This document shows, piece by piece, positions 1-43,619 of a stretch of 43,619 bases of DNA. The first letter of the stretch is position 1. Every line of letters starts with the position of its first letter. The DNA comes from a bacterium. GTDB lineage: Bacteria; Actinomycetota; Acidimicrobiia; Spongiisociales; ZC4RG35. The translations under genes were made by a program, and so were the position numbers. The DNA is taken from NCBI GenBank assembly GCA_028819345.1, contig JAPPLW010000031.1:1-43619 (forward strand), read 5' to 3'. The notes under the pieces were generated by a model, which worked only from the letters and a program-made list of their open reading frames with translations, was not told the DNA's origin and did not search any database.

Positions 1-54
1 CCAGACTGGGCACTTTCGGTGATCGACTCTGGGCACTTTCGATGATCGCCGTCA
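1..54. mobile_element. Terminal repeats of an IS21-like insertion sequence (one end only)
   Basis: Two copies of a 20-bp motif (CTGGGCACTTTCGRTGATCG) lie at 6-25 and 29-48, 23 bp apart, differing at one base. Repeated motifs of this 'TGGGCACTTT..GATGATCG' type at the termini are typical of IS21-family (IstA/IstB) elements, and the sequence reaches a terminal CA at 53-54. The transposase genes would lie outside the window, to the left. A truncated methyltransferase gene begins immediately after it. Assignment rests on the repeat pattern alone. Confidence 0.55.
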
Positions 55-57
55 GAG

Positions 58-258
58 GTGGGTGTTCCAGTTGGATCCGTGGGGGACTACGCGACGAAAC
101 AGGATCTCATTGCTGAATTGGACGCATGTGTCGCTCACCTTTATGGGCTTGACGAGGGCGATCTAGCTGTGATTTACGACACCTTCCATGAGGGTGCCGA
201 CTATTCAGAGCGCCATGCTTCGGTTGTCCATCACTTCCGTCTTTGGGAACGTCATTGA
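58..258 (+). pseudogene. 3' remnant of a DNA methyltransferase gene (Eco57I/PglX-like C-terminus)
   Basis: This open frame of 66 codons has no plausible start of its own: the GTG at 58 follows directly on the IS21-like end, and a stop lies in frame inside that end at 43-45. The product contains 'LIAELDACVAHLYGLDEGDL' followed by a Tyr/Phe-rich tail, which resembles the extreme C-terminus of large Eco57I/PglX-type adenine methyltransferases. The catalytic NPPY region is absent, so no methylation activity can remain. Its TGA (256-258) shares one base with the ATG of the helicase gene (258-260), so the two were a translationally coupled pair. The family match is by recognition of a short tail only. 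Confidence 0.55.
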
Positions 259-3200
259 TGTCTCCGGTTTCGGATGGCCACTCAGGAGGTCAAGTGTTGA
301 AGCCCGAGTTTGCGGTGAATCGGGATGGTCAATCGGTGGCGCAGTCCCTGAACAGTTTTGTCAGTCATGCGGCTACCGGATTTGTGGATGGTGCTCGCCT
401 GAACATTGCAACTGCGTACTTCAACGTGGCAGGGTATGCCTTTTTGGCGGATTCCTTGGACCTTGTACGCGGTGTGCGGTTGTTGTTGGGTGCTGAGCCG
501 AAGGCGGTGGAGAGACGTCCCCGGGTGTTGGGGGTGGAGTCAGTGGTCCCGGAGAGGGCGGCCCGTTCTCGGCTTCGGCGGGCGTTGAAGGATCATGAGG
601 GGGATCTCACTACAGAGCGGGACTTGTTGGGGTTCTCCTACGAGATTGATGCCCAAACGCGTCGTCTAGTGGAGTGGCTCCGTTCCGGCAAAGTGGAGGT
701 GCGGCGGTTGGAGAGCAGGTTCTTGCATGGGAAGGCTTTCTTGGTGGGGGACCACTCTCATGGTGTGGTTGCAGGATCGTCGAACTTCACTCGGGCGGGG
801 TTGGTGTCGAATGTGGAGTTGAACCTGGGTAACTATTCGCCGCATGTGGTGGTAGAAGTACAGGAGTGGTTCGACGAGTTGTGGGGCCAGGCGGTGGACT
901 ATGACCTGGCGGGGCTATTCGACGCCCGGTTCGAGCCCCACTCACCTTATTTGATCTATATGCGGATGTTGTGGGAGCGGTACGGAGCAGAGTTGGTGGA
1001 GGAGGCCTCGGACGAGGGCGCGCCGCAGATCCATTTGACGTCTTTCCAAGCTGATGGTTTGTGGCGGGCGCGTCAAATCCTGATGGAGCGTCATGGGGTG
1101 CTTGTCGCGGATGAGGTGGGTTTGGGCAAGACCTTTCTAGCGGGTGAGTTGATCCGAGAAGCGGCTCTGGATCGTCGTCAGCGGGTGCTAGTGGTCACTC
1201 CGGCCACGTTGCGGGATGGTCCTTGGCGGGCGTTCCGAGCCCAGTTTCTCCTACCTATGGAACTCGTCTCCTACGAAGAGCTAATGGGGGATAGTCGCCT
1301 GAATCCCGTTCACGCTACAGGCCATAAGTTGGAGGCTGGTATCAACGATTACGCGATGGTGGTGGTGGACGAGGCCCACAACCTCCGCAACCCAGCAACG
1401 CAGCGAGCCGAAGCGTTACGACGTTTGCTAGGTGGATCACCTCCGAAAAAACTGGTTTTGTTAACGGCCACTCCGGTGAACAACAGTTTGTGGGATTTGT
1501 ATCACCAGCTTGGTTTTTTCATCCGGAACGATGCGGCTTTTGCTGATGTGGGTATTCCCTCTGTCCGCGATCACTTTGCTAAAGCGATGGCGTTGAACCC
1601 TGATGACTTGACTCCCGAGCATTTGTTTGATGTGTTGGACGCAGTGGCGGTGCGTCGCACCCGGTCCTTTGTCAAGCGCTACTACCCGAATGACACGGTA
1701 ACCATCGGTGGGCGGGAACAGACCATCACGTTCCCCACCCCTCGGGTTCGAAGAGTTAGCTACGACCTTGACGCAGTGCTGCCCGGGTTCTTCGACCGGT
1801 TCGCTTACGCTCTCGACACCGACCTCGACCCTGAAGCTGATCCCGAGGATCCCGAGGTTCTGACCCTGGCACGATACGCACCGTCACGGTATCGCCATGA
1901 CAAGTCCCTGGAAACCCATGAAATCCAACTCGCTGGATTGCTGCGGTCGGGACTGTTGAAGCGGTTCGAGTCCTCGCCCTATGCGTTTGCGCGGACATGT
2001 GAACGCATGGCCGCAAGCCATGACGCCTTCTTGGGGTTGTTGGACCACGGAAAGATAGCCACGGGCGCCGCCCTTACGGATTGGATGGCGACCGACTCCG
2101 ACGACATTGATACCTACCTGGACCAGCAGACCGACCTACTCGACAATGCCGACGAATACAGAGTCGGACCCCTGCGCCGCCACGTCGCACGTGACCGGGA
2201 CCTTCTCCGTTCCTTCGCCCAAACCGCCCGCACTGTGACCCGATCTGCCGATCCCAACCTGGCCGAGTTGGTCAACCAACTCGCTGCCATAGCCAAACAA
2301 GCCCAACAGACCGGGATCGGTCCCCAGGACACCCGCAATCGGCGCAAGGTGCTGGTGTTCAGCTACTACGCCGACACCGTCGACTGGATCGTCGGACACA
2401 TTCACCACAAGACCCAAACCGACCCCCGGCTCTCCGCATACAAAGGGCGCATCGCCTCCCTATCCGGCGACACCCGAACCCGAGGCAAGCGATCGGTGGT
2501 CTGGGGATTTGCTCCCAAAACCACCGACGCCCCTGAAGGAGATGACCAAGATCTGTACGACGTAGTGGTCACCACCGACGTGCTTGCAGAAGGCGTGAAC
2601 CTCCAACAAGCCGGAAACATCATCAACTACGACCTGCCCTGGAACCCCATGCGCCTGGTCCAGCGGCATGGGCGGATTGATCGCATCGGGTCATTCCACC
2701 AAGAGGTAGTCATTCGCTGCGTATTCCCCGACGCTCGGTTAGATCAACTCCTCAATCTCGAAGAGCGACTCCACCGCAAGATTAAACAAGCTGCCGCATC
2801 GATCGGCGTTTCGGAGATACTTCCCGAACAAGCCCGACAAGACATCGACTTCACTGAGACCCGAGAAGAGATAGAACGACTTCGCAGGGAAGACGCCACC
2901 CTGTTCGAACGAGGAGGAACCCGAGGCGGTTCTCTCTCCGGAGAGGAGTACCGCCAAGAACTTCGCCAAGCCATCGAACAAGGGCTGCGACAACAGATTG
3001 AACGACTGCCCTGGGGCTCAGGGTCAGGCATGGCTATTCCCGCCTCCGACATCACTGCACCGGGTTACGTTTTCTGCGCGCGAATAGCCGACCGAAAGCA
3101 ACCCGTCTTTCGCTACGTAGGCCCGCAAGACGACGGCACCCCAATAGCAGACACCCTAGCCTGCTTGGACAGAGCCCGCCCACTTCATGGACCTGACACA

Positions 3201-3626
3201 CCCCGCAACCTTGACGACGAAACCTACCGAGGGGCATTCGAAGCCTGGGAAACAGCCTGTGAAGACATAGTCGAAAAGTGGAACCACCTAGCCGACAAAG
3301 CAAACCTCGAACCCCGCATTCCTCCCGCTCTGACCAGGGCAGCCGATCTGGTCCGATCCCACGCACCTCGCGACCTCACCCAGGACCAAATCGACAAGGC
3401 TATAGACACCCTCAACGCCCCCTACCCCCAACGAACTATCCGCACCATCCGAGCCGCCATGAAAGCCACCAACGATCCCGTTGAGCAGGCCAAGAGGATT
3501 CTCGAAGTAATCAGCAACCTTGGACTTGAGCCCTACACACCGCCCAAACCCCTACCCTTAATCACGCTAGACGATGTCCACCTCATTTGCTGGTTAGCAC
3601 TTGTGCCCAGCGGAGCAAGGCCATGA
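258..3626 (+). CDS. PLD-SNF2 helicase, probable restriction/defence protein
   Basis: This is a protein of about 1,122 residues joining an N-terminal phospholipase D-like domain to a superfamily 2 SNF2/RapA-type helicase. The PLD part shows HGKAFLV near residue 157 followed by a GSSN motif (GSSNFTRAGL). The helicase shows DEVGLGKT (about 285), DEAH (about 371), TATPVNN (about 404), VLVFSYY (about 698) and the arginine-finger block QRHGRIDRIG (about 802). PLD domains can be nucleases, but only one HxK motif is evident here. The ATG at 258 overlaps the TGA of the methyltransferase remnant by one base and is preferred over the TTG at 243. Such helicases occur beside methyltransferases in restriction-like defence loci. 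The coding strand is G/T-rich up to about 1.7 kb and C-rich after it, which suggests a chimeric history. The gene itself appears intact. Confidence 0.8.
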   Translation: MSPVSDGHSGGQVLKPEFAVNRDGQSVAQSLNSFVSHAATGFVDGARLNIATAYFNVAGYAFLADSLDLVRGVRLLLGAEPKAVERRPRVLGVESVVPERAARSRLRRALKDHEGDLTTERDLLGFSYEIDAQTRRLVEWLRSGKVEVRRLESRFLHGKAFLVGDHSHGVVAGSSNFTRAGLVSNVELNLGNYSPHVVVEVQEWFDELWGQAVDYDLAGLFDARFEPHSPYLIYMRMLWERYGAELVEEASDEGAPQIHLTSFQADGLWRARQILMERHGVLVADEVGLGKTFLAGELIREAALDRRQRVLVVTPATLRDGPWRAFRAQFLLPMELVSYEELMGDSRLNPVHATGHKLEAGINDYAMVVVDEAHNLRNPATQRAEALRRLLGGSPPKKLVLLTATPVNNSLWDLYHQLGFFIRNDAAFADVGIPSVRDHFAKAMALNPDDLTPEHLFDVLDAVAVRRTRSFVKRYYPNDTVTIGGREQTITFPTPRVRRVSYDLDAVLPGFFDRFAYALDTDLDPEADPEDPEVLTLARYAPSRYRHDKSLETHEIQLAGLLRSGLLKRFESSPYAFARTCERMAASHDAFLGLLDHGKIATGAALTDWMATDSDDIDTYLDQQTDLLDNADEYRVGPLRRHVARDRDLLRSFAQTARTVTRSADPNLAELVNQLAAIAKQAQQTGIGPQDTRNRRKVLVFSYYADTVDWIVGHIHHKTQTDPRLSAYKGRIASLSGDTRTRGKRSVVWGFAPKTTDAPEGDDQDLYDVVVTTDVLAEGVNLQQAGNIINYDLPWNPMRLVQRHGRIDRIGSFHQEVVIRCVFPDARLDQLLNLEERLHRKIKQAAASIGVSEILPEQARQDIDFTETREEIERLRREDATLFERGGTRGGSLSGEEYRQELRQAIEQGLRQQIERLPWGSGSGMAIPASDITAPGYVFCARIADRKQPVFRYVGPQDDGTPIADTLACLDRARPLHGPDTPRNLDDETYRGAFEAWETACEDIVEKWNHLADKANLEPRIPPALTRAADLVRSHAPRDLTQDQIDKAIDTLNAPYPQRTIRTIRAAMKATNDPVEQAKRILEVISNLGLEPYTPPKPLPLITLDDVHLICWLALVPSGARP

Positions 3627-3682
3627 TGTCCACGGCCTGCTGATGCCGGTTGCTGTAGAACTTCCCGCGACAGGAGGAGATC

Positions 3683-4558
3683 ATGACTAGGGCATCACAC
3701 TATCCCGAAAACGAGACGGAGTGGATTGAAGAAGCAGTCATACAGATTCTTGACGCGCATGGTGCCATCCTCTCGGCAAACCGAATAACGCCCGGCAACC
3801 ATCCAACTCCTGACTATGAAGTTTGTCTACCACCGCACCGTTACGCCTGGCTTGAAATCACACAACTGACTGATTCCTTGTCACGCCAGCTATTTGCCGA
3901 AGGCCGAGTGGACATTCCCCCTGGTCCTTTATTGGAGCAGTTCACACTGTTTGCAAGTCCGGGGGTAAATTACAAACATATACGACGATACCAGGATGAT
4001 CTCGTCGAGATGTTACTCCATGTTGAACAATCCCTGTTGGCAGAGGCTGACGCAAATAGGAAATTGAAACAGGTAAAGCTGAGCATTGTCAGCCACGTCT
4101 TTACCGGACGTCGAGGGAAGATATCCATATACCCTAGCAAGAGTTTAGATGAAGCAATCGTGGTTGAGGGAACCAAACATCTACGGGATGGCGTGCAGTT
4201 TTGCATAGACAGCAAAAGCGAAAAGAGACAAATGGCTAACACACCGGAGAGATATGAGCGTTGGTTGGCCATTTGGATAGACTATTTCATGGGGGAAGCT
4301 TTCCTAGAACTACATGACCGCGAGACCCCGATCTCACTTGATGTCGACCTAAAGTGTTTCGACATGATCGTGGTGATGGCGGCGTGGAACAACCAGGCAA
4401 CTTTGCTTCCGTACCCTGGAGACAGCTCGCCTGTCAGAGTACCCTTTGACCCGAGTCAACTCTCTCCCCCGCCATCCCCACTTACACTACCGAATGGAAA
4501 CGGTTCACCTGGCTATTCACGCCTTTGGACACCATCCAAGGGCGATTCATGGCATTGA
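3683..4558 (+). CDS. Unknown protein, possible PD-(D/E)xK-type nuclease
   Basis: A 291-residue protein that I do not recognise as a named family. A strong ribosome site (AGGAGGAG) precedes the ATG at 3683, 56 bp after the PLD-SNF2 gene, so co-transcription is likely. Near residues 35-57 there is 'TPDYEVCLPPHRYAWLEITQ', which fits a PD-(x)n-ExT arrangement as seen in PD-(D/E)xK nuclease folds, with acidic residues in the helix before it (WIEEAV). The rest is mixed alpha/beta with no membrane segments and a proline-rich C-terminus. Base composition is clearly lower in GC than the metabolic region to the right. A role as the nuclease partner of the neighbouring helicase is inference from position and this motif only. 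Confidence 0.6.
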   Translation: MTRASHYPENETEWIEEAVIQILDAHGAILSANRITPGNHPTPDYEVCLPPHRYAWLEITQLTDSLSRQLFAEGRVDIPPGPLLEQFTLFASPGVNYKHIRRYQDDLVEMLLHVEQSLLAEADANRKLKQVKLSIVSHVFTGRRGKISIYPSKSLDEAIVVEGTKHLRDGVQFCIDSKSEKRQMANTPERYERWLAIWIDYFMGEAFLELHDRETPISLDVDLKCFDMIVVMAAWNNQATLLPYPGDSSPVRVPFDPSQLSPPPSPLTLPNGNGSPGYSRLWTPSKGDSWH

Positions 4559-4852
4559 TTCCTGAAGAGTAGCCCATGGAGGTGCCCGAATGGGGTTCCA
4601 CCCTGGGGGTTGGCGACATAAAAGCTACGACCCCAGGGATCTTTCAAGCAAGCACAGGAGTATCCCAATCCCGCGGCCTTCGCCGTTTTGTTGACCCAAG
4701 AACACGATGGGCGGTTTCAGGCCGACGCCCATGAACACCTTGAAAGGCGAGTTCCATCTCGGGCTTTCCAACTGTGATCCTCGCCAACCATCCTTGAGAT
4801 GGCGGTGGTCCAGACAAGGGGGTAGAACACTTGGGATCTCGCACTCGTCGCC
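4559..4852. other. Non-coding gap in the island
   Basis: About 294 bp with no convincing gene on either strand. The short antisense frames here look like neither a known protein nor a continuation of the flanking genes. A promoter for the UvrD-like helicase gene would have to lie here, but I see no clear -35/-10 pair. Confidence 0.4.
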
Positions 4853-7054
4853 GTGAAGGGTATTTCGATCTTCCTGGGGGTGTCCGGTAGGCTGTGCAAC
4901 GCGCCTTTAGCCAACGATGTCCTCTATAAGAGTCCACAACAACCTGTGCCGCGACTAGACAACTCTCAAACCGCATTCTGTGAAGCCCGAGTCGGGAACC
5001 TTAGGTTGCTGGCGCCTGCGGGTTGCGGTAAAACTCTGTGCCTGCTCTACCGTTGCCGGCATCTTGCTGGCCTGAGTCCCAGGCATCGGATCCGATTTCT
5101 TGTAGTTACCTTCACGGTGGCGGCCAAGCAGGAGCTTGCGGCTCGTCTCAACGAAGACTCGGACTTCGCCGGTCTTAGGGATACCACTGAAGTCACCACT
5201 CTCAACTCATGGGGTTGGCGCCGAGTAAGAAACACGGCATTCAGTCCGAAACTCGTCACAACCGAGCGAGACTATCACTTTGCGATGCTCAACCAACTGC
5301 AAGGAGTTTGGACTGCCCATCCGGACATCAAACGGGCCATTGAGGCGAGAAAGAACGTTGCTCCCCGTCGCATTATGAATGTGATCGACGCCTTCAAGTC
5401 TTTAGGCTTCGATCATCTTCGTCACTCCAACCTCTCTGCATTCTCTGACCACGTGGATTCGCTGTACCAACAGAATCTTGGATGGAGATTACAGCAGCAG
5501 TTCGATGACCTAACACGGTACGAGGTTCTTTCCCTAGGGATAGGGGGACATGCTAACGAACTGTCCGATGCCGACAAACGACGCGTGTATAGGTCGTTTT
5601 TCCGATTTTGGCGAGAAGCTTCAGCGCACTTGATCAGCAATGCTACTTTCACTTTGGAAGATCAGAAATACGTAGCGTATGTGGATGAAGTACAAAAGCT
5701 GGAAGCCAAAAGCATACTTACTGGAGCCGCGAGATATGACCATGTTCTCGTGGACGAGTTCCAAGACATCAATCCGCTAGATCTGAACTTGATCAAGGCA
5801 ATCGTCGATCGCAATCGTGCTACTTTGACAATCGTGGGAGACGATGACCAAGCGATCTTTGAGTGGCGTGGGGCGACCCCAGAGTATATCTTGGAGCCCC
5901 AGCACTATTTTGGCGTCCCCTTCGAAACGCACAAGCTGAGTGTCAATTATCGATCTCCTGCGAATATTGTCGAGCGGTCACAACGGCTGATTTCACACAA
6001 CACCCGACGTGTCGATAAGGAGATCGAAGCTCACGGCAACGAAAGAGCATATATAGAAATCCGCAAGGTGTCTGGGCTATATGATGCTCTGGACTACGTT
6101 CACTGGCTTGTAAGGGAGTCGATCGAACGGGGAAAGAGCCCAAGTCGAGTGGCCGTCATCGGTCGGAAGAGAAGTCAGATTATACCGTATCAGGTGTTTT
6201 TCGCGTCCAGGGACATGGCGTTCTGTGCTGCCGAGGATCTTCAAATCTTTCTGTCCAGCGCTTTCGACCGGTTACTTGAACTACTGATGATCAAGACACG
6301 GGCGAGCAGCCGCCTAAGTAGAACTCAGGTTGTGGGTGACATGCTCAAGTTGTGCGATCTTACCAAGCGCTACCCCTTAAGCAGAAAGGACAAGGAAGCT
6401 TTGCGTTCCCACCTGCAGCGGTCAAGGATGCGAAGACTGGAGGACGCGGTTGTGGCTTTGCAGGGATACCGAGGGACGTTGAAGGGCCCGAACAAAGGGG
6501 GTGCCATGAGTCGTGGAATGGCTGACGCGGTGCGTCAGTTCATCGATGCGGGAACGGTTGCAGAGGCGTTGATGAGCTTGAGTGAAAACTTCGTCGGCCT
6601 TCAGTATGACTTGGGGAAAGCCGAAACTGACATTTTCTTTACGGATCCCCCTTTCCTACACCTTGCCGAATACGCGTCGCGATACGGTGACGATTACGAC
6701 GAGTTTGTAGACGACATCGAACTTGCGAAAGACCAGTTGGTATACGTACCACCCTTCGAGGACGGCGCGTCAGGGCAGGAAGAGGACGAACTATGGCGTA
6801 GGCCTCTCCATCTCATGACTGCGTTGCGGGCCAAGGGCAAAGAGTTTGACGTTGTCGTGCTGCTTGGCGTGCAAGATGGCATTTGGCCCAACAAGAATGC
6901 ACGGACCCCAGCGGAAATCGAAGCTGAGCGGAGAGTCTTCTATGTGGCGTTCACGCGTGCGAGAAAACAGGTAGCGATGATTCTTGACGAACGAGCAGGC
7001 AACCATGCCTCCGTGGCGTCTCCCTACATCGGGGAACTCGGCCTTTCGGTGTAA
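4853..7054 (+). CDS. UvrD/Rep-like superfamily 1A DNA helicase
   Basis: This is an ATP-dependent 3'-5' DNA helicase of the UvrD/PcrA type, up to 733 residues. All signature motifs are visible: APAGCGKT (about 53), TFTVAAKQEL (Ia), VDEFQD (about 300), VGDDDQAIFEWRGA (about 329), NYRSP (about 364), LRAKGKEFD (about 656) and VAFTRAR (about 698). The start is uncertain. GTG at 4853 is the longest option, and GTG at 4880 or 4946 would still keep the Q-motif-like LDNSQ segment. It is shorter in the 2B region than housekeeping UvrD. It sits between the unknown possible nuclease gene and a TIR gene, so a defence role is more likely than general repair. That role is inferred from context. Confidence 0.85.
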   Translation: MKGISIFLGVSGRLCNAPLANDVLYKSPQQPVPRLDNSQTAFCEARVGNLRLLAPAGCGKTLCLLYRCRHLAGLSPRHRIRFLVVTFTVAAKQELAARLNEDSDFAGLRDTTEVTTLNSWGWRRVRNTAFSPKLVTTERDYHFAMLNQLQGVWTAHPDIKRAIEARKNVAPRRIMNVIDAFKSLGFDHLRHSNLSAFSDHVDSLYQQNLGWRLQQQFDDLTRYEVLSLGIGGHANELSDADKRRVYRSFFRFWREASAHLISNATFTLEDQKYVAYVDEVQKLEAKSILTGAARYDHVLVDEFQDINPLDLNLIKAIVDRNRATLTIVGDDDQAIFEWRGATPEYILEPQHYFGVPFETHKLSVNYRSPANIVERSQRLISHNTRRVDKEIEAHGNERAYIEIRKVSGLYDALDYVHWLVRESIERGKSPSRVAVIGRKRSQIIPYQVFFASRDMAFCAAEDLQIFLSSAFDRLLELLMIKTRASSRLSRTQVVGDMLKLCDLTKRYPLSRKDKEALRSHLQRSRMRRLEDAVVALQGYRGTLKGPNKGGAMSRGMADAVRQFIDAGTVAEALMSLSENFVGLQYDLGKAETDIFFTDPPFLHLAEYASRYGDDYDEFVDDIELAKDQLVYVPPFEDGASGQEEDELWRRPLHLMTALRAKGKEFDVVVLLGVQDGIWPNKNARTPAEIEAERRVFYVAFTRARKQVAMILDERAGNHASVASPYIGELGLSV

Positions 7055-7107
7055 GGCGTCCAGTCTCCGATGAGGCTGCTGCGGGGAGTCGAAACGTAGG
7101 GTCAAGC

Positions 7108-7875
7108 TTAAGGCCCTTGGACGACGGCTGCGATTTCGTCGGCTATCTTAGAAATGCTGAAGTCACTGGTCTTAAGGGCAACCTTGTCAGCTAATGAAGG
7201 GCTTTGGCTAACTACTTCGTCCTTGGAGATCTCGTGCCAAATGGGGAGAAGCACCTGCTTTGCGCTGACGGCCATTGTTACCAGGCCATCCAGTTCATAT
7301 TGGGGCCAACCCTTTGCGAAGAAGGAATTGGATAAGACGACTAGACCGAATTTACTATGGGCGATTCCACGATCGATTCGCTGTCGGAGACTGTCACCAA
7401 TTCTGAGTTCAAATTCGTCGTACCACACGGACAGCCCTCTCTCTTGCAGGGCATGGGCCAGGGGCCGTACGACTGCCTCTTTGTCTTCGGCGGCGTGCGA
7501 CACGAAGACATCAAACTCACGGTTGTCTTGGCTGATCTCTGCCATGTTGCTGGCGATCTCGTTAAGGTCAGGCCGACGCTCTCTGATGGGAGGGAGCGGT
7601 TGCAGCGTAGAACGGTTGATGACCCGGAAGGAGGCACTTGTTGAGCCGCGGAGCCCTTGCATGTCTACAGCAGCGTGCCAGTGCCCAGCCGATGGGATTG
7701 GAATACGCACGGGGGAACGTTTGGCAAGGCCACCGAGACACCTATGACCCTCCCCCCGCTTGTACCGGTGGAAGTTAGATGAGTCCATTAACCGGACATT
7801 GGCGCCCCTCGACAGCGTTACCTCGAGGACATCGCCTCGCTGGCGCCAGCCAAGGTCGGAGTGCAGAAATCTCAT
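7108..7875 (-). CDS. DUF1883-TIR domain protein, probable antiphage effector
   Basis: A protein of about 255 residues. The first roughly 95 residues (MRFLHSDLGW…, NVRLMDSSNFHRY, KRSPVRIPIP, GHWHAAVDMQGLRG) match the DUF1883 family. Residues from about 120 form a TIR domain (FDVFVSHAAEDK, LSVWYDEFEL, VVLSNSFFAKGW). The Glu in WPQYELDGL at about residue 192 is in the place of the catalytic Glu of NAD-cleaving TIR domains. I chose the ATG at 7875 because DUF1883 proteins usually begin at this point; a start at 7893 adds six residues. Known DUF1883-TIR proteins are found near defence genes. By family, activity would be NAD+ hydrolysis or signal production, but this is not shown here. The gene converges on the UvrD-like helicase gene, 53 bp apart. 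Confidence 0.8.
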   Translation of the reverse strand: MRFLHSDLGWRQRGDVLEVTLSRGANVRLMDSSNFHRYKRGEGHRCLGGLAKRSPVRIPIPSAGHWHAAVDMQGLRGSTSASFRVINRSTLQPLPPIRERRPDLNEIASNMAEISQDNREFDVFVSHAAEDKEAVVRPLAHALQERGLSVWYDEFELRIGDSLRQRIDRGIAHSKFGLVVLSNSFFAKGWPQYELDGLVTMAVSAKQVLLPIWHEISKDEVVSQSPSLADKVALKTSDFSISKIADEIAAVVQGP

Positions 7876-7997
7876 GCGGAACAGTGTACGCACTCTGCCG
7901 TGTCATTTGCGAACACATGTTCGAGGCGTTCTGCGCTAAAGTGGGGATGGATGGCCTTCGGTAGGGCCTCATTAGGGTGCATCCCTCCGGCCCTTGT

Positions 7998-8792
7998 TTA
8001 TCTCCGTAACTTGTCGATGTCGAGTGTTATCTCCAGTGCCGCCGCGAAGACGGCGGTATTGGCTGCGTCGAGACGCGCTTGTTCCCTGGGTGTTAGGGGA
8101 TCCAGGAAGCTGCGGTCGGCGGTGAGCTGATCCCACACCACTAGGAGGGCGGTGGCAGCAAAGCCGAAGTGTTTTGCTACGGTGAAGAGTGTGGCGGCTT
8201 CCATGTCAACTGATCCGTGGCCTCGCTCTCGCCACTCCTCAACCATGGCCCCGCTCTGAGCGAAGATGGAACTCCAGGTCAGATGCAATGAGTCGGCAGT
8301 TCTGATCCCTCTGCTTTCCAAGGCGGCCCTTCCCAGTGCAGTTAAATGCGGATCCGAGCGGACGATGCTGGTGTCGGCGGCGACTGTCTGGTACAGGTGC
8401 GCCACGCCTTCCCGAGCCACGGCCCGCGAAGGCATGACCACATCGCCGGTGGCCAGCCCTGCATCGAGAGCGCCGCAGGTGCCGATCATCACCATCCGGG
8501 GTGTTCCTAGGACTCCGAACAGGTGTGCCAACTCGACGGCTCTGGGTGCTCCGTATACGCAGGAGTAGACGACCGGCGTTCCCTGCCAGAAGCCGTAGAA
8601 CATGTCGGGGAAGGCGAGTTCCCGTACGTCGTCCAGGTAGCTCAGGCGCCATTCTGTGCGTTGGGCTCGCCACCAGGAACCTTCCATGATCACTGCTTTC
8701 GGGATGTCTGCGGCGTCCATTCCGAGCGCGTTCAGCCATTCTTCTCGGCCGAGGTCCATCACGGCTCTGTGTTTGGGTTGGCGATCGTTCAT
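7998..8792 (-). CDS. Nucleoside phosphorylase family protein
   Basis: A 264-residue protein of the purine/uridine phosphorylase (PNP_UDP_1) fold. MIGTCGALDAGLATGDVV is the phosphate-binding glycine region and SVDMEAATLF is the nucleoside-binding 'MExA' motif near the C-terminus. Members convert a nucleoside plus phosphate into a base and sugar 1-phosphate, or hydrolyse nucleosides. The exact substrate cannot be read from sequence. The ATG (8790-8792) overlaps the TGA of the upstream MFS gene (8789-8791), so it is translationally coupled and is the last gene of the long minus-strand operon. The neighbouring nucleoside hydrolase and sugar enzymes support a role in using nucleoside-derived sugar. 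Confidence 0.75.
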   Translation of the reverse strand: MNDRQPKHRAVMDLGREEWLNALGMDAADIPKAVIMEGSWWRAQRTEWRLSYLDDVRELAFPDMFYGFWQGTPVVYSCVYGAPRAVELAHLFGVLGTPRMVMIGTCGALDAGLATGDVVMPSRAVAREGVAHLYQTVAADTSIVRSDPHLTALGRAALESRGIRTADSLHLTWSSIFAQSGAMVEEWRERGHGSVDMEAATLFTVAKHFGFAATALLVVWDQLTADRSFLDPLTPREQARLDAANTAVFAAALEITLDIDKLRR

Positions 8793-10015
8793 CGGCCGAG
8801 TCTCAATTCGTGTAGGCGGGATCGTGTCCATATGTACCAGCCGATGATCCAGATTGCACCTGCCAGGACGGATCCGGCCAGGAATAGGAACACCCCGTCC
8901 CAGGCGTCCTGGTCGACGAGCCTTCCCACGATCGGTGATCCTGCGCCGCCGCCCAGGTTGAAACCCAGCGAATAGATACCGCTGACCAACGCCACGCCTG
9001 TGGGAGAGGTCATCCTGGGAAACAGGCTGAGCACGATGGAGGATGACGCGCCGACCAAGGCGGTGGCTAAAGCTACGGTGGCGAATCCCGCCAGCAGACC
9101 GGATGCCTGGCTGACCATCGCCAGTGCCGCTGCGGTGGCTCCCAGCACCAGGGCGCCCCTCTGGGCGGCGCCCGGACCGCGGGAGTATCGAAACCAGCGC
9201 CCGATGGCCAGGATGGCCCCGATGGCTATGGCCGGCATGGCGGCGGAGAGTAGTCCGGAACGGCCCACCGCCTGGTTGTGCACCTCTACGAAGTAGGCAG
9301 GTGTCCACACCACCAGCGCGACGAACGCGGCACCCAAGGCCACCGCCGGGGGGAGGAGTCCTAACGCTCGGGCGATCGAGGCACGCGGGCGGTTGGCATC
9401 CGATGACGGTTGGATCGGATCGCGCACTCCGATCCACCAGGCGACGCCGGCCGGAATCAGAACGATGCCGGCGGCCATGAACACGGCTGCGACCCCGCCC
9501 TGTTCGACGATGAAGCCCCCCAGGGCGAAGGTGAGAGCGGTCCCGGCTACGAAGGAGGAACCGAACGAGGAGATGATCCGCCCTGCTCCTTTCTCGGATA
9601 CCCAGCGGCCTATTGCTCCCATGATTGGTGTCCATCCCATGGCCTGGAAGATGCCGTTGGCCGACCAGATGACCAGCGATAGGACGAAGTTCTCGATGGT
9701 CAGGATGAAGAGGACGTTCATCAGCCCGCTCCCCACCAGGCCCAGTCCGACCAGGAGGCGTGCGCCGATCCGGTCGGCCAGGATCCCTACCGGGAGCGCC
9801 GACAGCGAGTACACCCAGAAGAACCCGGCCGCCAGAGCGCCGATGCGAATGGCGTCGAGTCCCTGTTCCTCCCCGAGTCCGGGGACTGCAACAGAGAAGT
9901 TGACCCTCCCCATGTAGTAAAGGGCGTACACCGACCATCCGGCGACGATCAGGCCCCAGCGGGTGTCGTTGCCGGGCGTGGAGATGGACCCACCGGAAGG
10001 ACCGGAGCGGGCCAA
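8789..10015 (-). CDS. Major facilitator superfamily transporter
   Basis: A 408-residue integral membrane protein with about 12 hydrophobic segments. The N-terminal half has the pattern GWSVYALYYMGRVNFSVAVP and a loop 2-3 motif (GILADRIGARLLVGLGL) like the OPA/anion-cation symporter branch of the MFS, which carries organic anions and phosphorylated sugars. The first codon is a TTG at 10015 preceded by AGGGA. No ATG is available before the first membrane helix. The gene begins 7 bp after the ABC ATPase gene and ends in a 4-base overlap with the nucleoside phosphorylase gene. The substrate is probably related to the pathway of this operon, but this is only contextual. Confidence 0.8.
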   Translation of the reverse strand: MARSGPSGGSISTPGNDTRWGLIVAGWSVYALYYMGRVNFSVAVPGLGEEQGLDAIRIGALAAGFFWVYSLSALPVGILADRIGARLLVGLGLVGSGLMNVLFILTIENFVLSLVIWSANGIFQAMGWTPIMGAIGRWVSEKGAGRIISSFGSSFVAGTALTFALGGFIVEQGGVAAVFMAAGIVLIPAGVAWWIGVRDPIQPSSDANRPRASIARALGLLPPAVALGAAFVALVVWTPAYFVEVHNQAVGRSGLLSAAMPAIAIGAILAIGRWFRYSRGPGAAQRGALVLGATAAALAMVSQASGLLAGFATVALATALVGASSSIVLSLFPRMTSPTGVALVSGIYSLGFNLGGGAGSPIVGRLVDQDAWDGVFLFLAGSVLAGAIWIIGWYIWTRSRLHELRLGR

Positions 10016-10022
10016 GGGGTCC

Positions 10023-11099
10023 CTACGCAGTCGTGGCGCCGGCGGGTTGTTCGGCGGCGTTCGGCCCCAGGACCCAGATCTTGTCGGGATCGAAGCGCAC
10101 CGGGATATTGTCTCCGTCGGCGAACAACTTGACCTGTCCGGGTTCGGTTACCGCCTCGATCTCGATGTTTCCGATCCTGATCTGAAAGCGCGCGTAGCGT
10201 CCCGCGTATACGTGGGATAGCACGGTGCCGGAGACGCTGTTCTCGCCTCCTTCGCCCAGGTCGACCGCTTCGGGGCGGATGCTCAGCACTGCGTCTCCTT
10301 CGGGAACCAGCGAATGCGGCGCTCGGAACTTGCCGATGGCGGTGGTCATCTCGCCGCTTTCGTACCGGCCCGGGATGAAGTTGGTGCCGCCGAAGAAGGT
10401 GGCGATGTCGACGGTGTTGGGCGTGTCGTAGAAGGAGTCGGGAGCGTCGAACTGCTGGAGGCGCCCGTCGAACAGCAGCGCCACCTTATCGGCCAGGACC
10501 ACGGCTTCTTCCTGGTCGTGGGTGACGAACACGGTGGTGATCCCCATCTCGGTCTGGATCCTTCGGATCAGGACGCGCATCTCGTCGCGGAGGTGCGCGT
10601 CGAGGTTGGAGAGGGGCTCGTCCAACAGCAATACGTTGGGCTGGACTATCAGTGCGCGGGCCAGGGCGATCCGTTGCTGCTGTCCGCCCGAGAGCTGGTT
10701 GGGCTTTCGGTCCTCGAAGCCGGGGAGCTGCACCAGGTCCAGCATGTCCTCGACCCGCGATCTGATCTCTTTTTTGTTCACTTTGCGCATCTTCAAGCCG
10801 AAGCCGATGTTGTCGGCGATGTTCATGTAGGGGAACAAGAGGTAGTTCTGGAACACCATCACCGCGCCGCGCTCTTCGGGCTTGATGCTGAGGATCGAGT
10901 CTCCGTCGAAGAGGATGTCCCCCGCGGTTGGCCGGAGGAGGCCTGCGATCATTTTCATGGTGGTGGTCTTCCCGCATCCCGAGGGTCCCAGGAGGGCGGT
11001 GAGCTTTCCGGACTCGATCTCCAGGTCCAGGTTGTCGACGGCGGGGGGCGACTTCTGGTCGAAGATCTTGGTCAGTCCGCTGAGTGTCACTTGGGTCAT
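10023..11099 (-). CDS. ABC importer ATP-binding protein, PotA/UgpC type
   Basis: A 358-residue ATPase. Walker A GPSGCGKTT lies at about residue 38, the signature LSGGQQQR at about 137, Walker B LLLDEPLSNLD at about 157 and the switch His in VFVTHDQEEA. A C-terminal TOBE-type beta domain from about 240 to 350 is usual in the importers for polyamines, iron and sugars. The start ATG (11097-11099) overlaps the stop of the adjacent permease gene by four bases. It energises uptake through the two permeases encoded directly upstream. No binding-protein gene is present in the operon; the best candidate in the window is the lipoprotein at about 25.9 kb. Confidence 0.9.
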   Translation of the reverse strand: MTQVTLSGLTKIFDQKSPPAVDNLDLEIESGKLTALLGPSGCGKTTTMKMIAGLLRPTAGDILFDGDSILSIKPEERGAVMVFQNYLLFPYMNIADNIGFGLKMRKVNKKEIRSRVEDMLDLVQLPGFEDRKPNQLSGGQQQRIALARALIVQPNVLLLDEPLSNLDAHLRDEMRVLIRRIQTEMGITTVFVTHDQEEAVVLADKVALLFDGRLQQFDAPDSFYDTPNTVDIATFFGGTNFIPGRYESGEMTTAIGKFRAPHSLVPEGDAVLSIRPEAVDLGEGGENSVSGTVLSHVYAGRYARFQIRIGNIEIEAVTEPGQVKLFADGDNIPVRFDPDKIWVLGPNAAEQPAGATTA

Positions 11100-11944
11100 A
11101 TGTTGCCGATACCTCCTACTGCGGCGCTGTCGCCGGACAGGTACTTGGAGCTCAGTAGCAGCACCAGTATGCCCGGCAGGATGAAGACCACGCTCAGCGC
11201 GCCGGCGATGGCTGGTTCGGAGCGGGCGAAATTGAACAACAGGATGGGGAGGGTCTCCACCTGTCCGTCACCGATCAGGAGGGTGAGGACGTACTGGCTC
11301 CAGGAGATCAGGAAGGTGAACAGCGCGCCCACCACCACGCCGGGGAAGACCGCCGGCAGGGTGACGTAGCGCTGGGTGGCCCAGCGTCCCGCGCCCAGAG
11401 AGCGCGCCTGGAGTTCGTAGTCGACGTCGTAGTTGGCGTAGACGCCGGACATCACGAGCGTCATGTAGGGGAGGGTGGGCACCAGGTGGACGAGCGTCAC
11501 CCCCAGGATGTTTCCCGAGAGGCCGTAGCGGATGAACATGGTATCGATGCCGAGCACCACCGCCAGGCCGGGGACGATGATGGGCGCGAGGATCAGGACC
11601 TCGACGATGCGCTTTCCCTTGAAGTTGTGGAGTCCCAGCGCCCGGCCGGCCGGCACTCCCAAGAGGACCGAGAGGACGGTGCAGAGGAGGGCGATCAGGG
11701 TGGTCTGCCCGGTGGCGCCTATGACGTTGTTGGTGGGGGAGATCACCTGTTCCCAGGCGCGGGCCGAGTATTCGCTGGGCAGGATGTCGGGATAGAACCA
11801 CCGGAAGCTGATCGACCAGATGAAGAGCGGCACCATGGGCGCCACCAGGAAGGCGAGAAGGCCCATGATCCCCGCCCAGCGCAGGGTGGTCCGCCCGATG
11901 GTGCGGGGGGCTATGCCGGGGAGGGGAGCGGGCGCGGTGGTCAT
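11096..11944 (-). CDS. ABC importer permease (second subunit, PotC-like)
   Basis: A 282-residue inner-membrane protein with about six transmembrane segments. It has the EAA-loop that contacts the ATPase (YELQARSLGAGRWATQRYV, followed by TLPAVFPG) and belongs to the BPD/MetI permease family. It starts 16 bp after the other permease gene and overlaps the ATPase start by four bases. Family resemblance is to the spermidine/putrescine, iron and YnjC-type importers; the substrate cannot be told from the sequence. Confidence 0.85.
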   Translation of the reverse strand: MTTAPAPLPGIAPRTIGRTTLRWAGIMGLLAFLVAPMVPLFIWSISFRWFYPDILPSEYSARAWEQVISPTNNVIGATGQTTLIALLCTVLSVLLGVPAGRALGLHNFKGKRIVEVLILAPIIVPGLAVVLGIDTMFIRYGLSGNILGVTLVHLVPTLPYMTLVMSGVYANYDVDYELQARSLGAGRWATQRYVTLPAVFPGVVVGALFTFLISWSQYVLTLLIGDGQVETLPILLFNFARSEPAIAGALSVVFILPGILVLLLSSKYLSGDSAAVGGIGNI

Positions 11945-11960
11945 GGCATGTGTCCCACGG

Positions 11961-12845
11961 TCATTCCCTGATGTAGACCCGGGAGAGTTTCATGTAGGCC
12001 ATGATCAGGAGCGTCGAGATGAAGGCGATCACCATGGCCATGGCCATCGCCTGGGGACGCGCGGCCAGGTCGACGTCGGTGTAGCTCTGGTAGGCGAGGA
12101 CCGGGAGCGCGGCGGGGAAGGTGCGTCCCAGGAGGTAGGGGATCTCGAAGGCGCCGAAGGTGAAGGCGAACACGATCACCGACGCCGAGACCACCCCGGG
12201 CATGATCAGGGGGAGGGTGACCTGGCGGAAGGCCTGCCAGCGGTTGGCGCCCAGGGAGCGCGCCACCGACTCGTAGTCCTCTCCGACCGATAACAGGATG
12301 GCGAGGACGATCACCCCGATGAAGGGGATCTCCTTCCACACGTACTGGATGATGATCCCGATCGCCCACGGGTCGAACACCATGGCGGGGAAGTCGGCAG
12401 GGCGTTGGATGAGGTCGAGGCCGGTCATGATCCGCGATACCAGCCCGCTGTTCTGGAACAGGTAGAGCACTCCGATGGCGCCCACCAGGTGAGGGATGGT
12501 GAGGTTGAGGGAGAAGAAGAAGTGGACGATGCGCTTTCCCCGGAAGGCGGGACGGAGCAACAGCGCGGAGGCGACCGCCAGGATGCTGGCGATCAGGGTG
12601 GAGGTGAAGGCGATGTGGAAGGTGAGCACCAGGCTCTGGAGGAACCCGTTGTCGGTGAATATCGCGAAGTAGGCGTCGAAGTTGAAGTCGTTCAGCCCGA
12701 TCAGGGGGAAGTAGTTGAGGCTGCGCAGGAATCCGGAGGCAAGGCCTCCCAGGAAGAGGAGGACGATGACGGCCACCGCAGGGGCGAGGAGGACCGAGAT
12801 GCTGAGCCGCTCGGCGCCCCTCTCGGACAGACGGAACCTGTTCAT
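11961..12845 (-). CDS. ABC importer permease (first subunit, PotB-like)
   Basis: A 294-residue membrane protein with about six transmembrane segments and an EAA loop (YESVARSLGANRWQAFRQVT followed by LPLIMPG). It is the partner of the permease encoded just downstream, and the two probably form a heterodimeric channel. The ATG at 12845 lies 33 bp after the alcohol dehydrogenase gene, so the transporter is embedded in the catabolic operon. An importer inside a sugar/nucleoside operon suggests uptake of the pathway's substrate. Confidence 0.85.
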   Translation of the reverse strand: MNRFRLSERGAERLSISVLLAPAVAVIVLLFLGGLASGFLRSLNYFPLIGLNDFNFDAYFAIFTDNGFLQSLVLTFHIAFTSTLIASILAVASALLLRPAFRGKRIVHFFFSLNLTIPHLVGAIGVLYLFQNSGLVSRIMTGLDLIQRPADFPAMVFDPWAIGIIIQYVWKEIPFIGVIVLAILLSVGEDYESVARSLGANRWQAFRQVTLPLIMPGVVSASVIVFAFTFGAFEIPYLLGRTFPAALPVLAYQSYTDVDLAARPQAMAMAMVIAFISTLLIMAYMKLSRVYIRE

Positions 12846-12878
12846 GCCGGCCGCTTGTCTTTCACTTCGGTTGATCCT

Positions 12879-13922
12879 TCACGTCGGTTGACCGTTCACT
12901 TCGATCATCACTTTGACCGCACCCGTCCCGCCCTGGAGGGCCGTGTCCATCGCTTCGGCGGCGAACTCGAGGGGGAAGCGGTGGCTCACCAGCCGGTCTC
13001 CCCGGATCCGTCCCGAGCTCAGTAGGTCTATGGCCTCGGGGAAGGCGTCTCGTCCCAGGTAGATGGGGATGACCGTGCTTTCCCGGGACTGGGCGAGCAT
13101 AAGGTTGAAGGGGATGCGTTCGGTGATGTTGACGCCGACCGCGATCACCCGGCCGCTCGGGCGGACCAGTTCCATGGCGGTCTCGAGGGTCCGGGCACTT
13201 CCCACCGCCTCGAAGGCGATGTCGGTGCCTGCCCGGTCGGTGGCTTGGCGGATCTCTTCTGTTTCCATTCCCCGGACATTGATTGCGGTGGTGGCGCCCA
13301 GGGCCTCGGCGATGGCGAGGCGGCCGGGGTCGATGTCGGTGATGTGGACGTCCCCGGCGCCGTAGGCGCGGCACACCGCCAGGATCAGAAGGCCGATCGG
13401 CCCGGCGCCGATGATGGTGACCGTCTCTCCGGGTCGCAGTCCGCTCCGGCGGACGGCGTGGACCGCGATCGAGGTGGGCTCGACCAGAGCTCCCAGTTGG
13501 AAGTCCATGTCGTCCGGCAGAGGGTGGAGGCCCCGGGCGGGGACCACCACCGACTCCTGGAGTGCTCCGTCGGTGTGGGGGGACCCGGTGAACGAGATGT
13601 GGGGACACAGGTTGTAGACCCCTCTGTTGCAGGAGTCGCAGTCCCAGCAGGGGAGGATGGGTTCCACCGCCACGTGGGTGCCGACCGGGACGGTTTCGGT
13701 GTCCGGTCCGATCTCTTCGACCACTCCGGCGAACTCGTGGCCCAGTACGTGGGGCTCTGTAACCCGCCAGTCTCCTATCCGGCCTTCCTTGTAGTAGTGG
13801 AGGTCGGACCCGCAGATCCCCACCAGGCGGGGGGAGACCAATACCTCGTCCGGTCCGGGTTCTGGGACCGGGCGCTCTTCGATCTCGAGTCCGCCCTCGG
13901 GGTGGAGCACCGCGGCTTTCAT
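12879..13922 (-). CDS. Zinc-dependent alcohol/polyol dehydrogenase (MDR family)
   Basis: A 347-residue medium-chain dehydrogenase of the sorbitol/threonine dehydrogenase type. The catalytic zinc site is seen in GICGSDLHYYK and GHEFAGVV. The structural zinc site is PCWDCDSCNRGVYNLC. The nucleotide fold has GAGPIGLL followed by an acidic residue (DVHITDIDPGRL), which favours NAD over NADP. The ATG (13920-13922) overlaps the nucleoside hydrolase stop by four bases. In this operon it would interconvert a polyol and a ketose or aldose. MDR enzymes of this type oxidise tetritols and pentitols ahead of DhaK-type kinases in known pathways, which fits the neighbours. Confidence 0.85.
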   Translation of the reverse strand: MKAAVLHPEGGLEIEERPVPEPGPDEVLVSPRLVGICGSDLHYYKEGRIGDWRVTEPHVLGHEFAGVVEEIGPDTETVPVGTHVAVEPILPCWDCDSCNRGVYNLCPHISFTGSPHTDGALQESVVVPARGLHPLPDDMDFQLGALVEPTSIAVHAVRRSGLRPGETVTIIGAGPIGLLILAVCRAYGAGDVHITDIDPGRLAIAEALGATTAINVRGMETEEIRQATDRAGTDIAFEAVGSARTLETAMELVRPSGRVIAVGVNITERIPFNLMLAQSRESTVIPIYLGRDAFPEAIDLLSSGRIRGDRLVSHRFPLEFAAEAMDTALQGGTGAVKVMIEVNGQPT

Positions 13923-15052
13923 CGGGTGCGGGCACCTCCGGTGAGGCTCTGCAGCTGAGCTCGGACGCCGGGGAGAATCTCGTCCTGTCGGTCGAGCTTT
14001 TCGATCAGGTCTCCGTAGATGGCGTCGCGGTTGATGTCGATCGCCTCCAGCATGGTTGGAGCGTCCGCACGTTGCCGCCAGACCAGGTTGTCGTCCAGGC
14101 GGGGGGTTTGCACGGTGCGGGTGGGGACCCAGTGTCGGTTGATCAGCCAGGCGATGTTGATCAGGTCCCAGACTATCCAGGACTGGCCGGGGAAGAACTT
14201 GACTCCGCGGTCGATGCGGATCGGGTTGTGGGTGTAGAGGTGGTAGAGATAGTCCCCGATCTCGCCCTTGCCACGGAAGTAGGCCTCCATCTCGGGGAGG
14301 GAGATCACCAACTGCGCGCCGATGTAGAAGCCCGGGAGGTACACCAGGGGGACCCCTGAGTCGTAGAGGAGCCGGGAGGCGTGGGGGTCCTGGACCAGGT
14401 TGAGCGAGGTGTGGTTTGCAAAGTCGGTCCAGGTGGGAAAGCCCGAAGTCCAGCTCACCACCATCTTGGTGGCGATCTCGGGCGCCATCAGGAGAGCAGA
14501 CGAGACATTGGTGACGCACCCGATCGCCACCACGTGCAGGGGTCTCTCGTCGTTCGCCAGGGCTAACTCGATGATGCGTTCCGCGCCTTCGCTTCGGACG
14601 GGGACGTCGGGAGCGGACATGTACCGGTCGGCGCCGCGGAATGCCACGCCCTCGGAGGGAAGGCCCATCTTGGAGAGGACGGTCTTGATCTCCTCGTAGG
14701 AAGTCTCCATCCCCTCGGCGGGACCCCACATCTCCATGGTGGCCGGATCGATGCCCTCTGCGATCAGGTGGCGGGCCCAGTAGCCCATCAAGTTGTCCGA
14801 GCCGGGCTCGCGGCCCGCCCGGAGGGCCTCTGCGGCCTCCACCACCCGCTCCCGGTAGTGAAGGTGGCCGAAGGGCTCGGCGACCACCGCCTCCACTTCG
14901 ATCCGCTCGGGGGAGAGGAGAGCCCAGGCCATGGCGAACTGGTCGTCGATCTCGTTGTTGGTGTCGGTGTCGATCAGTACCCGGGTCGGCCCCTCCACGT
15001 CGGCGAACATCTCCCGGCGGCGTTCCTCACTTACATTCGGAAATACGGTCAC
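13919..15052 (-). CDS. Inosine-uridine nucleoside hydrolase family protein
   Basis: A 377-residue protein with the N-terminal calcium-binding signature of nucleoside hydrolases in an extended form, DTDTNNEIDDQFAMAWALL, and a late WDLINIAWL segment that would supply the last metal ligand. The family hydrolyses the N-glycosidic bond of nucleosides to give a base and free pentose. The 'NNE' insertion in the first motif differs from the classic DTDPGIDD and marks a less studied subgroup, so the true substrate may be another N- or C-riboside. It overlaps the dehydrogenase gene by four bases and follows the aldolase gene by 16 bp. Confidence 0.75.
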   Translation of the reverse strand: MTVFPNVSEERRREMFADVEGPTRVLIDTDTNNEIDDQFAMAWALLSPERIEVEAVVAEPFGHLHYRERVVEAAEALRAGREPGSDNLMGYWARHLIAEGIDPATMEMWGPAEGMETSYEEIKTVLSKMGLPSEGVAFRGADRYMSAPDVPVRSEGAERIIELALANDERPLHVVAIGCVTNVSSALLMAPEIATKMVVSWTSGFPTWTDFANHTSLNLVQDPHASRLLYDSGVPLVYLPGFYIGAQLVISLPEMEAYFRGKGEIGDYLYHLYTHNPIRIDRGVKFFPGQSWIVWDLINIAWLINRHWVPTRTVQTPRLDDNLVWRQRADAPTMLEAIDINRDAIYGDLIEKLDRQDEILPGVRAQLQSLTGGARTR

Positions 15053-15068
15053 ATCCAGCCTTTCCTGC

Positions 15069-15947
15069 TCACTTCCGACTTCTCCAATCTACACCCTCGG
15101 CCAACGCGATTGAATTCAGCTGTCGCAGACGAGCGGCGGCGTCATCCAGAGTTCCCTCGCCGGTGGCGGCCTCCCTCCATATCGCCCGACCGCCCAGGAA
15201 GCCCGAGGCGCCGGCGCGGCAGGCCACTTGAAGTTGACGGCGGAACAGGTCGTAGTCGCCGCCCTCGGACAGGATCGCCCAGGGGACCGGGCTGAGTCTG
15301 TCTATTTCCGCACAGGCCTGGGCCCAGGATTCTTCGGAGGTGTTCTCGGCCGGCTCGGGGAACTGGAGCTTCAGGACGTCGGCGCCCAGGTGTCCGAAGA
15401 GCCTCACCCCCTCCAGGACCGCTTCGCTGCGTTGGTCGGGGTGGTGGTAGAGCGCCAGGGGCTCGGCGAAGAGCGGCATGTCCTTTTGCCGGCACTGGTC
15501 CACCACCTCGGTTACGAAGGCCTCCGCTTTGGTGCTGTCGCCGCCGGGCTCGAAGAACATCGAGATCTTGACGGCGTCCACTCCGAGGCGGGCGGCTCTC
15601 TCCACGCTCCAGCCGGGCAGGAACCGGGGAGCGGTGAGCACGTCCGCGTAGTCGCCGTCCTCGATGCCGAGGATCAGGCCGGTCTCCGACAATGCGCCCG
15701 AGCGGGTGAAGGCGGTCCCCTCCAGGAACCCGGGGTCGATCAGCATGGCTCCCCCCGCCGGTCCCAGGCCGTTGATCAGGGGCAGTTTGGCCGCCCAGAT
15801 GTCTTCTGTGCTCATCGAGTCGGGATCGTCGGGTCGGACGGTGGCTGCGAACGATCCGACATGGTCGATGGCCAGCACCGCGAAATGCCCGGAGGGGGTG
15901 GCTGCCTTCTGGAGGCGGGCCGACCGGAGCGACGAGGTTTGGTCCAT
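15069..15947 (-). CDS. LacD/YihT-type class I aldolase
   Basis: A 292-residue TIM-barrel aldolase related to tagatose-1,6-bisphosphate aldolase LacD and sulfofructose-1-phosphate aldolase YihT. Two lysines are in the expected strands: K127 (GVDAVKISMFFEPG) and K193 (GADVLKLQFPEP), the second at the place of the Schiff-base lysine. AIDHVGSF near residue 28 fits the N-terminal active-site strand. It would split a ketose 1-phosphate or bisphosphate into DHAP and an aldehyde. Position between the isomerase/kinase genes and the nucleoside hydrolase gene suggests it performs the last carbon-splitting step. The exact substrate is unknown. Confidence 0.75.
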   Translation of the reverse strand: MDQTSSLRSARLQKAATPSGHFAVLAIDHVGSFAATVRPDDPDSMSTEDIWAAKLPLINGLGPAGGAMLIDPGFLEGTAFTRSGALSETGLILGIEDGDYADVLTAPRFLPGWSVERAARLGVDAVKISMFFEPGGDSTKAEAFVTEVVDQCRQKDMPLFAEPLALYHHPDQRSEAVLEGVRLFGHLGADVLKLQFPEPAENTSEESWAQACAEIDRLSPVPWAILSEGGDYDLFRRQLQVACRAGASGFLGGRAIWREAATGEGTLDDAAARLRQLNSIALAEGVDWRSRK

Positions 15948-15982
15948 GAGGCCTTTCGGATAGGTTCTTGGATGGGTTCCGG

Positions 15983-17425
15983 TCAGGCGTTCAGCCCGTC
16001 TATTTGCAGGTAGTCCTTCATGGGTACCGGACGGGTGGTGCGCATGCCGAGCCAGGCGGCCACCTCCGCAAGCTCGGAGGAGAGGTCGCCTTGGGCCACC
16101 GCGAAGTGATGCTCGTGCCCCTGCACCACCGCGGTGTTCACCAGGTCGTCCAGGTTGATCGGCTCGCCCGAGAGCCGGAAGTTCGAGAACCAGCCGCGGG
16201 TCCCCTCGAAGCCGGCGTTGCCGGTCTCGACCACGTCGGCGGTGGCGATGAACATCTCGGTGAAGTCGTCACCGGCATAGGCGATGGTGGTCTTCTGGGG
16301 AGCGAAGCGGAGATCGCCCGACACTCCGTAGGTCACGTCGGACTTCCTGCCCAGGGTGACGTGGTCGACCCAGCGGATCCCGTTGTCGCCTCCGAAGTGG
16401 CGGGGAGTGACCCCGCAGTGCCAGAAGAGTGCCGCGTCGGACGCCTGGTCGAGGGCGGTTAGGTCGAGGAGCGTGGAGGAGCCGTGGATCTGCGACATCG
16501 AGTTCATCAACAGCATGGTGACGGCTCCCGGGACGTCTCCTTCACAGGACACCGCGAAGCCGTCCTCTGATCCGAGGAGGCTGTAGGCCATACAGGGGGC
16601 CATGTGATACTCCTCCTGGAAGGTGGGCCAGCACTGCACGGCCAGCGCGTCGTAGCCCTCGTCTTTGATCAGTTGGCCCAGCGCCAGGTAGACCCGGGCG
16701 TTGCGGTCCATTCCCAGGGAACCGGCGGTCACCTCGGTGGCCAGGTCGGTGGCCGTCCGGACCATCGACTGGGCCGATTGGGCGTCGATGGCGCGGGCGA
16801 GGTCCACCACCTCGGAAATGGAGTGGGTCCCGATGGTGACGCCGAAGCGGTCCTTCAGCCGGTCCTCGTCGAAGTTCATGTTGTAGAAGCCCGGCGAGAT
16901 GCCGCCGATCCACCCGATCCGCGCCGACGCCATGGTCTTGATGCCCTGCAGTGCCCGGATGGTCACCCGGAGGCGGCGGTCGGTGTCGGGTTCGTCGATG
17001 TGGCCGAAGAACCACTTGTAGGGGATCTTCTTCTCCGACAGGTGGCGGCGGATGATGGAGGCGTAGTGGCTGGCCGACACCAGGGAGTGCAGCTGGATGG
17101 ACCCCTCCAGGACCGGCTCGGGAGTGGCCCAGATGCCGAGACGGGGCGCCACCTCGGCCAGCGGTTCCAGCAGTTCTCCCGAGGCGCAGGCGGCGGTCTG
17201 CAACAGGAGGAAGTCGATCTGCTCGTCTTTGAGGCGAGCCGCCACCTCCATGGCGGTGTCCATGTCCGGGACGCCGCTGTCTATCGCCACCAGGTCGAAG
17301 CCGAACTCGCCCGCCAGGGCCTCGAGGCCCCTGATCGCCCGGCCGTACTGGTCGTGCTCGTCGGCGTAATAGGTGCCGAACGCCACCCCCACATAGCCGA
17401 TCTTCACTCGACGTTCAATCTTCAC
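15983..17425 (-). CDS. L-fucose/L-arabinose isomerase-like protein
   Basis: A protein of about 480 residues with the fold of the fucose/arabinose isomerase family, which interconverts aldoses and ketoses with a divalent metal. Recognisable active-site parts are FQEEYHMAPC, CEGDVPGAVT and a C-terminal GHEHHFAVAQGD. The longest open frame starts at 17506, but that would lie deep within dhaL. I prefer GTG at 17425, overlapping dhaL by 11 bp (GTG at 17407 is the alternative). Relatives include sulfoquinovose isomerases, but no sulfosugar kinase or reductase is nearby. In this operon it most likely makes the ketose that DhaKL phosphorylates. Confidence 0.75.
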   Translation of the reverse strand: MKIERRVKIGYVGVAFGTYYADEHDQYGRAIRGLEALAGEFGFDLVAIDSGVPDMDTAMEVAARLKDEQIDFLLLQTAACASGELLEPLAEVAPRLGIWATPEPVLEGSIQLHSLVSASHYASIIRRHLSEKKIPYKWFFGHIDEPDTDRRLRVTIRALQGIKTMASARIGWIGGISPGFYNMNFDEDRLKDRFGVTIGTHSISEVVDLARAIDAQSAQSMVRTATDLATEVTAGSLGMDRNARVYLALGQLIKDEGYDALAVQCWPTFQEEYHMAPCMAYSLLGSEDGFAVSCEGDVPGAVTMLLMNSMSQIHGSSTLLDLTALDQASDAALFWHCGVTPRHFGGDNGIRWVDHVTLGRKSDVTYGVSGDLRFAPQKTTIAYAGDDFTEMFIATADVVETGNAGFEGTRGWFSNFRLSGEPINLDDLVNTAVVQGHEHHFAVAQGDLSSELAEVAAWLGMRTTRPVPMKDYLQIDGLNA

Positions 17426-18065
17426 CGGTTGAGTCCTCTTCAGCAGTCTCGGCCCAGGCCTCGAATATAAGCGCCACGGTACAGGCGCCCGGGTCTTCGG
17501 TCCCAATGCTCTGTTCGGCGGCGTAGCGGGCCCTCCCGGCCCGGGGTTCCATGGAGGCGGTGGACGCCGCTCCCTGTCGGGCGGCCCGGGCGGCGGCGTG
17601 GAGTATCCGGGCCACAGAGGCTCCTTCTCCTGATGCGGTTCGGGCTCCGTCCACTGCCGGTGTGAGTGCGTCCACCATGGTCTTCTGGCCCGGCTCCACT
17701 TTCCCGATCCGCATCACCCGGGTTAGTCCCTTCTCCATGCCGGTTACCATGTCCGCGGGAGTGGCGGGGTTGTCGGACCTGTTCAGTTGTCCCCCGATGG
17801 CGCCGAAGAAGGATCCGAAAAGCGCTCCAGCGGCGCCGCCAACCGCGTCATGGAAAGCCCGGCCGGTGGCCCTGAAGACCTCGGCGGGGGTGGGATCGTC
17901 CAACGCTTCGATTCGTTCCATCGCCTCCGAGAGGGCGGTGGCCATGTTCACCCCGTGGTCACCGTCGCCGGCCACCGCGTCCAAGCGGGAGAGTTCGTCC
18001 TGGTGGTCGCTCACCCGCCGCCGGGCGGCGTCGACCAACCTTCTTGAAAGGTCTCCGTCCAACAC
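17415..18065 (-). CDS. dhaL: DhaL-type nucleotide-binding subunit of a ketose kinase
   Basis: A 216-residue all-helical DhaL protein. The magnesium/nucleotide site is D29-x4-D34-x-D36 (LDAVAGDGDHG), and the glycine-rich GGAAGALFGSFFGA loop follows. The DHA kinase family transfers phosphate to the substrate held covalently by DhaK. It begins 6 bp after dhaK ends, so the two proteins are made together. A DhaM phosphotransferase gene is not in the window, so the phosphate donor (ATP, or PTS through a distant DhaM) is open. Confidence 0.85.
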   Translation of the reverse strand: MLDGDLSRRLVDAARRRVSDHQDELSRLDAVAGDGDHGVNMATALSEAMERIEALDDPTPAEVFRATGRAFHDAVGGAAGALFGSFFGAIGGQLNRSDNPATPADMVTGMEKGLTRVMRIGKVEPGQKTMVDALTPAVDGARTASGEGASVARILHAAARAARQGAASTASMEPRAGRARYAAEQSIGTEDPGACTVALIFEAWAETAEEDSTGED

Positions 18066-18071
18066 CGCCGG

Positions 18072-19088
18072 TTAGTGAGCACCCGGCATGACGAAACCGG
18101 CGCCGCGGGCGGGAGCATCGTACAGAGCCAACAATTCACTGTCCATCTGGCAAATGGCGAAGGCGAAGCCCGCCATGTCCAGGGTGGTGGCGTAGGGCCC
18201 TACCCACGAGCGGGCCACCTCGATGCCCCGGCGTTCCAGTTCGGCCCGCGCCCCCCGGTAGAGGACCGAGAGTTCCATGATGGTGAGAGAACCGCCGTTG
18301 TTGAGGAGGAGACCGACCCTGGCGCCTGCCGGGAGGTGGGCGTCCTCCACCAGGCCGCGGATCATCAACTCCGAGATATGGTCGGCCTCCACGTCCTCGC
18401 CCAGGCGGGTTCCCGCCTCTCCGTGCACTCCGAGGCCCACCGCTACCGAGGTGTCGTCGGGGTCTCCCAGGGGTTGGCCGCTGACCGGGTGGGCGACGGT
18501 CCCCATGGCGGCCGACAGCGACCGGGTGCGGTCGCGGGCCTTCCGGGCGATCCTGGCGCAGTCCTCCAGGGAAGCGCCCCGCTCCGCCGTGGCGCCCACC
18601 ATCTTCCAGACGAAGAACAGCCCCGCGCCACCCCGGCGCTCCGTAATCTGCTCTTTCGGCGCGGAGGCCACGTCGTCGTAGAGGATCACCATCTCCACGT
18701 CTTCGATGCCCTCGTCCTCGGCTTCGTCGATCGCCAACTCAGCGTTCATGATGTCCCCTGCGTGGCTGGAGACCAGGAGCAGCACGCCGCCGCCCCGGTC
18801 GGCCGCTCGGATGCCGTCGACGATCCCGCCCGGTCCGGGGGAGGAGAAGATCGGGCCCGGCACGTTGACGTCGAATAGGCCCTCTCCGACCCAGCCGATC
18901 ATGGCCGGCTCGTGCCCGGAGCCGTTGCCGATCACCACGCCGACGTGACCCTCGGGCTTGGGCGTGGCGCGGACCACCATCCCGTCGGACAGCCGGATGA
19001 TGTCGGAGTGTGCGGCGGCGTAGCCCTCCAGCATCTCTGTGACCGCCTCGGCGGGGTTGTTGAGGAACAGGCGCGTGCGGACGCTCAT
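18072..19088 (-). CDS. dhaK: DhaK-type substrate-binding subunit of a ketose kinase
   Basis: A 338-residue DhaK protein. The residues that bind the keto-substrate are present: His59 in GNGSGHEPAMIG, Asp138/139 in ILYDDVAS, and His222 in GLGVHGEAGT, the histidine that forms a hemiaminal with the substrate's carbonyl. The start is ATG 19088, overlapping the epimerase stop by four bases; the longer frame to 19160 lies inside that gene. The family includes dihydroxyacetone, erythrulose and apulose kinases, so a keto sugar larger than dihydroxyacetone is possible. Isomerase and aldolase genes next to it support that. Confidence 0.85.
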   Translation of the reverse strand: MSVRTRLFLNNPAEAVTEMLEGYAAAHSDIIRLSDGMVVRATPKPEGHVGVVIGNGSGHEPAMIGWVGEGLFDVNVPGPIFSSPGPGGIVDGIRAADRGGGVLLLVSSHAGDIMNAELAIDEAEDEGIEDVEMVILYDDVASAPKEQITERRGGAGLFFVWKMVGATAERGASLEDCARIARKARDRTRSLSAAMGTVAHPVSGQPLGDPDDTSVAVGLGVHGEAGTRLGEDVEADHISELMIRGLVEDAHLPAGARVGLLLNNGGSLTIMELSVLYRGARAELERRGIEVARSWVGPYATTLDMAGFAFAICQMDSELLALYDAPARGAGFVMPGAH

Positions 19089-19927
19089 GCCAGGTGATCG
19101 CGGATGAAGGCAGCGGCGCCGGCGGCCTCGGCGTCCAAGTCTTCGTAGAGGTCTCGCCATGCATAGGTGTCCCGGCCGGTCTGGACCGCCGAGTTGGGAA
19201 AGGTCTCGAACACCACATAGCCGTCGTAGCCCACGTCGTCCAGGGCTTCTTTGAAGGACGCCCAGTCGATGTGGCCGTACTGGGGTGCGCGGCGGTTGTT
19301 GGCCGCCACCTGGACATGGCCGATCTTCCCGGCTGCCTGGCGGACGGCGCCGGCCAGGTCGTCCTCCTCCATGTTCATGTGGAAGGTGTCAAGTTCGACC
19401 TTGACCGAGTCGTGTCCCACCGTCTCGATGAACGACAGGCAGTCCGAGACGGTGTTGAACATGTATGTCTCGAAGCGGTTGAGCACCTCCAGGCACAGGT
19501 CGACTCCCACCTCTGCGGCGTACTCGGCCACCGTGTGCAGCGACTCGGCGGAACGTTCCCGGTGACCTTGCAGGTCGCCTTCCGGGAACCCCATCCACGG
19601 TGCGTAGGTGACGCCTCCCAGGATCGGGCTTCCCAGGTCGGCAGCCTGGTCGAGACACCACTTGAGGTGGTAGATCCCCGATGAGCGAATGCCCTCGTCG
19701 GGGCTGGAGATGTCCATGGTGGGGGTGAGGCCGGTGCTGCACAGGACATCGAGACCCAGGGACGATGCGGTGCTGGCGATATCGCGGACTCCCACATCGG
19801 TCCCGGCCACGAACGACATCTCCACCCCGTCGTAGCCCGCTTCGGCCGCTTTGTGGAACACCGCGGACTGGTCGTCGTACCAACTGTCCAGCCAGTAGAA
19901 AATCTCGATCCCGACCGGGCGGGTCAT
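19085..19927 (-). CDS. Sugar epimerase/isomerase (xylose isomerase-like TIM barrel)
   Basis: A 280-residue protein resembling ketose 3-epimerases (tagatose/psicose epimerase type). Metal ligands expected for that group are E147 (LCLEVLNRFE), D180 (VELDTFHMNME) and E241 (VVFETF). The fourth ligand, a His in ketose 3-epimerases, is replaced by Gln206 (GHVQVAANNRR), a form seen in hydroxypyruvate-isomerase-like members. So the protein mixes features of two subgroups. It overlaps the DUF35 gene upstream and dhaK downstream by four bases each. A role in setting the configuration of the keto sugar before phosphorylation is inferred. Confidence 0.75.
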   Translation of the reverse strand: MTRPVGIEIFYWLDSWYDDQSAVFHKAAEAGYDGVEMSFVAGTDVGVRDIASTASSLGLDVLCSTGLTPTMDISSPDEGIRSSGIYHLKWCLDQAADLGSPILGGVTYAPWMGFPEGDLQGHRERSAESLHTVAEYAAEVGVDLCLEVLNRFETYMFNTVSDCLSFIETVGHDSVKVELDTFHMNMEEDDLAGAVRQAAGKIGHVQVAANNRRAPQYGHIDWASFKEALDDVGYDGYVVFETFPNSAVQTGRDTYAWRDLYEDLDAEAAGAAAFIRDHLA

Positions 19928-20400
19928 GGCGATGCTCCTTCGATTGCGAAGGCGAATGCTAGGAGGGGATGGGCGGGCGCTCCGTCAATGAATTTCACGG
20001 TGACCGCCGCGCCGCGCTCGGGCGTCTGGGCGCCGATCACCCGGTGGGTGATGCCTCCTCTCACCCCGTCCAGGCGGATCGACGCAAGGATGTATGGCGG
20101 ATCGATCCCTCCGAACGGCGGAGGGCTGTGCACCCGGGTGGCGGCGACGACCGTTCCGGTCCCGGGGAGGTCGTACCACTCGGTCTCGGTGAGGTCTTCT
20201 TCGCAGAACCGGCGGGGAGGGAACCAGGACGCTCCGCACCCTGCGCAGCGGGTGGCGCGGAGGACGCCCTGTTCCAGCCCTATATAGAAGGGGCTGGAGG
20301 ATCCGACCGCATGGCGGTAGCGCTGGGCCATCTCCACACCCAGGAGGTACACCGGCCGGCCGTCGGGGCCTGTTTCGCGTTCTGTTCCCGTTATCCGCAT
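19924..20400 (-). CDS. DUF35 OB-fold/zinc-ribbon protein, partner of the thiolase-like protein
   Basis: A 158-residue protein with an N-terminal rubredoxin-like zinc ribbon (C52-x2-C55 and C66 with Glu67 following, in RCAGCGASWF and RFCEED) and a C-terminal OB-fold (GTVVAATRV…, YILASIRLDG, GAAVTVKF). DUF35 proteins form complexes with SCP2-type thiolases, HMG-CoA synthases or the Ltp2 aldolase and help present acyl-CoA substrates. The ATG at 20400 shares one base with the TGA of the thiolase-like gene, consistent with a fixed-ratio complex. Confidence 0.85.
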   Translation of the reverse strand: MRITGTERETGPDGRPVYLLGVEMAQRYRHAVGSSSPFYIGLEQGVLRATRCAGCGASWFPPRRFCEEDLTETEWYDLPGTGTVVAATRVHSPPPFGGIDPPYILASIRLDGVRGGITHRVIGAQTPERGAAVTVKFIDGAPAHPLLAFAFAIEGASP

Positions 20401-21614
20401 CAACCCAATCTCCCGAAGACGTTCACCACGCACAGCGACCCCACCCCGGCGTGGGTGTCGGTCATCCCGATCCGGGCTCCGGGCACCTGGCGGGCGCCGG
20501 CGATCTCGCCCCGGAGCTGGGAGACCACCTCCACCGCCTGGGCTATCCCGGTGGCGCCCACCGCCGAGCCCCGTCCCATCAGGCCTCCCGAGGGGTTCAC
20601 CACCACCTTTCCTCCCTGGTCGAACCGTCCCTCCGAAGCGGCAGGTCCTCCCTGGCCGACCGGGCAGAGGCCCAAGTCCTCGTAGGCCTGGAGTTCCGCG
20701 CCGCTGAAGGAGTCGTAGACCTCGGCGAGGTCTATCTGGCCGGGAGGGTCGTCGATGCCCGCCTCGCGGTAGGCGTGGGCTGCGGCCCTCCGCTTGGCGG
20801 CGAAGTGGGGGAACATCTCGTCCGTGCGGTCTGAGAGCCGGGGCCGGTCGGTGGCTGAGGCGCTTGCGAGTATCGCCACCGGCGGGCGGTCTGTGAAGTT
20901 GGGGGAGTGCTGTCGGGCCCAGTCCTCGGTGGCCAGCAGCATGGCCGCCGCGCCGTCGCTCAGGAGGCTTGCGTCGAAGAGCCGGTAGGGATCCGAGAGG
21001 GGAGCTGATGTCCGGACGTCCTCCACGGTGATCGACATTCCCCGGTGAGCGAGGGGGTTGTCGATCGCCATGCGGCGGTTCTTGACCGCGATCTCGGCGA
21101 ACTGCTCTTCGGTGGTGCCGTAGCGGCGCATGTGCTCGGTGATCATCAGCGCGTAGGGGGCGGCGAAGGTGCCGAACACCGGGGTCTCCCACTCGAAGTC
21201 GGCGGAGAGCGAAAGGATCTCGATGGCGGTGGCCCGGTCGACCGAGCGCCCGTTGGTCTCCCCGCCGAACACCAGGACCGAGCGGGCCTCTCCGGAGCGG
21301 AGCGCCATCAGGGCCGTTCGGATGGCGAGCGCCCCGGTGGCGCCGCCTCCCTCCACGCGCATCACGGGTTTGCCGGTAAGTCCCACGGTGTCCGAGAGGA
21401 CCTGACCGAGGCTCATCTGGCGGTTGAAGTGGTCGCTCTCGTAGGCGGCCACCCCCATGTCGATCGGCGACGGGGAGGAGAGCCCGGCGTCGATGACGGC
21501 CGCCCGGGCGGCGTCGGCCACCATGTCCCGGACGCTCGCGTCGTCGCGGAAGCCGACGAAGGGGGTCATGCCCACCCCGGCGACCAGCGCCGCGTTGTCC
21601 GCCGACGGGGTCAC
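20400..21614 (-). CDS. Thiolase-fold protein lacking the nucleophilic cysteine
   Basis: A 404-residue protein of the SCP2/lipid-transfer thiolase family. The usual 'CASG' nucleophile segment reads VEGGGATG, with Gly91 where the Cys would be, so normal thiolysis is not expected. Other family blocks are in place: EVYDSFSGAEL, NPSGGLMGRGSAVGATG and a late G-x-G segment (HAGVGSLCVVNVFG). The Ltp2 steroid side-chain aldolase is a known cysteine-less relative that works with a DUF35 partner, so a retro-aldol role is a possible alternative. The start is GTG at 21612-21614 with only a weak ribosome site. It is the first gene of the long minus-strand array. Confidence 0.75.
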   Translation of the reverse strand: MTPSADNAALVAGVGMTPFVGFRDDASVRDMVADAARAAVIDAGLSSPSPIDMGVAAYESDHFNRQMSLGQVLSDTVGLTGKPVMRVEGGGATGALAIRTALMALRSGEARSVLVFGGETNGRSVDRATAIEILSLSADFEWETPVFGTFAAPYALMITEHMRRYGTTEEQFAEIAVKNRRMAIDNPLAHRGMSITVEDVRTSAPLSDPYRLFDASLLSDGAAAMLLATEDWARQHSPNFTDRPPVAILASASATDRPRLSDRTDEMFPHFAAKRRAAAHAYREAGIDDPPGQIDLAEVYDSFSGAELQAYEDLGLCPVGQGGPAASEGRFDQGGKVVVNPSGGLMGRGSAVGATGIAQAVEVVSQLRGEIAGARQVPGARIGMTDTHAGVGSLCVVNVFGRLG

Positions 21615-21935
21615 GGGACGGGAGAAAGGATCGCCCGGCAGACCGGCAAATCGCGAAATCGAGACCTATCCCGCGAAAAAGGGGACCGCGCAATTACCCG
21701 ATGGGCCCACCCCCGCCGCCACCACCAGTCGGCCAGGACGCGCTTGGGCGGTCGCCGCCGGGGGCGCGTTCTGGGAATATGACCTCGCATCACAGTGGTC
21801 CCTGTGCGGTCCGCCCGACGCCGGAGCGGACCGGGAGGTGTTCGACTTCATCAATGTGCGTCGGGGTCTGTGACAGTGGCAACACTTCAGCGTCCCTTTC
21901 TTTCGCGACCCGGTGCCATTGGTTCTCCTCCCGAC
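21615..21935. other. Intergenic region upstream of the long catabolic operon
   Basis: About 320 bp between the 3' end of the sulfatase gene and the first gene of the operon, both on the minus strand. I see no protein of known type on either strand and no clear terminator hairpin. A weak promoter candidate is listed separately. Regulatory sites for the operon would be expected here. Confidence 0.4.
21665..21693 (-). promoter_or_regulatory. Weak promoter candidate for the operon
   Basis: Read on the minus strand: TTGCGC (21693-21688), a 17-bp spacer, then GATAGG (21670-21665), about 50 bp before the GTG start at 21614. The -35 matches consensus at four of six positions and the -10 at three. 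Spacing is ideal but the match is poor. Confidence 0.22.
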
Positions 21936-24212
21936 CTACCCGCGGTCCGCCAGGCCGAACTCGACCAGTTCGATGTTGCCGGTGAATGCGAACTCCCCGT
22001 CGTAGGAGTCGCTGACCGGAGACAGGGTGTCGGCGCCGACGCTGAGGGAACCCCACGAGATCATGCCGCGGGCCATGTCGGACATGGCCTGTTCGCAGAT
22101 CACCTCCCCGTCGGCCTCCAGGCGTCCGGTTCCCCGGTAGTCGCCGGACCGCTCGAACAGGAAGGCCAACTGGGTGGCGCCGGGTCTCACCGAACCGGGC
22201 GCCGACGACAGGGTCTGGCGGTCTCCCAGGTAGCAGTACTCGAAGACCAGGCAGCCCTCGGCCAGGTACAGCACGTACCCGCCGCTGGTGTCGCCCACCG
22301 CCACCAGCACTCCCCGGTCGGCTTCGGCGAGGGGGTCGACCCGGGCGGTGATCGAGAAGGAGCGGTTGAATACCAGGGGGGTGACGCCGCCGGGAACGCG
22401 GGTGGCGCCTCCCAGGTAGGTGAAGGTGTCGCGGGCCCTCGGTGATCCCGGGGTCTGGAAGGTGGAGGCTCGGACGGCCAGGTAGCGGTCGTCGAGGGGG
22501 AACACTGAGTACCGCCCCGCCTCCTCGGTCCACTGGCCGACCAGGTCGGCCAGGAGGTCAGGGTGGTCGGCTGCGACGTCCCGGCACTCGGAGAAGTCCG
22601 AGTCGATGTGGTAGAGCTCCCAGGGGTCGTCCTCGAAGGGCTCGTTGCGGCGATGCCGGGCCAGGGCCTTCCACCCGTCCTGCCACATGGCCCGGTGCCC
22701 GATCATCTCGAAGTACTGGCGGTCCCGTGCGGGCGGCGAGGATGGGTCGTCTAAGACCCGGCGGATGCTGGCTCCGTGATAGGGCATCTGCTGCACGCCT
22801 TTGTAGGAGGCCTTCGGGGTCACTCCGACCAGGTCGAAGAGCGTGGGGGCGATGTCGATGGCGTGGACGAACTGGGCCCGCACCGCGCCGATGTCGGAGA
22901 TGCCATCCGGCCAGGAGATGACCAGGGGCGTCCTCACCCCGCCGGCGTAGGTGTTCTGCTTGTACCACCGCAACGGCGTGTTGGCGGCCTGCGCCCATCC
23001 CCAGGGGATGTTGGTCTGCGAATGGGGTCCGCCGATGGTGTCGAAGCGTTCCAGGTTGAACTCGACGGTGCAGAACCGGTCCTCCTCATAGGTGACGATG
23101 TCGGCGCCGCCGTCCGGTCCGCCCTCCTGGCTGGCGCCGTTGTCGGAGAGCACCACGATGATGGTGTTGTCGAGGCGCCCGATCGAGTCGAGGAACTCCA
23201 CGAGCCTTCCCAACTCCGCGTCGGTGTGGTCGAGCATCGCCGCGTACGCCTCCTGGAAGCGGGCGAACAGGCGGTGCTGGTCCGGGGTCAGGTTTGCCCA
23301 CTCCTCGACTCCGGGGTTGAGCGGCGCCAGGACCGCGTCGGGGGGTATGATGCCCAGTTCCTGCTGGTGGCGGAAGCGGCGCTGCCGGATCACGTCCCAT
23401 CCCTCGTCGTAGCTGCCGCGGTACTTGTCGAGGTACTCCTGGGGCGCCTGGTGGGGGCAGTGGGCCGTGCCGAAGGAAAGATACAGGAAGAAGGGCTGTT
23501 CGGGCTTGACCGAGACCTGGTCCCTTATGTAGGAGATGGAGTGGTCGATCAGGTCCTCGGTGAGGTGGTAGCCGTCCTCGGGTCGTCCAGGGGGGTCCAC
23601 CCGGTGGTTGTCCTCGACCACGTCGGGGTAGAAGTGGTCGGTCAGCGCGTCCAGGAACCCGTAGTAGCGGCCGAAGCCCCGTCCCAGGGGCCACTGGTCG
23701 TAGGGTCCGACCGCGGTGGTGTCCTCCAGGGGGGCGAGGTGCCACTTGCCGATGGCCAGCGTGGCGTAGCCGGCGCCCTGCAGGACCTCGGCCATGGTGG
23801 CGGCCGACTCGGTGACCCGGCCCCGGTAGCCGGGAAAGCCCGAGTCGACGTTGGAGAGGTAGGCCATCCCCACGCTGTGGTGGTTACGCCCGGTCAGGAG
23901 ACAGGCCCGGGTGGGCGAGCACAGGGGAGTGACATTGAAGTCGTTGAAGCGGATGCCGCCGGTGGCCAGGGAGTCGATGGTGGGCGTGTCGATCTCCGCC
24001 CCGTAGCACCCCAGCCCGGCGAACCCGACGTCGTCGAGCACCACGACCACCACGTCGGGCTTGCCGCGGGCGTCGTTCTCCATCGGCGGCCACCAGGGCG
24101 TCGAAGTGCGAAAGTCGGGTCCGATCACCCCAGGGAATTCGTCGTCGGGAGAGCCAGTGGGCGGGTCTTCGGGCATCCAACTCGCTTCGTCGTTCAGAAC
24201 AGGGATAACCAT
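21936..24212 (-). CDS. Type I (formylglycine) arylsulfatase
   Basis: A 758-residue sulfatase. The modification motif C98-S-P-T-R (TPLCSPTRACLLTGR) marks Cys98 for conversion to formylglycine, and VVVVLDDVGF at about 54-64 and VLSDNGAS supply calcium ligands. The C-terminal 170 or so residues form a predicted beta-sandwich as in AtsA-like arylsulfatases. No signal peptide is seen, so it is probably cytoplasmic. The start is ATG 24212; the Met at codon 13 (24176) is an alternative that leaves more room for divergent promoters. It hydrolyses sulfate esters of aryl or carbohydrate substrates. No formylglycine-generating enzyme gene is in the window. It is divergent from the enolase-superfamily gene. 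Confidence 0.9.
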   Translation of the reverse strand: MVIPVLNDEASWMPEDPPTGSPDDEFPGVIGPDFRTSTPWWPPMENDARGKPDVVVVVLDDVGFAGLGCYGAEIDTPTIDSLATGGIRFNDFNVTPLCSPTRACLLTGRNHHSVGMAYLSNVDSGFPGYRGRVTESAATMAEVLQGAGYATLAIGKWHLAPLEDTTAVGPYDQWPLGRGFGRYYGFLDALTDHFYPDVVEDNHRVDPPGRPEDGYHLTEDLIDHSISYIRDQVSVKPEQPFFLYLSFGTAHCPHQAPQEYLDKYRGSYDEGWDVIRQRRFRHQQELGIIPPDAVLAPLNPGVEEWANLTPDQHRLFARFQEAYAAMLDHTDAELGRLVEFLDSIGRLDNTIIVVLSDNGASQEGGPDGGADIVTYEEDRFCTVEFNLERFDTIGGPHSQTNIPWGWAQAANTPLRWYKQNTYAGGVRTPLVISWPDGISDIGAVRAQFVHAIDIAPTLFDLVGVTPKASYKGVQQMPYHGASIRRVLDDPSSPPARDRQYFEMIGHRAMWQDGWKALARHRRNEPFEDDPWELYHIDSDFSECRDVAADHPDLLADLVGQWTEEAGRYSVFPLDDRYLAVRASTFQTPGSPRARDTFTYLGGATRVPGGVTPLVFNRSFSITARVDPLAEADRGVLVAVGDTSGGYVLYLAEGCLVFEYCYLGDRQTLSSAPGSVRPGATQLAFLFERSGDYRGTGRLEADGEVICEQAMSDMARGMISWGSLSVGADTLSPVSDSYDGEFAFTGNIELVEFGLADRG

Positions 24213-24222
24213 ACTTCACCGG

Positions 24223-25422
24223 ATGGCGGATAAAGACGGCGCACCGGTGGGGGAGGCATCCTCAGGCTGGCCGGAGATGGACCCGTTAACGATCGAGTCG
24301 GTGTCGGTCGAGGTCTACCGGGCGCCGACGGCTCGTCCCGTGCGTACCGCCTTCGGCATTATGGAGGATCGGCCGGCGGTCGTGGTCAGGGTCCGGTCCT
24401 CGGAGGGATCGGTCGGGTATGGAGAGGCGTGGTGCAACTTCCCGGCGCCCGCCGCCGAATACCGGGCCCGGTTGATCGGCTCGGTCCTGGCTCCCCTGAT
24501 CGTGGGTCGGGAGTGGCCCCATCCGGCGGCGGTGTTCGAGTACTTGTCGTCCAAGACTCGCCTCGTGGCTATCCAGTCGGGGGAGCCGGGTCCTTTCTCC
24601 CAGGCGATCGCCGGGATCGACATCGCCGTGTGGGACATGGCGGCCCGCCGGGCGGATGAGCCGCTGTGGAGAGTTCTGGGAGGGGACGCGGGTAACGGCA
24701 GCGTGACGGCCTACGCCAGCGGGATCGGGCCGGAGGGAGTCACTGGACAGGCGCGGGCAGCCCTGGAGGCGGGCTATCGGGCGTTCAAGCTCAAGGTGGG
24801 ATTCGGCGAGGAGACCGACCTCCGAAACCTAGAGGCGTTGCGTCACCTGCTTGGGCCGGACGTACCCGTGGCGGTGGACGCCAACCAGGCCTGGTCTCCG
24901 GAGGAGGCGGCGCAGTGGAGCAAGGTACTCGAGGCCTACGCTCCAATGTGGCTGGAGGAGCCGATCGCCGCTGACCAACCAACCGGGGTGTGGGCCAGTC
25001 TGGCGGAGGTCTCGCCGATCCCATTGGCGGGAGGGGAGAACCTGATTGGCGAGGGTGACTTCCGCCGCGCAATCCAGGATGGGGCGCTGGCTGTCATCCA
25101 GCCCGACGTCACCAAGTGGGGTGGGATCTCGGGGTGTCTTCGGGTCGCGAGGAAAGCGCTTGGGGCCGGCAGGCGGTTCTGTCCCCACCACCTTGGAGGG
25201 GGCATCGGGCTGATGGCCTCGGCACATCTCCTGGCCGCCGTGGGAGGTGATGGGCTATTGGAGGTGGACAGCAACCCCAACCCGCTTCGGGAGGGTCTCG
25301 CCCGGCCCTTCCCCATTCTTTCCGACGGGCGTCTCCGACTGAGTGGGGAACCCGGGCTGGGGGTGGCACCGGGCCGAGGTGCGGCGCGGTTTCGTACCTC
25401 GGGGGAGACCTTCAAGGAATAA
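24223..25422 (+). CDS. Enolase-superfamily enzyme (mandelate racemase/muconate lactonizing group)
   Basis: An enzyme of about 400 residues that abstracts a proton next to a carboxylate with magnesium. The catalytic KxK is AFKLKVGF (about residues 189-191), and metal ligands are in VDANQAW (about 219), WLEEPI (about 245) and GGENL (about 271). A late Asp-His pair is in QPDVTKWGG and CPHHLGGGIG (about 321). Both base positions are therefore kept, which allows racemisation or dehydration of acid sugars. The start could be ATG 24223 or ATG 24277; the second follows GGAG closely and leaves a normal divergent intergenic space. It ends 35 bp before a convergent antitoxin gene. Confidence 0.85.
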   Translation: MADKDGAPVGEASSGWPEMDPLTIESVSVEVYRAPTARPVRTAFGIMEDRPAVVVRVRSSEGSVGYGEAWCNFPAPAAEYRARLIGSVLAPLIVGREWPHPAAVFEYLSSKTRLVAIQSGEPGPFSQAIAGIDIAVWDMAARRADEPLWRVLGGDAGNGSVTAYASGIGPEGVTGQARAALEAGYRAFKLKVGFGEETDLRNLEALRHLLGPDVPVAVDANQAWSPEEAAQWSKVLEAYAPMWLEEPIAADQPTGVWASLAEVSPIPLAGGENLIGEGDFRRAIQDGALAVIQPDVTKWGGISGCLRVARKALGAGRRFCPHHLGGGIGLMASAHLLAAVGGDGLLEVDSNPNPLREGLARPFPILSDGRLRLSGEPGLGVAPGRGAARFRTSGETFKE

Positions 25423-25450
25423 ACAGGACATTGCTATCGGGAGGTTGCAC
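25412..25450 (-). pseudogene. Possible 5' stub of a VapC/PIN toxin gene
   Basis: After the antitoxin stop, a GTG (25450-25448) preceded by GGAG opens a 12-codon frame reading VQPPDSNVLFIP and then a stop. VapC toxins commonly begin with 'M-x-x-PD-x-N-V-L', the first PIN-domain strand with the catalytic Asp. The frame ends inside the 3' end of the enolase-superfamily gene, so a toxin gene may have been cut off here. The match is only about eight residues and could be chance. Confidence 0.35.
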
Positions 25451-25456
25451 TCCGAG

Positions 25457-25714
25457 TCACTGACGGGCAGACACGAAACGGGCTTCGTCATCCTGGACGT
25501 CGAGCGCTCTGGGACGATCCAGATCTACTCCCGGACGGGGATGGACTCCACCCATCGTGATGGACCGGAAGGGCGGTTGCTCCGATGGATCGTGGCGCTT
25601 CAAGGCATCGTCCAACGTCTGGGTAATGAACGCCCTCACGCTGAGACCCAGGGCTGCGGCTGCCTGGCGTACCTGCTTGCCAAGTTGGTCTTCGAGAGAG
25701 ATCGTGATGCGCAT
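25457..25714 (-). CDS. VapB-like ribbon-helix-helix antitoxin (orphan)
   Basis: An 85-residue protein. The N-terminal MRITISLEDQLGKQVRQ…, LGLSVRAFITQTL is a ribbon-helix-helix DNA-binding segment. The C-terminal half (GGVHPRPGVDLDRPRALD) matches the toxin-binding tail of VapB antitoxins. The start is taken as ATG 25714; 25726 would add four residues. A toxin gene should follow directly, but only a 12-codon stub fits before the enolase-superfamily gene ends. It probably acts as an orphan repressor or is a relic. Confidence 0.7.
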   Translation of the reverse strand: MRITISLEDQLGKQVRQAAAALGLSVRAFITQTLDDALKRHDPSEQPPFRSITMGGVHPRPGVDLDRPRALDVQDDEARFVSARQ

Positions 25715-25781
25715 GATGCACATCATTAAAGCGGTGCGTCAATGGAGGTGAGGTCCCGTTTGCCCACCTGCTTGGCGAATT

Positions 25782-25810
25782 TTGTCGATCAACCAGCGTA
25801 AAGCTATGGT
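25782..25810 (+). promoter_or_regulatory. Promoter candidate for the YnjB-like lipoprotein gene
   Basis: TTGTCG (25782-25787), a 17-bp spacer and TATGGT (25805-25810) lie about 75 bp before the start of the binding lipoprotein gene. Each box matches the sigma-70 consensus at four of six positions. An AGGAGG ribosome site follows at about 25871. Confidence 0.35.
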
Positions 25811-25887
25811 GATATGCGGACTTGTCGCGATGTCTCATGCCGTTGGCAAGTCGGTAACCCGTTTTTCAAACAGGAGGACTATTGAAT

Positions 25888-27315
25888 ATGCATTCTCGAT
25901 TTGCCCGATGGCTGATCGTGATGGCGTGTCTTGCGTTGGTAGCCGCGGCGTGCGGTGACGACGAAGAGCCTGCCGCCACGACTGCGGCCCCTGCCACGAC
26001 AGCAGCTCCGACCACCACTGCAGCTCCCGAGGAAGAGGTCATGGAAGAAGAAGACGACCATGACCACGAGGAAGAGGCCATGGAGGAGGATGACCACGAG
26101 GAAGAGGAGATGGAGGAAGAGGCCATGATGATGGGCCCGACCGGTCCCGGACTCCTCGACGTGGACAACTCCGAAGTGGGCGGAATGAGCTGGGATGAGA
26201 TCGTGGCCGCCGCCGACGGCGGACGGGTCAACTGGTTCATGTGGGGCGGCAGCGCCACGATTAACGCCTACGTGAACGAGTGGGTCGGCGCCGAACTCAG
26301 CTCGCGTTACAACATCGACCTCAACCAGGTCAGGGTCACCGACACCGTCAACGTGGTGGACACGGTGATCAGCGAGACCGAGGCCGGTGAGTACACCAGC
26401 GGATCGGTTGACCTGATCTGGATCAACGGTGAGAACTTCCGCACCATGGTGCAGGGTGGCCTGCTGCTGTGCGGCTACTGGGACCTGTTGCCCGCCTTCG
26501 AAAACGTGGACATGAGCGACGGTACCTTGACGTTCGACTTCGGCACCCCGGTCATGGAGTGCGAGGTGCCCTGGAACAAGGCCCAGTCGGCGGTGTTCTA
26601 CAACAGCGCCCTGCTGCCTGATCCTCCGGCCGACATGGATGCCCTGCTGGCCCATGCCTGCGCCAACCCGGGAACCTTCACGTACCCGGCGCCGCCGGAC
26701 TTCACCGGCAGCGTGTTCGTGCGCCACGTCTTCTACAACGAGGCAGAAAAGATCCTCCCCGGCGGATACAACGACCTGTTGGTGCCCTTCGACCAGGCTC
26801 TCTACGACACGGTGGCGGAAGCCACCTGGCAGACCCTGAACGATCTCGAGCCCTGCCTGTGGCGTGAAGGCACCACCTACCCGGTGGACCAGCCGGCCCT
26901 TGAGGTCCTCTACTCGAACTCGGAAGTCACCCACTTCCTCGCCTACGGACCTGCGGGTGCGGGTTCCAAGGTGGACAGCGGAGTGTTCCCCGAGTCGACC
27001 CGGACCTATGGCTTGGCCAGCGGTCAGATCGGAAACACCAACTTCGTGGCCATCCCCTACAACTCGCCCAACAAGGCAGCCACCCTGGTGGCGGCAAACT
27101 TCCTGCTGAGCCTTGACGCGCAGTTGCAGAAGGCCTATCCGGACGTCTGGGGCCAGATCAACGTGCTCAACGCCGCTTCGCAGTCGGCGTTCGCCGATGT
27201 TCCGAGGCATCCCTCGGTCGTCGATCCCGGCGACATCTCCGGTCTGCCCGAGTTGCGGGGCGACTGGGTCCCCATCATCGAGGAAGGCTGGCGCGCCAAC
27301 GTAGCCGAGCAATAA
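25888..27315 (+). CDS. ABC-transporter substrate-binding lipoprotein, YnjB-like
   Basis: A protein of about 475 residues with a lipoprotein signal (CLALVAAACGDD, lipobox Cys near residue 20), a Thr/Ala/Pro linker, then a strongly acidic stretch with His and Met (DDHDHEEEAMEEDDHEEEEM) before the periplasmic-binding domain (GGRVNWFMWGGSATINAYV…, IWINGENFRTM, FVAIPYNSPNKAA). This resembles YnjB-type binding proteins of PotABCD-like importers. A strong AGGAGG lies upstream; TTG 25882 has better spacing than ATG 25888, so either could be used. No permease gene adjoins it, and the ABC importer at 10.0-12.8 kb lacks a binding protein, so they may work together. Confidence 0.8.
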   Translation: MHSRFARWLIVMACLALVAAACGDDEEPAATTAAPATTAAPTTTAAPEEEVMEEEDDHDHEEEAMEEDDHEEEEMEEEAMMMGPTGPGLLDVDNSEVGGMSWDEIVAAADGGRVNWFMWGGSATINAYVNEWVGAELSSRYNIDLNQVRVTDTVNVVDTVISETEAGEYTSGSVDLIWINGENFRTMVQGGLLLCGYWDLLPAFENVDMSDGTLTFDFGTPVMECEVPWNKAQSAVFYNSALLPDPPADMDALLAHACANPGTFTYPAPPDFTGSVFVRHVFYNEAEKILPGGYNDLLVPFDQALYDTVAEATWQTLNDLEPCLWREGTTYPVDQPALEVLYSNSEVTHFLAYGPAGAGSKVDSGVFPESTRTYGLASGQIGNTNFVAIPYNSPNKAATLVAANFLLSLDAQLQKAYPDVWGQINVLNAASQSAFADVPRHPSVVDPGDISGLPELRGDWVPIIEEGWRANVAEQ

Positions 27316-27338
27316 ACCACTAACCGACTAGAAACATT

Positions 27339-27370
27339 GACAGTGACCGGTGATCCCACCGGTCACTGTC
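27339..27370. terminator. Strong bidirectional terminator hairpin
   Basis: A perfect 14-bp stem (GACAGTGACCGGTG / CACCGGTCACTGTC) with a 4-base loop (27353-27356), followed by TGTTT on the plus side. It sits between two convergent genes, the binding lipoprotein and the ThDP enzyme, and could end transcription from both. Confidence 0.8.
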
Positions 27371-27418
27371 TGTTTAAGGGCTGAGGCAGGAAGGCTGGCC
27401 AGGTGCGGCTTGGAGGCC

Positions 27419-29083
27419 TCAGACCACGGGGAGAGGGGCAAGCGCTTCGATGTCGGTTACCACGTCGACGACCACCGGGCACTCCGCCTCAAGTGCCCGT
27501 TCCAAGGCGGGGCGGAGGTCGCCGGGTCGGGTCACCCGGATGCCCATCGCTCCCATTCCCTCGGAAAGCCCGGCGAAGTCCACGTCGGTGAAGGTCCATA
27601 GACGGCGTCCCTCCGGGGTCTGCTGTCCGCCGTAGGCCCGGTCGTAGCCGATGGTCGACTGGTTGCCCGAGGAGTTGTTGTTGACCACGGTGACGGTGTT
27701 GATGCCCCATCGGACAGCGGTCTCCACCTCGGCAATGTGGTACCAGAACCCTCCGTCGCCGGTGAAACAGATCACCGGACGGTCCGGCGCCGCGCACTTG
27801 GCGCCGAGGGAGGCCGGGAAGGCCCAGCCCAGGTGGCCGGCGCTGCGCAGGTAATCCTGGGCGGGTGTGCGGGTGTCGTACATGCCGCCCATCCACATGC
27901 CGGCGTGCCCGGTGTCGACCACCACGCAGGCGTCGTCGGGCGCGAGGGAGGTCAGTTCCGAGCAGATCCGCTCCGGGCGGGTGGGTACCGCATCGGATTC
28001 GAGACGGCCCCGGTGCTGTTCCCGCCAGCCGGCGACCTCCCGGCGTGCTTCGGCCAGCCACTCGTCGCGGTCCGGTTCCCGCGGGCCGGCCCGTTCCAGG
28101 AGCGCGGCCAGGGTCATGCGGGCGTCGGCGTTGATGGACACCGCCAGCGGGTAGTTGCGGCCCAGCATGTCCGGGTCGACGTCCATCTGGATGGCGGTCA
28201 CCCCCGGTGGGGGGACCTGCCAGGAGTGGGTGGTCATGCTGCCGGTGCTCGAACCGACGAAGCACACCAGGTCGGCCCGGTTCACCACCCGGTTGGCGGC
28301 GCTGCGAGAGTACCGACCGACCACTCCGACGGCCAGCGGATGGGTACCAGGGATGGCGTCCTTCCCGTTGAGGGAGGTCACCACCGGAATGGAGAGGCGT
28401 TCGGCAACGGCGACCAGTTGGCCGGAAGCGCGGGAGGTCCGGACCCCTCCTCCCGCCACGATCACCGGCCGCTCGGCGCGGTCCAACAAATCCAGGGCCG
28501 CGGCTACGTCCTCGGGGTCTGGGAGGGGCCGCACCGCCGGTGCCGAGGTGCACCCTTTGTCGACCCACGGGTCGAGATCGCTCTCCTCGAGGTCGATCTG
28601 GCCCTCGTTGCCCTGGAACCGGACATGGGCAGGTCCCGGACGGCCCGACACCGCGGAACGGAAGGCCTGGCGGATCGAGTCGGGGATCTGTTCCACCCGG
28701 TCGACCGAGGCGTTGAACTTGGTGATGTTCTCGAAGGCGGGTAGGTCGTCGACCTCCTGGTAGACGCCCCTGCCCGCCATCGTGGGATGGAGGCCTCCTG
28801 TGAGGGCGATCACGGGGGAGTTGGCCAGGTGTGCGTCCCGCAACCCGGCCGCCAGGTTGAGGGCCCCCACCGCCTGGGCCATGCAAACCCCGGGCCGGCC
28901 CGCCATCCTGGCGAAGCCGTCGGCCATGTAGGCGGCCGGCTTCTCGCCGTGCGTCCCGATGCGGTGCACCCCGAACCGCTCCAGTTCCACCATGGTGCGC
29001 CGCAGGATCGCAGGGACCATGAAGACATGGGTCACCCCGTACCCGTGGAGCATCTCGGCAAGCGCCCGGGCGCCGGTCATCAT
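27419..29083 (-). CDS. Thiamine diphosphate-dependent enzyme, acetolactate synthase-like
   Basis: A 554-residue protein with the three-domain layout of the acetolactate synthase/benzoylformate decarboxylase superfamily. The N-terminal domain has the catalytic Glu in THGEKPAAYMADG (about residue 47). The central domain has RPVIVAGGGVRTS, and the C-terminal domain has the ThDP-binding FTGDGGFW (about 441) ending in VVNNN. Substrate cannot be read from sequence: decarboxylation or carboligation of a 2-keto acid is expected. I chose ATG 29083 because the superfamily starts near 'TGARALAEML'; the open frame reaches to 29254. No small regulatory subunit gene is near, so it is probably catabolic rather than for branched-chain amino acids. 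Confidence 0.8.
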   Translation of the reverse strand: MMTGARALAEMLHGYGVTHVFMVPAILRRTMVELERFGVHRIGTHGEKPAAYMADGFARMAGRPGVCMAQAVGALNLAAGLRDAHLANSPVIALTGGLHPTMAGRGVYQEVDDLPAFENITKFNASVDRVEQIPDSIRQAFRSAVSGRPGPAHVRFQGNEGQIDLEESDLDPWVDKGCTSAPAVRPLPDPEDVAAALDLLDRAERPVIVAGGGVRTSRASGQLVAVAERLSIPVVTSLNGKDAIPGTHPLAVGVVGRYSRSAANRVVNRADLVCFVGSSTGSMTTHSWQVPPPGVTAIQMDVDPDMLGRNYPLAVSINADARMTLAALLERAGPREPDRDEWLAEARREVAGWREQHRGRLESDAVPTRPERICSELTSLAPDDACVVVDTGHAGMWMGGMYDTRTPAQDYLRSAGHLGWAFPASLGAKCAAPDRPVICFTGDGGFWYHIAEVETAVRWGINTVTVVNNNSSGNQSTIGYDRAYGGQQTPEGRRLWTFTDVDFAGLSEGMGAMGIRVTRPGDLRPALERALEAECPVVVDVVTDIEALAPLPVV

Positions 29084-29189
29084 AAGCGAAGACTGTAACG
29101 GCCGTTTTGCAGGCGCCCGGATACCCGGAGGTCGGTCAGTACCAGGGTTTGCCAAGGCGACGCAACATGATGGCTTGGTGCGGGCGGTT

Positions 29190-30068
29190 CTATGCACCCT
29201 CCGCTTGGACTTCGATAAACAGTCGGCAGTGGTCGCTGGCGCCCCATTCCTCAACGGAGTTGAGAGCCCTTACGGCGACACTGTTGTGGAAGCCGCGGGA
29301 GGCGAAGGCGTGGTCCAATTGGACTTGAGCTGTTTTCGGGGACTGGCTGGTGGTGTAGTACGTAGGCACGTTCAACGAGTCGGATGGCAAATGTTGAGGC
29401 CAGGGATCCGCACGCCTGCCCGCCGGGTACTTAGGCCCTATCCGCTCAAGACCCAACACATTCATTCTGTCGGTAACTGTGCGCTCTCGAGCCACAAAGG
29501 GGTCGCCGTTGGTCGCACTAAACGCCATGTTGAGGTCCCCTGCCGCGAGTATGCGGTGAGACGCCGGGTCGGTGCTACCGACAAAAGCCGACAGATCCGA
29601 GATTATCCGGTGTGCCGAGCCGTCCGGCATCCCAACTCTCCAACGACTGTTGGTAGATGAGTGCGGCCTTATCCAGCGAGCGTACATTGACACCGCGATG
29701 AAAGGAGGAGCGTCATCTGGTGTGACCCGCGCCGCCGCAATTGTGCCGATGCCACTGACGGGAATCTCGTCTGGCGCGGCCTCGCTTATCGGACTGACTT
29801 GCTTGAACCACTCCACTTTCACCCGATCCGACAACTTCACCACCATAGGCCACCGGTCATATAGGTTCTTGAACCGGTCTCCGTACCACATTGAATTCCA
29901 CGTGTGTGAATCCCAGTGCTCGGCAGGACCTGTATCGACGTACCCTGCCACATCCGCCGGCGGTCGGCCTGCCTCTTGCAGCAGAGCCAAGTCGGCGCCC
30001 ATTCCCACTAGCTGACGCCATGGCTCATGCCTCTTGGCGATGTTCCAACTCACTATCGACGTAACCAA
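29190..30068 (-). CDS. Endonuclease/exonuclease/phosphatase family protein
   Basis: A 292-residue protein of the DNase I-like fold. Motifs in order are IVSWNIAK near the start, LALLQEAG, the AAGDLNMAF metal site, QLDHAFAS and the terminal WGASDHCRLF. These residues support a metal-dependent phosphodiesterase or phosphatase. No signal peptide or extra domain is seen. The TTG start at 30066-30068 follows AGGGGGC; an in-frame GTG at 30053 is an alternative. Base composition is lower in GC than the neighbours, so it may be acquired. The substrate (DNA, RNA or a small phosphate ester) is open. Confidence 0.7.
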   Translation of the reverse strand: MVTSIVSWNIAKRHEPWRQLVGMGADLALLQEAGRPPADVAGYVDTGPAEHWDSHTWNSMWYGDRFKNLYDRWPMVVKLSDRVKVEWFKQVSPISEAAPDEIPVSGIGTIAAARVTPDDAPPFIAVSMYARWIRPHSSTNSRWRVGMPDGSAHRIISDLSAFVGSTDPASHRILAAGDLNMAFSATNGDPFVARERTVTDRMNVLGLERIGPKYPAGRRADPWPQHLPSDSLNVPTYYTTSQSPKTAQVQLDHAFASRGFHNSVAVRALNSVEEWGASDHCRLFIEVQAEGA

Positions 30069-30263
30069 CCTGCCCCCTGGGTCGTACCCACCAACATCCT
30101 ACATCTTCCTTAACCGGGCCAACGACCACCCGTTCTGACTGAACCTCACCACGCTGGTTCACGAACTCCCTGAAACCTTCGTTCTTCCCAGTGACACGGA
30201 AGGGATTGGGTGCCACCCAACAAGCCTGGATCTGCCTGGCCGGCCGGGTAGCGAGGGGAGGGT

Positions 30264-31493
30264 TCAGTCCTCTCGGGGCCTGCGACGGCGCCGGTGGATG
30301 AGATTGGCGACCAGGGCCGAACTGCGGACCGGGATGGGGGCGAAGACCCTCTGCAGGGCGAGGGGGATGTGGGGCCGCGCCAGGAAGCGGCGGATGATGT
30401 AGATGACGAACAGGCCGTGGAAGACCGCCAGGGCCAACCACATCCCGTCAGGTCCCATGATTGTCATCATTCCGGCGGTCAGCACCGGACCGGCAATGGC
30501 GCCTGCTCCCCTGAAGGTGACCAGGGCGGTGGCCCCGGGGATGAGGTGGTCGACATCCAGGAGGTCGTTCATGTGGCTCATCGAGAGTGCGTACACCGGG
30601 AAGGTGACGGCCCCGTAGATCATCATGGCGGCGGTGAGCAATTCCGGTCCAGCGGTGGCGTTGGACATCAGGGCTGCCATCAGGGTGGACCCGAAGGCCA
30701 CGACCAGGATGACCCGTCGGCGGGGGAACCGGTCGGAGAGGCGTCCGAGCGGGATCGTGTTGGCCACCGCTCCGAACAGGAGGGCCCCCATCATCCATCC
30801 CACCTGGGCGTTGGTGAGGCCCACCTGGGTGGCGTACACGGGTCCCATGGTGAGGACCGAACTGTGGGTGAGGCCCGCCACCGTGGCGCCGACGATGGCG
30901 AGGGGAGCGGCCCGGTACACCGCGGCGATGTCGGCCTTGTGCCGTTGGCGGATCCTCGGGGGGTTGGTGCGGGTGAGCGACAGCGGCACCAGCGATAGCG
31001 AGAAGAGCACCGAAACCAGGATGAACAGGCCGAAGCCGCCCGGATTGTCGACCCCGATCAGGAGTTGTCCGAAGGTGGCGCCTCCCATTCCCATCACCAT
31101 GTAGATGGAGAGGACCCGACCCCGGTTGCGGTTGTCGGCGACCTCGTTCAGCCAGCTTTCGGCGGTGATGAAGATGCCCGACATGCAGAACCCCGACAGA
31201 AGCCGCAGGACCAGCCATGCGACCGGGTTCAGATACAGGGCGTGCAAGAGCGCTGCGGCGGACGCCAGAGAAGCCAGCCCGGCGAACACCCTGACATGGC
31301 CGACATGGGCCAGCATGGCGCCGATGGTCCGGCCTCCCACCAGGAACCCCGCGTAGTAGCCGGCCAGGGCGATCCCGATCGCCAGGGAGGAGAAGTCCTC
31401 GATGGTGGAGCGGACCCCCAGGAGGGAAGTGACCAGGCCGTTGCCGATCCCCAGGATGCACATCGACACGAACAGCGCCGCCAGTTGTCTCAT
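30264..31493 (-). CDS. MFS transporter, paralogue 1 (YcaD-like)
   Basis: A 409-residue membrane protein with about 12 transmembrane segments. Motifs include LLGVRSTIEDFSSLAIG, GFCMSGIFITAESWLNE and GRLSDRFPRRRVILVV (the MFS motif between the central helices). The 'ESWLN' block is characteristic of the YcaD-like branch. It is closely similar along its whole length to the next MFS gene, sharing for example MSHMNDLL, FRRFLARPHIPLALQRVF-type endings and GPDGMW. Substrate unknown. ATG at 31493; no strong ribosome site. Confidence 0.85.
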   Translation of the reverse strand: MRQLAALFVSMCILGIGNGLVTSLLGVRSTIEDFSSLAIGIALAGYYAGFLVGGRTIGAMLAHVGHVRVFAGLASLASAAALLHALYLNPVAWLVLRLLSGFCMSGIFITAESWLNEVADNRNRGRVLSIYMVMGMGGATFGQLLIGVDNPGGFGLFILVSVLFSLSLVPLSLTRTNPPRIRQRHKADIAAVYRAAPLAIVGATVAGLTHSSVLTMGPVYATQVGLTNAQVGWMMGALLFGAVANTIPLGRLSDRFPRRRVILVVAFGSTLMAALMSNATAGPELLTAAMMIYGAVTFPVYALSMSHMNDLLDVDHLIPGATALVTFRGAGAIAGPVLTAGMMTIMGPDGMWLALAVFHGLFVIYIIRRFLARPHIPLALQRVFAPIPVRSSALVANLIHRRRRRPRED

Positions 31494-31746
31494 GCTTTCA
31501 CCAGGATCCGTTCATTCGAGCTTCCGGTCCACCCCATCCGGTAGCCCGGTCCGGGGACGACGCTCCGGTTTAGACGCAGGCTGCCTGGTCTATCGGCGGC
31601 ATCTCACTCACCCGAAGGGTATATGAGACGACCCGGATCACGGGGATGGATTCGGTCCCTCCATACCAAGCGCGGAGATGCCGCCGGGGCTTGGTGGGGT
31701 CAGTCTTGGTTGGACCAGCACTACTCCGGGGGAGGGAAGCTCTTTA

Positions 31747-31763
31747 AGCGGGATAATCCCGCT
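31747..31763 (-). terminator. Short palindrome at the end of MFS paralogue 2
   Basis: AGCGGGAT-A-ATCCCGCT is a perfect inverted repeat with 8-bp arms that overlaps the stop codon of the second MFS gene. As RNA it can form a six-pair GC-rich stem with a five-base loop followed by TTAAAG. It could be a weak terminator or an operator. Confidence 0.35.
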
Positions 31764-33039
31764 ATTCCCAGTGCACTCTCCTGGGCTGCACCACCGGGGG
31801 ATGCCCGCCGCCCTGCCTGTTCTTCTTCCTCTTCCTGCTTCCCCTGATCAGGTAGGCCACCCGCGCCGAACTGCGCATGGTGATGGGCACGAACACCCTC
31901 TGGAGGGCAAGGGGGATGTGGGGCCGCCTGAGGAACCGGTTGACGATGTAGACGGCGAACAGGCTGTGCACGACCGCCAGGGACATCCACATCCCGTCCG
32001 GTCCCAGGAGGGTCATCATTGCCGAGATCATGACCGGCCCGGCGATGGCGCCGAGGGCCATGAAGGTGACCAGGGCGGCCATGCCCGGGACGAACTGAGA
32101 CCGTTCCAGCAGGTCGTTCATGTGGCTCATCGCCAGGGCGTACACCGGGAAGATCAAGGCGCCGTACGCCAACATGACTCCCGCCAGCAAGGCAGGGTCG
32201 ACCGGCCCGATCGACATGATCAGGCACAGTCCGATGGCGCCGATGGTTACGGCCAGGATCACCCTTCTCCGGGGGATGCGGTCCGACAGCCGTCCCAGGG
32301 GGATCATCGCCACCGAGCCGAGCATCAGGGCGCTCATCATCCATCCCACCTCGCTGCTGGTGAGGCCCACCTCCGTGCCGTACACCGGGCCCATGGTGAG
32401 GACCGCCCCCTGGGTGAATCCCGCCGCGGCGGCCCCCACGATGGCCAGCGGGGCGGCTCCGTACACCGCTCTGATGTCGGCTTTCTTCCGCGGCGGTATC
32501 TCGGGCGGATCGATGCGGGTCAGCGACAGCGGCACCAGGGAAAACGAGAACACCATCGAGGCCAGGATGAAGAGGGTGAACCCTCCGGGATCGGCGAATC
32601 CGATGAGAAGCTGGCCCGCCGCGGCGCCCCCCATGCCCATCATCATGTAGATCCCCAGGATCCGCCCGCGGTTGTGGTTGTTGACCTGGTTGTTCAGCCA
32701 ACTGTCGGCGGTGATGTAGATCCCCGACATGCAGAACCCGGCCGCCAACCGCAGGATGAACCAAACGGGAGGGATCAAGAGGAGCGAATGCGCCAGTATG
32801 ACCGCGGAGATCAGCGCTGCCAGGCCGGCGAACACCCGGATGTGGCCCACGTTGGCCAGGAGGTTGCCGACCAACCGGCTTCCGGCCAGGAAGCCGACGT
32901 AGAAACCCGACAGGGCCAGTCCCGCCTCCAGTTCGGAGAAGCCCTCGATGGTGGAGCGGATGCCCAACAGCGAGGTGCCCAAGCCGTTGCCGAGGCCGAG
33001 AAGGCACATCGACAGGAAGAGCGCGGTCAGATGCTTCAT
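31762..33039 (-). CDS. MFS transporter, paralogue 2 (YcaD-like)
   Basis: A protein of about 425 residues with 12 predicted transmembrane segments, aligned end to end with the neighbouring MFS carrier and evidently its tandem duplicate (LFLSMCLLGLGNGLGTSLLG, GFCMSGIYITADSWLNNQ, GRLSDRIPRRRVIL, MSHMNDLLE). The C-terminus is longer and ends in a basic tail. The ATG at 33039 follows AGGAGC; the frame to 33087 has no better start. It lies downstream of the CaiD-like gene and may carry a related quaternary amine or organic acid, but the substrate is not known. Confidence 0.85.
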   Translation of the reverse strand: MKHLTALFLSMCLLGLGNGLGTSLLGIRSTIEGFSELEAGLALSGFYVGFLAGSRLVGNLLANVGHIRVFAGLAALISAVILAHSLLLIPPVWFILRLAAGFCMSGIYITADSWLNNQVNNHNRGRILGIYMMMGMGGAAAGQLLIGFADPGGFTLFILASMVFSFSLVPLSLTRIDPPEIPPRKKADIRAVYGAAPLAIVGAAAAGFTQGAVLTMGPVYGTEVGLTSSEVGWMMSALMLGSVAMIPLGRLSDRIPRRRVILAVTIGAIGLCLIMSIGPVDPALLAGVMLAYGALIFPVYALAMSHMNDLLERSQFVPGMAALVTFMALGAIAGPVMISAMMTLLGPDGMWMSLAVVHSLFAVYIVNRFLRRPHIPLALQRVFVPITMRSSARVAYLIRGSRKRKKNRQGGGHPPVVQPRRVHWE

Positions 33040-33251
33040 GGTGGAAGAGCTCCTATGTGAGGGGCGGCCATCGAGGCCTCGGGTCAAGACTTCCCGGACC
33101 GGCTGTGCGAACGATCTTCGGAAATGTGGAGCGCCGGTCCATCAAAACCAATCAGTCACCCGAATTCTACATGATCTGCTACCCATCCCAGGCGGGGATT
33201 TGCGGAGTACGGACCGGAGGTCCCGGGGTCCTGTCGTGCCTGGTAGACGGG

Positions 33252-34034
33252 CTATGCGCCGGTCCAGCGGGGAGGGCGCTTCTCGGCGAAGGCCCGGGAC
33301 CCCTCGACGGCGTCGGGGGAGTCGAGGGCCGCCCGGTAGGACGCCACTTCCCCGGCCCGGATGTGGGCCATTGCCTCCGCCACCCCCATGTGGAAGGTGG
33401 CCCGGATCATCTCCAGGATGGCCTCGGTCGCCAGTGGCGCCGCCTCGCAGATCCGTCGGGCCAGCAGGCGGGAAGCCTCCATCAGTTCGGAGGCCGGTAC
33501 CACCTGGTTGACCAGTCCCCACCGGGCGGCTTCCTCGGCGCCCATCCGGCGTCCGGTAAGGAGCATCTCCTTGGCGATCGCCGGTGGTATTTGCCGGGGC
33601 AATCGGACCACTCCGGTGTCGGGAGGAAACCCCAGGAGGGCTTCCGGGAGAAGGAACTGGGCGGTCTCGGCGGCCACCACCAGGTCGGCGGCCAGGACAA
33701 TCTCGAACCCTCCGCCGGCGGCGATGCCGTTTACCGCGCAGATGACCGGCTTGTTCAGGCCCTCCAGTTCGGTGAATCCGCCGAATCCGCCGGGTCCCCA
33801 GTCGGCTTCGTAGGACTCTCCCTCCGCGGCGGCGGTGAGGTCCCATCCCGCCGAGAAGAACCGGTCACCGGCGCCGGTGAGGATCGCCACCCGAAAGTCA
33901 GGGTTGTCACGGAAGGCCTGGAAGGCTTCTCCCATCAGGCGACTGGTGGCTGCGTCTATAGCGTTGGCCTTGGGCCGGTCGATCACGACCTCCAGAACGG
34001 GAGGCTCTGTGACTATCCGAAGACCCGGGTTCAT
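33252..34034 (-). CDS. caiD: Carnitinyl-CoA dehydratase-like crotonase
   Basis: A 260-residue crotonase-fold protein that follows E. coli CaiD closely: RPKANAIDAATS, FFSAGWDL, AAEGE…ADWGPGGFGGFTE, GRRMGAEEAARWGLVNQVV and the ending AFAEKRPP-W. The catalytic glutamates Glu111 (GGGFEIVLAADL) and Glu131 (FLLPEALLG) are at the same numbers as in CaiD. CaiD converts L-carnitinyl-CoA to crotonobetainyl-CoA. A glycine betaine/carnitine importer, ETF and an amine dehydrogenase lie next to it, which supports the call. The CoA-transferase CaiB and ligase CaiC are not in the window. It is separated from the importer genes by two terminator hairpins. Confidence 0.7.
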   Translation of the reverse strand: MNPGLRIVTEPPVLEVVIDRPKANAIDAATSRLMGEAFQAFRDNPDFRVAILTGAGDRFFSAGWDLTAAAEGESYEADWGPGGFGGFTELEGLNKPVICAVNGIAAGGGFEIVLAADLVVAAETAQFLLPEALLGFPPDTGVVRLPRQIPPAIAKEMLLTGRRMGAEEAARWGLVNQVVPASELMEASRLLARRICEAAPLATEAILEMIRATFHMGVAEAMAHIRAGEVASYRAALDSPDAVEGSRAFAEKRPPRWTGA

Positions 34035-34109
34035 AGTCGATGCAGTTTAAGGGTGTGCCCGGATACCGGTCGGTTTCAACCTGCGGTTTGGGCAGTCACG
34101 CAGAAGAGA

Positions 34110-34139
34110 GGAGGCCCCGCCTGGAAAGACGGGGCCTCC
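34110..34139 (-). terminator. Second terminator hairpin after the betaine importer operon
   Basis: A 10-bp GC-rich stem (GGAGGCCCCG / CGGGGCCTCC) with a 10-base loop, followed on the minus strand by TCTCTTCT. It is the distal of two hairpins between the binding-protein gene and caiD. Confidence 0.75.
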
Positions 34140-34153
34140 TTGCAGAAAGCGAA

Positions 34154-34183
34154 GGATGAGAGCCCCTTCCGGAGCTCTCATCC
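34154..34183 (-). terminator. First terminator hairpin after the betaine importer operon
   Basis: A perfect 10-bp stem (GGATGAGAGC / GCTCTCATCC) with a 10-base loop, followed on the minus strand by TTCGCTTTCT. It starts 12 bp after the stop of the tandem binding protein. Confidence 0.75.
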
Positions 34184-34195
34184 ATCATGGTTTGG

Positions 34196-36391
34196 TTAGC
34201 CGACCAGACGGGCGGCGGCGAGCCAGGCGTCGACCTGGTCGCGGTTGGCTGCGATCCACTCGTCAGCGTGCCGCTTGACGTCGTCCTCGGTGTTCTCGCC
34301 GAGGCTGTAGGTGACGTTCTGGAGGGTCACGTCAACCGGGTTGATCGTGAACAACTCGAGCAACCGGGCGGCGGCCGGGTTGGCGGCCAGGAAGTCGTTG
34401 TTCCCGGTGGCGCGAATGTCAGCCGCGTCCCAACCCAGGTTGCAGGGGTCGGTGGTGCACTGGTTACCGATCGACTTGGGACCTTCGATCTGGGTGTCGG
34501 AGATCGGGTCGTCGTGGATGGAGAGCCACACCGAGTTGTCGCCGGGGCGGAGGTCGCCAACGTAGTGGCTGGGCGCCCAGGTGTAAACCAGGTACGGCTC
34601 GCCGGCGGCGTCGCGGGCGATCGCGTCGGCGATCATGGCGTCATAGCCGCCGATGTCGAACTGCTCGACGTTCTCCCAACCGGCATTGGCGATCCACGAG
34701 TCGATGTTGACCCGGCAACCCCAGCCTTCGGGACAGCCCATTATCTGGAGGACGCCGTCGCCAGGCGAGACATCTGCTGCCTCGTAGGCGGCGAACTGAG
34801 CGGGGTCGTTCAACAGGGCGTCGAGGGTGGTGACCCCGTTCGCCTCGGCGAATGCCTTGTTGGTGATCAGCCCCTGCACGCCTGAACGCGGCATCTCGTA
34901 ACCGAGGGTGGTCACGTGCTCTGAGACCAGGGAACCGTCGGGCATCTCACCGGCCAGGAACTGGTTGTGGTTGGGGAACCACGAGTTGACCCAGAAGTCG
35001 AACTCGCCGTTGGCCATCGCCACGAAGGCGTTGGACGGCGCCAGCTCGAGGTCGGCGGGGTCCGACACGTCATAGCCCAACTCGCCCAGCAGCGCCGCGA
35101 CAATCGCAGCCTGCATGTAGCCAGTGGACCAGTTAGCCCGCGCCATCGTCACCGCCACACCGTCACCAGGGGTCATGCTGATCGGCTGCTTGGCCTTTTC
35201 GAGCCATGCGTCGACCTGGTCGCGGTTCGCCTCGATCCATTCGGCGGCGTGCCGCTTGACGTCGTCCTCGGTGTTCTCGCCGAGGCTGTAGGTGACGTTC
35301 TGGAGGGTCACGTCAACCGGGTTGATCGTGAACAACTCGAGCAACCGGGCGGCGGCCGGGTTGGCGGCCAGGAAGTCGTTGTTCCCGGTGGCGCGAATGT
35401 CAGCCGCGTCCCAACCCAGGTTGCAGGGGTCGGTGGTGCACTGGTTACCGATCGACTTGGGACCTTCGATCTGGGTGTCGGAGATCGGGTCGTCGTGGAT
35501 GGAGAGCCACACCGAGTTGTCGCCGGGGCGGAGGTCGCCAACGTAGTGGCTGGGCGCCCAGGTGTAAACCAGGTACGGCTCGCCGGCGGCGTCGCGGGCG
35601 ATCGCGTCGGCGATCATGGCGTCATAGCCGCCGATGTCGAACTGCTCGACGTTCTCCCAACCGGCATTGGCGATCCACGAGTCGATGTTGACCCGGCAAC
35701 CCCAGCCTTCGGGACAGCCCATTATCTGGAGGACGCCGTCGCCAGGCGAGACATCTGCTGCCTCGTAGGCGGCGAACTGAGCGGGGTCGTTCAACAGGGC
35801 GTCGAGGGTGGTGACCCCGTTCGCCTCGGCGAATGCCTTGTTGGTGATCAGCCCCTGCACGCCTGAACGCGGCATCTCGTAACCGAGGGTGGTCACGTGC
35901 TCTGAGACCAGGGAACCGTCGGGCATCTCACCGGCCAGGAACTGGTTGTGGTTGGGGAACCACGAGTTGACCCAGAAGTCGAACTCGCCGTTGGCCATCG
36001 CCACGAAGGCGTTGGACGGCGCCAGCTCGAGGTCGGCGGGGTCCGACACGTCATAGCCCAACTCGCCCAGCAGCGCCGCGACAATCGCAGCCTGCATGTA
36101 GCCAGTGGACCAGTTAGCCCGCGCCATTGTCACCGACACACCGTCGCCCGGAAGGGCCATGTCGTCGGCCATTTCCGTGGGCTCTTCCGGCTCGTCCATT
36201 TCGTCATCCATGGCGTCTTCCGGCTCGTCCATTTCGTCATCCATGGCGTCGTCGGTCGTGTCGGCAGGAGCGGCGGTGGTAGCCGCGGGCTCCTCCGTCA
36301 CTGCATCGTCCCCGTCATCTCCGCATGCCGCCGCTAAGAGCGCCAGCACCGAAAGGACGGCGATCAGATGCCTGATATGTCTTTTTCTCAT
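34196..36391 (-). CDS. Tandem two-domain glycine betaine/carnitine-binding lipoprotein
   Basis: A 731-residue secreted lipoprotein (LALLAAACGDDGDD lipobox) with an acidic linker and then two copies of an OpuAC/ProX-type binding domain, each about 320 residues. The two copies are almost identical, with differences only at their edges (e.g. PGDGVSVTM vs PGDGVAVTM and the terminal WIEANRD vs WIAANRD). Trp-rich blocks such as ARANWSTGYMQ, FWVNSWFPNH and YTWAPSHYVG fit the aromatic cage that binds trimethylammonium groups. The start ATG 36391 has AAAAGGAG before it. Importers with two linked binding domains are known (e.g. GlnPQ), but near-identity here points to a very recent in-frame duplication. 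It would feed the permease and ATPase encoded upstream. Confidence 0.88.
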   Translation of the reverse strand: MRKRHIRHLIAVLSVLALLAAACGDDGDDAVTEEPAATTAAPADTTDDAMDDEMDEPEDAMDDEMDEPEEPTEMADDMALPGDGVSVTMARANWSTGYMQAAIVAALLGELGYDVSDPADLELAPSNAFVAMANGEFDFWVNSWFPNHNQFLAGEMPDGSLVSEHVTTLGYEMPRSGVQGLITNKAFAEANGVTTLDALLNDPAQFAAYEAADVSPGDGVLQIMGCPEGWGCRVNIDSWIANAGWENVEQFDIGGYDAMIADAIARDAAGEPYLVYTWAPSHYVGDLRPGDNSVWLSIHDDPISDTQIEGPKSIGNQCTTDPCNLGWDAADIRATGNNDFLAANPAAARLLELFTINPVDVTLQNVTYSLGENTEDDVKRHAAEWIEANRDQVDAWLEKAKQPISMTPGDGVAVTMARANWSTGYMQAAIVAALLGELGYDVSDPADLELAPSNAFVAMANGEFDFWVNSWFPNHNQFLAGEMPDGSLVSEHVTTLGYEMPRSGVQGLITNKAFAEANGVTTLDALLNDPAQFAAYEAADVSPGDGVLQIMGCPEGWGCRVNIDSWIANAGWENVEQFDIGGYDAMIADAIARDAAGEPYLVYTWAPSHYVGDLRPGDNSVWLSIHDDPISDTQIEGPKSIGNQCTTDPCNLGWDAADIRATGNNDFLAANPAAARLLELFTINPVDVTLQNVTYSLGENTEDDVKRHADEWIAANRDQVDAWLAAARLVG
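34266..35146. repeat. Direct repeat, copy encoding binding domain 2
   Basis: About 881 bp, visually identical to 35247-36127 at a constant offset of 981 bp. Weaker similarity extends past both ends, where the first mismatches are at 34265/35246 and 35147/36128. Confidence 0.9.
35247..36127. repeat. Direct repeat, copy encoding binding domain 1
   Basis: Partner of the repeat at 34266-35146. The duplication keeps the reading frame (981 bp = 327 codons), so the two copies code for one fused protein. Confidence 0.9.
36183..36248. repeat. 33-bp tandem repeat in the lipoprotein linker
   Basis: Two identical 33-bp units (36183-36215 and 36216-36248) encode two copies of the acidic 11-residue unit DAMDDEMDEPE in the linker between lipid anchor and binding domain 1. 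Confidence 0.85.
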
Positions 36392-36469
36392 GTATTGCTC
36401 CTTTTCTATTCCATTTCGGCCTTTGCCTTGGGTTTCACGTCCTCCTTTGGTGTTTACCTCCTGTGTGAA

Positions 36470-38608
36470 TCATGTCGCTTCCGTGGCCATGGAGGTCTGA
36501 GGGTTCCCCTCTTGGGCCATCAACCCCGAATCGCTCGCGTACACCATGGACCGGCGGAACTCTTTCAGGACGCCTCGCGAGGAGATGAAGAGGAAGAACC
36601 CCGCCAGCAGGCACAGGAACGAGCCAAACCCACTGACGAAATTGGGATCGGAAGCGCGTACCAACGAGGCGATCCAACCGCCGGAGGCAAGCAGGACTCC
36701 CACCCCGACGGCCGACATAGCCACACTCCATATCCAGCGCCGCCGCTCCCCGCCGCCGAACACCCCGGCGGCCGGCAGGCTGAACAGGGCGCCCACCACT
36801 CCCAGCCACAGCGCCAGGCGTCCCAGGCCGGGTCCCTTCTGCTCGAAGCCGTCGGCGGCGATGGGGTTCTTACGTTGCGCCTCGGCCACCAGGGTGGCGA
36901 TCGATATGGCGTTCTGTCCCGCTTTGGAGGCGTCTTCTCGGGCCTCCTTCTCCAGTTCGTCGATCTCGGCCTGCAATTCGGGGGTGATCACCGACTGGGC
37001 GCGGGCGTCCACAAACCACGGTGACAGGCCGGCTACGGCGAGCAGGCCCACGATGGCCAGCGCGATGGCAATCCGGCTGAATGAGATGTTGATCCGCAGG
37101 GGACGGAGCGGGCTGTAGGGGGCAACCCGTATCCAGAGCGCCGACCCGATCACCGCGATCACCGCACCCGCCAGTGCCACCCAGGTACCGATCCCGTCCT
37201 GGTGGGACACCGCTTCGGGAGAGGGTCCGATCCACAGGTAGGAAACCGCCGATATCACCGCGCCCCCGGCGAACAGCAGCGCTCCATCGGCGCCGAACCA
37301 TCGAGCCCCCCGGCCGGGGCGGGTCAGGGTGGTAACAGCCGCGCCCAGCACCAGCAGGCTCATCGCCAAGACAGCGATCCCGAAGTAGCTTCCTCCCTCG
37401 GCCGCCAGTCCGCTGGCGCTGAGCCCGGCCAGGTCGAGGTCGGCGGAGCGGCTATAGCCGGAGATCAGCCCCGAGTCCAGGCTCCAGGGCAGGAATACAG
37501 AGACGATCCCGACAACCGCACCGACCAGGGCCACCAGCGCCCAGGTACGTTCCGAAACGCCGGCCGGGGCGGGTTTGCCCTCGGAGGCGTCCGGATCGCC
37601 GCCGCCTGATCCGGCAAGCAGGGCTTCGGGATCGCGCCGGTGCGCCCAGGCCCGGTAGATGCGGGTGAAGAGGTTGGCGCCCTCGCCGGACTCGGTCTGG
37701 GAGATACGGTCCAGCACCACCGCCACGATGAACAGGGCCAGACCCGCCGAAGTCGAGAGGGGAGTGTCGATGTTGATGACCGCCCGGAACACCAGGAGGC
37801 CGAGGCCGCTGGCGCCCATGATGGCGGCGATGCCGATCATCGAGATGGATAGCAGCAGGGTCTGGTTGAGCCCGGTCATTATGGCGGGCCGGGCCAGGGG
37901 AATCTGCACATCCAACAGCACCCTCCACTCCGAGGCCCCGTAGGCGCGGCTGGCCTCCACCACGTCCGCCGGGACCTGGCGGATTCCCAGGTTGGTCAGT
38001 CGTATCAAGGGGGGTATGGCGAACACCATCGTCACCATGGTGGCCGGCTCCGGGCCCAGCCCGAAGAAGAAGATGAACGGGATGATGTAGACGAAGGCGT
38101 GGACCACCTGCATGGCGTCGAGAGCCGGCCGCACCGCGTTCCAGACCCCGTCGACGCGTCCGCACAGCACGCCGAGGGGAATGCCGATGATGGCGCAGAT
38201 CACCACCGACACCACCACCAGACCGATGGTGACGACGGTCTCCTCCCAGAACTCGTTGCCCAACAGCCCGCAGAGCGCCAGCATCAACGCCAAGCCGACT
38301 CCGACCCTCAGATTGCGGGTCAGGGTGGCAACCACAAGCACGATGGCGCACACCAGCATCCAGGGCATGTCGGTCAGTTCCCACCAGGGGTGGTACTCGG
38401 GACTGACGACGAAGTTCTGGAACAGGAACGAAAAAGGCCACTTGATGACGTCCAGCACGGTTTCCATATTGGCCACCACCCACGACACCATCTCGTCCAT
38501 CCAGAACCCGAAGGGGATCTCCCACTCGTCGAGTATCGCGTTCTCCCAGAATCGCAGGGGGGCTTCGACCTCCTCGGCCTGGGCGAGTATCGCTCTCACG
38601 GCGCTCAC
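36470..38608 (-). CDS. Betaine-type ABC permease with a large extra membrane domain
   Basis: A 712-residue protein. Residues from about 40 to 310 form a ProW/OpuAB-type permease with the EAA loop (VVEASRAYGASEWRVLLDVQ, then IPLARPAIMTG) and IGIPLGVLCGR. Ordinary ProW permeases end at this point. Here about 370 more residues follow, with roughly eight more hydrophobic segments and one polar helical loop (ITPELQAEIDELEKEAREDA…). I do not recognise this part. The GTG start (38606-38608) overlaps the ATPase stop by four bases (GTGA). It would form the channel for betaine or carnitine uptake; the role of the extra domain is unknown. Confidence 0.85.
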   Translation of the reverse strand: MSAVRAILAQAEEVEAPLRFWENAILDEWEIPFGFWMDEMVSWVVANMETVLDVIKWPFSFLFQNFVVSPEYHPWWELTDMPWMLVCAIVLVVATLTRNLRVGVGLALMLALCGLLGNEFWEETVVTIGLVVVSVVICAIIGIPLGVLCGRVDGVWNAVRPALDAMQVVHAFVYIIPFIFFFGLGPEPATMVTMVFAIPPLIRLTNLGIRQVPADVVEASRAYGASEWRVLLDVQIPLARPAIMTGLNQTLLLSISMIGIAAIMGASGLGLLVFRAVINIDTPLSTSAGLALFIVAVVLDRISQTESGEGANLFTRIYRAWAHRRDPEALLAGSGGGDPDASEGKPAPAGVSERTWALVALVGAVVGIVSVFLPWSLDSGLISGYSRSADLDLAGLSASGLAAEGGSYFGIAVLAMSLLVLGAAVTTLTRPGRGARWFGADGALLFAGGAVISAVSYLWIGPSPEAVSHQDGIGTWVALAGAVIAVIGSALWIRVAPYSPLRPLRINISFSRIAIALAIVGLLAVAGLSPWFVDARAQSVITPELQAEIDELEKEAREDASKAGQNAISIATLVAEAQRKNPIAADGFEQKGPGLGRLALWLGVVGALFSLPAAGVFGGGERRRWIWSVAMSAVGVGVLLASGGWIASLVRASDPNFVSGFGSFLCLLAGFFLFISSRGVLKEFRRSMVYASDSGLMAQEGNPQTSMATEAT

Positions 38609-39828
38609 ATGAACACCTCTCGCTCGTAGTCGTCGATCAGCCGCTCCACCCTGCCCATCTCCTCCATGATCTTTCGGGGGTCGAGGTTGCCGATCAACCT
38701 GCCGCCCCCGTCGACCACCGCGATGGGCAGGCCGCGGCCCGCCGCGGCGTAGACGTCATTGAAGTGGTCGTCGCCCCTGGCGGTCTCGAAGTCGGTGCGG
38801 AGCGCCGGGGCCATTTCGGTGGTGCCCATTCTCCCGGCGCGTAGACCGTCCGCCACGGTGAGCAGATGGGTGGGGCGTCCCTGGTCATCCACCACGAATG
38901 CTCCTGCGCGGTCGCCAATGTGGGCGAGGGCCTTCCGTAGGGACATGGCCTTACGGATCGGTTTGGGCTTGTCCATCACTTCCAGGCACTCGATTACCCG
39001 GCCCTGGTCCACGTCCTGGACGAACTCGGCGACGTACCCGGTGGCGGGCTTGGTGAGGATCTCCTCGGGGGTGCCGATCTGGACCACCGCCCCGTCCTTC
39101 ATGATGCACACCCGGTCGCCGATGCGCAGGGCTTCGTTCAGGTCGTGGGTGATGAAGAGGATGGTCTTGCGAAGTTCGTTCTGGATCTCCATCATCTCAT
39201 CCTGCATCTGGCGGCGGATGAGAGGGTCCAGGGCGGAGAAGGCCTCGTCCATAAGGAGGATGGGTGGGTCGGAAGCGAGGGCCCGGGCAAGTCCCACCCG
39301 CTGCTGCATGCCTCCGGAGAGTTGGCGGGGGTAGGAGCCGGCGTAGGGCTCCAGCCCCACAAGGGAGAGCGCTTTCAAGGCGGCGGCGTCCCGTTCGGCC
39401 TTGGTGACTTTCTGGATCTTGAGGCCATACCCCACGTTCTCGATCACTGTCCGGTGGGGAAAGAGGGCGAAGTGCTGGAACACCATACCGGTCTTCTCGC
39501 GGCGGAAGGCCTGGAGGGCCGCTCCATCGAGGGTTTGAACGTCGACGCCGTCCACCCAGACCTGTCCGTGGGTGGCCTCGAATAGCTTGTTGACGGTGCG
39601 AAGGGCGGTGGATTTCCCCGAACCGGACAGGCCCATCACCACGAAGAGCTCTCCCTCGCCCACGGTGAACTCCACGTTGTTGAGGCCCACTACGTGGCCT
39701 GATTGACTCAGGACTTCGTCCTTGGAAAGACCCGAGCGGGTGAGTTCGAAAGCCCGCCCGCGAGGCTGCGGACCGAATATCTTATAGACGCTCTCCAGGC
39801 GAATCAGCCCGTCTGAATTAGCCGTCAT
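38605..39828 (-). CDS. Glycine betaine/carnitine ABC ATPase with CBS domains (ProV/OpuAA type)
   Basis: A 407-residue ATPase. It has the N-terminal leader typical of ProV (VYKIFGPQPRGRAFEL), Walker A GLSGSGKST (about 65), signature LSGGMQQR (about 168), Walker B ILLMDEAFSALD and the switch His ITHDLNEA. From about 285 on there is a pair of CBS domains (LRKALAHIGDRAGAFVVDD, LPIAVVDGGGRLIGNLDP), which in OpuA sense ionic strength. The ATG 39828 has AAAGGG before it. The order ATPase-permease-binding protein matches ProVWX. Quaternary ammonium uptake is the likely job. Confidence 0.9.
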   Translation of the reverse strand: MTANSDGLIRLESVYKIFGPQPRGRAFELTRSGLSKDEVLSQSGHVVGLNNVEFTVGEGELFVVMGLSGSGKSTALRTVNKLFEATHGQVWVDGVDVQTLDGAALQAFRREKTGMVFQHFALFPHRTVIENVGYGLKIQKVTKAERDAAALKALSLVGLEPYAGSYPRQLSGGMQQRVGLARALASDPPILLMDEAFSALDPLIRRQMQDEMMEIQNELRKTILFITHDLNEALRIGDRVCIMKDGAVVQIGTPEEILTKPATGYVAEFVQDVDQGRVIECLEVMDKPKPIRKAMSLRKALAHIGDRAGAFVVDDQGRPTHLLTVADGLRAGRMGTTEMAPALRTDFETARGDDHFNDVYAAAGRGLPIAVVDGGGRLIGNLDPRKIMEEMGRVERLIDDYEREVFM

Positions 39829-40030
39829 ATCGCCCTTTCCGGCCGCTTCCAGTCCGACATCTTTTGATCTGTGAACCGAACTCTAAAGGTTGTGTCCGAC
39901 TGTGGGTAGTAATAGGGGCGTTTTGTTCCTCACGCACCAGGCGAAAAGGGAACTGAATACTCCGGTTTAAGCCTGCCGCGGAGGCGGCCAGGTATGTGAA
40001 GCTCATATGCATTTACCAGTGACGGTCATC

Positions 40031-40060
40031 TGACTACTAGTTAAGTTAACGGAATGTCAA
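40031..40060 (-). promoter_or_regulatory. Promoter candidate with operator-like palindrome, betaine importer operon
   Basis: On the minus strand a perfect TTGACA (40060-40055) is followed by a spacer that contains the palindrome GTTAACTTAAC (40050-40040). A -10 would fall in TAGTAGTCA (40039-40031), which is a poor match. The palindrome between the boxes is in the right place for a repressor site. Confidence 0.4.
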
Positions 40061-40091
40061 CTATAAGGTCGCACAAACCCCGTTCTAAATA

Positions 40092-40108
40092 GTTCCACCC
40101 AGTGGAAC
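40092..40108 (-). terminator. Terminator-like hairpin after etfA
   Basis: A 7-bp inverted repeat (GTTCCAC / GTGGAAC) with a 3-base loop lies 48 bp after the etfA stop and is followed on the minus strand by TATTTAG. The stem is short, so termination may be partial. Confidence 0.45.
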
Positions 40109-40155
40109 GCAGGCGAGTGGCCAAGTGTCGGGCGCCGGGTCCCGGTAGAGGTGAC

Positions 40156-41124
40156 CTAGGTTCGAGCCTTGATTTCGGCGATGACCGCGGCCAGGATCTC
40201 GTGGAGGTCGCCGATTACCGCGTAGTCGGCCTTGGTGACCAGGGGGGCCTCCGGATCGGTGTTGATCGCCAGGATCTGCTTGGAGGCCATGCAACCCACC
40301 CAGTGCTGGACGGCGCCCGAAATTCCGCAGGCGATGTAGAGGTCCGGCGCGATCCGGGTTCCGGTCTGTCCCACCTGGTCGGAGTGGGGTCGCCACCCGT
40401 TGTTGGTCGCCACGCGGGAACACCCCACCACACCTCCCAGAAGTTCGGCCAACTCCTCCAGGATGGCGAAATTCTCCGCACTACCCACGCCTCTTCCCCC
40501 GCTAACCACCACCGGAGCGGTGGCCAGGGTGAGACCCTCGGCCAGTTTGACCCGTTCCACCACCCTGGTGCGGGCCAGGAAATCGGGTATCTCTGGGACG
40601 AAGGTGTCAAGCGGACCGGCGTCGCCGTTGGGCTCGGGGGCCGGGAAGGTGTGGGGTGCGATGGTCAGGAGTTTCAAGTCCGACCTGAGCCGGGCCCTCT
40701 CGAGGAGGCTCCCGCCCCATCTCACCCGGATCACCTCCCACGATCCGTCGGGACCGTCGGTGTCCACGATCTCGGTGACGTTGGCCACCAGCGGTCGGTC
40801 CAGGACCGCCGCCGTGTGGGCCATCACCTCCGCGCCGCGGTCATCGCCCAGAGAGATAACCGCCGAGAACTCCTTTTCGGACACCAACTGGGCCAGTGCG
40901 TCGCCGTAGGCCTCGGGCGCATAGTCGGACAGGATGGGGTGGTAGATCACGTACCCGCCCAGACCAGCCGGTTCGAGGGCCGCCCTGCCTCCTTCGCCGA
41001 CCGTCGCCAACTCCAGGGACGCGCCCAGGCTCTCGGCCAGGACACGGGCAGGAGTGAGCGCTTCGAGAGCCGAGGGGGAGAGAGTCCCCCGGTCGTTGTC
41101 CACGAACACCAGGATGCGGGTCAC
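40156..41124 (-). CDS. etfA: Electron transfer flavoprotein, alpha subunit
   Basis: A 322-residue EtfA/FixB protein. The C-terminal FAD-binding region is clear: VVVSGGRGVGSAENF, SDQVGQTGTRIAPDLYIACG, ISGAVQHWVGCMASK and ILAINTDPEAP. It accepts electrons from flavin dehydrogenases and passes them to ETF-quinone oxidoreductase. The GTG start (41122-41124) overlaps the etfB stop by four bases. Its position after an amine dehydrogenase-like gene and etfB suggests it takes electrons from that dehydrogenase. Confidence 0.93.
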   Translation of the reverse strand: MTRILVFVDNDRGTLSPSALEALTPARVLAESLGASLELATVGEGGRAALEPAGLGGYVIYHPILSDYAPEAYGDALAQLVSEKEFSAVISLGDDRGAEVMAHTAAVLDRPLVANVTEIVDTDGPDGSWEVIRVRWGGSLLERARLRSDLKLLTIAPHTFPAPEPNGDAGPLDTFVPEIPDFLARTRVVERVKLAEGLTLATAPVVVSGGRGVGSAENFAILEELAELLGGVVGCSRVATNNGWRPHSDQVGQTGTRIAPDLYIACGISGAVQHWVGCMASKQILAINTDPEAPLVTKADYAVIGDLHEILAAVIAEIKART

Positions 41125-41882
41125 AGGAGGCCCACCTCCTCCAGGAGGCGCACCACGCCCGGAGCGGCCTCGGCGCCGTGTCCGAGGATGACTGTCTCGG
41201 TGACCTCTTCGGCCGGTTTCAACAGGCTGACCATCTCCTGGCCTCCCGGAGTCATCTCCGCCGGGACCTCGTCGATCTCCGCTCGCCGGGACTTGAGACG
41301 GCCGGGAAGCGTGGGATAACGGGGCAGGGTTATCCCTTCCTTGGCCGCGGCTATGGCAGGCATCGGAAGTCGATAGACCTCGAAGCCCTCGTCGGTCTCG
41401 CGGCGGCCCACCACCTGGTCGCCATCGATCTCTATTCCCTTCAGACCGCTGATGACAGGGCGCCCCAGGGCCCGCGCCACCCGGATCCCGACCTGGTATC
41501 CGCCCGAGTCCGCCGACTCGTTGCCGAACAGGATCACATCGAAGGGTGACTCCCCCTCAAGGCTCCTGATGGCCTCCACCAGCGCAGACGCGGTGGCTTG
41601 CGGGTCCCACTCCGTTGAGTCGGCCGGCACCAGCACCACGCGGTCCGCCCCGACCGAGACGGAGTAGCGGAGCTGTTCGACGGCGTCCGGCGGCCCGAGG
41701 GTGAGTACGGTGGTAGTCCCGCCGTGTCTCTCCTTCAACTGCACGGCGGCCTCGACCGCGCACTCCTCGTGCGGGCTGGTGGTGAACCCCAGGTGACGGG
41801 TGTCGATGCCCTGGGAATCGTCGGTGAGGACGATCCGGGCGCCCGGGGCGGGCACCCGCTTCACACAGACGAGGATGTTCAC
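41121..41882 (-). CDS. etfB: Electron transfer flavoprotein, beta subunit
   Basis: A 253-residue EtfB/FixA protein. Typical segments are MNILVCVKRVPAPG at the start, ECAVEAAVQLKERHGG, FGNESADSGGYQVGIRVAR and GLKGIEIDG. It forms the heterodimer with EtfA and binds AMP. The gene starts 3 bp after the dehydrogenase-like gene and overlaps etfA, so the three are one transcription unit. Confidence 0.93.
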   Translation of the reverse strand: MNILVCVKRVPAPGARIVLTDDSQGIDTRHLGFTTSPHEECAVEAAVQLKERHGGTTTVLTLGPPDAVEQLRYSVSVGADRVVLVPADSTEWDPQATASALVEAIRSLEGESPFDVILFGNESADSGGYQVGIRVARALGRPVISGLKGIEIDGDQVVGRRETDEGFEVYRLPMPAIAAAKEGITLPRYPTLPGRLKSRRAEIDEVPAEMTPGGQEMVSLLKPAEEVTETVILGHGAEAAPGVVRLLEEVGLL

Positions 41883-41885
41883 CCC

Positions 41886-43619
41886 TCAGGCCCTCATCCG
41901 CTCGTTGCCGGGGTCGAAGAGCGGAGTGCTTCCGACCACGGCCACCTTTACCGGATACAACTCGTTCATGTACATGACCGCCAGATCCCGGCCTTCCACC
42001 GCATGCTCGGGCGGCAGGTAGGCCAACAGCAGGTACTTGCCCACCGACGGTCCGTTCCCGGCGCTGGTGACGTAGGAGGGACGGCCGTGGCTGTCGGTGA
42101 TGCGCTCTCCGTCGGCGGTGAGGATGGGCTCGTTGCCGCCCATGTAGCGCTCGATGCCCGACGCCGAGGTGTGGTCCTCCACGGTGAGGGTGCACAGGAT
42201 CGTGGCCGGGTCCTCGGCGCGCGCCTGCAGGTAGGGTCCCTTGCCGATGAAATCGGCCCTCTTGATCTTGGGGCGGGCCAGTCCGGCTTCCACCGGGTTG
42301 TACTCCGACTCCAACTCGGCGCCCATCAGGCGGTAGCCCTTCTCGAGGCGCCCGGTGGTTCCGTACACGCCGATGCCCACCGGGACGACCCCCCACTCCT
42401 GGCCGGCTTCCCACAGCATGTCCCACAACTGGAGGCCCTGTTCCATGGAAACTGAGATCTCCCATCCCAACTCTCCCACATAGGAGATACGAAGCATGAG
42501 GGTGTCGATTCCCCTCAGGTTGACCTCCCTGACCGATCCGTAGGGAAAGCCCTGGTGGGAAACGTCGTCGGAGGTGAGACTCTCGATGACTTTCCGGGCA
42601 TTAGGCCCCCACAGACCCACCGTCGACACCCCTGAGGTGTTGTCGACGAAAGTCACGGACCCGTCGTCGGGCAGGTGCTTGCGGAACCAGTAGCGGTCCC
42701 GGGCGCCGTCGCCTCCACCGCTGATCACCCGGTAGTGGTGCTCGCCGAGACGGAGGATGGTGAGATCGGCCCGGAAACCCCCGGTCTCGGTTAGGAGAGG
42801 CGTGTAGACGGCGCGTCCCACCCGCACATCGCACTGGTTGACGGCCATCTTCTGGATGTAGTCGACCACGCCGGGTCCGGTGATGTCGAAGATGGCGAAG
42901 GCGGTCAGGTCCACCATCCCCACGCTCTCGCGCATGGCGAGATGCTCGGCATTGATGATCGGCGACCACCAACGGGCGTCCCATTCGTGTTCGCGCCCCT
43001 CGACGCCGTACTTCTCCACCAGGGGGGCGTTGACCTCGTACCACTGGGGCCTCTCCCATCCTCCCGCCTCGTAGAACACCGCTCCCAGTTCCACCTGGCG
43101 CGGGTAGGCGGGAACCGTGCGGACCCTCCGGTTGGACTCCCACTGCTCGCGGGGGTGCACTATGCCGTACGTCTTGTTGAAGTGCTCGGAGCACCGGGCG
43201 TAGATGTGGTGGTTGTTCCGGGCGTACCGGTAGAAACGGGCGATGTCGGAGGAGTGGGGGTCGTTCTCCGGATACCCCTGGGTCATCCACTCGGCGATCA
43301 TCTTCCCCACGCCGGGTCCCTCCTTGATCCACACCGCCGCCGCCGACCACAGGTTCTTGACCTCCACGGTCTCGCCCAGGAGAGGCATGGCGTCGGGGGT
43401 GAGGGACAGGAGGCCGTTGATGGCGTAACGGATCTCGGCTTGGGAGAGGATCTCGGGCATCAACTCCAGGGCGTGTTCCATCTGCAGGTCGAAGTCCTCG
43501 TCCGTGAAGGGCAACTCGGTGGGGGAGAGGAGAGACTCTCCCAGGGACGGGATGTCATCGGGAAGGTGGAAGATCGGACGGTGGGCGTAGGAGCCGACCT
43601 CCATGGACCCGGCGGTCTG
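41886..43619 (-). CDS. Dimethylglycine/sarcosine dehydrogenase-like protein (5' end beyond the window)
   Basis: The 3' 577 codons of a larger gene; the frame is open through the right edge, so the N-terminal part is missing from view. The first visible residues (GSYAHRPIFHLPDD, then INGLLSLTPDAMPLLGET and WSAAAVWIKEGPGVGK) are the end of a DAO-type FAD domain. From about 230 on, a GcvT-like folate-binding domain follows (ESVGMVDLTAFAIFDITGPG, RISYVGELGWEISV, IGVYGTTGRLEKGYR). This layout is that of dimethylglycine and sarcosine dehydrogenases, which demethylate N-methyl amines onto tetrahydrofolate with electrons to ETF. The neighbouring etfBA and betaine importer support that role. The exact methylamine is not certain. 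Confidence 0.85.
   Translation of the reverse strand, partial: QTAGSMEVGSYAHRPIFHLPDDIPSLGESLLSPTELPFTDEDFDLQMEHALELMPEILSQAEIRYAINGLLSLTPDAMPLLGETVEVKNLWSAAAVWIKEGPGVGKMIAEWMTQGYPENDPHSSDIARFYRYARNNHHIYARCSEHFNKTYGIVHPREQWESNRRVRTVPAYPRQVELGAVFYEAGGWERPQWYEVNAPLVEKYGVEGREHEWDARWWSPIINAEHLAMRESVGMVDLTAFAIFDITGPGVVDYIQKMAVNQCDVRVGRAVYTPLLTETGGFRADLTILRLGEHHYRVISGGGDGARDRYWFRKHLPDDGSVTFVDNTSGVSTVGLWGPNARKVIESLTSDDVSHQGFPYGSVREVNLRGIDTLMLRISYVGELGWEISVSMEQGLQLWDMLWEAGQEWGVVPVGIGVYGTTGRLEKGYRLMGAELESEYNPVEAGLARPKIKRADFIGKGPYLQARAEDPATILCTLTVEDHTSASGIERYMGGNEPILTADGERITDSHGRPSYVTSAGNGPSVGKYLLLAYLPPEHAVEGRDLAVMYMNELYPVKVAVVGSTPLFDPGNERMRA

Follow-up and report, generated by a model that had tools for sequence, protein, structure and literature searches.

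The window analysed here, 43,619 nucleotides of a bacterial contig (JAPPLW010000031.1), carries a proX gene in which two near-identical ligand-binding domains stand in tandem in one reading frame, and the organism appears to capture the osmolyte glycine betaine via this protein of two near-identical halves. The tandem is real and old. Its history very probably consists of old in-frame duplication (one event or more; the linkers are of at least two types) and of concerted evolution that has recurred since, both betaine sites being kept. The earlier note, made from the letters of the window, had taken the duplication to be very recent; this dating fails, as congeners have the tandem with the same linker, related tandems are present in other families, and the edges of the repeat have diverged. 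The alternative offered in the same note, that the copies are kept uniform by gene conversion, matches the data, which are consistent with recombination by gene conversion or unequal crossing-over.

The tandem gene and its operon

A single open frame of 731 codons covers both copies (Table 1). The longest exact run between them is 881 bp at an offset of 981 bp (327 codons), exactly as first reported from the sequence; the window contains no N letters, and a chance origin of the 881-bp repeat is excluded. The repeat extends past this core in both directions, where it is alignable but diverged: the halves differ at 4 of the first 24 nt of the domain and at about two dozen of the last 70 nt. The N copy leads into the linker WLEKAKQPISMTPGDG, and the C copy terminates in WLAAARLVG followed by the stop codon. 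A fresh duplication would match to its junctions, so the divergence of the edges means that this one is not fresh; a core without differences between edges that have diverged is the hallmark of an older repeat that has undergone conversion.

Table 1. Features of the tandem proX locus in the window (genome G000).
Feature	Position	Strand	Evidence
Tandem proX gene, two OpuAC domains, 731 aa plus stop	34196..36391	-	ORF translation, self-comparison at offset, Pfam, NCBIfam
Signal sequence ending LAAAC, residues 1-23, predicted lipoprotein anchor	36323..36391	-	Read from sequence
Acidic low-complexity spacer, residues 24-80	36152..36322	-	Read from sequence
N-terminal ProX domain, residues 81-397	35201..36151	-	Self-comparison, Pfam, comparison with relatives
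Inter-domain linker EKAKQPISMT, residues 398-407, positionally conserved within genus	35171..35200	-	Alignment with relatives
C-terminal ProX domain, residues 408-731	34199..35170	-	Self-comparison, Pfam, match to E. coli ProX
Identical tract of 881 bp, N copy	35247..36127	-	Exact-run self-comparison
Identical tract of 881 bp, C copy	34266..35146	-	Exact-run self-comparison
proW-like permease, 712 aa, C-terminal membrane extension of about 400 aa	36470..38608	-	Pfam, NCBIfam, alignment
proV-like ATPase, 407 aa	38605..39828	-	Pfam, NCBIfam

The description of the product as an in-frame tandem of betaine-binding domains is borne out by family searches: Pfam OpuAC (PF04069) matches the protein in two stretches (198.8 bits; cut-off, 21.2), NCBIfam ProX (NF008334) matches it with 438 bits (cut-off, 215), and the only protein of solved structure found by sequence similarity is E. 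coli ProX (1r9l; E=1e-35), with nearly the entire domain aligned. Trp65, Trp140, and Trp188 of E. coli ProX, which form the betaine cage, all align to tryptophans in the C copy, and Cys136 and Cys142 are also retained; both copies have the cage tryptophans and the Cys pair, since these lie in the identical core. The ligand is probably glycine betaine, judging by this homology. Retention of the three cage tryptophans, together with purifying selection, suggests that both halves probably bind ligand, and the signal sequence with LAAAC makes a lipid anchor likely. An AlphaFold2 model of the full tandem, built on a three-row alignment, had a mean pLDDT of 41 and was discarded.

The tandem proX is the last gene of a proV–proW–proX operon, with proW and proV upstream and all three genes on one strand. 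ProX and ProW are separate open reading frames; the substrate-binding domains (SBDs) are thus not fused to the permease, unlike in importers of the GlnPQ/OpuA type. The order proV–proW–proX2 is preserved in G003, G004, G002, G045, G070, and G068, and the order proX2–proV–proW is found in G709 and G768. The extension of the ProW-like permease (36470-37678) falls in no Pfam family and is conserved in all relatives. The window also contains a tandem pair of MFS-type transporter genes (30264-31493 and 31762-33087, minus strand), which have 64% protein identity and are not homogenised.

Several further features were seen around the tandem in relatives. A single ProX paralogue lies downstream of the G003 tandem; it is absent in the window genome and G005, and no more than a short piece of it is present in G001 (L084:1170-1493; window 34035-34198). 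Downstream of the G068 tandem is a local expansion (L079:4932-8722) with a second ProW-like gene and three more ProX genes (82–88% DNA identity). Contigs L074 and L075 of G003 are 100% identical over at least 18.8 kb, tandem included; this is either a real large repeat or bin redundancy.

Distribution of the tandem within one class

Counting the genome of the window, eleven genomes carry tandem ProX genes, complete or nearly so; they belong to three families (f1, f6, and f103) of one class. The search covered 60 relatives, followed by 138 genomes belonging to the order. At the order level, tandem open reading frames were found in G003 (on two contigs), G004 (where a contig end cuts the gene), G045, G070, G075, and G068, and contigs of G001, G002, and G005 begin or end inside the gene. 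A junction query against 395 genomes of the class added G709 (single contig), and the family of G709 added tandems in G768 (single contig), G756, and G761. Across the phylum (396 genomes), only the window's own genome matched over the junction; thus, no tandem is seen outside the class at that sensitivity. Viral contigs yielded no relative of the tandem protein, and plasmids yielded just ordinary single ProX genes with less than 60% identity.

The copy number is two in all complete tandems, several contigs being broken inside the gene. Two linker types are present, a short one in f1 and f6 (period 981 or 984) and a long, proline-rich one in f103 (period 984 to 1056), which indicates that ProX domains were probably fused in frame at least twice within the class. 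The number of fusions could be higher, since the G068 copies cluster with single-domain genes, and not with the other f6 tandems, in the codon-alignment tree.

In f103, fusions of a ProX domain to a substrate-binding domain of the Bmp/PnrA-like type also occur, next to an RbsA-like ATPase (L119:4852-6078 and 7412-9523; L120:4214-5419 and 7122-8327; L118:1337-3562; L121:5381-7507). The ProX part of this fusion in L119 and L120 is 98–100% identical at the DNA level to the adjoining ProX gene (in L120, 1206 bp are identical), which suggests that homogenisation may reach across genes.

Concerted evolution of the halves

The longest exact runs between halves are 924 bp in G075, 923 bp in G045, 918 bp in G768, 905 bp in G068, 881 bp in G000, 873 bp in G003, 846 bp in G756, 809 bp in G709, 467 bp in G070, 215 bp in G004, and 131 bp in G761. 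In trees built from codon alignments (IQ-TREE and FastTree), the halves of the same genome are sisters in 10 of the 11 tandems, with bootstrap values of 90–100 (75 for the window genome); the exception is G761, whose halves form no clean pair. In four-way comparisons, the ratio of core sites tracking genome to those tracking position is 24:0 for G000/G003, 94:0 for G045/G075, 265:0 for G045/G068, 166:0 for G709/G768, and 52:0 for G756/G761. Sites that follow position sit at the two edges of the repeat (16 in G000/G003 and 21 in G045/G075), and the linker and C-terminus, unlike the core, track position. Values of dS between halves are 0.01–0.07 in the uniform tandems and 0.14–0.37 in G070, G004, and G761, and those between genomes are 0.12–1.25. 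A codon bootstrap of the between-genome minus within-genome distances gave 0/1000 for every tested pair except G000/G003 (19/1000; 0.019).

The uniform tract does not end at the same places in G000 and G003. Over the 48 bases immediately preceding the linker, the N copy of G003 is identical to both C copies, whereas the N copy of G000 still differs; at the opposite end, the first 79 nt of the domain have escaped conversion in G003, where the differences are mostly silent, whereas G000 is nearly uniform over them. Conversion therefore continued after the two genomes split, at least once in the direction from the C to the N copy. Uniformity is no general habit of these genomes, as in G003 the single ProX gene next downstream of the tandem has only 67% identity to its halves and the MFS-type pair of the window is likewise diverged.

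These patterns are best explained by a scheme in which a ligand-binding domain was duplicated in frame long ago, giving ProX two betaine sites on one lipid-anchored chain, which would serve the ProVW ABC importer. Homologous recombination between the direct copies would then re-copy one half onto the other, repeatedly and in each lineage, either by gene conversion or by unequal crossing-over via other copy numbers, so that the core would stay uniform within a genome while diverging between genomes. The linker and C-terminus would escape re-copying owing to their location, at the limit of the shared homology or outside it.

Independent recent in-frame duplications, each still fresh in its own lineage, could also account for the pairing of halves by genome in the trees and for the presence of at least two linker types, but this origin is very unlikely. 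The linker and the period are the same within f1 and within each of the other groups, and the positional edge sites described above are common to genomes, although fresh copies would be expected to be identical to their ends. This explanation is contradicted within the genus and within G045/G070/G075; the shared linker, period, and edge sites set independent duplication aside within groups, and this does not extend to f1/f6 versus f103. Halves that have clearly diverged, which the earlier note had suggested seeking in related genomes, were found in G004, G070, and G761 and also speak against fresh copies.

An assembly artefact, in which one copy was written twice or two separate genes were joined, is highly improbable. 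The locus is indeed hard to assemble, as short-read contigs of at least six relatives break inside the gene; such breaks are, however, expected from short-read assembly of a true 0.9-kb repeat. The same pattern is found in single contigs of 3.0, 3.6, and 3.8 Mb (G068, G709, and G768), which presumably derive from long reads given their contiguity, and the halves differ in G004 (40/717 nt), G070 (52/966), and G761 (9%), largely silently. Moreover, the edges of the window gene are not alike, and they agree with those of relatives. The concern about assembly error is thereby largely answered. Strong selection on the protein, acting alone and without recombination, fits the low dN throughout but has next to no chance of being the cause, since silent sites are uniform as well, despite large silent divergence between genomes.

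Possible function and comparison with known systems

Under the preferred reading of an old tandem that is repeatedly homogenised, the likely gain would be a larger number of capture sites per anchored protein beside one permease: with both domains on one lipid anchor next to the permease, and each able to load, the sites per anchor would be doubled. A near-perfect direct repeat of this size (about 0.9 kb) should be readily lost through recombination, and its persistence despite this expected loss suggests selection for two copies. Neighbouring domains of one protein normally diverge, whereas here the halves are near-identical and the two-copy state extends across genera, which suggests that selection continues to favour two equal binding domains. 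The tandem thus offers a natural system for asking whether doubled capture sites benefit an ABC importer. It also illustrates that the reasoning "identical, therefore recent" is unsafe, as dating by identity would misplace this tandem by whole genera.

It is possible, if rather doubtful, that the two equal domains cooperate in delivery beyond adding capture sites. The two SBDs of one OpuA importer, which bind betaine, are reported to cooperate and to experience each other at millimolar concentration (PMC11065425); in contrast, the tandem SBDs of GlnPQ, with a 14-aa linker between them, function for the most part independently (PMC8025302). A broader form of this idea, equally tentative, is that twin-site ProX lipoproteins arose at least twice in the class and have been maintained over very long times as two near-identical copies because the transport process requires a tethered pair of equal betaine domains (cooperative delivery as in OpuA being one example), with recombination keeping the halves functionally matched.

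No report of a tandem ProX/OpuAC protein was found in the open-access literature. E. coli ProX of the ProU (ProVWX) importer shares the domain family, the operon partners, the three cage tryptophans, and the Cys pair; however, it has one domain, whereas the window protein has two per chain and its permease partner is twice as long. GlnPQ of Lactococcus also carries two SBDs in tandem on one chain with a short linker (PMC8025302), but these are joined to the permease and have different specificities, whereas the window protein is a separately encoded, predicted lipoprotein whose near-identical domains belong to another family. OpuA of Lactococcus likewise has two betaine-binding domains per importer (PMC11065425); each is fused to its own permease subunit, whereas in the window protein one SBD is joined to the other.

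With respect to its evolution, the tandem resembles the long-lasting concerted evolution described for 26 prokaryotic genes (e.g., tuf, amo, and psb), in which paralogues stay more similar to each other inside a species than across species for long periods (PMC6053082). Those cases concern separate genes, with no transporter mentioned (PMC6053082), whereas the present case concerns two domains inside one gene. In Periscope proteins, too, adjacent globular domains share very high identity in both DNA and protein, although divergence of adjacent domains is the usual state and is thought to limit misfolding (PMC8201768). Periscope proteins, however, are surface stalks with a variable number of repeats, whereas the repeated unit here is a ligand-binding domain of about 320 aa, present in two copies per complete tandem.
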